Positions 1 through 64,000 of a stretch of DNA of 64,000 nucleotides are shown here, in pieces. Position 1 is the stretch's first letter; each line of letters begins with the position of its first letter. The notes under the pieces are model-generated. The model did not search any database and had not been told where the DNA came from. It saw only the letters and a program-made list of their open reading frames with translations. A program made the position numbers and the translations under genes. This DNA comes from Terebella lapidaria (lineage: Eukaryota; Annelida; Polychaeta; Terebellida; Terebellidae), in the NCBI GenBank assembly GCA_949152475.1, contig OX424568.1:6361667-6425666 (forward strand), given 5' to 3'.

Positions 1-340
1 TCAACAAGATGACCTTGACTGGTAAATCTCAAGGTCATGTGTTGGCTGTCAATTATGGTAACCTTTCTATCCTTTAGGTTTATTTTGTTCTTAAGAAGTC
101 CTTTTTCTTGTCCTAGTTGAAGAAACACCATATTCAAGATGTGTGCACCACAGCAAGATGTTGTTGGAATCTGCTAAAGAAGAAGTTCACCGCTTGGGGT
201 TTGTATACTTTGCTTTCTGAAAGATTTGACTGTTCTGTTGATCATTTCCATACATCACCTTATTGAGGCATTTCGGCAAAAATGCCTTTATGGTTTTAGC
301 AGAATTTTTTTTCTACTTCTTCTTCTGATTCTTCCGGAAG

Positions 341-2042
341 GTACCGATTCTTCTCCCAACACACATCCTGCGTCACCTGAAGCTGCTTCTAAAGTGCAGA
401 AAAGCTGTTGGTGTCACCAGTGAGTTGCTGTTCGCCAAGCCAGGTATTACATGCATACAAAAAACACTTCAGTTCAGTAGTTTGTGGTTTTTAATTATCA
501 TGAAAGTATAGCACTAGCATTATGTAATTCGTTATAAACAAATGAAGCTGATGTTTTCTAGTGTTCTAGTATGTTCAATATAATATATTTCAGGAGACTT
601 CCGACATCCGTACAGAGGAACGGACTGCTTGAGGACCTTCTCCTCCAGATGTGGAGCCCAATACCCAAACTATGACACTATCAAGTTTGATGAAAACGGT
701 AAATATTATAATGTCAACATGATGTCAGTGCTCATGATGATATTTGATTGTGTATAATTGTTCTGACCCATTTCCATTGGTCACTCAGCTCATCATTAGC
801 ATTGTATATTTTACAGAACTGATTGAAGATGAGAAAAGCAAACAGGATGAACTTGATGAAGAATTTGAACCAAACAGTTCTGATGAAGGCAAGTACTTCT
901 AAATGATGTGTCTCTTCAATTCCTTTTTATCTCCTTCCAGGCTGTTTAATAGTATTTGTCCGTATGACACGATGTTTTTAGCTGACCGGACCAAAGGTTC
1001 GATAAACTATTGTCATCAGGTAGCATCCGGCTTCCGTCGGTCGGCGGCGTCCGCGTTGTCAAACGCTGGGAAAAATCTGTTTGATGAATATTGCTGTAAT
1101 TCATAAAATGTTCTATGGGTCCATATCTCCGGACCTTGTTTCGGGCCGATCCATGGGCCTTTGCCAATTCGGTCTAGGGATTTCCCATGTTAAATGTAGT
1201 TGCCATTCGCACAAAATCTGTTTGATGAATTTTTTTCTAATTGGGCTCAGAAAATCTATATGACTAGCACATAGTACAGCACAAACCCCGTGTTCGTTGA
1301 ATTTGGCCTGGCCAAATTTTAGATTTTAGAGTTTCCCATGTTAAAGAAAAGTGGTAGTATCTCGGAAACGGTGAGCGTAGTGCGAATCTCACTTTTGAAC
1401 TCGGGACATAAGTTCTGGATTGGGCCACTTTCGGAGGCCATTTTGAATTTTCCCCATTTCGGCTCGAGATAGGGATTTTCAATGTTAACAGCAGTTGTCA
1501 TTTGCACAAAATCTGTTTGATAATATTTTGTGGTGACCTTGGATTTGACCTCTGATAACCTTGAAAGTTCAAAATGGACATTACAAAGTGGCCATTATAA
1601 AGTGGCTTAGGTTTGTATTATGAGCATATAGGAAGCCATATATGGCACAACTTTTGGTGGCCTTGAACTTGAACTCAGATGACCTTGAGTGCTATATCTT
1701 ATGGTCACATGTAAAAATTGTCCGGTAACCTATTTCAGCCGTTGGGCTAATTTTATGTATAGCCATGTGGAGAAGGTGCTGATTGATGAAATATGTGTTC
1801 ATTCCAGAAGTCCCGCAGCCCCCACCTCGTAAGGTGCTCGAAGACCTTGGACCACAGAAGAGAAGGCAGCAGTAAGGCGGCAGCTGGATAAGAATCTGAG
1901 AACCTTGAAGGTTCCAAACAGAATCGACTGTGACAATGCCATTAGAAATGAACCAGCCTTGCGTTTTCGAAGTTGGAAAGATGTGAAGAATTGGGTGCAC
2001 AATTCTAATCAAACTGCCAGAAGAAAGCTGAAAAAAATGTGA
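341..2042 (+). CDS. 3' exons of an uncharacterised metazoan family gene with a C-terminal SANT/Myb-like module (partial, possibly decayed)
   Basis: Four exons can be joined in one frame: 341-443, 594-698, 817-888 and 1834-2042. Exon 1 reads VPILLPTHILRHLKLL..VGVTSELLFAKPG after a long pyrimidine tract and AG. Exon 2 continues DFRHPYRGTDCLRTF..CGAQYPNY. Exon 3 is acidic (ELIEDEKSKQDELDEEFEPN). Exon 4 reads ARRPWTTEEKAAVRRQLD..KVPNRIDCDNAI..SWKDVKNWVHN and ends at TGA. This order matches a family I know from fish and invertebrate genomes, whose function is unknown to me. In that family the middle normally carries an LRKH..LGH block, which is missing here. Exon phases are 1 throughout, but the exon 3 donor must be GC (888|889), and without splicing the frame stops 12 bases later. 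A further open stretch at 117-198 could be an upstream exon, but its phase does not fit. The gene starts outside the window. The missing block and the GC donor make a decayed copy possible. The family match is recalled, not searched. Confidence 0.6.
972..1755 (+). repeat. Decayed GGTTACC-family element in the last intron
   Basis: The segment starts with a degraded version of the family's 5' hairpin (GACCGGACC, AAA, GGTTCGATAA) and ends with the family's 3' signature GTCCGGTAACCTATTTCAGC followed by CGTTGGGCTAATTTT. The interior has the family's 'TGACCTTGA' motifs. It lies between exons 3 and 4 of the gene above, so it is an intronic insertion. Divergence from the copy at 44830-45870 is high, which suggests an old insertion. 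Confidence 0.6.
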
Positions 2043-2127
2043 CTTTAACATCTATCCAAATGGAAGCTGGAACTTGACTAGCTTAAGATTTGTTGGAACT
2101 TGACTAGCTTAAGATTTGTTGATTTCA

Positions 2128-3057
2128 GGTTTCCAGACCTATGGTCCCATAACCTATTGGCATGGCGTTGCGTCCGTTGTCCGTTGTTGTCTGTCATCCG
2201 GGGTCATTGTCCACATTTTGTTTACGGTCGAATCTTTCTGAAATTTAGCACAAAAATGCAAATAATTCAAGAAGGAGGTATTTTTTAGTTTTGATTTTCG
2301 CTTTTTTTTTAAATGTTCAAAAATCTGTTCAGTAACTTTTTTCTTTTTTTTTGCACAAGGATGTCCTTCATAATGTGCATAAGTTTTGTTGCCCTTGAAT
2401 CGCTCGAAGTGGGCCATTTTGGCCCAAACTTATCAGCCCAAATGGGACTTCCATGTTAAATTCTCCTATGCTTCATAGTGGGACACATTGTTACTAATAT
2501 CTCACTTAATATTGAGATAAGAGTTTGGCAATCAATTGTGGACATAAAGGAAATGATATATGCCGAATATTCTGATGGGCTTGAATATGACCTTTGACCT
2601 CATTTTCAAGGTCAGAGCACAAAATGGCTAATATCTAGCTTATTGTCGACTTAATGGCTTGGGAATCAATTGTGGACATATAGGAAATGATATGAACCGA
2701 ATATTCTGATGACCTTGAATTTGACCTTTGACTTCATTTTCAAGGTCATTTGCACAAAATATGGCTAATATCTAGCTTATTGACTTTACAGCTTGGGAAT
2801 CAATAGGAAATGATATGTCAAATATTCGGATGACTTGACCTTTGACCTCATTTTCAAGGGCAGAACACAGAATGGATAATATCTCACCTATTGTCGACTA
2901 TACAGCTTGGGGATCAACTGTGGACATATAGGAAATGATATACCGGTATGTTGAATATTCTGATGACCTTGAATATGACCTTTGACCTTATTTTCAAGGT
3001 CCAAGCACAAAATGACTGAAAAAACACAAAATTGTCCAGTAACCTATTTCAGCCCTT
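2128..3057 (+). repeat. GGTTACC-family element, truncated 3' end
   Basis: The 5' end has AGGTTTCCAGACC, TAT and GGTCCCATAACC, the family hairpin. This is followed by the GCGTCCGTTGTCC stretch, A/T-rich 'AAATGGGCC' sequence and, from about 2510 to 3010, four diverged tandem units of about 133 bp built around TTGACCTTTGACCTCATTTT. The end GTCCAGTAACCTATTTCAGC followed by CCTTG is the family's 3' signature. No protein is encoded. The short ORFs here are chance. Confidence 0.75.
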
Positions 3058-3430
3058 GTTATTGTTATTGTTGCTACAATATAATTGAATGCTGCCTGTA
3101 TCACGGGTTTGATCGAAATATTGATGAATGAATTTGACGTCTGAATAACTGAATGATAAATTTGTGAACAAATTATAGAAAGCATGGTGCAAAATAAGAG
3201 TTCTCCATTCCGTTCATTGAACTGTTGTGGGATGCATTTAGTGTGGATATACTCGTATTAATGTCATATGTAGATGAACATGTATCAGGTGTTTAATCAA
3301 AATGTTGTTGAATGAACTTGACATCTGATTATCTGACTGATAAATAAAGTGTATAATATTGCAGTAGAATATTTCTCCTCGCTAGGAAATTTATGGCGGT
3401 GTGAGACAGCTCAGAAACACAGTAACCGAT
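3058..3430. other. Unique AT-rich spacer
   Basis: I see no gene or recognisable repeat. A motif around 3114-3150 (ATTGATGAATGAATTTGACG) recurs with changes at 3300-3335 (GTTGTTGAATGAACTTGACA), so a short diverged duplication is possible. Confidence 0.4.
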
Positions 3431-6400
3431 CCGGTACATGCAGTAGAGGGCGTGGACACGGAGGGACAGTGCGAGTACATGTAGTACAGGGCGTGGACAC
3501 GGAGGGACAGGGCGAGTACATGTAGTAGATGGCGTGGACACGGAGGGACATGGAGAGTACATGTAGTAGAGGGCGTGGACACGGAGGGACAGGGCGAGTA
3601 CATGTAGTAGAGGGCATGCAGTAGAGGGCGTGGACACGGAGGGACAGGGCAAGTACATGTAGTAGAGGGCGTGGACACGAAGAGACAGGGCGAGTACATG
3701 CAGTAGAGGGCGTGGACACGGAGGGACAGGGTGAGTAAATGTGGTAGAGGGCGTGGACACGGAGGGACAGGGCGAGTACATGTGCTAGAGGGCGTGGACA
3801 CGGAGGGACAGAGCAAGTACATCTAGCAGAGGGCGTGGACACGGAGGGACCGGGCGAGTACATGTAGTAGAGGGCGTGGACACGGAGGGACAGGGCGAGT
3901 ATAGTAGTAGAGGGCGTGGACACGAAGGGACAGGGCGAGTACATGTAGTAGAGGGCGTGGACACGAAGGGACAGGGCGAGTACATGTAGTAGAGGGCGTG
4001 CACACGGAGAGACAGGGCGAGTACATGTAGTAGAGGGCGTGGACACGGAGGGACAGAGTGAGTACATGTAGATGGGGGCGTGGACACGGAGGGACAGAGC
4101 GAGTACCTGTAGTAGAGGGCATGGACACGGAGGACAGGGCGAGTACGTGTAGTAGAGGGCGTGGACACGGAGGGACATTGCGAGTACATGTAGTAGAGGG
4201 CGTGGACACGGAGGGACAGGGCGAGTCCATGTAGCAGAGGGCGTGGACACGGAGGGACAGGGCGAGTGCATGTAGTAGAGGGCGTGGACACGAAGGGACA
4301 AGGCGAGTACATGCAGTAGAGGGAGTGGACACGGAGGGACAGGGCGAGTACATGCAGTAGAGGGCGTGGACACGGAGGGACAGGGCGAGTACATGTGGTA
4401 GAGGGCGTGGACACGGAGGGACAGGGCGAATACATGTAGTAGAGGGCGTGGACACGGAGGGACAGGGCGAGTACATGTAGTAGAAGGCTGGACACGAAGG
4501 GACAGAGCGAGTACATGTAGTAGAGGGCGTGGACACGGAGGGACAGAGCGAGTACATGTAGTAGAGGGCGTAGACACGGAGGGACAGGGCGAGTACATGT
4601 AATAGAGGGCGTGGACACGGAGGGACAGGGCGAGTACATGTAGTAGAGGGCGTGGACACGAGGGGACAGGGCGAGTACATGTAGTAGAGGGCGTGGACAC
4701 GGGGGGATAGGGCGAGTACATGTAGTAGAGGGCGTGGACACGAAGGGACAGATCGAGTACATGTAGTAGAAAGCTGTACACGAAAGGACAGAGCGAGTTC
4801 ATGTAGTAGAGGTTGTGGACACGAAGGGACAGGGCGAGTACATGTAGTAGAGGGCGTGGACACGGAGAGACAGGGCGAGTACATGTAGTAGAGGGCGTGG
4901 ACACGGAGGGACAGGGCGAGTACATGTAGTAGAAGGATTGAAATGAAGGGACAGGGTGAGTACATGGAGTAGAGGGCGTGGACACGAAAGGAATGGGCGA
5001 GTACATGTAGTAGAAGGCGTGGACACGGAGGGACAGGGCGAGTACATGTAGTAGAGGGCGTGGACACGAAGGGACAGGGCGAGTACATGTAGTAGAGGGC
5101 GTGGACACGAAGGGACAGGGCGAGTACATGTAGTAGAGGGCGTGCACACGGAGGGACAGGGCGAGTACATGTAGTAGAATTATGGACACGAAAGGACAGG
5201 GCGAGTACATGTAGTAGAGGGCGTGGACACGGAGGGACAGGGCGAGTACATGTAGTAGAGGGCGTGGACACGGAAGGACAAGACGAGTACAGGTAGTAGG
5301 GGGGTGGACACGGAGGTTCAGGGCGAGTACATGTAGTAGAGGGCGTGGACACGGAGGGACAGGGCGAGTACATGTAGTAGAGGGCGTGGACACGGAGGGA
5401 CAGGGCGAGTATATGTAGTAGAGGGCGTGGACACGGAGGGACAGGGCGAGTACATGTGGCAGAAGGCTGGACACGAAGGGACAGAGCAAGTACATGTAGT
5501 AGAGGCGTGGACACGGAGGGACAGATCGAGTACATGTAGTTGAGGGCGTGGACACGAAGGGACAGGGAGAGTACATGTAGTAGAAGGCTGGACACGAAGG
5601 GACAGAGCGAGTACATGTAGTAGAGGGTGTGGACACGGAGTGACAGAGCGAGTACATGTAGTAGAGGGCGTGGACACGGAGGGACAGGGCGAGTACATGT
5701 AGTAGAGGGCATGGACATGGAGGGACAGGGCGAATACATGTAGTAGAGGGCGTGGACACGGGGGGACAGGGCGAGTACATGTAGTAGAGACGTGGACACA
5801 AAGGGACAGGGCGAGTACATGTAGTAGAGGGCGTGGACACGGAGGGACAGAGCGAGTACATGTAGTAGAGGGCGTAGACACCGAGGGACAGGGCGAGTAC
5901 ATGTAGTAGAGGGCGTGGACACGGAGGGACAGGGCGAGTACATGTAGTAGAGGGCGTGGACACGAGGGGACAGGGCGAGTACATGTAGTAGAGGGCGTGG
6001 ACACGGGGGGATAGGGCGAGTACATGTAGTAGAGGGCGTGGACACGAAGGGACAGATCGAGTACATGTAGTAGAAAGCTGTACACGAAAGGACAGAGCGA
6101 GTTCATGTAGTAGAGGTTGTGGATACGAAGGGACAGGGCGACTACATGTAGTAGAGGGCGTGGACATGGAGGGACAGGGCGAGTACATGTAGTAGAGGGC
6201 GTGGACACGGAGGGACAGGGCGAGTACATGTAGTAGAAGGATTGAAATGAAGGGACAGGGTGAGTACATGGAGTAGAGGGCGTGGACACGGAGGGACAGG
6301 GCGAGTACATGTAGTAGAGGGCGTGGACACGGAAGGACAATACGAGTACAGGTAGTAGAGGGCGTGGACACGGAGGGACAGGGCGAGTACATGTAGTAGA

Positions 6401-9400
6401 GGGCGTGGACACGGAGGGACAGGGCGAGTACATGTAGTAGAGGGCGTGGACACGGAGGGACAGGACGAGTACATGTAGTAGAGGGCGTGGACACGGAGGG
6501 ACAGGGCGAGTACATGTGGCAGAAGGCTGGACACGAAGGGACAGAGCAAGTACATGTAGTAGAGGCGTGGACACAGAGGGACAGATCGAGTACATGTAGT
6601 TGAGGGCGTGGACACGAAGGGACAGGGAGAGTACATGTAGTAGAAGGCTGGACACGAAGGGACAGAGCGAGTACATGTAGTAGAGGGTGTGGACACGGAG
6701 TGACAGAGCGAGTACATGTAGTAGAGGGCGTGGACACGGAGGGACAGGGCGAGTACATGTAGTAGAGGGCATGGACATGGAGGGACAGGGCGAATACATG
6801 TAGTAGAGGGCGTGGACACGGGGGGACAGAACGAGTACATGTAGTAGAGGCGTGGACACAAAGGGACAGGGCGAGTACATGTAGTAGAGGGCGTGGACAC
6901 GGAGGGACAGAGCGAGTACATGTAGTAGAGGGCGTAGACACCGAGGGACAGGGCGAGTACATGTAGTAGAGGGCGTGGACACGGAGGGACAGGGCGAGTA
7001 CATGTAGTAGAGGGCGTGGACACGAGGGGACAGGGCGAGTACATGTAGTAGAGGGCGTGGACACGGGGGGATAGGGCGAGTACATGTAGTAGAGGGCGTG
7101 GACACGAAGGGACAGATCGAGTACATGTAGTAGAAAGCTGTACACGAAAGGACAGAGCGAGTTCATGTAGTAGAGGTTGTGGATACGAAGGGACAGGGCG
7201 AGTACATGTAGTAGAGGGCGTGGACACGGAGGGACAGGGCGAGTACATGTAGTAGAGGGCGTGGACACGGAGGGACAGGGCGAGTACATGTAGTAGAAGG
7301 ATTGAAATGAAGGGACAGGGTGAGTACATGGAGTAGAGGGCGTGGACACGAAAGGAATGGGCGAGTACATGTAGTAGAAGGCGTGGACACGGAGGGACAG
7401 GGCGAGTACATGTAGTAGAGGGCGTGGACACGAAGGGACAGGGCGAGTACATGTAGTAGAGGGCGTGGACACGAAGGGACAGGGCGAGTACATGTAGTAG
7501 AGGGCGTGCACACGGAGGGATAGGGGAGTACATGTAGTAGAATTATGGACACGGAGGGACAGGGCGAGTACATGTAGTAGAGGGCGTGGACACGGAAGGA
7601 CAAGGCGAGTACAGGTAGTAGAGGGCGTGGACACGGAGGGACAGGGCGAGTACATGTAGTAGAGGGCGTGGACACGGAGGGACAGGGCAAGTACATGTAG
7701 TAGAGGGCGTGGACACGGAGAGACAGGGCGAGTACATGTAGTAGAGGGCGTGGACACGGAGGGACAGGGCGAGTACATGTGGTAGAAGGCTGGACACGAA
7801 GGGACAGAGCAAGTACATGTAGTAGAGGCGTGGACACGGAGGGACAGATCGAGTACATGTAGTTGAGGGCGTGGACACGAAGGGACAGGGAGAGTACATG
7901 TAGTAGAAGGCTGGACACGAAGGGACAGAGCGAGTACATGTGGTAGAGGGCGTGGACACGGGGGGATAGGGCGAGTACATGTAGTAGAGGGCGTGGACAC
8001 GAAGGGACAGATCGAGTACATGTAGTAGAAAGCTGTACACGAAAGGACAGAGCGAGTTCATGTAGTAGAGGTTGTGGATACGAAGGGACAGGGCGAGTAC
8101 ATGTAGTAGAGGGCGTGGACACGGAGGGACAGGGCGAGTACATGTAGTAGAGGGCGTGGACACGGAGGGACAGGGCGAGTACATGTAGTAGAAGGATTGA
8201 AATGAAGGGACAGGGTGAGTACATGGAGTAGAGGGCGTGGACACGAAAGGAATGGGCGAGTACATGTAGTAGAAGGCGTGGACACGGAGGGACAGGGCGA
8301 GTACATGTAGTAGAGGGCGTGGACACGAAGGGACAGGGCGAGTACATGTAGTAGAGGGCGTGGACACGAAGGGACAGGGCGAGTACATGTAGTAGAGGGC
8401 GTGCACACGGAGGGAAAGGGGAGTACATGTAGTAGAATTATGGACACGGAGGGACAGGGCGAGTACATGTAGTAGAGGGCGTGGACACGGAAGGACAAGG
8501 CGAGTACAGGTAGTAGAGGGCGTGGACACGGAGGGACAGGGCGAGTACATGTAGTAGAGGGCGTGGACACGGAGGGACAGGGCAAGTACATGTAGTAGAG
8601 GGCGTGGACACGGAGGGACAGGGCGAGTACATGTAGTAGAGGGCGTGGACACGGAGGGACAGGGCGAGTACATGTGGTAGAAGGCTGGACACGAAGGGAC
8701 AGAGCAAGTACATGTAGTAGAGGCGTGGACACGGAGGGACAGATCGAGTACATGTAGTTGAGGGCGTGGACACGAAGGGACAGGGAGAGTACATGTAGTA
8801 GAAGGCTGGACACGAAGGGACAGAGCGAGTACATGTAGTAGAGGGCGTGGACACGAAGGGACAGATCGAGTACATGTAGTAGAAAGCTGTACACGAAAGG
8901 ACAGAGCGAGTTCATGTAGTAGAGGTTGTGGATACGAAGGGACAGGGCGAGTACATGTAGTAGAGGGCGTGGACACGGAGGGACAGGGCGAGTACATGTA
9001 GTAGAGGGCGTGGACACGGAGGGACAGGGCGAGTACATGTAGTAGAAGGATTGAAATGAAGGGACAGGGTGAGTACATGGAGTAGAGGGCGTGGACACGA
9101 AAGGAATGGGCGAGTACATGTAGTAGAAGGCGTGGACACGGAGGGACAGGGCGAGTACATGTAGTAGAGGGCATGGACACGGAGGGACAGGGCGAGTACA
9201 TGTAGTAGAGGGCGTGGACACGGGGGACAGGGCGAGTACATGTAGTAGAGGCGTGGACACGAAGGGACAGGGCGAGTACATGTAGTAGAGGGCGTGGACA
9301 CGAAGGGACAGGGCGAGTACATGTAGTAGAGGGCGTGCACACGGAGGGACAGGGCGAGTACATGTAGTAGAATTATGGACACGAAGGGACAGGGCGAGTA

Positions 9401-9836
9401 CATGTAGTAGAGGGCGTGGACACAGAGGGACAGGGCGAGTACATGTAGTAGAGGGCGTGGACACGAAGGGACAGGGCGAGTACATGTAGCAGAAGGCTGG
9501 ACACGAAGGGACAGAGCGAGTACATGTAGTAGAGGGCGTGGACACGAAGGGACAGGGCGAGTACATGTAGTAGAGGGCGTGGACACGGAGGGACAGGACG
9601 AGTACATGTAGTAGAGGGCGTGGACACGGAGGGACAGGGCGAGTACATGTAGTAGAAGTTTGAAATTAAGGGACAGGGTGAGTACATGTAGTTGAGGGCG
9701 TGGACACTGAGGGACAGGGCGAGTACATGCAGTAGAAGGGTGGACACGAAGGGACAGGGCGAGTACATGTAGTAGAAGGCTGGACACGAAGTGACAGGGC
9801 GAGTACACGTAGTAGAGGGCATGGACACGGAAGGAC
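3431..9836. repeat. 41-bp minisatellite, subfamily A (about 155 units)
   Basis: The unit is 41 bp, containing GTACATGTAGTAGAGGG and GTGGACACGGAGGGACAGG. I measured the period by successive positions of ACGGAGGG (3841, 3882). Variant units (AAGCTGTACACGAAAGG, GGTTGTGGATACGAAGG, GGATTGAAATGAAGG) recur in the same order with the marker GAGCGAGTTCATG near 4792, 6098, 7159, 8051 and 8912. This shows higher-order repeats of roughly 0.9-1.3 kb. The minus strand has no stop in any frame for long stretches because the unit has none and 41 is not a multiple of 3. The predicted proteins are therefore the same repeat read in rotating frames, and I do not annotate them as genes. Confidence 0.95.
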
Positions 9837-12800
9837 AGGGTGGGTATATGTAGATGAGGGCAGGGACACAAACGGACAGGGTGGATATATGTAGGAGAGG
9901 GCAGGAACACGAATGGACAGGGTGGGTATATGTAGTAGAGGGCAGGAACACAAAGGGACAGGATAGGTATATGTAGTAGAGGGCAGGAACACGAACGGAC
10001 AGGGTGGGTATATGTAGTAGAGGGCAGGACCATGAACGGACATGATGGCTATATGTAGTAGAGGGCAGGTACACGAATGAATGTGATGGATATATGTAGT
10101 AGATGGCCGGAACACGAACGGACATGTTGGGTATATGTAATACGGGGCAGGAACACGAACTGACAAGGTGGGCATATGTAGCAGAGGGCCGGAACACGAA
10201 CGGACAGGTTGGGTATATGTAGTAGAGGGCAGGAACACGAATGGACAGGGTGGGTACATGCAGTAGAGGGCAGGCACACGAAAGGACAGGATGGGTATAT
10301 GTAGTAGAGGGCAGGAACCCGAAGGGACAGGGTGGGTATATGCAGTAGAGGCCAGGAACACGAACGGACAGGCTGGTTATGTGTAGTAGAGGGCAGTAAC
10401 ACGAAGGGACAGGTTGGGTATGTGTAGTAGAGGGCAGGAACATGAAGGGACAAGTTGGGTATATGCAGTAGAGGGCAGGAACACGAAGGAACAGGGTGGG
10501 TATATGTATAAGAGGGCGGAAACACGGAAGGACACGATGGGTATATATAGTAGAGGGCAGGAACACGAACGGGCAGGTTGGGTATATGCAGTAGGGGGCA
10601 GGAACACGAAGGGACAGGCTTATTATGTGTAGTAGAGGGCAGGAACACGAACGGACAGGTTAGGTATGTGTAGTAGAGGGCAGGAACACGAACGGACATG
10701 GTCGGTATATGCAGTAGAGGGCAGGAACACGAAGGGACAGGTTTGGTATATGCAGTAGAGGGAAGGAACACGAAAGGACAGGCTGGGTATGTGTTGTAGA
10801 GGGCAGGAACACGAACGGACAGGTTGAGTATATGCAGTAAAGGGCATAAACACGAACGGACAGGGTGGCTATATGTAGTAGAGGGCCTGAACACGAACGG
10901 ACACGGTGGGTATATGTAGTAGAGGGCAGGAACACGAAGGGACAGGGTTGGTATATGTAGTAGAGGGCAGGAACACGAACGGACAGCTTGGGTATATGTA
11001 GTAGATGGCAGGAACACGAACGAACAGGTTGGGTATATGCAGTAGAGGGCAGGAACACGAAGGGACAGGCTGGGTATGTGTAGTAGAGGGCAGGAACACG
11101 AACGGACAGGTTGGGTATATGCAGTAGAGGGCATGAACATGAAGGGACAGGGTGGCTATATGTAGTAGAGGGCATGTACACGAACGGACAATGTGGGTAA
11201 ATGTAGTAAAGGGCAGGAACACGAACGGACAGGTTGGGTATATCCAGTTATGGGCAGGAACACGAATGGACATGATGGATATATGCAGTAGAGGGCAGAA
11301 ACCCGAAGGGGAGGGTGGATATATGCAGTAGAGGGCAGGAACACGAACAAACAGGGTGGGTATATGTAGAAGAGGGCAGGAACACAAACGGACAGGGTGG
11401 GTATATGCAGCAGAGGCCAGATGCACCAAGCGAGAGCGTTGGTGTATGTAGTAGAGGACAGGAACACGAACGGACAGGCTGGGTATATGCAGTAGAGGAC
11501 AGGAACACGAACGGACAGGGTGGGTATATGTAGTAGAGGGTAGGATCACGCATGGACAGGGTGGGTATATGTAATACCGGACAGGAACACGAAAGGACAG
11601 GGTGGTTATATTCAGTAGAGGGCAGGAACACGAAGGGACAGGGTGGGTATATGTAATAGAGGACAGGAACACGAAGGGACAGGGTGGGTATATGTAGTAG
11701 AGGGCAGGAACACGAAGGGACAGGGTGGGTATATGCAGTAGAGGGAAGGAACACGAAGGGACAGGGTGGGTATATGTAGTAGAGGGCAGGAACACGAAGG
11801 GACAGGGTGGATATATGTAGTAGAGGGCAGGAACACGAAGGGACAGGGTGGGTATATGTAGTAGAGGGCAGGAACACGAAGGGACAGGGTGGATATATGT
11901 AGTAGAGGGAAGGAACACGAAGGGACAGGGTGGCTATATGTAGTAGAGGGCAGGAACACGAAGGGACAGGGTGGGTATATGTAGTAGAGGGCAGGAACAC
12001 GAAGGGACAGGGTGGGTATATGCAGTAGAGGGCAGGAACACGAAGGGACAGGGTGGATATATGTAGTAGAGGGAAGGAACACGAAGGGACAGGGTGGGTA
12101 ATGGATATATGTAGTAGAGGGCAGGAACACGAAGGGACAGGGTGGATATATGTAGTAGAGGGCAGGAACACGAAGGGACAGGATAGGTATATGTAGTAGA
12201 GGGCAGGAACACGAAAGGACAGGGTGGATATATGTAGTAGAGGGCAGGAACACGAAGGGACAGGGTGGATATATGTAGTAGAGGGCAGGAACACGAAGGG
12301 ACAGGGTGGATATATGTAGTAGAGGGCAGGAACACGAAGGGACAGGGTGGGTATATGTAGTAGAGGGCAGGAACACGAAGGGACAGGGTGGATATATGTA
12401 GTAGAGGGCAGGAACACGAAGGGACAGGGTGGATATATGTAGTAGAGGGCAGGAACACGAAGGGACAGGGTGGATATATGTAGTAGAGGGCAGGAACACG
12501 AAGGGACAGGGTGGATATATGTAGTAGAGGGCAGGAACACGAAGGGACAGGGTGGGTATATGTAGTAGAGGGCAGGAACACGAAGGGACAGGGTGGGTAA
12601 TGGATATATGTAGTAGAGGGCAGGAACACGAAGGGACAGGGTGGATATATGTAGTAGAGGGCAGGAACACGAAGGGACAGGGTGGATATATGTAGTAGAA
12701 GGAAGGAACACGAAGGGACAGGGTGGGTAATGGATATATGTAGTAGAGGGCAGGAACACGAAGGGACAGGGTGGATATATGTAGTAGAGGGCAGGAACAC

Positions 12801-13090
12801 GAAGGGACAGGGTGGATATATGTAGTAGAGGGCAGGAACACGAAGGGACAGGGTGGATATATGTAGTAGAGGGCAGGAACACGAAGGGACAGGGTGGATA
12901 TATGTAGTAGAGGGAAGGAACACGAAGGGACAGGGTGGGTAATGGATATATGTAGTAGAGGGCAGGAACATGAAGGGACAGGGTGGGTATATGTAGTAGA
13001 GTGCAGGGACACGAAGGGACATGGTGTGTGTATGTAGTTGATTACAGGCACAAGAAGAGAGGTTGGGTTTATGTAGCAGAGGATAGGAAC
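9837..13090. repeat. 41-bp minisatellite, subfamily B (about 79 units)
   Basis: The same 41-bp period continues with a different consensus: GGGTATATGTAGTAGAGGG and CAGGAACACGAAGGGACAGG. The period was checked at 12246 and 12287. Between 11600 and 13000 the units are nearly identical, and a 7-bp duplication variant (GGGTAATGGATATATG) recurs near 12098, 12597, 12727 and 12937, indicating recent amplification of blocks. Units from 9840 to 11500 are more diverged. Confidence 0.95.
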
Positions 13091-13692
13091 ACGAAGGGAC
13101 CAGGTGGGTACATGTAGTAGAGTGGACACGAAGCCACAGGTGAATACAAGTATCAGAGGACATAAACACATGGGCACTGCACGAGTACATATGCCAGTCG
13201 GATCGGATACATGTAGGAGAGGGCAGGGACAGGGCGATGCTAGTAGGCGACAGAAGCATAGAGGAACAAGTCGGGTGCATGTAGCGGGCGGCACCAACAC
13301 AGAATAACAGGGCAGGTACAGGTAAGAGAGGGCGTGGACGCAGAGGAACATCTGGAGCGAGTAATGTAGGAGAAGTCTGCACAAACACGGACAGTGTCAG
13401 TGCATGAGTAGAGGGCATAAACGTGAAGAGACAGGTTGAATGCATGTAGAAGAGGACATGGACGTGAAGGGACAAGGCGAGTGCATGTGGGAGAGGGCAT
13501 GGACATGACGGGACAAGGCGAGTGCATGTGGAAGAGGACATGGACGTGAAGAGACGAGGCGAGTGCATATGGGGGAGGGCATGGACGTGAAGGGACAAGG
13601 CGAGTGCATGTGGGGGAGGGCATGGACGTGAAGGGACAGGATGGATACATATATAGGAGAGGGCATGGACATGACGGGACAAGGTGAGTGCA
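13091..13692. repeat. 41-bp minisatellite, degenerate edge and subfamily C
   Basis: From 13091 to about 13430 the units are degenerate and of variable length. From 13430 to 13692 a third consensus appears with the same 41-bp spacing: GAGTGCATGTGGGAGAGGGC and ATGGACATGACGGGACAAGG. The array ends abruptly at the start of the 24-bp repeat. Confidence 0.85.
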
Positions 13693-14200
13693 TAAATGTC
13701 CTCAGTTGGGTTGTGTTTATGTCCTCAGTTGGGTCGTGTTTATGTCCTCAGTTGGGTCGTGTTTATGAATGTCCTCAGTTGGGTTGTGTTTAATGTCCTC
13801 AGTTGGGTTGTGTTTAATGTCCTCAGTTGGGTTGTGTTTATGAATGTCCTCAGTTGGGCTGTGTTTAATGTCCTCAGTTGGGTTGTGTTTAATGTCCTCA
13901 CTTGGGCTGTGTTTAATGTCCTCAGTTGGGTTGTGTTTAAAGTCCTCAGTTGGGCTGTGTTTAATGTCCTCAGTTGGGTTGTGTTTAATGTCCTCAGTTG
14001 GGTTGTGTTTAAGGTCCTCAGTTGGGTTGTGTTTAAGGTCCTCAGTTGGGTTGTGTTTAATGTCCTCAGTTGGGTTGTGTTTAAGGTCCTCAGTTGGGTT
14101 GTGTTTAAGGTCCTCAGTTGGGTTGTGTTTAATGTCCTCAGTTGGGTTGTATTTATGAATGTCCTCACTTGGGCTGTGTGTATAAATGTCCTCAGTTAGA
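13693..14200. repeat. 24-bp tandem repeat (about 20 units)
   Basis: The core unit is TGTCCTCAGTTGGGTTGTG plus TTTAA, 24 bp, measured at 13867 and 13891. Some units carry 4-5 extra bases (ATGAATGTCC). Single-base variants change TTGGG to CTTGGG or GGTT to GGCT. Because 24 is a multiple of 3, long repetitive ORFs appear on both strands, and these are by-products. Two decayed half units with GTCCTCACTTGGCAGG and GTCCTCAGTTGGCAGG lie at 14322-14366, so the array once reached further. Confidence 0.93.
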
Positions 14201-14374
14201 GTGTAAAATTTCATACCAGAAAATATTGACTTTTCGAAAATACTGAATGAACGGATTGTTTTTAATTTCCGATATGAGTTTAAAACTAATTTTTTATGGC
14301 TGTATGTGCTGCAGAAATGGTGGTCCTCACTTGGCAGGTGAAAAATCATGGTCCTCAGTTGGCAGGTTATACGA

Positions 14375-14375
<1 letters not shown>

Positions 14376-14429
<54 letters not shown>

Positions 14430-14463
14430 TGTGCGTGTGTGTGTGGGTGTGTTTGTGTGTGTG
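14376..14463. repeat. (GT)n microsatellite
   Basis: Nearly uninterrupted GT dinucleotides with a few TATG, GCG and GGG interruptions near the 3' side. Confidence 0.95.
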
Positions 14464-17400
14464 AATGCATGATGCTTGGGTGATAAAGAAATATTGATAC
14501 ACAGATATATTGTTATATATTTTACTCACGTTTTCGTGAAACATGCAATAAAGCACTAAACTTACTAGCTTCGTCATTTTGTCATCTGGTCTTTGCTACT
14601 TTATATGTACCGGGGGTATGTGTCAAATACAGAAGTATTGATTTGTTGTGTATTGTGAAGAACTGAACAACTTTGGTCTTACTGAGTATATAGCTTGTGA
14701 ATTAACAGCACACTCGGTGAAAAAAATGTGTGCAACTACTGCAATACCAAAAAGTCTTAAATTGCCTAAAAATTACGCGAAGACATAGACACCTTGTTCA
14801 ACGCATTGTTATTCCCAAAGTAAAGAGAATACCACGAATCAACCTAATTATTCGTATTCTATATCTAATTACCTTCAATATGGTATATTACAGTACAAGT
14901 TATGTTAAAATTGATGATCATAGTGACTTGGGGAAAATACAGTATTTTTGGTGTTTTGCGGAGACCTTTTTTTACGAAAAATTGGGATAGTTTGGGTGTG
15001 GTTACAAACAGCTCAATAATCAATAGTGGGAATGAGTTATTTTATTGTTACCACTCGATACGGGACTGAGGACACCCCAGGGCTTAATAAAAATCCACTG
15101 ACATTTTGTTGTGGGGGGGGGGGGGGGGGGTGCATGGTAGCCTATCTGGGCTGCCGGCCTACTAGTAGTGACACCACGGTTATATCGTGAACGTGCTGAT
15201 AGGTTTGTGAGACATTCGCTGACACCGCAGTAATGGAGTACTGTATACCTCTTTATCGTGCGGTCGCCAAACCTTCCATTACACAACTTAATAAATACAA
15301 AATAGAAAAAAATATAACGTTCGAAACATTGGTGGGTACACTAAGACATAATAGGGCCTGAGGGTGGTGAGTTACCCAAAACGAAATGATAACTAATCAT
15401 TATGATCCATACAGGCGCACATTACATGTTTATTGTGGCAGGACAAGCTGTGATTACATGTGTCCATTATGATTCATACAGATGTACCGGTACATGTTCA
15501 TAGAGGCAGGGTAAATATTAGTATTTAGTGCTGGAATAAGAAACTTAGCTTCGCTTTACAATTTGTTTACCATTTTGAGTTCCACTTTACCATTTTTGTC
15601 ATCCGTTACCATTTTGTATTCGGAATTTCCACACGTGTATTACATATTTTATCTGCATTTCTGAAGGCAAAATGATTAAATTATCATTAATTAATGGGTC
15701 ATTATTCTTTCTGTTTTCGCTATTTCATTCACACTTACATGTAAGTAATGTACGTGAAATAATTTTCCGAAAAGGCAGGATTTTTCTTCTGTATTTTACA
15801 TTGCTCAGATTTTCATTTCTGAATTTACCCATTGAAATGGATGGATCTAGAGTGATGCTAAGTTTTACTGATACATACAGACGTAAATGGTATGAAGGTA
15901 TCATAATGGTGGCTGATGGTGTGAATAACACACTTGACAAAAGAAAACGTCACGATATAGTACGATTATGCCTACTGGTTATACATATATTATGCATGTA
16001 CTCGTAAGTTCAATAACTTGGAGACACACTTGTATTCACATGAGAATATTTCCTCTCTTCTACCACTTTCCACATGCTAAATATATCGTGGTTGTTTCAG
16101 GATGAGGCCACAAATATAATAGGCCTACCACACATAATAGTCCAGGGGTACTCACTCGGCAGACGGGTTACGTAAAAACAAGCGCTGTTGAATGGTTGGA
16201 CGCAGCAGCAGAGGGTGGGGGTAGGGGGGGGGGGGAGGGACATTTGCGGGAGAATAATGGATGGCTTGTTGTTTTATGCACAGACAAGATCAATGAAGCG
16301 TGCCACGTTAACAGCCAAGCAAACCCTGTGCAAGTTCTTACTTGTTCCTGGTGTATCAATACTGTTGTTAGAATATTGATATTGCTTCCCAGAAATGGTC
16401 ACAATTTCCAGGAATATGCTGAATTGTTTTAATGAGAATCCCACAAGCAGTGTGTAAACGTTATTAACGGTCGATGCCTTGTACTAAGTCCTCAGTTTTA
16501 CTGGTGTATGAATACTGTTACGAGCGATCGAATATCAGATTTTTTTCCCCCAGAAATATACATAGATCTACACAATTACACATATACATATAGGCCTACG
16601 ATATGATATATGATACAAATATTCAATATTAAACACATACAGAAACACAATTCAGTGATCTTATTTACATCAACTTGAAATTCAACCTGAACCTACAGCC
16701 GGAATTTTTCATCATAGATTGAACTGTCTGTGGTGTATGTGCGAGTTTTATCGTTTATTCACAGGTATATATCATCATGTTCCACCAGACTACGGACTTT
16801 TTGTGCAACATGCGATTTCAAAATCCAGATACAAATGTGGACGACGACGACGGATACAACCCCATGAAAATGGGTTACTAGTACATACTTTAGGTCCGGT
16901 ACCTAAAACAGACGTGTCCCAGCCAATAACAACATTGAAGTACCCGTTCACTTAATTGCGCCTCCCCTCAACACTCCACCCCAAGGCCCCTGAACAAATG
17001 TTGTTGAAATATGTTCAAAAGCAGGTCGATTACAGTGAATAATGAATATGTGTAAAGTTTAGATCCAGGCCACACTCATACATAATGTTTTGTTTTACAG
17101 GGTAGTCATATGACCGAGGGACATTTAAGACTTTTCAGGTGGGGTAATTGTTTTATTTTCAACAAAATTGTGGCAGTTGGAGGGGAGTTGGGGGGGGGGG
17201 GGGGGGCTGATGGAGGGCGAGGGTGATCTATCCATGTTTATCCATGAGGAAATCTCCAGGCCGTTATCACTGCAATGATTTTGTTGTACAGACTACATGA
17301 ACATGAATGAACATGATCAATCGATATTCGGAAAAACGCCAGCGAAAAAATAACGTTTTACCTGGGATGCAGGTATGATTAACACCGTCAGTAGACTGTG

Positions 17401-17560
17401 GGTGGAAACGCGCGTTACCACACACAAAATGGCAGACGCATCTCGGCTTCGCAAATTCGACAAATATATCCATTGCATCAAAATGCGACTGGTTAATTGG
17501 TTTTCATATTTGTTTCATTTGTAACTTACATGACGATATGAACGTTCTGTTCAATTTTTT
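14464..17560. other. Intergenic sequence, no supported gene
   Basis: AT-rich sequence with G runs at about 15112-15130 and 16218-16234 and one more at about 17190-17206. Two diverged copies of a short motif (CATTATGATCCATACAG, CATTATGATTCATACAG) lie near 15398 and 15466. Several short ORFs exist (for example 15672-16007) but none shows a domain, good codon use or splice context that I trust. 17383-17433 is listed separately. Confidence 0.4.
17383..17433 (-). repeat. 51-bp segment shared with the promoter region of the single-exon gene
   Basis: On the minus strand this reads GCCATTTTGTGTGTGGTAAC, then GCGCG, then CACCCACAGTCTACTGACGG. It matches 25825-25875 with about two differences over 51 bp. 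The flanks do not match, so it is either a remnant of a dispersed repeat or a shared regulatory block. Confidence 0.75.
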
Positions 17561-17571
17561 TTCAGAGTATA

Positions 17572-18240
17572 TTGGGAATATCCAATTTAATTGAAATTAG
17601 TCAAACAAGTACCGTCTTTCAAGCATATATACCATTTATATTCACAGTGCAAGGACAACGTGCGTGTATAGCTGCATGTTTCTCAGCGGAGTTCTGCAAG
17701 ATTTCGCCCCAGTTCTGGATATACATGTATGTGGAATATCGCAGGAATATCAAGAGATCCGGAATCACCAAAACACCGTTTTCACTGGATTTCGCTCAGA
17801 GGGCGGATAATTTCTATAACCAAGTAACAAAATATCGTCAACAAAATGTGAATATATCGTATGGATACAAGTTACTACTAAACCATGCTATACTGTGCAA
17901 ATCGATTTGCATTTCCATTTGTATATTTTCCACATATATATTGTTTGAATGTCTGATTTTGATGTATATTTGTGTGTCCTTGTCGAAGTGATCATTGGAA
18001 GTTAAACACGTGTACAAAAGAGTGTTATTTATCATATACAGATTTTTCAACTCACAATTGGTAGGTTACATGGCGAGAGTCTGCAGGTTATTATCTGAAA
18101 TAGTAACCTCTCGGGAGGTTATTATTCAATTTATTAACCTCCACACCGAGTTCCTAACATGGATAATAACCCTTGAGAACAATGGAACACTCCCCAAATC
18201 ATGCACTATTGATGATGTACATGATTGGGTAGCAAAATGA
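17572..18240 (+). CDS. Weak candidate: one or two exons of an unknown gene
   Basis: The reading frame at 17572-17991 is open for 139 codons. A second open stretch reading MARVCRLLSEIVTSREVIIQ..IDDVHDWVAK starts at 18070, ends at TGA 18238-18240, and follows a TATACAG acceptor-like site at 18035-18041. The second stretch has protein-like composition and could be a terminal exon. I recognise no domain in either. Chance ORFs in AT-rich DNA are a serious alternative. Confidence 0.2.
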
Positions 18241-19346
18241 ATTATCTGTAGGCAGGGAATATTCAATTCATCCAGAGTGTTTGTAGGTCGTAATGCCTAT
18301 CCAAAACAATGAAAAGAGGGTGTTAGTCCCGTAATTCACTCCATCGTAGATGGTAACGCTCATTTTGACTCCCGGGTTTTGACTTTCGGATCCTGAGACC
18401 GAGAATAGAAGAGGGCCCAGGGTTAGCCCTAATACCATCCAACGCCGCCTCTTTGAACCAGGCAAAAAATGCGCACGTCCCCTACCAACGGCCAGTTCAC
18501 GCACCTAGCACGTCCTGCATGCCAAGCAACTTCATCATATCATTCAGCTTTGTTATCAATGTATATTCAATATCGTTTGACATATTTCCAGACTTTCTTT
18601 TTCCTGATTAGTGCGCATTCAATCAAAGAGAATATCCAATTTTGGTATATCAAAATAGATAACGTTTTATCACCACTCATACCATGCTTATACATACTTA
18701 TACACGAGCCAATTCCCGAGCTTCAGCGAGAGGATTGGCGAGTCTAGATTCATACCCTAGGCTGTGAGTTGTCTATTGTACAGTACTTGTATACTGAAAA
18801 TATTAGCCAATCATCGGTTTGTCGAAAGGTCATCATCCTGACGAAGTTTGGTCGTCCACCTGACGATGCTGAAACCAGCAAGTTTTGGGTTGTCGATCTT
18901 GGTCATCTTCAAAAGTTGGACAATAGTTCGTCGAATAAATGAACTATATCAATTATTCGTCAAATAGTCAAGTTTGTCAAACATTTGTCAAAAGATCGTC
19001 AAAACATCAAGACTGACTACTTTATTTAGTTTCATTTTATTTTCATGATAATACAAGCGCACAACAGTAGAAAGGCACATGCCTGTACAAACACACAAAT
19101 TATTCAGTGTGATACAACAATGTCATTGGTCAATATGTCACTGCATGACATTTCGACTGATCACATCTGATCAGATGCGAAATCACTCCTGTCACCACAC
19201 AGTCCAGTAAGTAGGAGGTGCATTCGCCAACGACTAGATATAAATAATTCCTTCTGGAGTATAAATAATATACATAATTGGAAATATATATTCAAATTTT
19301 ACCAATATGATATCATGAAAGCATGATTGAGGGTGGTTTTTATTAG
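18241..19346. other. Intergenic sequence, nothing recognised
   Basis: The stretch holds repeated TCGTC/GACGA words at 18820-19010 and a small imperfect palindrome near 19160-19185 (GATCACATCTGATC). I see no gene or known repeat. Confidence 0.4.
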
Positions 19347-20420
19347 CTTACCGACCCATATGGGCCGATAAGCTATTGTCGTTGTCGTCCGTCGTCCGTC
19401 GTCTGTCCGGCAAATAACTGTCTTTTAGCTTGAAGAATTTAATTTTTTTTACCAAAACATACCTTGGGCTAATAAGCTGAAAGTTTTATTTCAATTCTTT
19501 TATTCAATCGTTTTTGCCGATTTGGCGGGTTTTTCGACGAAAAATGGCCAATTTCGGACTTTGGTGGCCATTTTCTCAAAAACTGTCTGATTAGTTTGGG
19601 ATTTTTGTTTCAAAAGATTCCACTTTGTAACTGTGTTATAATCGCCGGTCTGCTTATGGCGGCCATTTTGAATTTTTGACTGGTCAGCGAAATTTTTTTA
19701 CAGCCCAAATCGCGTTACTATTCATTTTGGGTCGTTTCTAGGTGGAAAAAAATTAACCCTTTGAAAAAAAAATTGGATTTTTCCCTTCATAATGGGAACT
19801 GCCACAACTGTACTAATAGATGGCTTAAAGATAATGGAGTTTAGATATTGGCACTTTCTATATGAGAAGTCATATGGCGATTTGTGTGGTGACCTAGAAT
19901 TTGACCTTCGATGACCTTGAAATGTCAACACAGCCATTTTAGATAGATGCCTAAATTTGCCTCTACAGAGATATGCATGTAGATATAGCTTATGTTTGCA
20001 TTATGAACATATGGGAAGTCATACACAGCACAACTAATGATGACCTTGTGTTTGACATCGGATGGCTTCGAGTCAAAGCAGTGATGTTGGGTAAAAAAGC
20101 ACCCAAATTCGGACTTTATTTGTCCTCTCTCAAAAAATTAACTAATCAGTTTTGAGGTTTTTTTCTTTTATTTCAGATTATGCCAATTGGGATACATCGT
20201 GTTGCAAGAGATTGCGCGCCCTAAATTCTTCATAAGGCCAGATGCATAGGCCATAAAGTGCAGAAATTGGCTACTGTGACCAAAACATAGAGGTCAGGTT
20301 CGTAATATACCGGTAATCACAGAGGCAGTTTCATTTGGATTATAATTTGGTGACCTTAATTAAACTTGACCCAAGATGACTTTGGTAAACCTCAATGTCA
20401 CATTGGACATGAACTATTTG
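19347..20420 (+). repeat. AGCTTACC-family element, sister of the GGTTACC family
   Basis: It starts with AGCTTACCGACCC, ATAT and GGGCCGATAAGCT, which form a terminal hairpin like that of the GGTTACC family but with different stem bases. GTCGTCCGTCGTCCGTCGTC and GGCGGCCATTTTGAATTTTT follow, both shared with the 44830-45870 copy. 'TGACCTTGA' motifs continue to about 20400. The 3' end is uncertain. Confidence 0.6.
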
Positions 20421-20527
20421 AACTTCTTGCGTTTGCAAACAAATGACTTTACATATCTCTTATGGTTGTATAACGGGTAATTAGGGAATCATACAGGTAG
20501 CAGTTTGTAAATATTCTTGTTTTTAGT

Positions 20528-20700
20528 GAGCATGTGTTGCTTGGTTCCCGCCTACAGCTTGGTACTAGTCCATGCAAAAACAAAAAAAAGAAAAAAAAAA
20601 CAGTCACCGAACGGCCTGAAAACCCGGGATTTTCGTGTTGGGCCCAATATCTCATGAAATTCAGTGTGTATGTGCCAATAAATGTGTCAGATCCATGGGG
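20528..20700 (+). repeat. Left arm of an inverted repeat
   Basis: This arm pairs in inverted orientation with 21070-21243. Shared words include ACAGCTTGGTACTAGTCCAT (left) against ACAGCTTGGTACTGGTCCAT (right, reverse complement), and CCCGGGATTT. Identity looks like about 80 percent. The 370-bp loop holds no recognisable gene. Confidence 0.8.
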
Positions 20701-21069
20701 GACCCTCATAGCCTGGACACATTCTGAGTAGTCTACATTGGAAACAGTTGAAATAAATATTTTGAACAGTTTAATATCTAAATGTGACAGATTTCTGGCA
20801 ACCTTTACCTGGGTCAGCCAACTGCTCTCAAACATGATTTTTTAAAGAATTACTGTTTTTTCTTTGGAAAATATTATCCTTGATGGTAAATGCCACTGAC
20901 AGTTGATTTGGTCAGCTATCTCAGGTAAATAATATTACCAGCAACAATATATACCTATTTACTGATAATGGTTATATCACCGATGTATGAAGTTGCCGTA
21001 TGTTGCCAAAAATCTCAAAATATACCAAAAATTCACTTCTATACCATCCAAATGATTCCATTGAATGGA

Positions 21070-21243
21070 TATTAAGATATTTCATGGCTCTGACACATCT
21101 ATTGGCACACACACACTGTATAAAGTGTATTTCATGAGATATTGATTCAACACGAAATCCCGGGTTTCCAGGCCCTTCGGTAGCAGTTTTTTTGCATGGA
21201 CCAGTACCAAGCTGTAAGCGGGAATCAAAGCAAGAGCATGTGC
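21070..21243 (-). repeat. Right arm of an inverted repeat
   Basis: Reverse-complement partner of 20528-20700. The short ORFs across it are shadows. No target duplication could be identified at the outer ends. Confidence 0.8.
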
Positions 21244-21471
21244 AACGTTCCACTGCCTGTTCATGAATATCAGATTGCTTTTTGGTGTGTAGTTGGATTT
21301 GCAATATTTCCAAATCCTTAAAAATCTGTTCTTGTTCAGGACCACATTTGTTAGCCATACAAATAAAAAGCACCATTGTTCACTCTAACGTTGAGGTTTG
21401 CCATTTGCCCGGATGATTGTTCAATGGATTAATCATTATATTTTTGGGGGGGCGAAAATGTCACAGTGGAA

Positions 21472-22738
21472 TACCCCCGTCACACCGGATTGGCGGTGCC
21501 ACGGCGGGGCTTGTACAATGTAAATCGCCGTGGCACCGCCATGATCGCCGTGGTTCCTCGGCGATTCCGCGTTTGATCGCCGTATTACCGCGGAAAACTG
21601 TCAAGACCGCGGACCTTCGCGGTGGCAGGGCGGAAGTTTTGAACATGTTCAAAACTTCTGCCGTGCCACCGTGAGTGGGCCAATCCGCAGTAGGATCGTT
21701 GTGCCACCGCCATAACCGCCGTGGAACCGTACCAGGACCTCATTAGCCTCTCCATAACCGTCATGTATCCTCAGTAAGACCGCCGTGCAACCGCCAGAAA
21801 AGTAAACTGGCGACCCTACTGTGATCAAGTGGCGGGGATGGCGGTGCTACTGAGGTGCTACCACGGGAGCACTGCGGGTATGGGGGTGCCACGGCGGACT
21901 CAATGAGGAATTCGAGAAAACTAGGCGATCTTACTGCGACGCCACTGCGTTCACACGGCGGTGGTGGCGGTGTTATTGAGGTGTCTGTACGGCAATGGCG
22001 TTTCCACTGCGGTTGCAGGGATGTTGCCTGAGAGTCTTGCACGGTGCTACTGCGGTCAAATTTTTGCATATAAAAGCTTTGGTTTTCTGAATGAATTTCA
22101 AGTGTTTTGAAAGTTTTGAAACACTTCAGATCAATTCATTGATAAAAAATAATGGCAGATAACAGAAATTTGATCGTCATGCAAAAATTGCTGCCAGATG
22201 AGCAAGCAATCCTCATGGGAAGTCTCCTCTTCCGAGGGTGGAGGGGGCGTAGGAGGGCGTTTCTTGGTAGCTCTTCCCCTTGTTGTGGTACGTTTCGGCA
22301 TAATTACTGTTCGGCATAATTTCTTCAGCAAAAAAAGGTAATGAATTTCACCGAAAACCACCTCCCTTTTATATAACCGCGTCGTTCCGCGATGCTGCCG
22401 CAGTGTCACCATCGTAGTACCTCGGTAGCACCGCCATCCCCGTAGTAGCACCTCAGTGGCCCCTCAATGCTTCCCCCAACACCGTAGTACTGCCGCCAAT
22501 GATCGCCGTGGAACCGCCAACCAAACCGTAGTGGTAACTCAGTAGGATCGCCATGTCCGCAGTGACGCCACCGTGCTTCCTCTCTGGATCCTCAGTAGTA
22601 CCGTGAAGAAAACCTCACGTTTGATGAGAGGGGAAAAATACGAAAACCCTACTGGAGGTATAACTACGGTGATGGCGGTTTTGACTGAAAACGGTTGTGG
22701 TACCGTTGTGGCACCGCCAGTCCAGTGTGACGGGGGTA
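21472..22738. mobile_element. 1.27 kb non-autonomous TIR element, TACCCCCGTCACAC termini
   Basis: The left end TACCCCCGTCACACCGGATT and the right end reverse complement TACCCCCGTCACACTGGACT match for nearly 40 bp (both then run GGCGGTGCCAC). The interior repeats GCC-GTGG words such as ACCGCCATGATCGCCGTGG in both orientations and is strongly GC-rich compared with its flanks. It encodes no transposase. GAA stands directly outside both ends, a possible 3-bp target duplication. I cannot assign the superfamily. Confidence 0.85.
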
Positions 22739-22820
22739 GAAGACGGCTCGATTTTGGAGTGATAGCTGCAGTTGACATCAACAACAACGTAAGCTGTGTA
22801 TTAACTTCCTGATACAAAAA

Positions 22821-24145
22821 AAACGAGACAATCAGAGATTGCAGACCCTCGCCCTTCAGATTTAGTCACTAAAATTAGGCGATAATTGAGAGTTTTGGTC
22901 TTAAGACCATCGGTTGTACGCCATACGATTGGGAATTGGCCAAAGAAAAATACAAAAATAGGTTGAACATTTAATATTGATTAGAACCGGAGTTATAGTC
23001 AATTATGTGATTTTATTTTTTCAGTTGCCATGGCAACCGTTTTCAGCCGATTTTGGCAAAATTTGAAAGGGATTGAGCCACTTTCATAGCACTCCAGCCC
23101 TATAAATTTCAAATCTATCGGACCATTTGCCTTTGAGTTATGAGCGCAGACATTTGCACTGAAACGTCGCTGGCCAAAAATAACCCCCAATTTTTCGACA
23201 TCGGGCGATAATGGAGAGTTTTCGTCGTACGACCATCGGTCGTACACCATACAATCGGGAAATGGCCCAAAAAAAATACAAAAATAGTTGGAAAAATTAA
23301 TATCAAGTAGAACCGGAGTTAAAGCCAATTATGTGATTTTCTTTTTTCCGTTGCCATGGCAACCGTTTTCATCCGATTTTGGCAAAATTCTGAAAGGGCT
23401 GAGCCAGCACCATAGCACCATTGCCCTATAAATTTCAAATCGATCGGGGGGTTTGCCTTTGAGTTATAAGCGCAGACATTTGCACTGAAACGTCGCTGGC
23501 CAAAAAAATTCGAAACCGTGACCCCCAATTTTTCGACATCGGGCGATAATGGAGAGTTTTGGTCGTACGACCACGGGCCATATATCATATGATCAGGAAT
23601 TGGCCATAGAAAAATACAAAATTAGTTAGAAAAATTTATCTTGAATAGAACCGGAGTTATGGTCAATTATTGATTTTTACATTTTCCGTTGCCATGGTTT
23701 GCCTTTGAGTTATAAGCGCAGACATTTGCACTGAAACGTCGCTGGCCAAAAAAATTCGAAACCGTGACCCCCAATTTTTCTACATCGGGCGATAATGGAG
23801 AGTTTTGGTCGTACGACCACGGGCCATATATCATATGATCAGGAATTGGCCATAGAAAAATACAAAATTAGTTAGAAAAATTTATCTTGAATAGAACCGG
23901 AGTTATGGTCAATTATTGATTTTTACATTTTCCGTTGCCATGGCAACGGTTTTTGTCCGATTTTGACAAAAATTGAGGAGGACCGAGCCACGGTGATACT
24001 TCTCCCCTATAAATTTCAGGACGATCGGACCATTCGGTTTTGAGTTATGCGCGCGGACAGACAAACAAACAAACAAACAGACAAACAGACATACAAACTG
24101 ACAGACCCAATTACAATACCCTCTGCCCCTATCGGGGCGAGGGTA
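22821..24145 (-). mobile_element. CCCTCGCCC-family element with internal tandem units
   Basis: One end is AAACGAGACAATCAGAG followed by ATTGCAGACCCTCGCCC. The other is a GGGGCGAGGGTA end next to a hairpin (CCCCTATCGGGG). A second copy in opposite orientation at 39039-40007 has the same two ends. The interior is three to four tandem units of about 330-340 bp, each with GATAATGGAGAGTTTT and TTGCCATGGCAACCG. The unit before the last has lost about 90 bp. An ACAAACAAACAGACAGAC-type simple repeat lies at 24057-24105. Non-coding. Confidence 0.8.
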
Positions 24146-24259
24146 AAAAACACCCATGTGATATATCATTATATTTGTGTAAACACTGCTCAATAATACA
24201 GAAAATATGGATTTACAAGATAATTTGATAGTTATCCATCAGGGCTATGATTAAAAAAT

Positions 24260-25787
24260 TAGCCCAAAGGCTAGACGGTTACCGGACAATATATGTTTTA
24301 TATTTTAGGAATTAGCCATTTTATCCCGTTTACCTTGGAAATAAGGTCGCTGGTCAAATTCAAAGTCACAAGATTATTCAGCATATATCATTTCCTATAC
24401 GTCCACAATTGATTCCTAATCTCAAATCTCAATATTAAGTGATTAGGCAAAATGTGTCCCATTATAAGCATAGGGGAATCTAACATGGGAAAATCCCATT
24501 TGGGACGAGTTTCGGCTCAAAGTGGCTAACTTTGAGCGATTCAAGAGTAACGAAATTTATACACGTCACAGGGGTATATATGTACGGAAGCGTATTAGGG
24601 CCACATGAGGTTTTTTGTCAACTCAATTTGCGACTTATTATGTCGATAAATTGAGATATTATCTCGATAATTCGACTTATTATCTCGATAAATCGAGTTA
24701 GTCATCTCGATGAATCGAGTTACTTATCTCGATAAATCGAGTAAAATATTTCAAAAATCGAGATATTATCTCGATAAATCGACTTATTATGTCGGTAAAT
24801 GGAGTTATTTATCTCGATAAATCGACTTATTATCTCGATCAATCGACTTATGTCTTAGGCATTTCAAGTTCAAGTAAAATGGAAATATGTTTGACATTAG
24901 TCATATTGAACACCATATAGAGTAGGCTTATTTGATCGAACATGAAAACGTTAAATATTGTACAATTCAGACCAAACTACCGAACTAAAAACTGTAGTGA
25001 AGTTACAATATCACTATCTCTTAGAAAAATGCAACTTGTTCTTGAATGAAATTGGTATATTTTTGTTCAAAATTATTTAGCTATTAAAATTTGGAATGAG
25101 GTAACATTATCTGGAATGTCTTCTTAAATTGAATAGTTTGGCATTATTATTTCAGTGATTAATATAATGACTGTTAATCATATACATCATATAGTTTTCA
25201 ATATGAGTAATCAGTATATATTCTTTTTCCTATTGTTGCCATGGTAACTAATGAAATGATATGGCTTGCCTATATTACGGTTGATGCATATTCATTTTAC
25301 TTGTACTTTAAATGTCTGAGCCATAAGTCGATTTATCGAGATAATTAACTCGATTTATCGAGATAATTCAGTCGATTTATCGTGATAATATCTCGATTTA
25401 TCGAGATATTAAGTCGATTTATCGATATATTAAGTCGATTTATCGAGATAACTAACTCGATTTATCGAGATAATAAGTCGACAAATTGAATTAAAAAAAA
25501 CTCATGTGGCCCTAATAGGCTTCCGTAATATATGAGATATGTTATGCATCAATAAAAAAAGTTACTGAATAGATTTTGAGAAAACGATCGTCAAAGTCCG
25601 AAATTGGCCGCTTTTGGTCGAAAATGAAATAAATGCGAAATATTATTTTGAAATAAATGCGAAAAAAAAAAAATAAATACCTCCTTCTCGAAAAACGTTT
25701 AGGCATTTTTGTGAAAATTCAGAAAGATTCAATTGTAAATTTTAAAGATAAAAATGTAGACGGACGACGACCAAAGGTCCGTGAACC
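24260..25787 (-). mobile_element. GGTTACC-family element, reverse orientation, interrupted
   Basis: Read on the minus strand it runs from GGTTCACGGACC at 25787 to TTTGGGCTA at 24260, so both family ends are present. The interior shows AAATGGCC words, ATCAATTGTGGAC-like and GATTCAAG/CTTGAATC sequence shared with other copies. It is split by the foldback element at 24583-25527, and the split is exact (7-bp duplication). Confidence 0.75.
24583..25527. mobile_element. 945-bp foldback element with CTCGATAAATCGAG arrays and 7-bp target duplication
   Basis: The element starts TACGGAAGCGTATTAGGGCC and ends with the reverse complement of TACGGAAGCCTATTAGGGCC. The inverted arms extend about 280-300 bp each and are built of near-palindromic units such as TCTCGATAAATCGAGTTA and TCTCGATAAATCGACTTA spaced roughly 19-20 bp apart. 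ATATATG is present directly outside both ends (24576-24582 and 25528-25534). Removing one copy restores a continuous GGTTACC element. Non-coding; superfamily unknown. Confidence 0.9.
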
Positions 25788-25887
25788 TAAGGATGGGACA
25801 AGTGTACAAAGCTGGAAGTACGAAGCCATTTTGTGTGTGGTAACGCGCGTCACCACCCACAGTCTACTGACGGTGCTATTGGAAGTG

Positions 25888-25895
25888 TATAAATA
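25888..25895 (+). promoter_or_regulatory. TATA box of the single-exon gene
   Basis: TATAAATA lies 116 bp before the preferred ATG at 26004. A start near 25915-25925 (GATCAGCCATTCAG) would give a normal TATA-to-start spacing and a 5' leader of about 80-90 nt. The 51-bp block at 25825-25875, just upstream, is shared with 17383-17433. Confidence 0.6.
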
Positions 25896-26003
25896 TAGAT
25901 GGGCCCTATAGTATAGATCAGCCATTCAGCAGTGTTGTTCACTTGGTCATCAAAGCTGGTGATTCAAATCCCCAGGATCAGGCTACAAGAAATAGATTCC
26001 AAT

Positions 26004-27575
26004 ATGGCTGTGGCTGCACCTGAGTGGGAATACTGCCTTTCAAACGAAGGGTCCTCAGGCCGGGTTCTCCCTGGTTACTTCGCGCATTTTAGTGAAAACC
26101 ACAAATTCATAAGGAACGGAACATTACAAGGCTCGCGCGAAGTAGGAAGTTCGGCGCTTCAGAGTGTCTCAATCCCGGAAACGGATTTGAGGGTTTCACA
26201 TGACGCTGAACTCGAGAGTGTCGAGGGCATAATCAGCAAAGGTGGTTTCCAAGGTGGATATCCGAGAATCAACCGCTACCGGGCTAAGGGTGTGAAGTTA
26301 TCGTGGTGGGCCTTGGACTATCCTTGGGGACAGTATTATCACAGTTCAAACCCCTCACCAGTCCTGTGCAGTGATGAGGAATCACGTTATGGAAACTACA
26401 GGTTCTCTTACAAATTTGAGGAACTCATCGATTCCTATAAGAACCTGTGTCATGAATCCGGAATGGGGCGGGATATAGAGTTCCGCAAACTGGGCACCTT
26501 CACATACAAGAAGGAAGTTATGTATACTGTGATAATTTGTGCCAAAACAAAGGGGGTCGAAATATTCGACGAACTTCCATCAGCGGAAATTTCGGCGGGT
26601 GAAGTGAATGATAAACACACCGTGTGTGGATATTGCACTGGAGATGGGCAAAGGATATGGCATTACAACCCTTCCTCGTTCACAGAGTACAAAAACGGAT
26701 GCAAAATGGCCTGGGATCATATTGCCTTTGCATTCTATTTGCCAAACAACAAAATCCTCAATGTTAGCGAAATACGGTCGTTTCAATTTAAAATCATCCG
26801 TAGAGCAAAAATACTAGTGAATAAAGTAGATGGCTGTTACCAAAACGATGGAAGCAGAATAGGATGGACACAGATTGAAGCAGTTCGTCAGCTCCGTGAC
26901 AAGCTGAAGAGGATTCCAAAGCAGCAATCACTGATATATGAAACAGTTCTCAAAGAAGTCCAACCCCGGCAAGGCCAGACACCAACCCAGAAACCAGCCC
27001 CGCCACAAGGTCAGACACCAGCCAAGATGCAGGCACAGACAATCAGCGCAAATGCAGACCCAGATACCAAGCAGGATGCAAGCCCAGGCACCAGCCAAGT
27101 TGCAGGCCCAGGCACCAAGCCAGATGCATTCCCAGACACCAAGTCAGATGCAAGCCCAGGCACTAGCCAAGTTGTAGGCCCAGGCATCAAGCCAGATGCA
27201 AGCCCAGGCACTAGCCAAGTTGCAGACCCGGACACCAAGCCAGATGCAAGCCCAGGCACTAGCCAAGTTGCAGGCCCAAACACCAAGCCAGATGCAAGCC
27301 CAGGCACTAGCCAAGTTGCAGGCCCAAACACCAAGCCAGATGCAGGTCCAGGCACTAGCCAAGTTGTAGGCCCAGGCATCAAGCCAGGTGCAGACACCAA
27401 GCCAGATGACAGCCCAGGCACCAGCACAGATGTAGGCTCAGACACCAAGCCAGGTGCAAGCCCAGGTACCAGCCAAGATGCAAGCCCAGACACAAGCCCG
27501 GATGCAGACTCACACTATCAGCCCAGGGACAAAAAGCGAAGAACCACAATGAACCCAGAAACATCAGAATATTGA
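26004..27575 (+). CDS. Single-exon gene, unknown family, with a repetitive D/P/S/G/T-rich tail
   Basis: The frame is open from 25932. I prefer the ATG at 26004 (AATATGG, MAVAAPEWEYCLSNEG), giving 523 residues, because the preceding 24 codons lie close to the likely transcription start. Residues 1 to about 330 look like a folded domain: W/Y/C-rich blocks such as VKLSWWALDYPWGQYYH, CGYCTGDGQRIWHYNPSSF and CKMAWDHIAFAFYLPNNK. The stretch from about 285 to 320 is basic (KIIRRAKILVNKVDG, LRDKLKRIPK). Residues from about 330 on are low complexity, with 16-residue repeats of the type KPDASPGTSQVAGPNT, ending KKRRTTMNPETSEY. No signal peptide or membrane segment is visible. I do not recognise the family and assign no function. 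Codon use, the intact long frame and the upstream TATA box argue for a real gene. Confidence 0.75.
   Translation: MAVAAPEWEYCLSNEGSSGRVLPGYFAHFSENHKFIRNGTLQGSREVGSSALQSVSIPETDLRVSHDAELESVEGIISKGGFQGGYPRINRYRAKGVKLSWWALDYPWGQYYHSSNPSPVLCSDEESRYGNYRFSYKFEELIDSYKNLCHESGMGRDIEFRKLGTFTYKKEVMYTVIICAKTKGVEIFDELPSAEISAGEVNDKHTVCGYCTGDGQRIWHYNPSSFTEYKNGCKMAWDHIAFAFYLPNNKILNVSEIRSFQFKIIRRAKILVNKVDGCYQNDGSRIGWTQIEAVRQLRDKLKRIPKQQSLIYETVLKEVQPRQGQTPTQKPAPPQGQTPAKMQAQTISANADPDTKQDASPGTSQVAGPGTKPDAFPDTKSDASPGTSQVVGPGIKPDASPGTSQVADPDTKPDASPGTSQVAGPNTKPDASPGTSQVAGPNTKPDAGPGTSQVVGPGIKPGADTKPDDSPGTSTDVGSDTKPGASPGTSQDASPDTSPDADSHYQPRDKKRRTTMNPETSEY
27059..27500 (+). repeat. 48-bp coding minisatellite
   Basis: Tandem units of 48 bp (16 codons) encode variants of KPDASPGTSQVAGPNT. 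Typical DNA words are AAGCCAGATGCAAGCCCAGG and CACTAGCCAAGTTG. Outer units are irregular and partly half-length. The period is a multiple of three, so copy-number change keeps the frame. Confidence 0.9.
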
Positions 27576-27777
27576 AATAGAGCTATAATATCAAACACCA
27601 TTGCGTAAACTGTTGATTACTTTTGATAATGTGCATTTTACTGTAGATCATCCGGTATCGCTGTACAGCTTATCATACCGCTGCACTAAAAATCCGCCCT
27701 CATCCAGAATTTATAACTCACGAATCTTTCACAACTATGTGGTGGACGCAAAAGTTCGGTGAGATTGATAGAAGCTC

Positions 27778-27778
27778 A

Positions 27779-27830
<52 letters not shown>
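27778..27830. repeat. (ATT)n microsatellite
   Basis: About 17 uninterrupted TAT/ATT triplets followed by GTTGTTGTTC. It lies 200 bp beyond the stop codon of the single-exon gene. Confidence 0.95.
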
Positions 27831-28179
27831 GTTGTTGTTCTTGTCCTTGTTGTAAAATCGATGGGAACACATGTCATGCCATCTTTGTGACACCACAAAA
27901 GTATCTGGATTTATATCTATGGATATGTCCTTGTAGGGCTGGTGGCCGGGTTTGAGATATTTTTAAATACCTACTATACGTGGATATACTCTCAGAGTGT
28001 GGTAATTATGTGAGCTGAAATGTTATCACTTAATTTAAAGGAACATTGAAGTGAATTGGTGTAAATTCATTTCTGCATTGTTAAAAATACTGTTTGTGAT
28101 TTAAATATCTAGATTAACACAGAAACAAACTCAAATGTGATTATCAAGGAATCAATCAAAATCGTATTTAGGATTTTTA

Positions 28180-28942
28180 TGTCCCCCGGAGTGGGGACAT
28201 ATAGTTTTTGTGCGGGTTCCTGTGAGCCGTGCGCCGTCCCAGAAACAACGTTATATGCACTTTATTCCGAAACGTACCAAGATATCATCACGAAACTTTT
28301 TGTACATTTACATCGGGCCCTGAGGTAGTTACATTATTATGTAACTAATTCACTATTGAATTTCAGCCAACTCGGAAAAACAAGATGGCCGCCACAAAAA
28401 AAATACTTTTTTCGGGAAAACGACGTCACGCACTTTATTCCGAAACGTGTCAAGATATCATCACGAAACTTTTTGTACACATACATGGGGCCTTGAGGTA
28501 GGTTGCAATTGAATTTAAGCCGGATCGGAGAAACAAGATGGCCGCAATAAAAAAAAAAATTTTCAGGAAAACGACGTTACGCACTTTATTCCGAAACGTA
28601 CCGAGATATCATCAAGAAACTTTTTATACACATACATATGGGGACCTGTGGTAGGTTGCCTTTGATTTTCAGCGGTATCAGAAAAGCAAGATGGCCGCCA
28701 CAATAAAAAAACATATTTTGCTCGGGAAAACGACGTCACAAACCTTAATCGAAACGTAACAAGAAACTATCGCGAAATTTTTTGTACACTTACATCGGGC
28801 CGCCAAAAAACACCATTATTTTTTACGGAAAGCGACGTCACGCACGCCAAATCGGAAAAACAAGATGGCCGCCACAAAAAAGAAAACATTTTTTTAAAAA
28901 AAATGATGTCACATACTTTATTCCGAAACAAACCGGGGGACA
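28180..28942. mobile_element. 0.76 kb TIR-like element with TGTCCCCCGG ends and internal ~160-bp units
   Basis: The element starts TGTCCCCCGGAGTGGGGACA, itself a small hairpin, and ends CCGGGGGACA. The interior has four diverged tandem units of about 145-175 bp. Each has ACTTTATTCCGAAACGT, GATATCATCACGAAACTTTT and ACAAGATGGCCGCCAC, starting near 28257, 28432, 28577 and 28737. It contains no coding sequence. Confidence 0.75.
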
Positions 28943-29129
28943 CCTGTGCGGTCGTGAGACCGACTGCCTCTCCCCCACCGCCCTCTAGTTCGTTTGTGTA
29001 TTAATTCGTTGCTGTTCATAATTGTATAACCATATACATGTAAAACAGGGTCGAGTCGAGTCCGTTTAATTTTGAGTTGTTTAGAACCAGAAGGCGGATA
29101 AAATTATTTGTTATTCAAATGACTTACGA

Positions 29130-29640
29130 CACAAGACTGCCATTCTATAGTTACCCAGAGAGTCTTTATAATACCAAACAATTTCGTTACAGAAGGGTTG
29201 TTTGTCCAACGCGACTTCCATGGTTTGAGAAATTGTACCACGGTTGACACCTTTTACATTAGTTCAGAGCCTCAGGCTGCTGCTGTATGTTCACGTAGAT
29301 ACACCCATATTTCAAACACTTCATGTTGTTTGTCCAACGCGACTTCCATGGTTTGAGAAATTGTACCACGGTTGACACCTTTTACATTAGTTCAGAGCCT
29401 CAGGCTGCTGCTGTATGTTCACGTAGATACACCCATATTTCAAACACTTCAATCCTCTCGCATTTACTGTATATGTATTTGTCACGGCTGTTTTCGGCCT
29501 ATTCTATGCGTAACCGCTTTACAGAGAAGACGTTCAGCCACGACCGATAACTCGTATAAGTATTGTAAAAAAATTCACCTCCACCAAGGATCAATATTTG
29601 TATAAAATAAGCATGTTTTTCAGACGTCTGAAATTTCGTT
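29130..29640 (+). repeat. Dispersed repeat, copy 1, with an exact 128-bp tandem duplication
   Basis: 29197-29324 and 29325-29451 are essentially identical (GTTGTTTGTCCAACGCGACT ... CAAACACTTCA). The flanks, including CCAGAGAGTCTTTATAATAC and TTCACCTCCACCAAGGATCA, match the second copy at 61735-62190, which lacks the duplication. No domain is encoded. Confidence 0.8.
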
Positions 29641-29652
29641 TGTTTGTTTCTA

Positions 29653-30240
29653 GGTTACCGCCCTATGGTCCGATAACCTATTGGCATGGGATTGCGTCCG
29701 TCGTCCGTTCACATTTTCATTTTTAAAGCAGTTGCCTTCGAATTCAGTCAATATTTTTTTGAAAACTATATTTCATATTAAACATGCTAGACTAACAGAA
29801 TGAAACATACTCACATCAAATGTAATGAAAATAACCAGTCCTCAGGGAAATTTTGCTCATTTGAACAGGCGGTTCTCGCGTAAAAACAGGAACTGTATCC
29901 ATCACACGCAGATGTAAACAAAGCATAGAAGTGCGAGATAGACTGACAATTCCACGCACATCATGGTATATCACTGATTATTTTCTCACAACCACACTGT
30001 ATATGCACATACGAACTGGAAAATATACTCGATGTGGACTTTTAAGCGCGAATTGAGCATTGTTTACTTTCGGGTTTGATGGATACACTTCGTTTGTTTA
30101 TTTACAAAACCGGTACAAAATGGGCACTAAAACGAATGAAAAGTCAACTCGGACGGACTGTAATCATCAAAATCATTGAGCACACACTTTGTCGTATTGC
30201 ATAGATGGGTCTAACAGAAAATTGGTTTTGAAAAAAATAT
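29653..30240 (+). repeat. GGTTACC-family 5' fragment
   Basis: The 5' hairpin region AGGTTACCGCCC, TAT, GGTCCGATAACC is followed by GCGTCCGTCGTCC. Sequence from about 29730 to 30240 is then unlike other copies and probably unrelated. A piece of family interior (GGCGGCCAATTTCGAC, GGCGGCCATTTTCTCAAAAT) reappears at 30344-30430. Confidence 0.5.
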
Positions 30241-30468
30241 TGCATACATTCGAAGGCAGCTGAAATTTTGCACCAAAATACCTAAAAAGATTTCCAGGAA
30301 AGAATTTTTTTTAGTTTTTAGTTTTTCGCATTTTTTTTCCAAAATGGCGGCCAATTTCGACGAAAAATTGTCAATTTTGGACTTTGGCGGCCATTTTCTC
30401 AAAATCTGTTCAGGAACTTTTTTCTTATCGATGCATAACATTCCTCATTGGACCCCTAGGAACTTTTT

Positions 30469-32330
30469 AGGTTATCGGACCATAGACCATAGGACCTATT
30501 GCCGTCACGTTGCGTCCGTCGTCGTCGTCGTCGTCCGTCGTCCACATTTTTATCTTTTTTGTTTACGGTCGAATCTTTCTGAAATTTTGCACAAAAATGC
30601 CTAAAAATATTTCGAGAGGGAGGTATTTTTTTGTTTTTTGATTTTCGCATTTCTTTCAAAATGGCGGCCGTTTTCGTGGAAAAATCGCCAATTTTGGACT
30701 TTGGCGGTAGTTTTCTCAAAATCTGTTCAGTACTCCTCATATATACCCCTATGATGTGTATAAGTTTCGTTGCCCTTGAATCGCTCGAAGTGGGCCATTT
30801 TGGGCCCAAATGGGACATTCCCATGTTAAATTCTCCTATGCTTCATAATGGGACACGTTATGCCTAATATCCCACTTAGTATTGAGATTAGAGACTAGGA
30901 ATCAATTGTGGACATATAGGAAATGATATCTGCTGAAAATCCTCATGACCTTGAATTTGACCTTTGACCTCATTTTCAAGGTCAAAGCACAAAATGGCTA
31001 ATATCTCACTTATTATAGACTTTACAGCTTAGATATCAATTGTGGACATATAGGAAATGATATCAGTCGAATATTCTCGTGACGTCGAATTTGACCTTTC
31101 ACCTCATTTTCAAGGTCAAAGCACAAAATGACTAATATCTCGCTTATTATCGACTTCACAGCTTAGAAATCAATTGTGGACATATAGGAAATGATATATG
31201 CTGAATATTCTGATGACCTTGAATTTGACCTTTGACCTCCTTTTCAAGGTCAAAGCACAAAATGGCTAATATCTCACTTATTATGGACTTTACAGCTCAG
31301 ATATCAATTGTGGACATATAGGAAATGATATCGGCCGATTTTTCTCATGACCTTGAATCTGACCTTTGACCTCATTTTCTAGGTCAAAGCACAAAATGGC
31401 TAATATCTCGCTTATTATGGACTTTACAGCTTAGGAATCAATTGTGAACATATAGGAAATTATATATGCTGAATATTCTGATGACCTTGAATTTGACCTT
31501 TGACCTCCTTTTCAAGGTCAAAGCACAAAATGGCTAATATCTCACTTATTATGGACTTTACAGCTCAGATATCAATTGTGGACATATAGGAAATGATATC
31601 GGCCGATTTTTCTCATGACCTTGAATCTGACCTTTGACCTCATTTTCTAGGTCAAAGCACAAAATGGCTAATATCTCGCTTATTATGGACTTTACAGCTT
31701 AGGAATCAATTGTGAACATATAGGAAATTATATATGCTGAATATTCTCGTGACCTTGAATTTGACCTTTGACCTCATTTCCAAGGTCACAGGACAAAAAT
31801 GATATCTCGCTTATTATCGACTTTACAGCTTAGGAATCAATTGTGAACATATAGGAAATGATATATGCTGAATATTCTCGTGACCTTGAATTTGACCTTT
31901 GACCTCATTTTCAAGGTCACATGACAAAATGGCTAATATCTCGCTTATTATCGACTTTACAGCTTAGGAATCAATTGTGAACATATAGGAAATGATATAT
32001 GCTGAATATTCTCGTGATCTTGAATTTGACCTCTGACCTCGGTTTCAAGGTCACATGACAAAATGGCTAATATCTCGCTTATTATCGACTTTACAGCTTA
32101 GGAATCAATTGTGAACATATAGGAAATGATATATGCTGAATATTCTCGTGACCTTGAATTTGACCTCTGACCTCGATTTCAAGGTCAGAGCAGCCGTTTT
32201 CGTCGAAAAATGGCCAATTTTGGACTTTGATGGTCGTTTTCTCAAAATCTGTTCAGTAACTTTTTTTCTTATTGATGTATTAACTGTACATATTTTGCAT
32301 ATTACTGAATATATGTTCTCTTTCCAGTTC
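30469..32330 (+). repeat. GGTTACC-family element with expanded 133-bp internal units
   Basis: The 5' end is AGGTTATCGGACCATAGACC, then the CGTCGTCGTCGTCCGTCG run and AAAATGGCGGCCGTTTTCGT. From about 30880 to 32180 there are about ten tandem units of 133-134 bp, each with GACCTTGAATTTGACC, AAATGGCTAATATCTC and ATCAATTGTG.ACATATAGG. It ends with a second piece of the interior (GCCGTTTTCGTCGAAAAATG). The normal 3' signature is absent here. Confidence 0.8.
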
Positions 32331-32594
32331 TGATTGCGTTATACCTGACATTGCACATTCTTTCACATATACAATCCTTACCATTCGAAGTTAAGCCTGA
32401 GGCGAAGTGTTTGGGGTTCACTTCTTAATACGTCCCCCGAATGGTTTTGATTGCTATATGTCTGTGTGTGTGTAGGTGTCTTTATGTTTCATTTAAGAAA
32501 ACTTGTATTTCCCCTATTTAACTTCGTTAATTTCGTTATTAATATGAGAGAAGGCCGCGAGCCTGTGTATCTGTGAAAGATGCACACACATAAT

Positions 32595-33030
32595 TAGTGT
32601 TGGAACAATCATCGATTATAATCGATGATTGATTGAAAAGATTTTCAATCAAACGTTTGATTATGCTTTCACATAATCGATTATTTCAATTGTATGAATA
32701 TTCTTCACATTTCCCAAAAATATCTTAGAAAATCTGTTACTCGAGTTATTGTACCACTGCAAAAGTGCAAAGTTTGAGTGTAACTTGATACAAAACCGAT
32801 GGGAAAGAAGAATGGTACACAAAATATAAAGAATAATAAAATTTTACAACAAAAGTTTGATTTATACTAATTGCAAAGTACATTTATATGGTTACATGAA
32901 AAAAAAACGTCATCTATGGTGTCATATTTTATGGGTGTTACATGTATATTATTTCAAGTATTAATTGATGATTGATTGAAAATATGTTTCAATCATCAAA
33001 CATGTCTGCACATTTCAATTCCCAACACTA
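32595..33030. mobile_element. 436-bp hAT-like MITE with perfect 8-bp target duplication
   Basis: The terminal inverted repeats are TAGTGTTGGAACAATCATCG at the left and, read in reverse complement from the right, TAGTGTTGGGAATTGAAATG. CACATAAT occurs directly outside both ends (32587-32594 and 33031-33038). An 8-bp duplication and a TAGTGTTGG terminus are typical of hAT elements. The subterminal regions contain CGATTATAATCGATG-type palindromes. There is no transposase. Confidence 0.92.
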
Positions 33031-33199
33031 CACATAATGCCTTTAGCAGGTGGCACGCATCCACTGCTTTATGGCACGCATCCATTGCTTTATGGCCCCA
33101 TGGCGACAAAGTTAACGAGTTTAAATGCCCTCAAAAGCATGCCTCAGGAGCATGAGCAGACGGTTTGGTGATCACTGATCAAGGTTATAAAAGACAGTT

Positions 33200-33312
33200 A
33201 ACCGGTGTTTGACGGTTAACCAGTTAATCATTTGGAGATTTAACAGCCGGTTATTCGCGGTTATTAAAAAATGCTAGCCGTCGGCGGTTAACCCATTAAT
33301 CGTGCAGGCCCT
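33200..33312. repeat. Remnant of a second hAT-like element
   Basis: Repeated GTTAACC/GGTTAA words lead to an end CGTGCAGGCCCT. In reverse complement this is AGGGCCTGCACG, the kind of end seen in hAT elements. The other end is not clear. A 21-bp direct duplication (TGGCACGCATCCACTGCTTTA) precedes it at 33050-33092. Confidence 0.35.
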
Positions 33313-33996
33313 ATTTATTATTGACTTTACAGCTTAGGAATCAGTTGTGCACCTATAGGGAATGATGTGTACATGCCAAATATTTTGATGACCATTAATT
33401 CGACCTTCGACCTTATTTTCAAGGTCATGGAACAAAATTGCTATTTTGTTTTACATGTTATTGAATTTACAGCTTAGCAAACAATGGACACATCGGGATT
33501 CCAAAATGTTCTATTTTACGTTTGTTTTTGGCATCATCAAAATCTGACTATTGGTGGTAATAAATTGATACTTACTTTCATATCACTGAGTCAGACGTTG
33601 AATCTGTCCCCGAGGATACCTTCTGGCTTGTGATTAGGTACTTAGGTACTTATGTACTTGTCATACATCTATTCCATGGGGTTTGTTTCAGATTTCTAAA
33701 TATTTTCATAGGTTGTTGGGCAGTTGTATACTAATTCCACCAGGTGTACAGTAGAAACAACTACATTTAACACACTGTCTGCCCCTGATGACGCCAGTGT
33801 GTCTTTGGATAAACTATTTGGTCGGGCTTTGTTTCTATTCCAAAATGTTTACGTTTGCTTTTGGTATCATCAAAATCTGACTATTGGTGGTAATAGATTG
33901 ATACTTACATTCATATTACTGAGTCGGTGTCACTGCTGGCGGACGTTGAATCTGTCCCCGAGGATATCTTGTCCGGTAACCAGTCTTAGCCCTTGT
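33313..33996 (+). repeat. GGTTACC-family 3' fragment with an internal duplication
   Basis: It resumes one 133-bp-type unit (TTATTGACTTTACAGCTTAGG) and ends with GTCCGGTAACCAGTCTTAGC at 33971-33990, the family's 3' signature. Within it, 33505-33625 and 33840-33966 are diverged direct copies of one segment (ATCATCAAAATCTGACTATT, GTTGAATCTGTCCCCGAGGA). Confidence 0.6.
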
Positions 33997-34240
33997 TTCT
34001 AATAAACACCAAATTGTCCCAAAATTTGACCATAGTTGCTCTAACCCTGGTCAATGAATACTTTGGCAACAAAGTTATAATTTGTTCGATTACGCAATGA
34101 ATACAAACAGTGAATATCACTGATAGATAGTTTGATCTCCATTTCATTTACATGCCTCGTGGGGAAACTTTCAGGATAGTGGGGCAACATGATACAGAGT
34201 ACGGAAGACCGTTAGTGCCAGGTGTGAAAATATATTTAAG

Positions 34241-34284
34241 TGGCGGCCACCACATAATTATCTGGCGGCCGCCACATAATTATC
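34241..34284. repeat. Palindromic 22-bp tandem repeat, left half
   Basis: Two 22-bp units, each made of the 12-bp palindrome TGGCGGCCGCCA (one base changed in the first unit) followed by CATAATTATC. Two more units lie at 42371-42410. A SINE sits exactly between units 2 and 3. Confidence 0.85.
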
Positions 34285-34557
34285 CAGCCATGATAGCTCA
34301 GTTGGTTAAGGCGTTAGGGTTGAGTGCGGGAGGTACCGGGTTCAATCCTTGGCGCCGGCGCTGAAAGACTTTCATTGGGGGATCTGTTTCACCCATCAGT
34401 AAAATGGGTACCTGGCTATAGACAGAGATGGCAATGTGTATGAATACTGTATGTGCACCAGAGATGGTTGCCTAAGTTACAGCTGTATGCCTCCCGGGAG
34501 GTTGAAAATGTGTCGGAATGAACAGGTCTGCCAGGGGTAATAATTGTAAAGCGCTTT
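34285..34557 (+). mobile_element. tRNA-derived SINE, 5' part
   Basis: A tRNA-like head carries an A-box-like TAGCTCAGTTGG at 34294-34305 and a B-box-like GGGTTCAATCC at 34338-34348, the internal RNA polymerase III promoter. A non-tRNA body follows (AAAATGGGTACCTGGCTA, CTCCCGGGAGGTTGAAA) and reaches GTAAAGCGCTTT at 34546-34557, where the giant foldback element interrupts it. ATTATC flanks the complete SINE at 34279-34284 and 42365-42370 as target duplication. It is not a functional tRNA gene: there is no matching acceptor stem, and the anticodon arm is poor. Confidence 0.8.
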
Positions 34558-34567
34558 TAGTGCAGGT

Positions 34568-35884
34568 TGTCAAGAAGTATGGTTTGGGTACGACTCGTGA
34601 ACAGAAAACACCAGTATGTTAATAAATGAGAATTATATTTAAACAAGGCGAATTATATACAAGATGATCGTTATGAGAATTTTGATATGAACAACCCTTA
34701 TACCAGGATACACAATTAGACAATTTACCCACTACAAATATCTATCCCGAGTACAAATGTCCACAATGCAGTGCCACTTCCACAAGGCAACAAGGCGTTC
34801 CACTGAGACAGCTGGGGACGATCCCACGACGTAGTTTTGGCTGTCCCACGAAGACACAGGTCCCACGAAGATAGGTGGTGGTCCCACGTAGACTGCAAGC
34901 GAGTCCCTAACACAGGACAAAGGGCGAGACCGTCTGCACGATGACAGGGACAATGGCGAGACGACAGACAGTTTACACGCACCGCATGGCTGGTCGACTC
35001 TCAATATCAGGTTGACAATCTTTACACAGTACTTGAAACTACAAGTAAAAACACTAGAGTTACCAAATTGTTTACACGACACAAATCGTTCAACTCAATG
35101 TATCTATGGATACCCCTATACATGTAATAAATGACAAAACCGGTTTACTCACGGTCACTGATCTCCACCCAAGCTCCACATCCACTGCACACAACCATCA
35201 GGCATAAAATTTTCGGTATGCACAGTATAGATTCCAATCTGCCATCTGGCAGTAAATTAAAGATTTCAAAATTGACATCCGTCAATTATTTTACAATGCC
35301 TTCTGGCAATAACTCAAATTCACCAATTGACATCCGTCAATCGTCCTACATTGCCATCCGGCAAAATCCACAAAAGTTTGTTCCATCCGGAACTATGCCA
35401 TCTGGCATACTTCAGAAATCACTTCACGCTATCCAGCGTATATACATTAGTAAGGCCATCCGGCCACAGCTACGGCATCCGCCAACTCCAGTCACGTACG
35501 TGTTATCATCTGACCACATTCATAATTGCAATACCCAACCTTTGGCAGTGCAGTGGAATATATAGCATGGGTGGCCACACCTAAAAAACTATCACAGCTC
35601 CTTTGAGCTGTTTGTAATAAACCTGAGTTGCAGGAAATATCGTTTATAACAAAGCCTGGTGTGCACACAACCCAGACAGAACCGGCCAATACCAGTATAT
35701 TCAGGTACCTAAAACTCAACGCGCGTTTACCAAGTGGCTGGACCAGTGACCAGAAATATTTCTTCACACCTCAGTAATTTCAACCACGCTGGGGAAGGAA
35801 CCTGCAAATATAAGTAGTGCAATTACACAAGTGAAAGGTTATCCGCCACCACACCGTTATAAAAAAACATGTCACTGTGTGACA
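34568..35884 (+). mobile_element. Solo LTR, 1,317 bp
   Basis: The segment begins TGTCA and ends TGACA, and is flanked by CAGGT at 34563-34567 and 35885-35889. This is the standard TG..CA structure with a 5-bp duplication. Removing it joins the foldback terminus TAGTGCAGGT to TCTTAGC, exactly as at the opposite terminus. Inside are a TATA-like element near 35559 (GAATATATAGC) and AATAAA near 35614, so the likely transcription orientation is plus. The array of small hairpins at 35239-35483 lies just upstream of the TATA-like element, in what would be U3. No internal retroelement sequence remains. Confidence 0.88.
35239..35483. other. Array of ten micro-hairpins with ATCY-type tetraloops and covarying stems
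   Basis: Perfect short inverted repeats with a four-base loop occur about every 28 bp. The stems and loops are CTGCC-ATCT-GGCAG (35239), AATTGAC-ATCC-GTCAATT (35270), TGCC-TTCT-GGCA (35297), ATTGAC-ATCC-GTCAAT (35326), TTGCC-ATCC-GGCAA (35351), GTTCC-ATCC-GGAAC (35380), TATGCC-ATCT-GGCATA (35394), ACGCT-ATCC-AGCGT (35426), GGCC-ATCC-GGCC (35454) and GGC-ATCC-GCC (35474). The loop is ATCC or ATCT in nine of ten (TTCT once), while the stems differ but always pair. The sequence between hairpins is not repeated. Function unknown. Confidence 0.85.
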
Positions 35885-36354
35885 CAGGTTCTTAGCAAAA
35901 AAATTGTTCACATTGTGATAAAAGCATGAAACTTTGCAGAGGGGTAGAGTATCACCCACTGATCAATATAAGCTAGGGAGCCATTCTCAATATGGCCTGT
36001 GGCGGATATGGCAGCCATTTTTCTTTTTGCAGTGAATCATCTTCAAATGGCCGGTTCGCGAAATTCGTTATTTCTATCTATGCCTGTCAAATATTATCCA
36101 ATATCCACAAAATTGGTATCAAACTGATCGGAATAACAAGGCCAACTCACCTATAACGAAAAAAGATAATTAGATTGAATGTTGTGTAGCAATATGTAAA
36201 AAAACCCCAGTTTTTTGCTTGAATTTTGCGAATTATTCATGGATCTCATAGTCGGGCAGTATAATAGGTGTGCTTGCATCCTCTCCTCCCCCTCCCCCGA
36301 TGATTTTCTGAAATTAATTTCTTTAAGTAATTTCGAACATATTACTGATTATTA

Positions 36355-37323
36355 GGCCATCGTTTTTTTATTAATTGTTTTACAAACTTTTTCGCTCTAA
36401 AAATTTTAAGTCGGTCGGTAGGAAGGATTAAAAATAAAACTTGCTGAAAATATGTGGTCGGGCAAATAAAAAAAAAATGTAACAGTGAAAAATTGATCAT
36501 TTCCTACAATTTCATATACCAGCGTGTGTACGCGCTCACACTCGCATGTGCATTTATGCGACCCAGAAATACCCCTGGGCATAAACAGATAGAGTCGAAA
36601 CTCACCTTTAGTATCAGCATAGAAATGGAGAGAGTATTTTTTTCACAATTGTTAACGGTACTGTCGCAACCCTACTATTTTATTTTCATCAAAAGCAACG
36701 GAAATCTCATCACATTCCATCCTGTGCTTAATTTTAGTTTTTCATCATGTACTTGTCACAGGTCTAGAGGGTTCAGAAAACTGCTGCGGTATTGTCACCT
36801 TAATGAAATTCAGACAATGTGGCCATGATGGCTGATAATTGGAAGATTAGGATATACGTCCAAAATGGCTGCCAAAATTCTTGAAGATTTAAATGTGAAA
36901 GTCAAATATACGGGCTCAAATTCTGGAGATCAACCTATGAAAGTACACATAGAAATGATAATTGTCAAGAAATTGCACCATTGAATAATCTTAATATATG
37001 GATTATCAGTTATATTCAAATGAGAAATGGCAGTGATACCTGCAAAAATAACTATGAGCAAGTCATTGTAGCAAAACCACAGTCAAAGGCACAGACAAAC
37101 AGACAGACATACGGGGAGACAGATAACCGGTGTGAATTGGTGAAAAAAGACTAAATTCCTTTGCATAACCATGGAGGCAAAGACACATTTTTATCAGTGC
37201 ATTTTTTTTCCAGTCGGTGGGTAGCATAAAAATAACAACAGGAACTGCTGAATTTATTTCTCATCGGCCAATTTTGAGTGGAGTCGGCGGGTTTGTAAAA
37301 CAATCAATTAAAAAATAATGGCC
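36355..37323 (+). mobile_element. 969-bp TIR element (GGCCAT termini), copy 1
   Basis: The left end is GGCCATCGTTTTTTTATTAA and the right end, reverse-complemented, is GGCCATTATTTTTTAATTGA. Both continue TTGTTTTACAAAC. TTA is present on both sides (36352-36354, 37324-37326), compatible with a 3-bp TTA duplication as in PIF/Harbinger elements, but that assignment is only a guess. It encodes no transposase. A 124-codon ORF at 36454-36828 has an identical translation in copy 2, which reflects the near-identity of the copies and not proven coding. It lies in the left arm of the giant foldback. Confidence 0.88.
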
Positions 37324-39038
37324 TTAATACTGTTTCTAGAGATCCATCGCTGGCAAATATGGTTTTCTGGGCCGTTTTCAAAATGGCCGCCGTTGAATAC
37401 TCTGAAATCATGTTTTGGGCTATATCTCAGCTTCTGTTGCAGGTAGAGACATGGTTTTGGTGTCTATACCTTTTTGATATTGTTTTTGATATTGGGGAAT
37501 CCAATTTTATCAATGCTGAGTACCTGTGACTGTTGATTACTTAAGAATTACGAATGGCTGACAATGAAACTGGCGAAAAGCACATTTCCAACCATGGTGC
37601 GTCTGATATGAGTAGAAATCCTAAAATAGGCCAGATTGATAGTAAAAGCAGTTCCAGTCCCACATATCAAGCTCAAAGGTAACAATCAATTTACAGATTT
37701 GGTGCCAAGGTGGATTCTTTTGAATTCCTGGATACATGACTCGATGATGAATGCGATGTTCGTTTGTGGTCTCTGGAATATATTGCATTTTCCTGGCATT
37801 CACCTAGTAAGATGGTAAAAAATACAAATGAACTAGTATTTAGGGTCTGCATAAACCATCGTTATCAGTTGTGCGTGGACTGCAACACTTTTTACTCCAC
37901 AGAAATCAAATCCAAGATGGCCCTCACGGCCAACAGATAATTTCTGAATTTAAGTAAGGCCTCTGCATAAAAATTACCAGGGATAAAACTAAACAATCCA
38001 ATGATATACCAGTACGGATTCTGAAATTTCCCTTCTATTGCATTGGAATCAAGGCACCAAGAATGCCAGTAAAGTTCACTTCTACCACGTGTTTGTTGAT
38101 CTTATCAGCTGCCATTAACATGGGAAATATCTCTGCCTCAACATCCATGCACCCGTTTTGTTCTGGGTTGCAAATGGAGCATGTTCGTTGTTGATTGGTT
38201 TCCGGTTGACAAAGGAGTTGCCCCTTATGTGTGATACAGTCATGACATGTGATTTGTTTGTCCAGAACGATATGACAGTTACCTGAAAACGATGCAGTAG
38301 CTCAAGATAAATGTTATTTGCCAATGATAGCTTTGACCTCTAGTCTGAAGAATAATTACACGACAAATTTGGAATGGCATTTACATGTATACATTTCAAG
38401 TTAGACTTTTTTGCATTCGCAAAATTGACAAGGGTTTTTGCAATGACATTTGACACAAGAACAAAGACACCCCTGACACAAGATATTGTGGTTGACATGG
38501 GAAATTTCTTGTCGTCTGTCTCATTCCATCCATGTCCTGTAGGGTTTTGAACAACCCCTAGTGGTTAATGGGCTCTAGTCCCTGTGCTTACGAGGTCAAT
38601 GTTGATATCATAAAAAACAGATTCAAGGACAGCTCACTGACCAATTGCATCATCACAGACCAATTGCATCGTCTCAGCTCAGATGATACTAACATATAAA
38701 GGAGAACGCGCTGTCAGATCCAGTGAATGCATGAAATAGGATCATGAATTTATCACTAATGACATCAACGTTGACTTTGTCGGGATGAAGGTTCTATTTC
38801 ACAAGATCAGTCATATACAATGAATTCCTGAAACAAATGATGTGCTAGAACAACATATCAGAATACCTCCAATTAAGGACACGAACTAGAGCCCATTAAC
38901 CAGTAGGGGTTGTTCAAAACACCACAGACCATGGATGGACTGAAACAGACAACAAACATGGTTCCCATCTAGACCATAATGCCTTTTGTCAAAGATGTCT
39001 TTGACCTTTGTGTCAAATGCCACTGCACAAAATATAGT

Positions 39039-40007
39039 TACCCTCGCCCCGTAGGGGGGCGAGGGTATTGCAATTGGGTCTGTCCGTTTGTATGTCTGTT
39101 TGTTTGTTTGTTTGTTTGTTTGCTTGCTTGTTTGTTTGTTTGTTTGTCTGTCTGTCCGTCCGCGCGCATATCTCAAAGGAGAATGGTCACATAATTGAAT
39201 CACATAATTGACTTTAACTCCGGTTCTACTCGATATTAATTTTTCCAACTATTTTTGTATTTTTCTTTGGCCATTTCCCGATCGTATGGTGTACGACCGA
39301 TGGTCGTACGTCGAAAACTCTCCATTATAGCCCGATGTCGAAAAATTGGGGGTCACAATTTCAGTTATTTTTGGCCAGCGACGTTTCAGTGCAAATGTCT
39401 GTGCTCATAACTCAAAGGCAAACGGTCCGATCGATTTGAAATTTATAGAACTAGAGTGCTATGATGGTGGCTCAGACCCTTCAAAATTTTGCTCTAACTC
39501 CGGTTCTATTTGATATTAATTTTTCCAACTATTTTTGTATTTTTCTTTGGCCAATTCCCGATCGTTTGGTGTACGACCGATGGTCGTACGACGAAAACTC
39601 TCCATTATCGCCGGATGTCGAAAAATTGGGGGTCACGATTTCGGTTATTTTTGGCCAGCGACGTTTCAGTGCAAATGTCTGCGCTCATAACTCAAAGGCA
39701 AACGGTTCGATAGATTTGAAATTTATAGGGCTGGAGTGCTATGGTAATGGCTCAGTCCCTTTCAAATTTTGCCAAAATCGGATGAAAACGGTTGCCATGG
39801 CAACTGAAAAAATAAAATCACATAATTGACTATAACTCCGGTTCTAATCAATATTAAATGTTCAACCTATTTTTGTATTTTTCTTTGGCCAATTCCCAAT
39901 CGTATGGCGTACAACCGATGGTCTTAAGACCAAAACTCTCAATTATCGCCTAATTTTAGTGACTAAATCTGAAGGGCGAGGGTCTGCAATCTCTGATTGT
40001 CTCGTTT
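39039..40007 (+). mobile_element. CCCTCGCCC-family element, copy 2
   Basis: It starts TACCCTCGCCCCGTAGGGG and ends GGGCGAGGGTCTGCAATCTC followed by TGATTGTCTCGTTT, the same ends as the copy at 22821-24145 in opposite orientation. A TTTG/TGTC simple repeat lies at 39090-39165. Internal units of about 330 bp with TTGCCATGGCAAC and GGCCAGCGACGTTTCAGTGC are shared. It lies in the right arm of the giant foldback and interrupts it. Confidence 0.85.
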
Positions 40008-41489
40008 GCTGTGTAATCGTTCTTGAGACTAGAGGTCAAGCTGGGATTGGCATACAATTTGTCGGGAGCTACTGCATTGTTCTCAGTTCACTGTCATACC
40101 ATGCTGCACAAAAAATACACATATTTCTGTGCCCTACATAAGGGGTAATCATTTTTACAGTTTCGTTCTACCTGGCAAATGAAGCATGGTAATCATTTTT
40201 AAACACATCAGCACGATTATGCTACTGTGTCAACAGGAAAGCTTCACAACAATGACCATGCTTCATTTGCCAGGCAGAACGAAACTGGTGGGTGTTGAGG
40301 CAGGGACCCTTCCCATGTTCATGACCGCTGATAAAACGATCAAAGAATGATAGGGATCTTTACTGGCATTTCATTGTACCATGATTACAATGCAATAGAA
40401 GGGAATTTACAGGATTTGTATTAGTCCATTATTGGATTGTTACGTTCCAATACTAATTCTTATGCAGAGACATTGCTTATATTCAAATATTATTTGTTGG
40501 CTTTGGTAGCCATCTTGGATTTCCCTTGTTTTCCCAGAAGTGAAAAGGTGTTGCATTACATGCACAACTATTAAAGAAGGCTTCTGCATACCCAACATAC
40601 TGGTTCATGTGCATTTTTGACTTTCTTTCCAGGTCAAATGACAGAAAACTGCACTCTGTTTTAATGACTACAAGCGAGCTTCGCATTCCTCATCAAATCA
40701 TGTGTCCAGGAATTCAAAACAATTCACCTTGGCAATATTTCTGTAATTTGATTCTTTTCTTCTGAGCTTGTTATGTGGGAATGGAACTGCTTTCACTATC
40801 ATTTTGGTCCCCTCTCAGGGTTTCTACGCAATATCATTCGCACCTTGTCAGACATTTTTAATTCTGAAGCAACCAACAGACACAGGTACTCAGCAATGAC
40901 AGAATTGGATTCTTCAGTATCAAAAACATGGGGAAAGACACCAAAACCATGTCTCTACCTGCAATAGAAGCTGAGGTATGGCCAAAAACATGATTTCGGC
41001 GTTTTCGATGGTGGCCATTTTGAAAAAGGCCCAAAACAACCATTTTCGCCAGTGGTGGGTCTCTGGAATCTCCCTAATGATCAATAATAGGATGAAATCT
41101 AACTAAAAAAATTGATTTCAGATGACCATGCGGTCAGGGGGTGCAGGCACACCTGTTGTACATGTCCGACTACGAGATCCAGAGATAACTTGTCAAAATT
41201 CAAGCAAAAAATACTGTTTTTTAGACATATAGCCGTAGAGTGTTCGATATAATTATCTTTTTTGTTATGAGTGGGTTGGTCTTGTTATTCCGGTCAGTTT
41301 GATACCAATTTTGTTGATATTGGGTAATATTTGACATGCACAGGTAGAAATAACCAATTCCCCAAACCGGCCGTTTTAGGTCGATTTACTGCAAAAAGAA
41401 AAATGGCCGCCATATCCGCCACAGGCCATATTGAGAATGGCTCCCTAGCTTATATTGATCAGTGAGTGATACTCTACCCCTCTGCAAAG

Positions 41490-42244
41490 TGTAGTAATTT
41501 TAGCGACTGTAACCCCCGTCCCTCCCGCGCATACATATTCCCACAACAAACATTCATTCTACATGACTTACATACAGGACAAGTACACACTATACGATCA
41601 CAAGCATAAACTCCATGTAGTCATGGTTACACACACAGGTCAATCCACATGCACTTGCGGCCCCATTCATTCAGTACATCGACCATCGACCTAGTTAGTT
41701 TCGGCCTTGACCTTCACAAGCACCTACTTCTAAACATAGAACATGACATGCATAACACTCACATCACGTGCACAGATACAGACCACAGTAGTCAAGACAC
41801 GCGCCGGGGAAACCCACTTTCCCGGTGACATCAGCTCATACCACCACACATCTATCCAATCACAACACCGCAGACATTTGGCGGGAAAACCTACACCACA
41901 TGTTGCCGGCCCCGGCTTTTCTCAGGGAGTTGAGTAAATGGCCGCAGTGAGCATAGACGTGTTGAAATATTGCTAGAAGTTTGGCCGTGCTCGTATTGGA
42001 CTATATCAGTTAACTGTGGACTAAATATATGTGAATTGTAACAGAGAAGGACTATAGTTTCTGGATATCTTGTCGACAGGGAAATCACCGGACGTAGGTG
42101 TGTTTGCGGCCTTAGATGTGACTGTCTGAGTCATTGGACATTGTCGCCCGAATAAATTATTGAACTGTAGCTGCCGGCCTTGTGATTTACACAACGATCA
42201 CAGACATTCGGCCTAATATCGGCCATCGAACGATATTCTTCACA
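41490..42244 (+). mobile_element. Solo LTR, 755 bp
   Basis: The segment begins TGTAGTAATTTTAGCGACTG and ends GATATTCTTCACA, and is flanked by AAAG (41486-41489 and 42245-42248). Deleting it and one AAAG restores CTGCAAAGTTTCATGC, exactly what the opposite foldback arm shows at 35925-35945. AATAAA stands at 42151-42156, about 90 bp before the end. The type (Gypsy or BEL) cannot be decided without internal sequence. Confidence 0.88.
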
Positions 42245-42310
42245 AAAGTTTCATGCTTTTATCACAATGTGAACAATTCCTCCAAAATTATGAGCTAAGA
42301 ACCTGCACTA

Positions 42311-42370
42311 TTTGAGCATGTTGTACATGGAAAAGCGCTATATAAAAGCTTGCAATTATTATTTATTATC
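42311..42370 (+). mobile_element. tRNA-derived SINE, 3' part
   Basis: Continuation of the SINE interrupted at 34557: TTTGAGCATGTTGTACATGG, then AAAGCGCTATATAAAAGC and a TTATTATTTATT tail, ending at the ATTATC duplication. Confidence 0.8.
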
Positions 42371-42410
42371 TGGCGGCCGCCACTTAATTATGTGGCGGCC
42401 GCCACTTACT
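42371..42410. repeat. Palindromic 22-bp tandem repeat, right half
   Basis: Units 3 and 4 of the repeat described at 34241-34284. Here both palindromes TGGCGGCCGCCA are perfect, and the spacer is CTTAATTATG. Confidence 0.85.
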
Positions 42411-43457
42411 TAGTGTTTTAACACAGCATTTTGGTCTATCCATAGAAATTCATTTTAAAATAAATAAAATTTACATTTTATTTGTATACATTATTGATAT
42501 ACTAAGTCGATATTATCAAATTACTAACCCGGGATTTAAAAAAGAAATCTTCTTTCCCTCCCCCCCCCCCCCCCTTCGAAAACCAGCATCCCATAGGATG
42601 TATATTGTAGTCCCATTTTCTTGTAGGATACCTGTATATCTCATTGGCGTGTGCAGAGGGCGAGCGACGCTTGAAAATCTGGGAGAACTGTTGCAGTAAA
42701 AAAAAACTGTTGACGTGAAACTGACATTCATACAATAAAGCATACTGAAAATTTTGATTTTTTTTTTTATTATAAACGAAACATTGTGAATATCTCAATC
42801 TAAATTCCACTGAACTTTTGATCTAGAAATCGAGTTGACAGTGTCTATATTTGAAGCACCTACGCCAGCTTGTCAGTACCATCCAATGAATCATGGGAAT
42901 TTCCCATTAATTTAAACAGGGGTAAAAATTATTAAAACCGGGAATAAATTATCAAAACCGGGAATAGGCCTAAACTATTAGTTCTTTGTTAAATATTTTT
43001 TCCCGATTTGAATACTTCTTTCCCAGCTTTAATATTCTTTCCCAGTTTAAAACCGGGAAAGAATATTAAAATATAAGTTAAGAATATTAAAATATAAGTT
43101 AAGAATATTAAAATATAAGTTAAGAATATTAAAATATAAGTTAAAAACAACTGCCTGGGTTGTCTGCCAGATCAAGGGATGTTTATTGTGACTTAGTCTT
43201 AATTATATTTCAATGTTAATTTTTCCTCTCCATATGCTTTTCCATGCATGAAAAAAAGTTTTCCAAATTTTTCTGCACCTATCTTGGTGAATCGCATGTA
43301 GTTCGCTAATAACTGCATTAATATTCTTAATATTGTGGAATGCAATATTGCTTTAACAAAGTTTTGGAATACTAGATACGTTTTTATTTAATATGAGCAG
43401 TGTGACCTGTTGTAATAGAATGCATATAGATGTACTACGATAGTGGCACTGCTTTAA
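42411..43457. repeat. Intergenic, with a CCGGGAAT palindromic cluster and a 21-bp tandem repeat
   Basis: A C run lies at 42559-42575. Between 42915 and 43070 the words AAACCGGGAATA and TATTCTTTCCCAG occur in both orientations. 43061-43144 is four copies of AAGAATATTAAAATATAAGT+T (21 bp). No gene is supported. Confidence 0.7.
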
Positions 43458-43843
43458 AGTGATATTGGCAGAAAGTTACGGATTTTGCCACACCTTTCTG
43501 ATCGAACGAATAATACATAATATATCTGCACTTGTATGCCCAAAGATGCCTCTTTCTGATTTACTTCGTTGCGATTTTCTGGTGGAGATGGTCTGAGTTT
43601 GTTTACATTACCGCCATTCTCGGTGCTTTGTTTCTCTTGGTGCAATGCGATTCAAGCTTTCTCGAATATGTTCGAGCCAATCGAGCGTGAACCAGGTTAA
43701 GTGGCTAGCGGCGGCTAGCACCGTCATATGCTTGATTTTTCAATCTGATCAAGCCTAGTTCGTTTTGTAACCTATGTTTTTTCTGAGACCACAAGCATAT
43801 ATGTAGTTGATTTGGAACAAATAATTTTTCTGCCAATATCACT
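43458..43843. mobile_element. TTAA-flanked 386-bp MITE (piggyBac-like)
   Basis: The terminal inverted repeats AGTGATATTGGCAGAAA and TTTCTGCCAATATCACT are perfect over 17 bp, and TTAA stands directly outside each end (43454-43457, 43844-43847). TTAA duplication is the hallmark of piggyBac and a few related groups. There is no transposase. Confidence 0.85.
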
Positions 43844-43934
43844 TTAACAACCGTCATTATTACTTTCTGCTCAGTGAGCGCGTAACAGTTTCCGGCCCAT
43901 GTATGCAGCTTGCTATTTCTTCTAAATTCCATGA

Positions 43935-45951
43935 GGCCATTATTTTTTAATTGATTGTTTTACAAACCCGCCGACTCCACTCAAAATTGGCCGATGAGAA
44001 ATAAATTCAGCAGTTCCTGTTGTTATTTTTATGCTACCCACCGACTGGAAAAAAAATGCACTGATAAAAATGTGTCTTTGCCTCCATGGTTATGCAAAGG
44101 AATTTAGTCTTTTTTCACCAATTCACACCGGTTATCTGTCTCCCCGTATGTCTGTCTGTTTGTCTGTGCCTTTGACTGTGGTTTTGCTACAATGACTTGC
44201 TCATAGTTATTTTTGCAGGTATCACTGCCATTTCTCATTTGAATATAACTGATAATCCATATATTAAGATTATTCAATGGTGCAATTTCTTGACAATTAT
44301 CATTTCTATGTGTACTTTCATAGGTTGATCTCCAGAATTTGAGCCCGTATATTTGACTTTCACATTTAAATCTTCAAGAATTTTGGCAGCCATTTTGGAC
44401 GTATATCCTAATCTTCCAATTATCAGCCATCATGGCCACATTGTCTGAATTTCATTAAGGTGACAATACCGCAGCAGTTTTCTGAACCCTCTAGACCTGT
44501 GACAAGTACATGATGAAAAACTAAAATTAAGCACAGGATGGAATGTGATGAGATTTCCGTTGCTTTTGATGAAAATAAAATAGTAGGGTTGCGACAGTAC
44601 CGTTAACAATTGTGAAAAAAATACTCTCTCCATTTCTATGCTGATACTAAAGGTGAGTTTCGACTCTATCTGTTTATGCCCAGGGGTATTTCTGGGTCGC
44701 ATAAATGCACATGCGAGTGTGAGCGCGTACACACGCTGGTATATGAAATTGTAGGAAATGATCAATTTTTCACTGTTACATTTTTTTTTTATTTGCCCGA
44801 CCACATATTTTCAGCAAGTTTTATTTTTAGGTTACCGGACCTTTGGTCCGATAACCTATTGGCGTGGCGTTGCGTCCGTCGTCCGTCCGTCCGTCCGTCC
44901 GTCCGTCCGTCCGGCGTTAACATTTTTATCTTTAAAGTTAACGATCGAATCTATCTGAAATTTTGCACAATAATGCCTAAAAATATTTTGAGAAGGAGGT
45001 ATTTTTTTGTTTTTTGATTTTCGCATTTTTTTCAAAATGGCGGCCGTTTTTGTCGAAAAACGCTCAATTTTGGACTTTGACAGCCATTTTCTCAAAAACA
45101 GTCTGATCAGTTTTGAGTTTTTGGTTTCAAAAGATTCCCCTCATATACCTCTGTGATATGTATAAGTTTGGTTGCCCTAAATTTGCCGGTTTCCGTGTGG
45201 CGGCCATTTTGAATTTTTGGCAGGTCGGCGAAAAAAAATGTTTTCGCCCCAAATCGCATTACTATCCATTTTGGGCCATTTCTAGGCAAAAAAAAATTTT
45301 CACCCTTTGAAAAAATTTTGGACTTAGAAAATTTTCGGCACTTTTTTCCTTCATAATGGGAGCTGTCAGGACTGTACTCATAGAACGCTTGAAGATAGAG
45401 CTTAGAAATTGGCACTTTCAAATGGGAAGTCATATATGGCGACTTGTGTGGTGACCTTGAATCTGACCTTCGATGACCTTGAAAGGTCAAAACAGCCATT
45501 TTGGGGTAAAAAAATGCCCAGATTTGCCTCTGTAGATGGAATGCTTGCAGAGAGAGCTCATGTTATGAACAGGAAGACATATATGGCACAACTAATGATG
45601 ACCTTGAACTTGACGTCAGATGACCTTGAGTGCCAAATGTCTGACTTGGAATGTGTAAATTGACCTGAGCGGCCTAAACGATTCCACCCAACATATAGAA
45701 TATCAAATGCCGCACACATACATGTAATGGTAACATCGAAGTTCATACGGATGACCTTGATTGGGATTTACACTGCGAACCTTGATTGGTAAATCTCAAG
45801 GTCTGTAACCTGCCAATGCTGCCATGGCCAAACCAAAATTGTCCGGTAACCTATCTTGGCCTTTGGGCTAATTTTTAATCCTTCCTACCGACCGACTTAA
45901 AATTTTTAGAGCGAAAAAGTTTGTAAAACAATTAATAAAAAAACGATGGCC
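43935..45951 (-). mobile_element. 969-bp TIR element (GGCCAT termini), copy 2, interrupted
   Basis: This is the same element as 36355-37323 in opposite orientation, split by 44830-45870. Subtracting the insertion (1,041 bp plus one 7-bp duplication) leaves exactly 969 bp, the length of copy 1. The 124-codon reading frame at 44430-44804 (minus) translates identically to 36454-36828. Flanks differ from copy 1, so this is a dispersed copy and not a segmental duplication. Confidence 0.92.
44830..45870 (+). mobile_element. GGTTACC-family element, best-defined copy, 1,041 bp, 7-bp target duplication
   Basis: The copy begins GGTTACCGGACC, TTT, GGTCCGATAACC (a terminal hairpin) and ends GTCCGGTAACCTATCTTGGC followed by CTTTGGGCTA. 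ATTTTTA is duplicated at 44823-44829 and 45871-45877. The 3' subterminal GTCCGGTAACC is the inverse of the 5' terminus. A (GTCC)n run is expanded at 44876-44912. Non-coding. This copy fixes the family's boundaries, which are blurred elsewhere. Confidence 0.93.
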
Positions 45952-47838
45952 TAAAAGTTAATTATATATCATATTTTTGAAGATTTGATACCAGATTGAC
46001 GATGATTTGCTTATTTTTGCTTGTGTAGCTGACCCTTTCATGCCATTTCGGTCCAATATTTGGGATATAATTAATATTTGTAATTCCATGTGGCGCACAT
46101 AATTCGTGGTTCTTTACAAGAAAACTGCATCCTGGTTCTTAAGTACCTCAACCACTGTAGTATATGATAACATTAGCACCTGACAACAAAATTTGTAGCA
46201 TCCACAATGAAATAACGTATTGATGGGCCGATTCCTTTTTTACGTTTTTACAATGGAACGAAGTCAGTTATCGGCCCATAAATCCAAAGTGATATAACTT
46301 GCACCCTTGAAACTTTGTACACATGTTATCTAGATCATAATCTATCACAATTTATTATCAGATGGTAGTGACACCAGGATCGCCTACTATTCAGGCATGA
46401 CAACACCAATGATATTGCGTCATATCCGTTACAGTCAGAGAATTCCCTATTTTGAAAACAATGGTGGGGGATATTTTGCTATGGCTGGTTGTTGACCCAG
46501 GCTGGTTGGCATTGCACACGAAGAGTTTCAAGACCACAGCACGCACAGAACGGCTCTGATGGCGAACGATATATATGGGTTGTCAGGCATGAAAATCAGT
46601 CGTTTTAAGGGGGTACCCTCAGAATTCGAGCTGTAGCGAAAAATCTAATTTATCAACATATATTTTCCTTACTATAGTGAGATCAGGAAATGAATTGGCT
46701 AGCTTTGTATATTATATTAAGCTGATAAGGTTTATCTTGTTCTGGGACGTAGCTATGGAGACTTGAATTTGAGCTTTTTATCATTGTTTTGTTTGGCCGA
46801 AGGAATTAGTGAAATCTGTCCTTTTGTTGGGCTCTCCACCGGAAGCTGTTCTGCGCATGTGCATGCCAGGTCTTCCGCAAGCACGTGGTCGATCCTCCGC
46901 AAGAACGTGATCGATCCTCCACAAGAACGTGATCACTCCTCCGCGCGTGGTTTTGCGGAGGAGGACGCTGGCTTTATGAGTTCGTTATACATGCAGTGTG
47001 ACGTTTAGTCAGTTGTTTGGCGGTATCCGCTGGTCAACCACCGGCTGGTGGTGCCATCTATTGAATCGCTCGATAACTATTATGTTTTTGTACTTTCCTG
47101 CCTTTTTGGTTGCTTCCGGTTGCCATTTTTTGACTAGGTCGAATTCACGAATGTTTGCAGTTAAAATCGGTATTTTGTTATCTTCTATCGTATGAGTGGA
47201 CGAACATGGTATGCAAATTGTAACATCGTATATGCATAATTGTTTTGCTAGTGTATTCGTAAGTTGCGTTGTCATTGTAGCTCGCATCACACATCGAATG
47301 TAAACCACGTGTTATCGCTCGCATGCTGCGTCATTTGCGCTCGTTCATGTGCACTCGTACAACTCGCATTTGTATTTACATTTCAGTTTTTACGAGTTCT
47401 GTAACACCTCGACAATAAATTGATGACAACAAACTGTGTTCCACTCGTCTTGGGAACCTTGGGCTTGAACGTCCGGTTGTCCGTTACAGTAAAAACTTGT
47501 CCACTCACACCAAGGGAGCCGTTGCCAGTGACCGTAGATCAACCGGGCTTGAGCTGAACGCCATCGACAGCAGCCTTAGTGGAACAGATCAAGCAAGTTC
47601 AAGCAACTGGAGCTTCACCTGTGGCTTCACGGAGTCACGAGTACCAAGTTTCGGGACAGGAAATTTAGAGACATTTATTCATTGCAATTTATTAATATAA
47701 TTTCACGTCATTTTGTGTGTCGCTATTACCAGTACATTGTCGATTGTAATATGTATTATTAATTGCATGAGTTGAAGCTAAAGTGTCACGTGCTTATATA
47801 ATATCTTGAGTATATTTATCCAATTGTAACCATTTCTC
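45952..47838. other. Intergenic sequence with a small 22-bp triple repeat
   Basis: No supported gene. Three diverged copies of a unit like GATCGATCCTCCGCAAGAAC+GT lie at 46883-46945. A TTTATGAG/AATAAA arrangement (AATAAA near 47414) and an end like CCGTTACAG could belong to an unrecognised LTR, but I found no matching start or duplication. Confidence 0.35.
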
Positions 47839-50323
47839 GTGCTTGATATAGATACACATATTGATTGTCTGTCTGTATTCATGCCATTCGATCCTCCGTT
47901 TATTAACCATGTTACCGGTGATCATCTGATTAACGATTGTAAATGTTTTATGACTGATTTTAATCTAACTCAGCTTATTTCTCAACCTACCAGAGTAACT
48001 TGTACAACTTCTACCATTATAGATCTCATATTCACCACTGATAATGATAAGATAAGTCAGTAGGGTGTGTTGGATATCGGCTTCAGTGATCACATGCCTA
48101 TTTATTGTACACGAAAGGTAAAGAAGGTTCTGACCAATAAGCATAACAATGTCAAAATACGATCTCTAAAGAATTACAATAAGGAAATATTTGAACGTAA
48201 TATGTCCGAGGTTAACTGGTCTGATATCACAAGTATCACTGATGTAGGGGAGGCATGGTTGTTCTTCAAAACCAAATTTTTAACATTTCTCGTCTCAATA
48301 GCCCCACAAAAGGAAGAACGTGTTAAAAACAATACAGACCCCTGGATATCAGGGGAAATACTCCAACTTATTTATGACAGAAACCATTGCCTTAAAATGT
48401 ACAAGAGAACCAAGGAAACAGAATGGTATGACAAATATAAATGTCTCCGCAATACTGTACAGAACATGAAGGCTGATGCAAAATCTCAATATTTTACAAA
48501 TAAGGTGGAGGAAAATAAAAACCATCCAGAAAACTTTGGCAAACCCTTAAATCCCTTGGCATGTCTTCCAAAGACACACGTACTCGTCCAAATTTCGGCA
48601 TCAAAATTGGTAATGATATATGTTCAGACAAGCCCAAGGTAGCTGATACTTTTAATCAGTACTTCTCAACTGTTGCCTCATCTCTACTTAAGAAATTACC
48701 AATTGGTAAAGGTACATATGGAATAAGTCATTTGCTCCAATATTATCAACGTTTTAAACTTCCTGATGTTCACTTCACATTCCAACAGGTCAATGAGGAG
48801 GCAGTCCAGAAGATTCTTCTCTCGTTAAATTCGAACAAGGCTACCGGTTTAGACAACATCCCTTCACGTTTCTTAAAAGACGGTGCCTCGTTCATAACTC
48901 CCCCACTAACATATATATTCTGAATTTGTCTCTGTCGCAAGGTAAAATTCCTTCTGATCTTAAATCAGCCAAAATTACCCCCATTCATAAGAAAAATAGT
49001 AAAACGGAAGTTGGTAACTACAGGCCGGTTTCTATTCTTAGTGTCGTTAGCAAAATATTCGAAAAAGCTGTGTATGAGCAAGTTAATAACTATCTCACAG
49101 ATCACCAACTCCTATACGAGTACCAGTCAGGCTCAGACCCTCTTACTCCACAGAGTCGTGTTTAATACATCTCACGGATTATATAAAATCTGAACAGGAC
49201 AAAGGCAACTACACAGGTATGGTCCTCTTAGACCTACAAAAGGCCTTTGATACTGTGGATCATAGTATACTACTCCAAAAGTTAAGGGCCATTGGGCTGC
49301 AGAAGCCTGCTGTAAACTGGTTTCGAGCCTACTTGAGTGATAGGCAGCAGTGTGTGGACATAGGTGGCGTTAAGTCCTCACATGCTAAGGTGATCTGTGG
49401 TGTCCCCCAGGGGTCCATCCTTGGCCCTCTACTGTTTTTGATCTATGTTAACGACATGCCAGCAGAAGTTAACTGTAAACTGCTGCTTTATGCGGACGAT
49501 TCAGCATTACTTGTTTCTGGCAAGAGCACGATATATATACAGTGCCGTCTGTCTTCCGAGCTAGAGTCTATCAGGGAATGGCTGATAGATAACAAGCTAT
49601 CACTTCATCTAGGGAAGACAGAATCAATCCTCTTTGGCTCTCAGAGAAGACAACGAGTCCATTAACGTCACATGCAATGGTCAAGTTTTAGAAAGTAAAT
49701 CCTGTGTTAAATACCTGGGCGTTGAACTTGACCAATCTCTATCTGGGAGCCAAACAGCAGAGAAGATCATTAGCAGATCAAACGCCAAACTGAAATTCCT
49801 CTACAGACAAACCAGAAAGATGAATTTCCATACTAAAAAGCTGCTAGTCTCTGCCCTTATACAGTGCCACTTCGATTATGCCAGTGCGTCTTGGTTTTCT
49901 GGTCTTTCCAAGCGCTGCAAAATTCGACTTCAAACCCCTCAGAATAAAGTACTCCGCTATCTACTTGATGCCCCACCCCGAAGCCATATAGGCTTCAATG
50001 AGCGTAATCAGGTCGGTATGTTGCCAGTTGAAGTTAGGGTGATTCAACTAAAATTAAATCATATGCTTAACATTATTCATAGCGAAGCTCCGTCCTACCT
50101 AACTTCTTCCGACCAGTTTGGATTAACCCGCCACAACACCAGATCAGGCCCCTTCTCTGTTTTTATACCTACTGTAAAATCTTTTGGACTTTCCTCATTT
50201 TATAACACTGGTGCTACTGTCTGGAATAACCTATCTAGTCAAATCAAATCAATTTCCTGCAAACATACTTTTAAACGCAAGGTCAAACAGTTTTTATTCA
50301 GTCAGCTTTGGAGGAAGACTTGA
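47839..50323 (+). pseudogene. LINE ORF2 pseudogene: endonuclease remnant and reverse transcriptase
   Basis: The endonuclease C-terminus reads LTQLISQPTRVT..IDLIF and FSDHMPIYC, with an in-frame TAG at 48061-48063 between them. The linker continues to about 48640. Reverse transcriptase blocks are spread over three frames: NSNKATGLDNIPSRFLK (48561-48923), IPSDLKSAKITPIHKK and NYRPVSILSVVSKIFEK (48926-49165), LLDLQKAFDTVDH, GVPQGSILGPLLF and the catalytic YADDSALL (49219-49665). The C-terminal region at 49634-50323 has NKVLRYLLDAP and KQFLFSQLW. Frames change near 48590, 48920, 49165 and 49640. The catalytic YADD is intact, but the ORF is broken. Confidence 0.88.
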
Positions 50324-50344
50324 ACCCTTTTGTTCACTCCTATA

Positions 50345-51955
50345 CGGTGGCTCATTACCGCCAATTACGTTCGTGTATTTCTCACCCCATTTATAATTAC
50401 CACCTCACAATATTCACCGCGTTTATAATTTCCACCCCGTTCATAATTATCACCTCAGAATTATCACCGCGTTCATAATTTCCACCCCGTCTATAATTAT
50501 CACCTCACAATTCTCACCCCGTTTATAATTTCCACCCCGTTAATTTTTATCACCTCACAATATTCACCGCGTTTATAATTTCCACCCAGTTTATAATTAT
50601 CACCTCACAATTCTCACCCCGTTTATAATTTACACCCCATTCATAATTATCACCTCAGAATTATCACCGCGTTTATAATTTCCACCCCGTTTATAATTAT
50701 CACCTCACAATTTTCACCCCGTTTATAATTTACACCCCGTTCATAATTATCACCTCAGAATTATCACCGAGTTTATAATTATGATTTGATCACAATCATT
50801 ACTAGGTACAGAATTTCAAATTGGTGCATTTGACTCTTGGTATTTTGTGTACCGTATTGACGCGCATATAAGGACATGTCTTCATATATGAGCACTTCCT
50901 TTTATCCGGACATAAAAACATGTCCTTATATGAGAACTTTCTTTAGAAACTGCCTGTAAAACATCTGACCCACATATTATAAGGACATTTTGCATGTCGA
51001 TGATTATAAGTTGTGAAAAATGACGCAACTAGAACACTTGTAGCACGTACCACTACGTATACCATGTTCAGCATATTAATCTCGAATATTCTTGTGTTCT
51101 TTAAAATAAATTGTATTCATGTTGAATGTATGTGTTATAGACCTACAGGGAATTGTGAGTCACTCGAAGGGACACAATTAATTGCGCCAATAATTTAGTT
51201 AGGCTCCAATTCTTCAGTTTATAGTGGTGCATATAGTGTCCTTATATATGAATAAACGGGGTGTTTTATGTCTGGATAAAAGGCCGTCTTCTAATAAGTG
51301 AACATGTTTTGAATTTTCGATATGTTGTGAAAATGCACAAATCCACATATAAGGACCTGTCCTTATATGCGCTTCAATGCGGTAGCTATAGAGGCGTTTC
51401 CATGAGCATGTTGTGGCTCTTGGGCTGCATACGTTCATGAAGTGAGGTGATAATTATAAACGGGGTGGAAATTATAAACTCGGTGGATATTGTGAGGTGA
51501 TAATTATAGACGGGGTGGAAATTATGAACGCGGTGATAATTCTGAGGTGGTAATTATAGATGGGGTGGAAATTATAAACTCGGTGAATATTGTGAGGTGA
51601 TAATTATAGATGGGGTGGAAATTATAAACGCGGTGAATATTGTGAGGTGATAATTATAGATGGGGTGGAAATTATAAACTCGGTGAATATTGTGAGGTGA
51701 TAATTATAGATGGGGTGGATATTTTGAACTCGGTGAATATTGTGAGGTGATAATTATAGACGGGGTGGAAATTATGAACGCGGTGATAATTCTGAGGTGG
51801 TAATTATAGATGGGGTGGATATTATAAACTCGGTGAATATTGCGAGGTGATAATTATAGATGGGGAGGAAATTATAAACGCGGTGAATATTGTGAGGTGA
51901 TAATTATAGACGGGGTGAGAAATACACGAATATAATTGGCGGTAATGAGCCACTG
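50345..51955. mobile_element. 1.6 kb foldback element with arms of 50-bp tandem units
   Basis: The termini CGGTGGCTCATTACCGCC and (reverse complement of the right end) CAGTGGCTCATTACCGCC are followed by GTGTATTTCTCACCCC on both sides. TA flanks each end, compatible with Tc1/mariner-like TA insertion. The left arm at 50385-50790 and the right arm at 51440-51925 consist of 50-bp units such as AATTATCACCTCACAATATT with CACCGCGTTTATAATTTCC and CACCCCGTTTAT, inverted relative to each other. The loop has a second inverted pair built of CATATAAGGACATGTCC words (50860-50990 and 51225-51375). Non-coding. It interrupts the LINE 3' region. Confidence 0.88.
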
Positions 51956-52286
51956 TAGTATCTAGTCTTTGTGTTTACATACTTTTTAGTATTTATATAT
52001 TTACCCCTGTTCAATATAATTTTATGTTTTCTGTTATAATCTAAACTTTGAATCATTATTTAAATTCTATACCTTCACATATTTCTCATGTTATTATTTC
52101 CTGTTATTATATTCTATACCTTATTTGGCTTCATACACCGCTTTTTGTCACTGATTTTTAAAGGACCACAATGGAAATAAGTATTTTCACTTTCTTGTGT
52201 TATCCTTGCTTCTAATCATATATTGTACACCATTGTATTGTTTTTAATGTATGTCTTTGGAGCAAATAAATCAAATCAAATCAAAT

Positions 52287-53178
52287 TCATGGTTCGTATG
52301 ATTTTTATATGTATATTGATTGATTATTTGTACTGATAATTGTGTTGTCACAGATAGCTCTGTGACTGTAGCTACATTCATCTGTATAACCCTATATCTC
52401 TATGTAGATTTTTGTGCACTCATTCAGTCAATTTCTGGGTGGAATGTTGAAAATCTGACCGAATTTGTATGTATCTACACAAGGCTAGTAGGTTACACAG
52501 TCATGTACTTCGGTAATCAGTAATAGAACTGTTGTGACAAATGCAATGTTTAATGTCATAGCTTGAATTGAAACTTGAGTGTATTGTAAACCGAACTCGA
52601 GATTTATTCTGCATATCTGCGTCTAATATGTAACAGTGGTCATATGTCATTGAATGCATTCACACATATTTGTTACTTGAGAACTGTTTCGTAGTTGACT
52701 TTGCCCACACTAGTTGTCTTGCGCTTAATTTCGATAGCTCTGAGCTTAATTTTTGTGTGGAATTGAACTTCATTGACTAGCACTGTAGTGTGTTTCGTCA
52801 GTTTGGTGTAGATTAAGTTCGATTTCTCCTGTCGTCATTTGTGGTGCATTCCAGGATACAGACTTTTTTGCTTGACATTTCTTGGAATAAAATAGCCCTT
52901 CACTTGGAATAAAAATAGCCTTTGACTGCCTTGTGGTAGGTGTTGATTGCCGATTCGATCGTTCTTGGTGGATTTTCAATCGCTCTTACATACACAGGTA
53001 TTTCTTGTGGTATGTTGTAGTTCTGCAGTGTATCTCAGGGTGTTTGTTCTTGCTGGACATACTTTATAGTTATTGCTCGCGGGTTCAAAGTTCCTGAACG
53101 GTTTGCCTTGTGTTGTTCTTTGAGACTAACGACAAATTCGGAATTGATGCCCACATAACCTTTGCATTCACATTTAGA
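52287..53178. other. Sequence between the LINE and the BEL element; probably includes the BEL 5' region
   Basis: No gene is recognised. The BEL element's 5' LTR and leader should lie here, but I could not find a matching 3' LTR to define it. Confidence 0.35.
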
Positions 53179-55998
53179 ATGGCTGACTCTGGGGCTGCTC
53201 ACGATGACCGACTGGAAACCCATGAAGATGCGACAAAGGATGAAACTGGGAAGGATAATGAAGAAGATGCTCTGAATCAGCAATCAAAGGAAATGGATGA
53301 AGTTACGGAGCCACAGAAAGTAATAGGAGATGATCACCCTGAAGCATAGAAGCATCTAAATTGGAAAAGGGGTGAATTAGAGCTAACACTACGAAAGGGT
53401 CTCAGTATCGACAAGACAGACTCCTGCACCATTTCAAAGCAGCTGTTTCAGCTTGGAGGAAGAAAGCTGCAGCTGTCGAAAGTCTCGTAACAGACAGCGA
53501 AGAAGCTGATCAATTACGCGTGAGTTGAGAGGAGATTGACACATCCATGAAAGCAATATACCGGATTGTTGATGAACTGGAATTGGAAGGTGCTGATGAC
53601 ATCATCCGGGAGAGGCTAGAAACCATAGAAGAGAGGCACAAGATTTAGTACATGACTTAAGTCTGAAGATCCGTGATTTGGAGACTGAAAGATCAAGTAT
53701 CAAATCCAGATCAAGCACGAAGTCAACACAATCCAGTATCCAAAGTCAGAAGGCGGTCATGGCAGCAAAGGCCGCAAGTTTGAAGGTCAAGCTAGCCAAA
53801 GCAAATAGAATCTCGAGGGCTAAGGCTGAACTTGAGAGGATACAAATTAGTAGCAAGCTAGAGGTCGCAGAAGCCAAGCTGCAAGTTTTGGAGAAATTCA
53901 ACACATCAACACATGAATTACCGTCTCAAGGGAAATCAAAACGTCATGAGAAAGCAGGACTAGTGAGATCTACTGCTAGCATAGATGCTAGCCCAGTAAT
54001 GGACGACGACTCCAAGAATTTGCTGGATGTTTTCCACATGTCAAGACTTCCCCGAACCGGAGGTTTTTGCGGGAGACCCTCTGAAGTATCCAGCGTGGAT
54101 ATCTGCATTCGACACCTTGATAGAGACAAGAAACATTCAGGCAGCGGAGAGGCTTCACTATTTGAAGAAGTATGTTGCTGGACCAGCCCGCGACCTGATT
54201 GATGGCCTATTTATGCTGAGATCTGAAGATGCCTACAGTAAAGCGAAATCTTTATTAGAAGAAAGGTTTGGCAGTGAATTCGTCATCGCAAATGCATTCA
54301 AAGAGAAACTCGAGTCATGGCCACGGATTGGGAAGCGTGATGATGTCGCCTTGCGAAAGTTAGCTGATTACCTTCTGCAATGCGCAGTTGCCATGGAGAG
54401 TGTTAAAGGCTTGCAGAACCAAATGCTGTTGAAGAAGATTCCCGAATGGTTGGTGACTAGATGGGGACGGAAATCAGCAATCTGCCGGTCCGAGAAAGGT
54501 TGCTTCCCATCATTCAAGGAATTCAGCACATTCATCTCTAAAGAAGCAGACATCATGAATGACCCCATAACGTTACAGTCCATCAAAATAACAAGTAAAT
54601 GCACGACAGAGAAAGACGTGAAATCACCAAGACAATCAGTACGAGTCCTGAAGTGTTCAGCATCCGAGTCTTCACCTAAGAAGAATAGTAAAGCGCATGG
54701 CCAAGGGAAGAAGCAGGAAGGTAAAGCATCTCACTCATGTCCACTTTGCAAGGAAGATCATGATCTTGATGTTTGCGGATCATTTCGGAAGCAGACCTTG
54801 GATGACCGCCAAACGTTTGTCAAAGAAAAGGAGCTGTGTTATGCTTGTTTCATTCCCAAACACAGATCGAGGAATTGCAGGAATCGCAAAACTTGCCAAG
54901 TCTGCCAGAAGAGACACCCAACATCATTGCATGAATATGTCACCACGCCTACAGTTGTTATGACGTCAAGAGCAAGCAGGATTGCAGCATCGCCAGACTG
55001 CAGTGCCACAACCATTGTGTTGGTGTGGTTATCTCACGTTGATTCGCCTTCAAATGAGATACCTGTATATGCGCTCCTAGACAGTCAATCAGATACAACA
55101 TTTGTTTCTCCCTCAGCAATGGAGAAGTTAGGCCTCAGTGGTGTGACCATGCACCTGAAAATGTCCACTATGACTAGCATGGATGCCCTTGTTCAGAGTG
55201 AGCGGTTCACAGGAATACAAGTACGTGCTCACAGGGGAGAGGTACGGCACCAACTTCCACCAATCTACACACATAGAGAAATCCCTGCAAAGCGAGAGAG
55301 CATTCCAACGCCAGAAATGGCAAGGACTTGGCCACACCTTGTCGGGGTCGCACATGAACTTGTTCCACTTGATAGTCGGCCAGTCGGCTTGCTCATTGGA
55401 TACAACTGTCCTCTGTTGCTGGCACCTAGGGAAGTGTGCCCAGCTCCTGTGGGTTACCCAGCACCATATGCCATCAAAACAGCATTGGGATGGAGTCTGG
55501 TCGGCAGAATTGATCGTGGTCATGAAGGTGAGTTAAGGAACGCTGTCGTCCATGAATTGACAACTTGCTGCTTCAGGACAAGAACTAGAGAAATAGTGTC
55601 ACCTATTGAAGTTGCAAAACTCATGGAGCATGACTTCAATAATGAGGACACAGAACAAGCACTCTCCATGGAAGATCGACGTTTCCTGTCAACTTTGGAG
55701 AAGGGAATCAAATGTGTGGACGGCAGGTATCAAATGCCACTTCCATTCAATACAGATACACCTTGTTTACCCAACAACCGATCAGTGTGTGAAAACTGTT
55801 GCACACAGCTGAAGGCCCGTCTGAGCAAAGACACAGTACTCAAGTCGCAGTATGTGGAAAATATGTCACGAGTTCTACAGGAAGGTCATGCTGATAAGAT
55901 CAAATATCCAGAAGTTGATGTAGATGGAGAATTTGGAAGGGTATGGTATATACCACATCATGGTGTGAGGCAAAAGTCCCGACCTGAGAAGCTGAGAA
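53179..55998 (+). pseudogene. BEL/Pao gag-protease-RT start (decayed)
   Basis: It starts MADSGAAHDDRLETHED, a charged gag N-terminus, interrupted by stops at 53347, about 53371, about 53529 and 53646. A coiled-coil-like stretch rich in K/E/A follows (AKANRISRAKAELERIQ). A frameshift near 54050 leads into the long frame 54027-56111. There, PEPEVFAGDPLKYPAW opens the Pao gag domain (DUF1759 type). Zinc-knuckle cysteines follow (CPLCKEDHDLDVC, CYACF, CRNRKTCQVCQKRH). The retropepsin-like domain (DUF1758 type) has LLDSQSDTTFV in place of the common D-S-G. The start of the Pao reverse transcriptase reaches GRVWYIPHHGV and KLRNV, where the antisense LINE is inserted. The domain order is characteristic of BEL/Pao. 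Confidence 0.9.
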
Positions 55999-56166
55999 AC
56001 GTGTATTTATTTATTTATTTATTTATTTACACCAGCATTTATACAGCGCCCAATCGCAGAGCATTTGGGCGCTTCACAACATGTAAGTGGGATAAAAAAA
56101 TGTATAGATAAAAAAAGGGACTATAGACCAAATTATGACTAGAGACCAATAATTAAGAAGCATTGA

Positions 56167-58020
56167 CTAAGGGTTAAAATATTGTTGGTAGAAATGAGCC
56201 TTGAGGTGTCGTTTAAATGTCAAGAGCGTTTGACATTCTCTCACTGCTCGGGGGACCTGATTCCAGAGGCGAGGGGCTGCCTGGTAGAAGCTGCCTTTGC
56301 TGATGACCTTTTTAGCAGCTGGGTTGACAAGAGTGGTTGTGTCTGAGGCAGATCTGAGTGATCGAGTCAGGCGGTAAGGAGTGAGCAAGTGGCACAAGTA
56401 TGATGGAGCGGCTCCGTGGAGGCATTTGTAGACATAGATGATGAGTCTGAATTGAACCCTCAGGTGGACTGGCAGCCAGTGAAGAGCTGCAAGAATCGGT
56501 GTGATGTGCTCTCTGGGTCGACATAAGGTGATGAGGCGAGCTGCTCAATTTTGTACAAGCTGAAGTCTGTGAAACTGAGAAACAGGGATGTCGCTTAGGA
56601 GGGAGCAGCAATAGTCCATACGGGATATAACTAGTGCCTGAACAGCTGTTTGACAGGCCTGTTGGGTCAGGTATCTGCAAACACGACCAATGTTGTGCAG
56701 GTGGTAGTTGCATGCTCTGATGATGCCAGACACCTGACCACGCATATCTATATGGTGGTCGAAGATGACGCCTAGGTTGCATACAGAAGGACTAGGCTGG
56801 ATGAGGGAGTCTGCAACGGATAGCAGAATTACTTTGTGTGAGTGTAACTCACAAGGTGACTGGATGTTGAGGACTTCAGTCTTGGTGTCATTCAACTGGA
56901 GGGAGTTGGCTGACATCCATTGCTTTACAGCCGCTACGCATTTCGACATTGTGGTCCATGCTGTCCCGCGGGAGTTGCAGGAGGCGGGGTTGTATGGGAT
57001 GTATATTTGGATGTCATCCGCTTACTTGTGGTAATGAACCCCGTGTGATTCAATGACGAGTCCGATTTGTGACGTGTAAAGGGAGAATAACACCGGGCCT
57101 AATACCGATCCTTGCGGGACTCCGTGTTATAATATAGTTGGATTTGATGAGGCTCGGCCAATGCAGACACGTTGGGAGCGACCAGATAGGTATGCCTCGA
57201 ACCACGCTAAGGCTGGTCCATCCACTCCAAACTGTGACCTGAGCTTGTGCATAAGGCTAGCATGGTTTATCGTGTCAAAAGCTGCGCTAAGGTCCAAAAG
57301 GACCAAAAGCACAGCTTGTGACCGACCAAAGTAGCACAGAATATCAGATTTCACCTTGAGGAGGGCTGACTCAGTTGAGTGGTGTTGTTTGTATGCGGAT
57401 TGATGTAGCTCTGTCAGGTTGTTGTGGTCAAGGTGGACACTGAGTCGTTTCAAAACCAATCGCTCGATGACCTTTCCCATGAAAGTCAAGTTGGACACAG
57501 GCCGATAGCTGTTGAAAACTGTGGTGTCCAAAGTCGGTTTTTTTGAGGAGCGGAAGAACTACTGCTTCACGAGATGTCAAAAGGACCGAGCTAGACCTGA
57601 AGGTGTCATTGATGACCTTTGTGAGGAGGGGTAAGTGAGTATCCACAGACTTTTTCAGCAACCATGTGGGAACAGTGTCCAGTGCACATGATTTATTTGG
57701 AGAGCGCATGATTATGTGATGAAGCTCTTCGCAGGTGACGTTGGAGAATGTACTCAGAGTTGAGTCAAGGCTGGGAAGATCCACGTCCTCAGGGTCGGTG
57801 TTGGGGCGAATCGATGGAATATTGGACAGTATGATATCGATTTTGTTGCTGAAGAAGGAAGAGAATTCTTCACACAGTTGCTGAGGGTCGTCAGAAACAG
57901 GGAGTTGATGATTTTAGGGGAAAGCAAGCTATTGATAACCTTGAAGGAAAGTCTCTGGTCACATTTTTCAAGTTGACGGTGGTAGTATTTCGCCTTTGCT
58001 TTCTGTATATGAGAAGTCAC
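56167..58020 (-). pseudogene. LINE reverse transcriptase region, several frames
   Basis: Blocks on the minus strand: CALDTVPTWLLKK (57428-57784), FNSYRPVSNLTFMGKVIERL, LLVLLDLSAAFDTINH and LAWFEAYLSGRSQRV (57127-57531), then [16 protein letters not shown] further downstream. The catalytic motif is destroyed: the codon for Y in YADD has become a stop (TAA) just before GCGGATGAC near 57020. The C-terminal domain follows in 56545-56949 and 56167-56397 (AAPRLWNQVPRAVREC, FKRHLKAHFY). Sequence style fits the L2 clade. Confidence 0.85.
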
Positions 58021-58095
58021 TTCTTGGCGTGTATTAATAAATATTTGACGATGTTTGATGGATTTAGACTTACGCCAGGCCTGTTCGGCTTTGCG

Positions 58096-59091
58096 TCAAT
58101 TTCGGCGAAGGACATGAAGAGTTTCATCCTCCCAGGGATTGGAGGACTTCAGTTTGCATCTCCGCGTAACAAGTGGTGCATGGTGGTCAAGCGTGGACTC
58201 GAGAAGAGAGATATAGGACGAGTAAAGCGATTCCCCATTTTTGCTCTTGTCAATAGAATTTAGCTTTGCTGAAAGATCCAATTGGAACAACTCCAGGTCA
58301 AGGGTGCGGAAATCACGACCTTTGGTGCGCTCAACTGAACCTGAAGGACGTCGACCGTAAAGTTCAAACAGTACTGTATGATGGTCCGATATATCGTCGC
58401 AGACTACAGTGGGGTCATCGCACAGGAGTAGGTCAGTTTTTCTTGTGAGGATGAGATCTAGCGTGCTCCCGCTCTTATGGGTGGACGCTGTTACAGACTG
58501 GATCAAGTTGTATGAGTCAAATATGGCCATGAAGCTGTTCGAGGAAATATCATTGATATTAAAGTCCCCACATATCAGAATCTTGCAGGGAAGAGCCGTG
58601 ACCTCAGATAGAAATAGTTCAAGCTCAGAGAAGAATGACGACAATGACGAAGATGATGGGCGATATATCACTGCAATGTTAATCAAGATGGGTTTAGATA
58701 AAGTCAGTGTTTGGTGCTCAAACGACATAGTTGAGAATGTGATGATCTGGCGTCGAGATACCCCCAGAGATGACCGGTATAGGGTGCCGATTCCTCCGCC
58801 TTGTCTCTCCAGGCGAGGGGTTGAAATGAAGGAGAAGTTGGGTGGACATAATTCATTGATAACTGCACTGTCTTTATTTTTTAGCCAGGTTTCTGTGAAG
58901 AATGCGATGTCACTAGATTTGTCAATCACATATTCAGACAGAGTAACAGTTTTATTGCACACTGATCTGGCGTTGAGCAACATGCATTTTACTGTGGGGA
59001 GATCATGTGACGATACCTTTTTGATATGTAACAAATTGTCAGTACAAACCCCCCGTGGTAGGTGGGTGGGCGTTGCTCTGTGGGACACCAT
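58096..59091 (-). pseudogene. LINE endonuclease domain ORF (331 codons)
   Basis: APE-type endonuclease motifs in order: LLNARSVCNK at the N-terminus, FFTETWL, GGGIGTLYR, VIYRPSSSS, ICGDFNIND and near the end ISDHHTVLFEL. It continues into the region before reverse transcriptase and stops at 58096, where the intact parent would run on in frame. The domain itself looks complete, but it belongs to a broken element. Confidence 0.88.
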
Positions 59092-59156
59092 CGTTGGTAT
59101 TGCATGACGCTTCCTTGTCCCGGCCCGGCTGCGGCGGTAGGGCTCCGTGCTAGCAC

Positions 59157-59983
59157 GTGTATGATTGCAGCGCAGCCTACAAGGGCACCTCGTTGAATAA
59201 GATACTTCTTAGTGGCCCGGATCTTACTTGCAACTTGGTAGGCCTGCTGTGTAGATTTCGGAAGGATAACATTGTTCTCCTTTGTGACGTTGAACAAATG
59301 TTCCATCAATTCCGAGTCAAGCCCGAAGATCGAAGTTTCTTGAGGTTCCTTTGGTGGGAAGACGGTGATCTATGTCGACCTCTAACGACCTACCAGATGA
59401 CAGTAATCTATTCGGTGCCACTTTATCACCAGGATGCTCCAACTTTGGATTGAAACAGGTGGCAGATGACTATGAATCTCAGTTCGGATTCAATTGTGCG
59501 GATTTTGTACGAGATGACTTCTACATTGATGATGGCCTCACCACTGTTGCAACAGACGAAGAAGCTGTGACGCTGCTCAACAATACTAGAGATATGTGTG
59601 CAGCTGGTGGACTTCACCTTCACAAAATTGCCTCAAACTCTCGGAAAGTCCTAGAATCTGTGCCAGCGACAGACAGAGCCAAGGTCGTCAAAGATCTGGA
59701 ACTACATGCCAGTACTCTGCCAGTTGAGAGGGCCATCAGCATAGAGTGGTGTATGGAAACAGACAAATTCTTATTTCACACCACTGTTGGCAGCCGCCCC
59801 TTGACCAAGCGAGCAATCTTGTCAATGATATGCTCGTTGTACGACCCACTTGGATTCGTGTCTCCAGTGATACTTGTGGGCAAGAAGATCCTCCAAGAAG
59901 TATGTATCCTGGGTAACGATTGGGATGATCCAGTTCCAGATCACAGTTCCAGATCCAGATGTGTCAAAATATGTTGTGCTTGA
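59157..59983 (+). pseudogene. BEL/Pao reverse transcriptase and A17-type region, continued
   Basis: It resumes YDCSAAYKGTSLN, LLCDVEQMFHQFRV and FLWWEDGD. A frameshift near 59395 then leads into 59372-59983: LFGATLSPGCSNFGLKQ, the catalytic FYIDDGL, LHLHKIASNSR and CSLYDPLGFVSPVIL, typical of the Pao region annotated as peptidase A17. RNase H is not visible. After 59950 a short direct repeat (CAGTTCCAGATC) and a deletion lead straight to a segment just before the integrase. Confidence 0.88.
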
Positions 59984-60390
59984 GGTTGAAGAACTCAAGA
60001 AAGCTGATTCAGTCATCCTAGCAATGTCACAGAAGCAAAGTTTCTTCAAGGAGTTGAATCAAGACTTGACTTCAAAAGCAAAATCAGAAAACCAGCAGAT
60101 TTGAAGGTGACATTGAAGCGTCAGAATTCTGTTTCGAAGCTCGATCCATATGTGGACGATGAAGGTTTGCTCCGTGCTGGAGGTCGCTTGAGACGAGCTG
60201 AATTTTCAGATGGTCTCAAGCATCCTGTCATCATTTCAGGACATCATTATGTTGCATCACTACTAATCGGGCATTTTCATGCACAAGTCGGCCACCAGGG
60301 GCGTGGTATCACACTGAATGCCATCAGAAGTGGAGGAGTTTGGATAACTCATGGACCATCGAAAGTCAGGAGCTTCATCAACAAGTGCAC
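59984..60390 (+). pseudogene. BEL/Pao integrase N-terminal zinc-binding domain (truncated)
   Basis: 60101-60390 reads DDEGLLRAGGRLRRAEF, KHPVIISGHHYVASLLIGHF, HAQVGHQGRGITLNAIRSGG and INKCTF, the start of the H-H-C-C domain of a BEL integrase. The sequence breaks off near the first zinc cysteine, where LINE sequence in opposite orientation begins. The catalytic integrase core is absent from the window. Confidence 0.82.
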
Positions 60391-61262
60391 ATTTTCGAGT
60401 TTTGTGCATGTCCCCAAGCTAGAATACCGTATACCAGATGACTATGAAAAAGTGAATAATACAATGTTTTTAGAGCGGAAGATGGTAGAATAGCCTTGAC
60501 CTTTCTGATAACATAGATCGCGCTGGATAACTTTGAACGTATATGTGCAAGATGGTGTTTCCATGTGAGATTCTCATCAAGGTACAAACCCAAGAATTTT
60601 ACATATTTTATATCTTCGTTATTACCGATACGTGTTATTGCAGTATCATTCAGAGTGAGAATATTTTCGTTTGTGGTATGATATTTTCCAGGCGGTCGAA
60701 AGATGCAATAATTTGTTTTCTCAATATTAAGGGATAATTTGTTAGCCGAAAGCCAATTATATATTTTTTTAAGTTCCATGGTCATATAGTTGAACAAGTA
60801 AGAAATATCAGACTAATATCGTTAATATATAAAGAATAAAATAGGCCCTAAAATTGATCCTTGTGGTACCCCATGAGTTATGTTTTTAAAACTCGACGAG
60901 GTGCCGAAATATTCTAGATATTGAGTACGAGATGTTAAGTAGCTTTTAAACCATTTAAACCCAATCCTCGATTGCCATAAAATTATAGTTTACTAAATAA
61001 TTGGGAATGACTTATGTTGTCGAACGCTTTGGATAAATCTAAGAAAACGGCTAGTGTTAATTCTTTAGACGGCTTATCATTTGACTTTGCTATGTCTTTT
61101 AGTAGGTGTAGGACAGGGTGAACCGTAGAGTGTTTTTTCCTAAAACCGAACTGATATATGTACAGTAAATTAAATCTATCCAAGAACATAACTAATCTTT
61201 TGCAAACGAGTTTTTCCAAAATTTTACAAAAGGATGGAAGCACGCTTATCGGTCGGTAGCTA
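60391..61262 (-). mobile_element. Fragment of a third LINE (CR1/Jockey-type reverse transcriptase)
   Basis: On the minus strand 60983-61243 reads LPSFCKILEKLVCKRL, YQFGFRKKHSTVHPVLHLL and LAVFLDLSKAFDNISH. After a gap 60378-60797 reads ELKKIYNWLSANKLSLNIEK and VKFLGLYLDENLTWKHH, the thumb region. Both ends are cut, and the break at 60391 is inside the coding region, so this is not a clean 5'-truncated insertion. Confidence 0.82.
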
Positions 61263-61719
61263 TTGAATACATTTATTTACACAGAGACACCGAACACAAT
61301 ATTGTCTGGAGTATAATAACTATGATATTGTTCTGTCGGGGCGTGAGTTGCAAACTTAGTCTAATGAGTTATCTTATTATGTCTCGAACTTTCGCTTACT
61401 AATAGCTTACCAATAAGTACGCGAAAGCTCTCTATAACACAACATACGTATACCTGTATCTTTCGGAGCCCGCGTATGTAATGACCTTATAAGAGCAACA
61501 CAACCATAATGTAACGAACAAAAGAAACGGTCCAAATGTGAATGTGGACTACAACCCAACGGCGTCAGCTAACGCCGGTCATTGTTGAAGACCTTTTCTT
61601 AGAAACGTAGACTGCTCAGCAATAGAGTAACAACTTGCGTGAAGTGATATTGGTTCTAAACCACGAGCACTAGATTGTTTGCCTATCAACAACTCCATTC
61701 GATTTGTGTTCCATTCAAA
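61263..61719. other. Unrecognised spacer
   Basis: No gene or known repeat is visible. The BEL element does not resume here. Confidence 0.4.
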
Positions 61720-62195
61720 GAATCATCCAAATGCCTGAATTGCCACTCTACCCAGAGGGTCTTTGTATTACCAAAAATGTCTCAGCAGCGCAAGGGTGTT
61801 TGTCCCACGGGACGCCTACGGGGCTGTTGTCTGTTCCACGTAGACACACCAATCGTTCAAATACTCCTCAGTCCTCTCACATTCACTCGTGTATTTGTCA
61901 TGGCTGCCTCTGGTCTATTTTGTAAGTAAAGACTTTACAGAAAAGACTTTCAACCATAACCAACAACAAGTCGTACAAATAAGAATACACGTATTGATAG
62001 TACATGTACAATGTATGGGAGTGTTCATAAAATTACTCATCGGATTCCGTTAAACTTCCATGAATAGACTCCGTTTTGAAAAACCTTTTCTGTCGAGAGG
62101 GAAAAAAAACTATACATATTCACCTCCACCAAAGATCAATATTTGTATGATCTTGACATGTTTACCAGACGTCTCAAATTTCGCATGGTTATCAT
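61720..62195 (+). repeat. Dispersed repeat, copy 2
   Basis: Diverged match to 29130-29640: CCAGAGGGTCTTTGTATTAC, GTTCCACGTAGACACACCAA, CCTCTCACATTCACTCGTGT and TTCACCTCCACCAAAGATCA are in the same order. The internal 128-bp duplication of copy 1 is absent. Non-coding as far as I can tell. Confidence 0.75.
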
Positions 62196-62207
62196 TGCGT
62201 GATAACC

Positions 62208-62659
62208 ACCCTGTGGGAACACTGAAAGGGGTACACTAATGCAATGTATGTACGGGTCCCGTATGTGTACGGCTTTCAGATGCACAACACTTCGGGAAAG
62301 TAGGTGATTTTGTTGCCAAACGTGCTCACTCTTCCGTCAAATGTGATATCTGTTATCCAATAGGTATCCCATTAGATGACCTGGTTGTACTGGTATCTAA
62401 TGCAAAACATTAAACGCCGATTCAGACAGATATATGGCTGTAAAGGTGTACCTAATCACGAAATTCACCCATTATCGCCCATCACTTGATGAGCTCACAC
62501 CCCATGGTCAATGTTTGACTGAATACCAAAATTTTTACGCTTGCTGGGCACTCCTGCATCTAAAGAATACAAATGTCCACCAGTATAATAACTTTTAGAA
62601 CTATAAACACGTAAAATGGAAACTGTACCACTTTCAGTCAAAGTGTACACCTTTCAGTA
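62208..62659 (+). repeat. Left arm of a long inverted repeat
   Basis: About 452 bp, pairing with 63206-63678 at roughly 95 percent identity. The outer end is CCCTGTGGGAACACTG and the inner end GTACACCTTTCAGTA. A 21-bp segment present in the right arm (63350-63372) is absent here. Confidence 0.93.
62434..62598 (+). CDS. Small ORF in the left arm, 54 codons
   Basis: MAVKVYLITKFTHYRPSLDE..LTPHGQC, then LTEYQNFYACWALLHL, ending YNNF. The right arm carries the same ORF, seven codons longer. I do not recognise it. The in-frame difference is suggestive but can also be chance (one indel in three is in frame). Confidence 0.25.
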   Translation: MAVKVYLITKFTHYRPSLDELTPHGQCLTEYQNFYACWALLHLKNTNVHQYNNF

Positions 62660-62890
62660 ATTAGCCTATGTCGCAGGCATGCGGGTTTTGTCACAAACTG
62701 TGTGTCCATTTCTTAAATATAAACCCCTAGGTTGTTATATTTTACTTAATCGCCCTTGATATCACTGTTACCTACCTGCACAGATAATATCTACTGTACC
62801 AGTGTATTATCGCACACATAACGACGTTAACTTTGCGTATATTGATTGTGCTATGTAGGCCTACATGTAACTTTTTGGGATGCTCCGTAG

Positions 62891-63091
62891 TTAGGTACAA
62901 ATGACGCTTTTCAATAATTTTCCCCATTTGAAGTGCGAACTGGTGTCGTTTCCTGTCATTTCGTCATAATTGAACCGTAGTTTCACTTTCGACCGTCCAG
63001 CTACACTGTGCTTGACCTTCATGTGCCAGTTGAGGTAATATTTCCGGGCATATTGTTTGCCACACTGGCAAGTGAAACGTTTTCTTTGCAT
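62891..63091 (-). CDS. Candidate terminal exon with a C2H2-like zinc finger
   Basis: Read on the minus strand: a strong acceptor (TTTCCTCTACAG) is followed immediately by ATGCAAAGAAAACG, coding MQRKRFTCQCGKQYARKYYL, then NWHMKVKH and a basic/polar tail to a stop at 62891. The finger has F-x-C-x-C-G-K-x-Y, L-x-x-H and a final H, with only one residue between the cysteines. This variant occurs in BTB/lola-like arthropod and other invertebrate zinc-finger exons. It would bind DNA in the nucleus if expressed as part of a spliced protein. Upstream exons would lie beyond 63,700 on the minus strand. It occupies the loop of the inverted repeat. Confidence 0.55.
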   Translation of the reverse strand: MQRKRFTCQCGKQYARKYYLNWHMKVKHSVAGRSKVKLRFNYDEMTGNDTSSHFKWGKLLKSVICT

Positions 63092-63205
63092 CTGTAGAGG
63101 AAATCAATCATAAAATGAATGAAATCGAAACCAGACAAGCCTTCCCGCTATAAGAGATCGGAAAAACAGGACAAAACACGTCGTACTATATATTTAGGGG
63201 GTCCC

Positions 63206-63678
63206 TACTGAAAGGTGTACACTTTGACTGAAAGTGGTACAGTTTCAATTTTACGTGTTTATAGTTCTAAAAGTTATTATACTGGTGGACATTTGTATTC
63301 TTTAGATGCAGGAGTGCCCAGCAAGCGTAAAAATTTTGGTATTCAGTCAAACTCTTGTTTTTTTCACACGAACATTGACCATGGGGTGTGAGCTCATCAA
63401 GTGATGGGCGATAATGGGTGAATTTCGTGATTAGGTACACCTTTACAGCCATATATCTGTCTGAATCGGCGTTTAATGTTTTGCATTAGATACCAGTACA
63501 GCCAGGTCATCTAATGGATACCTATTGGATAACAGATATCACATTTGACGGAAGAATGAGTACGTTTGGCAACAAAATCACCTACTTTCCCGAAGTGTTG
63601 TGCATGTGAAAGCCGTACACATACGGGACCCGTACATATATTGCATTAGTGTACCCCTTTCAGTGTTCCCATAGGGTG
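63206..63678 (-). repeat. Right arm of a long inverted repeat
   Basis: Reverse-complement partner of 62208-62659, with spacer 62660-63205. It contains a 21-bp insertion relative to the left arm (TCGTGTGAAAAAAACAAGAG+T on the minus strand). Confidence 0.93.
63267..63452 (-). CDS. Small ORF in the right arm, 61 codons
   Basis: Same ORF as 62434-62598 with seven extra residues (SCEKNKS) after HGQC. No recognised domain. It may be part of a gene duplicated with the arm or a chance frame. Confidence 0.25.
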   Translation of the reverse strand: MAVKVYLITKFTHYRPSLDELTPHGQCSCEKNKSLTEYQNFYACWALLHLKNTNVHQYNNF

Positions 63679-64000
63679 ATAACCGTCTGTGACACCGACA
63701 CCATCTACACTAGAATATATGCCCCTCCGACCACTGTAAAAGTGTTTTATGGAGAGATTTTGAGAAAAAAAAGTTAGCCTAATTGTGAATCAATCATTAG
63801 CTTTCCCTCTCAAAAAATATAGTCATCATGTCTTATTTCCATTATTTCTGACTCTAATTTAAATTGGTCAAGCAAAATCGACCCAGACGCTATCATCAAA
63901 TTATCTTATATTCATTTGTTCATGAAATTAGAGAGGGGGGACTACTGTGACTACTTTCATCGTTCTGTTTCTCCATTAAAAACATAGCTGGTGGTTTTAG
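63679..64000. other. Unrecognised sequence at the window edge
   Basis: AT-rich sequence with no supported gene or repeat. Confidence 0.4.

Follow-up and report, generated by a model that had tools for sequence, protein, structure and literature searches.

Arrays of short sites lying beside retroelement promoters have in the past been a source of insulators and of packaging signals. In bacteria, regulatory RNAs of the CsrB/RsmZ type carry many hairpins with varied stems and GGA-containing loops. In HIV-1, the available text of one source has the zinc knuckles binding GGAG and GGUG tetraloops, and GGAG loop replacement is tolerated for packaging (PMC7599994). For the gypsy insulator, the available portion of another source gives 12 sites within a 340-bp element, placed in the 5' UTR and embedded in AT-rich sequence (PMC2374998). 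Finally, an integrase encoded upstream of the reverse transcriptase is presented, in the accessible sections of two sources, as diagnostic of Ty3/gypsy elements of the Gmr1 clade (PMC8220671, PMC2774666).

The locus described here lies in a 64,000-nucleotide stretch of DNA from the polychaete Terebella lapidaria, the whole of which is called the window. It is an array of ten palindromes within an LTR; the array is real and far above chance. We read it tentatively as a selected hairpin array that would act in the single-stranded nucleic acid of the element as a docking platform. This reading is ranked first, and an array of dimer sites in duplex DNA comes next as a close rival.

The element and the strand of its LTR

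The preliminary description had placed the array inside a solo LTR, and this is borne out by the boundaries found by BLAST among copies and by the CAGGT duplication on either side (Table 1). A DNA search of the genome gives at least 21 places of the family with all or part of the array: 15 nearly identical copies, two old copies, L024 and L025 (79% and 82%, respectively, over the LTR), and the fragments L026, L027, L028, and L082. Four full-length LTR pairs show 0, 3, 4, and 4 differences, and hence the family has been recently active. An identical 5 bp flanks both sides of five LTRs, that of the window among them. Paired LTRs, TG..CA ends, a short target duplication, and a primer site, as expected of an LTR retrotransposon, are all found.

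The element encodes zinc knuckles (zf-CCHC), integrase, and reverse transcriptase, in this order. P0005 matches RVT_1 (E 8.8e-33), and P0004, directly 5' in the same open frame, has integrase C-terminal and rve_3 matches with E of 7e-6 to 5e-4, all under the curated cut-offs. Because integrase is placed before reverse transcriptase, the element appears, by domain order, to be Gmr1-like Ty3/gypsy.

The open frames of a full copy run opposite to the window + strand. After the 5' LTR come ATA and then a primer site, TGGGGGCTCGTCCGGGA (L030:73-89, 3 nt past the LTR), which is complementary to tRNA-Pro genes of this genome at their 3' end. The direction of the frames and the placement of the primer site thus make the window minus strand the sense strand of the LTR. 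The tRNA-Pro primer site is also present in two of seven other resolved families; four have one of two others, and in one none was seen.

In sense, the array occupies LTR positions 402-646, and the best TATA candidate, at 321, lies 81 bp 5' of it. The array had earlier been assigned to U3, 75-320 bp upstream of a TATA-like element; this assignment used the wrong strand, the array being about 80 bp downstream in sense. Differences to L024 number 4/50 at sense 301-350, 4/50 at 351-400, and 3/50 at 401-450, and 7-14 per 47-50 at 651-1000. Another TATA-like sequence, at sense 1226 (8/49 differences to L024 at 1201-1250), would place the array in U3. The array is probably just downstream of the promoter, with transcription putatively starting near sense 350; start and poly(A) sites are both putative.

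Two further features were observed in the surroundings. A tandem array of a 134-bp unit occupies 30860-32192 (10 copies, 90% matches by TRF), and a further copy of the LTR (L006, contig C3) has flanks with repeated matches to it. The LTR is inserted beside a stretch, 34300-34567, that is tRNA-like and SINE-looking on sequence reading, in which ARAGORN calls no tRNA.

Table 1. Features of the solo LTR and of its palindrome array, in window coordinates.
Feature	Position	Strand	Basis or remark
Solo LTR, 1317 bp, TGTCA...TGACA ends	34568..35884	- (sense)	BLAST to other copies, CAGGT duplication, gene direction in full copy
Target-site duplication CAGGT, left	34563..34567	.	5 bp on both LTR sides
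Target-site duplication CAGGT, right	35885..35889	.	5 bp on both LTR sides
Array of ten palindromes, 4-nt centre	35239..35483	-	Centre in sense RGAT, once AGAA; on window + ATCY/TTCT
h1 CTGCC/GGCAG	35239..35252	-	
h2 AATTGAC/GTCAATT	35270..35287	-	
h3 TGCC/GGCA	35297..35308	-	L010: 6 bp
h4 ATTGAC/GTCAAT	35326..35341	-	
h5 TTGCC/GGCAA	35351..35364	-	
h6 GTTCC/GGAAC	35380..35393	-	Old copies: arms kept, two centre bases variable
h7 TATGCC/GGCATA	35394..35409	-	Adjoins h6
h8 ACGCT/AGCGT	35426..35439	-	
h9 GGCC/GGCC	35454..35465	-	
h10 GGC/GCC	35474..35483	-	
TATA-like TATATATT	35557..35564	-	LTR sense position 321, in stretch least different from L024; putative promoter role

Geometry and folding of the array

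All ten micro-hairpins first described at this place were recovered. Along the window + strand, their stems measure 5, 7, 4, 6, 5, 5, 6, 5, 4, and 3 bp, and their centres are ATCC seven times, ATCT twice, and TTCT once; the RGAT of the sense strand is thus GGAT or AGAT. The nonrandomness that had been claimed was checked by shuffling the stretch 2000 times with dinucleotides preserved, and it holds. Nine stems of at least 4 bp with an [AT]TC[CT] centre are observed vs. a mean of 0.02 (maximum 1), and ten of at least 3 bp vs. 0.09 (maximum 2). Over the 64 kb, the + strand has 12 hairpins with a stem of at least 4 bp and such a centre, nine of them in the array, and the minus strand has two.

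The arms of the ten sites are paired at 46/50 positions within 5 bp of the centre. When right arms are permuted among sites, the mean is 30.7 and 0/20000 permutations attain 46; with eight sites, probable duplicates being dropped, 37/40 positions are paired and the permutation fraction is 0.00002. The arms therefore covary among the ten sites, as the remark that stems differ and nevertheless match had implied, around a near-constant centre whose orientation is always the same. Centre-to-centre distances are irregular (mean 25.9 bp, range 15-33), and the ten sites show no 10.5-bp helical phasing (resultant 0.16). The linkers are AT-rich (72%) and, on the window + strand, contain 6 G in 105 bases vs. 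18% G in the LTR.

The view that this is not an ordinary minisatellite stands, since TRF, at score 50, reports no tandem repeat covering the array. The accompanying statement that the sequence between hairpins is unrepeated does not, the sole repeat being a diverged two-copy duplication inside the array (40 nt, 83%, spacing 55), which explains two sites. The h3 stem is longer in the other 14 young copies; at 35296 they all carry T, and the window copy carries A.

Within the array, the sense strand has 11 ATGs, and in eight cases the ATG falls where the loop of a hairpin meets its stem; elsewhere in the LTR there are three in sense 352-401 and five in 647-1317. Those of the array may open short upstream frames. 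Nearby, at 35214-35225, a 12-bp palindrome CGGT-N4-ACCG is present in 12/15 young copies and absent from the window copy, L014, and L021; old copies carry CAATATGTACAG-like sequence there.

In each of four folds, the array stretch beats all 200 shuffles, with z of -2.7 for sense RNA, -7.0 for antisense RNA, and -6.7 and -7.4 for DNA of both strands. In 265 nt of L010, the mean hairpin pair probability is 0.61 in sense RNA and 0.94 in antisense RNA. Weak hairpins in sense are h1 (0.11), h7 (0.24), h10 (0.37), and h5 (0.41), and in longer stretches the sense value is 0.63 and 0.53. Antisense RNA is thus predicted to form the array hairpins better than sense RNA, which would form them partly.

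These predictions favor a reading in which the ten hairpins form in an antisense RNA or in the first cDNA strand made by reverse transcription. All ten would fold in antisense RNA, and with 6 G among the 105 linker bases of this strand, mispairing is hardly possible. However, an antisense promoter and transcript are hypothetical, the G-poor linkers extend a skew of the whole LTR, and five changed pairs in h8 and h9 of L028 are G-U in sense and would mismatch in antisense. We consider this reading quite improbable.

Constraint between copies and possible functions

Arm and linker changes were compared on a shared branch, made up of the changes common to L024 and L025 relative to L010 (main family), during which the element was presumably active; private changes of L024 and L025 include decay after insertion. 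Arm positions were taken from the window copy, and L082 was excluded from every arm/linker count. No array hairpin present in L024 or L025 has been lost in the main family, so that this definition should not create the arm/linker result.

On the shared branch, changes affect 0/92 arm, 4/40 centre, and 10/95 linker positions (arm vs. linker p=0.0015, or p=0.014 when five linker changes that fall within 7 bases are taken as one event). Private changes affect 9/184 arm positions (L024 7, L025 2) and 14/190 linker positions (6 and 8, respectively; p=0.39). Relative to the window copy, L024 has 8/100 arm and 20/105 linker changes (p=0.025), L025 has 2/92 and 20/95 (p=5e-5), and L028, the oldest copy, 15/78 and 24/79 (p=0.14). 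Compared directly, L024 and L025 differ at 9/92 arm and 12/95 linker positions (p=0.65). The word formed by h6 and h7 is found in 20 places, 19 of them without mismatch at specified positions, two h6 centre bases being variable; this count is biased upward, as old fragments may be found by having kept the word. It is exact in five old copies, L024, L025, L027, L028, and L082, and was not found within 3 mismatches in L026, the 21st place.

Unchanged arms around a changing centre are also what an array acting in duplex DNA may show. Each palindrome would then be a two-fold site, its halves separated by a 4-bp spacer, to which a dimeric protein of the host or of the element binds, and the array would be an enhancer, silencer, or insulator by the promoter. 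On the shared branch the arms remained unchanged while the spacer changed, and h6-h7 is mismatch-free in 19/20 places with two spacer bases free; fixed arms with a centre changing over time speak for sequence recognition. The AT-rich linkers and the position beside a probable promoter agree with this reading, for which the gypsy element provides a precedent. On the other hand, the half-sites differ (GCC, GAC, TCC, GCT, GGC) and are nevertheless symmetric, while the spacer is near-constant and oriented, which is the reverse of what is expected of dimer sites; the lack of 10.5-bp phasing also counts against it. The reading is doubtful, although it stands directly behind the first. Motifs of AP-2, YY1, ETS, RFX, and STAT were considered as possible look-alikes of the array sites.

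Between copies, changed pairs are mostly altered on one side. The 24 changed pairs of L024, L025, and L028 comprise, in sense, 8 G-U, 8 A-C, 6 other, and 2 double changes; the A-C pairs would be G-U only in antisense. L024 has eight (five A-C, one G-U, two other), L025 two, both other, and L028 seven G-U, three A-C, two other, and the two double. Both double changes are in h10 of L028, which is poorly aligned; the alignment of L028 is doubtful in parts of h3 as well. The wobble signature was dropped as a strand indicator (8 sense vs. 8 antisense). A covariation check was run on 18 copies (13 distinct rows), L026 and L027 being excluded. In this alignment, 97.6% of cells are paired, as attained by 16/500 shuffles, and the covariation score is 0.036 vs. 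0.030, reached by 14/500 shuffles. The test is weak, with doubles only in L028 h10, and we do not take it as support. Neither in the pairs of L024, L025, and L028 nor in the 18 copies is there a convincing compensatory change. Hence, the proposal that stems are copied or selected for pairing is supported between sites and not between copies. One-sided stem decay, which had been named as evidence against it, is seen in the private changes of old copies and is absent from the branch taken as active.

Arm symmetry could also exist without any function, if an ancestral palindrome had been duplicated and its symmetry maintained by templated (quasipalindrome) mutation. The 40-nt diverged duplication fits this scenario, and the near-constant centre suggests common descent; moreover, stems can be created and repaired by template switching, in the available text of PMC8794818. 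However, neutral homogenization of arms at the linker rate predicts about 4.8/46 changed pairs on the shared branch, and 0 were seen (by a rough calculation, P ~0.006, or 0.04 with a clustered rate). The arms are slower than the linkers on this branch, though this is unclear in the private changes. We regard the absence of function as improbable. A mixed account, unlikely but less so, would make the ten-fold array with its near-fixed oriented loop a multivalent single-strand signal, possibly of first-strand cDNA or antisense RNA, with an arm symmetry due partly to templated repair and partly to selection.

The docking platform remains our first choice because the arms covary between sites around a near-constant oriented centre, which is unexpected for a simple dimer-site consensus. 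The Gmr1-like LTR retrotransposon would carry the array as a cis-acting module, retained by selection during activity. Each site would form a small hairpin, closed by a 4-nt loop and recognized as a hairpin rather than as duplex, and the ten hairpins would jointly offer a multivalent docking platform. This platform would most naturally be carried in the 5' leader of the RNA of the element itself, with the zinc knuckles of Gag, for packaging, or a host RNA-binding protein as the most natural partner. In favor of this reading are the shared branch, on which arms changed less than linkers (0/92 vs. 10/95), the folded stretch that beats shuffles, the TATA-like element 81 bp 5', and the encoded zf-CCHC. 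The loop tolerance of HIV-1 would fit, by analogy, variable centres with fixed arms.

Several observations count against it. Sense RNA is predicted to form the hairpins at a mean probability of only 0.61, compensatory changes between copies are unconvincing, and the exact h6-h7 of five old copies looks like sequence recognition. For L028, the arm/linker difference is nonsignificant (p=0.14). A sense leader would carry the 11 ATGs of the array, the array would belong to U3 if the TATA-like sequence at sense 1226 were used, and an array of this kind is missing from the seven LTRs resolved in other families. Infectivity of RSV was lowered by a foreign tetraloop, according to the available text (PMC7599994).

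Occurrence and comparison with known systems

For LTRs of related families, 131 of 9310 first-look candidate reverse transcriptase rows were scored, and both ends were taken for ten rows. LTR pairs were resolved in seven of the ten; F49 runs off its stretch, and F70a, F56a, and F52 gave no pair. In these seven LTRs, no comparable array was found. The F57 LTR has three GAGT hairpins within a GAGTGTC repeat, and the F56b LTR has loose palindromes with 2-nt centres in excess (22 vs. 10.0, z=4.3), whose clustering does not exceed that in shuffles. Thirty reverse transcriptase loci were also scanned over 1500 bp downstream, 5 of the own family and 25 others (six also among the ten rows). The own-family loci show 13 hairpins with four-base centres in 250 bp; the 25 others have no comparable array, with at most 5-6 hairpins of any centre length from 3 to 6 and unlike centres.

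In a looser test, centres of 0, 2, and 6 also exceed shuffles in the own LTR (2 and 8 in L010), the 2-nt excess partly recounting ATCT centres. We also dropped the idea that palindromes with 4-nt centres are enriched in general, those with centres other than ATCY numbering 2 vs. 0.93 (P=0.24). The genome pattern GCCATCYGGC plus two CATCYG gives 44 matches, 31 in copies of the array LTR and 13 elsewhere, 11 of these on C12 in an apparent minisatellite. The pattern TTGACATCYGTCAA plus GCCNTCYGGC gives 30/30 matches inside the array LTR family. Rfam has 0 matches up to E=1 over 34500-36000, and literature searches found no LTR with a comparable hairpin array, though a published case may still exist.

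Two-fold symmetric sites with differing arms would let recognition of pairing be told from recognition of sequence. In addition, setting a shared, presumably active branch against the private changes of old copies is a means of detecting constraint on a cis element without transcript data.

As in the Gmr1 clade of Ty3/gypsy, LTRs are present and integrase lies upstream of reverse transcriptase. The array LTR is, however, 1317 bp long vs. 337-518 bp in four fish Gmr elements, and the available descriptions of Gmr elements mention no hairpin array. With the Su(Hw) cluster of the gypsy insulator, the array shares short sites (about a dozen over some 340 bp in gypsy), a position in the 5' UTR, here putative, and AT-rich spacers, as far as the accessible text describes it (PMC2374998). 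Su(Hw) sites share one non-palindromic consensus, whereas the array arms vary and are two-fold symmetric. As for Su(Hw)-type YRYTGCATAYYY sites, there is no TGCATA on either strand within 35239-35483; the single TGCATA of the LTR, at 35217, lies outside this interval. Retroviral packaging hairpins (SL2/SL3 of HIV-1, the GACG pair of MuLV) resemble the array in their short stems, their tetraloops, and their link to Gag zinc knuckles. They are few, whereas the array has ten hairpins, a putative position in the transcript, and a sense RNA predicted to fold only partly well. The CsrB/RsmZ-type arrays are alike in hairpin number, in GGA-containing loops, and in varied stems, and no relation is claimed. 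The comparisons with the HIV-1 tetraloops and the gypsy insulator thus concern a possible working principle and imply no class membership. Should the hairpin reading be true, the array would represent an RNA or cDNA signal of a type new for retrotransposons; should the duplex reading be true, it would be a gypsy-insulator-like cluster in the Gmr1 clade.
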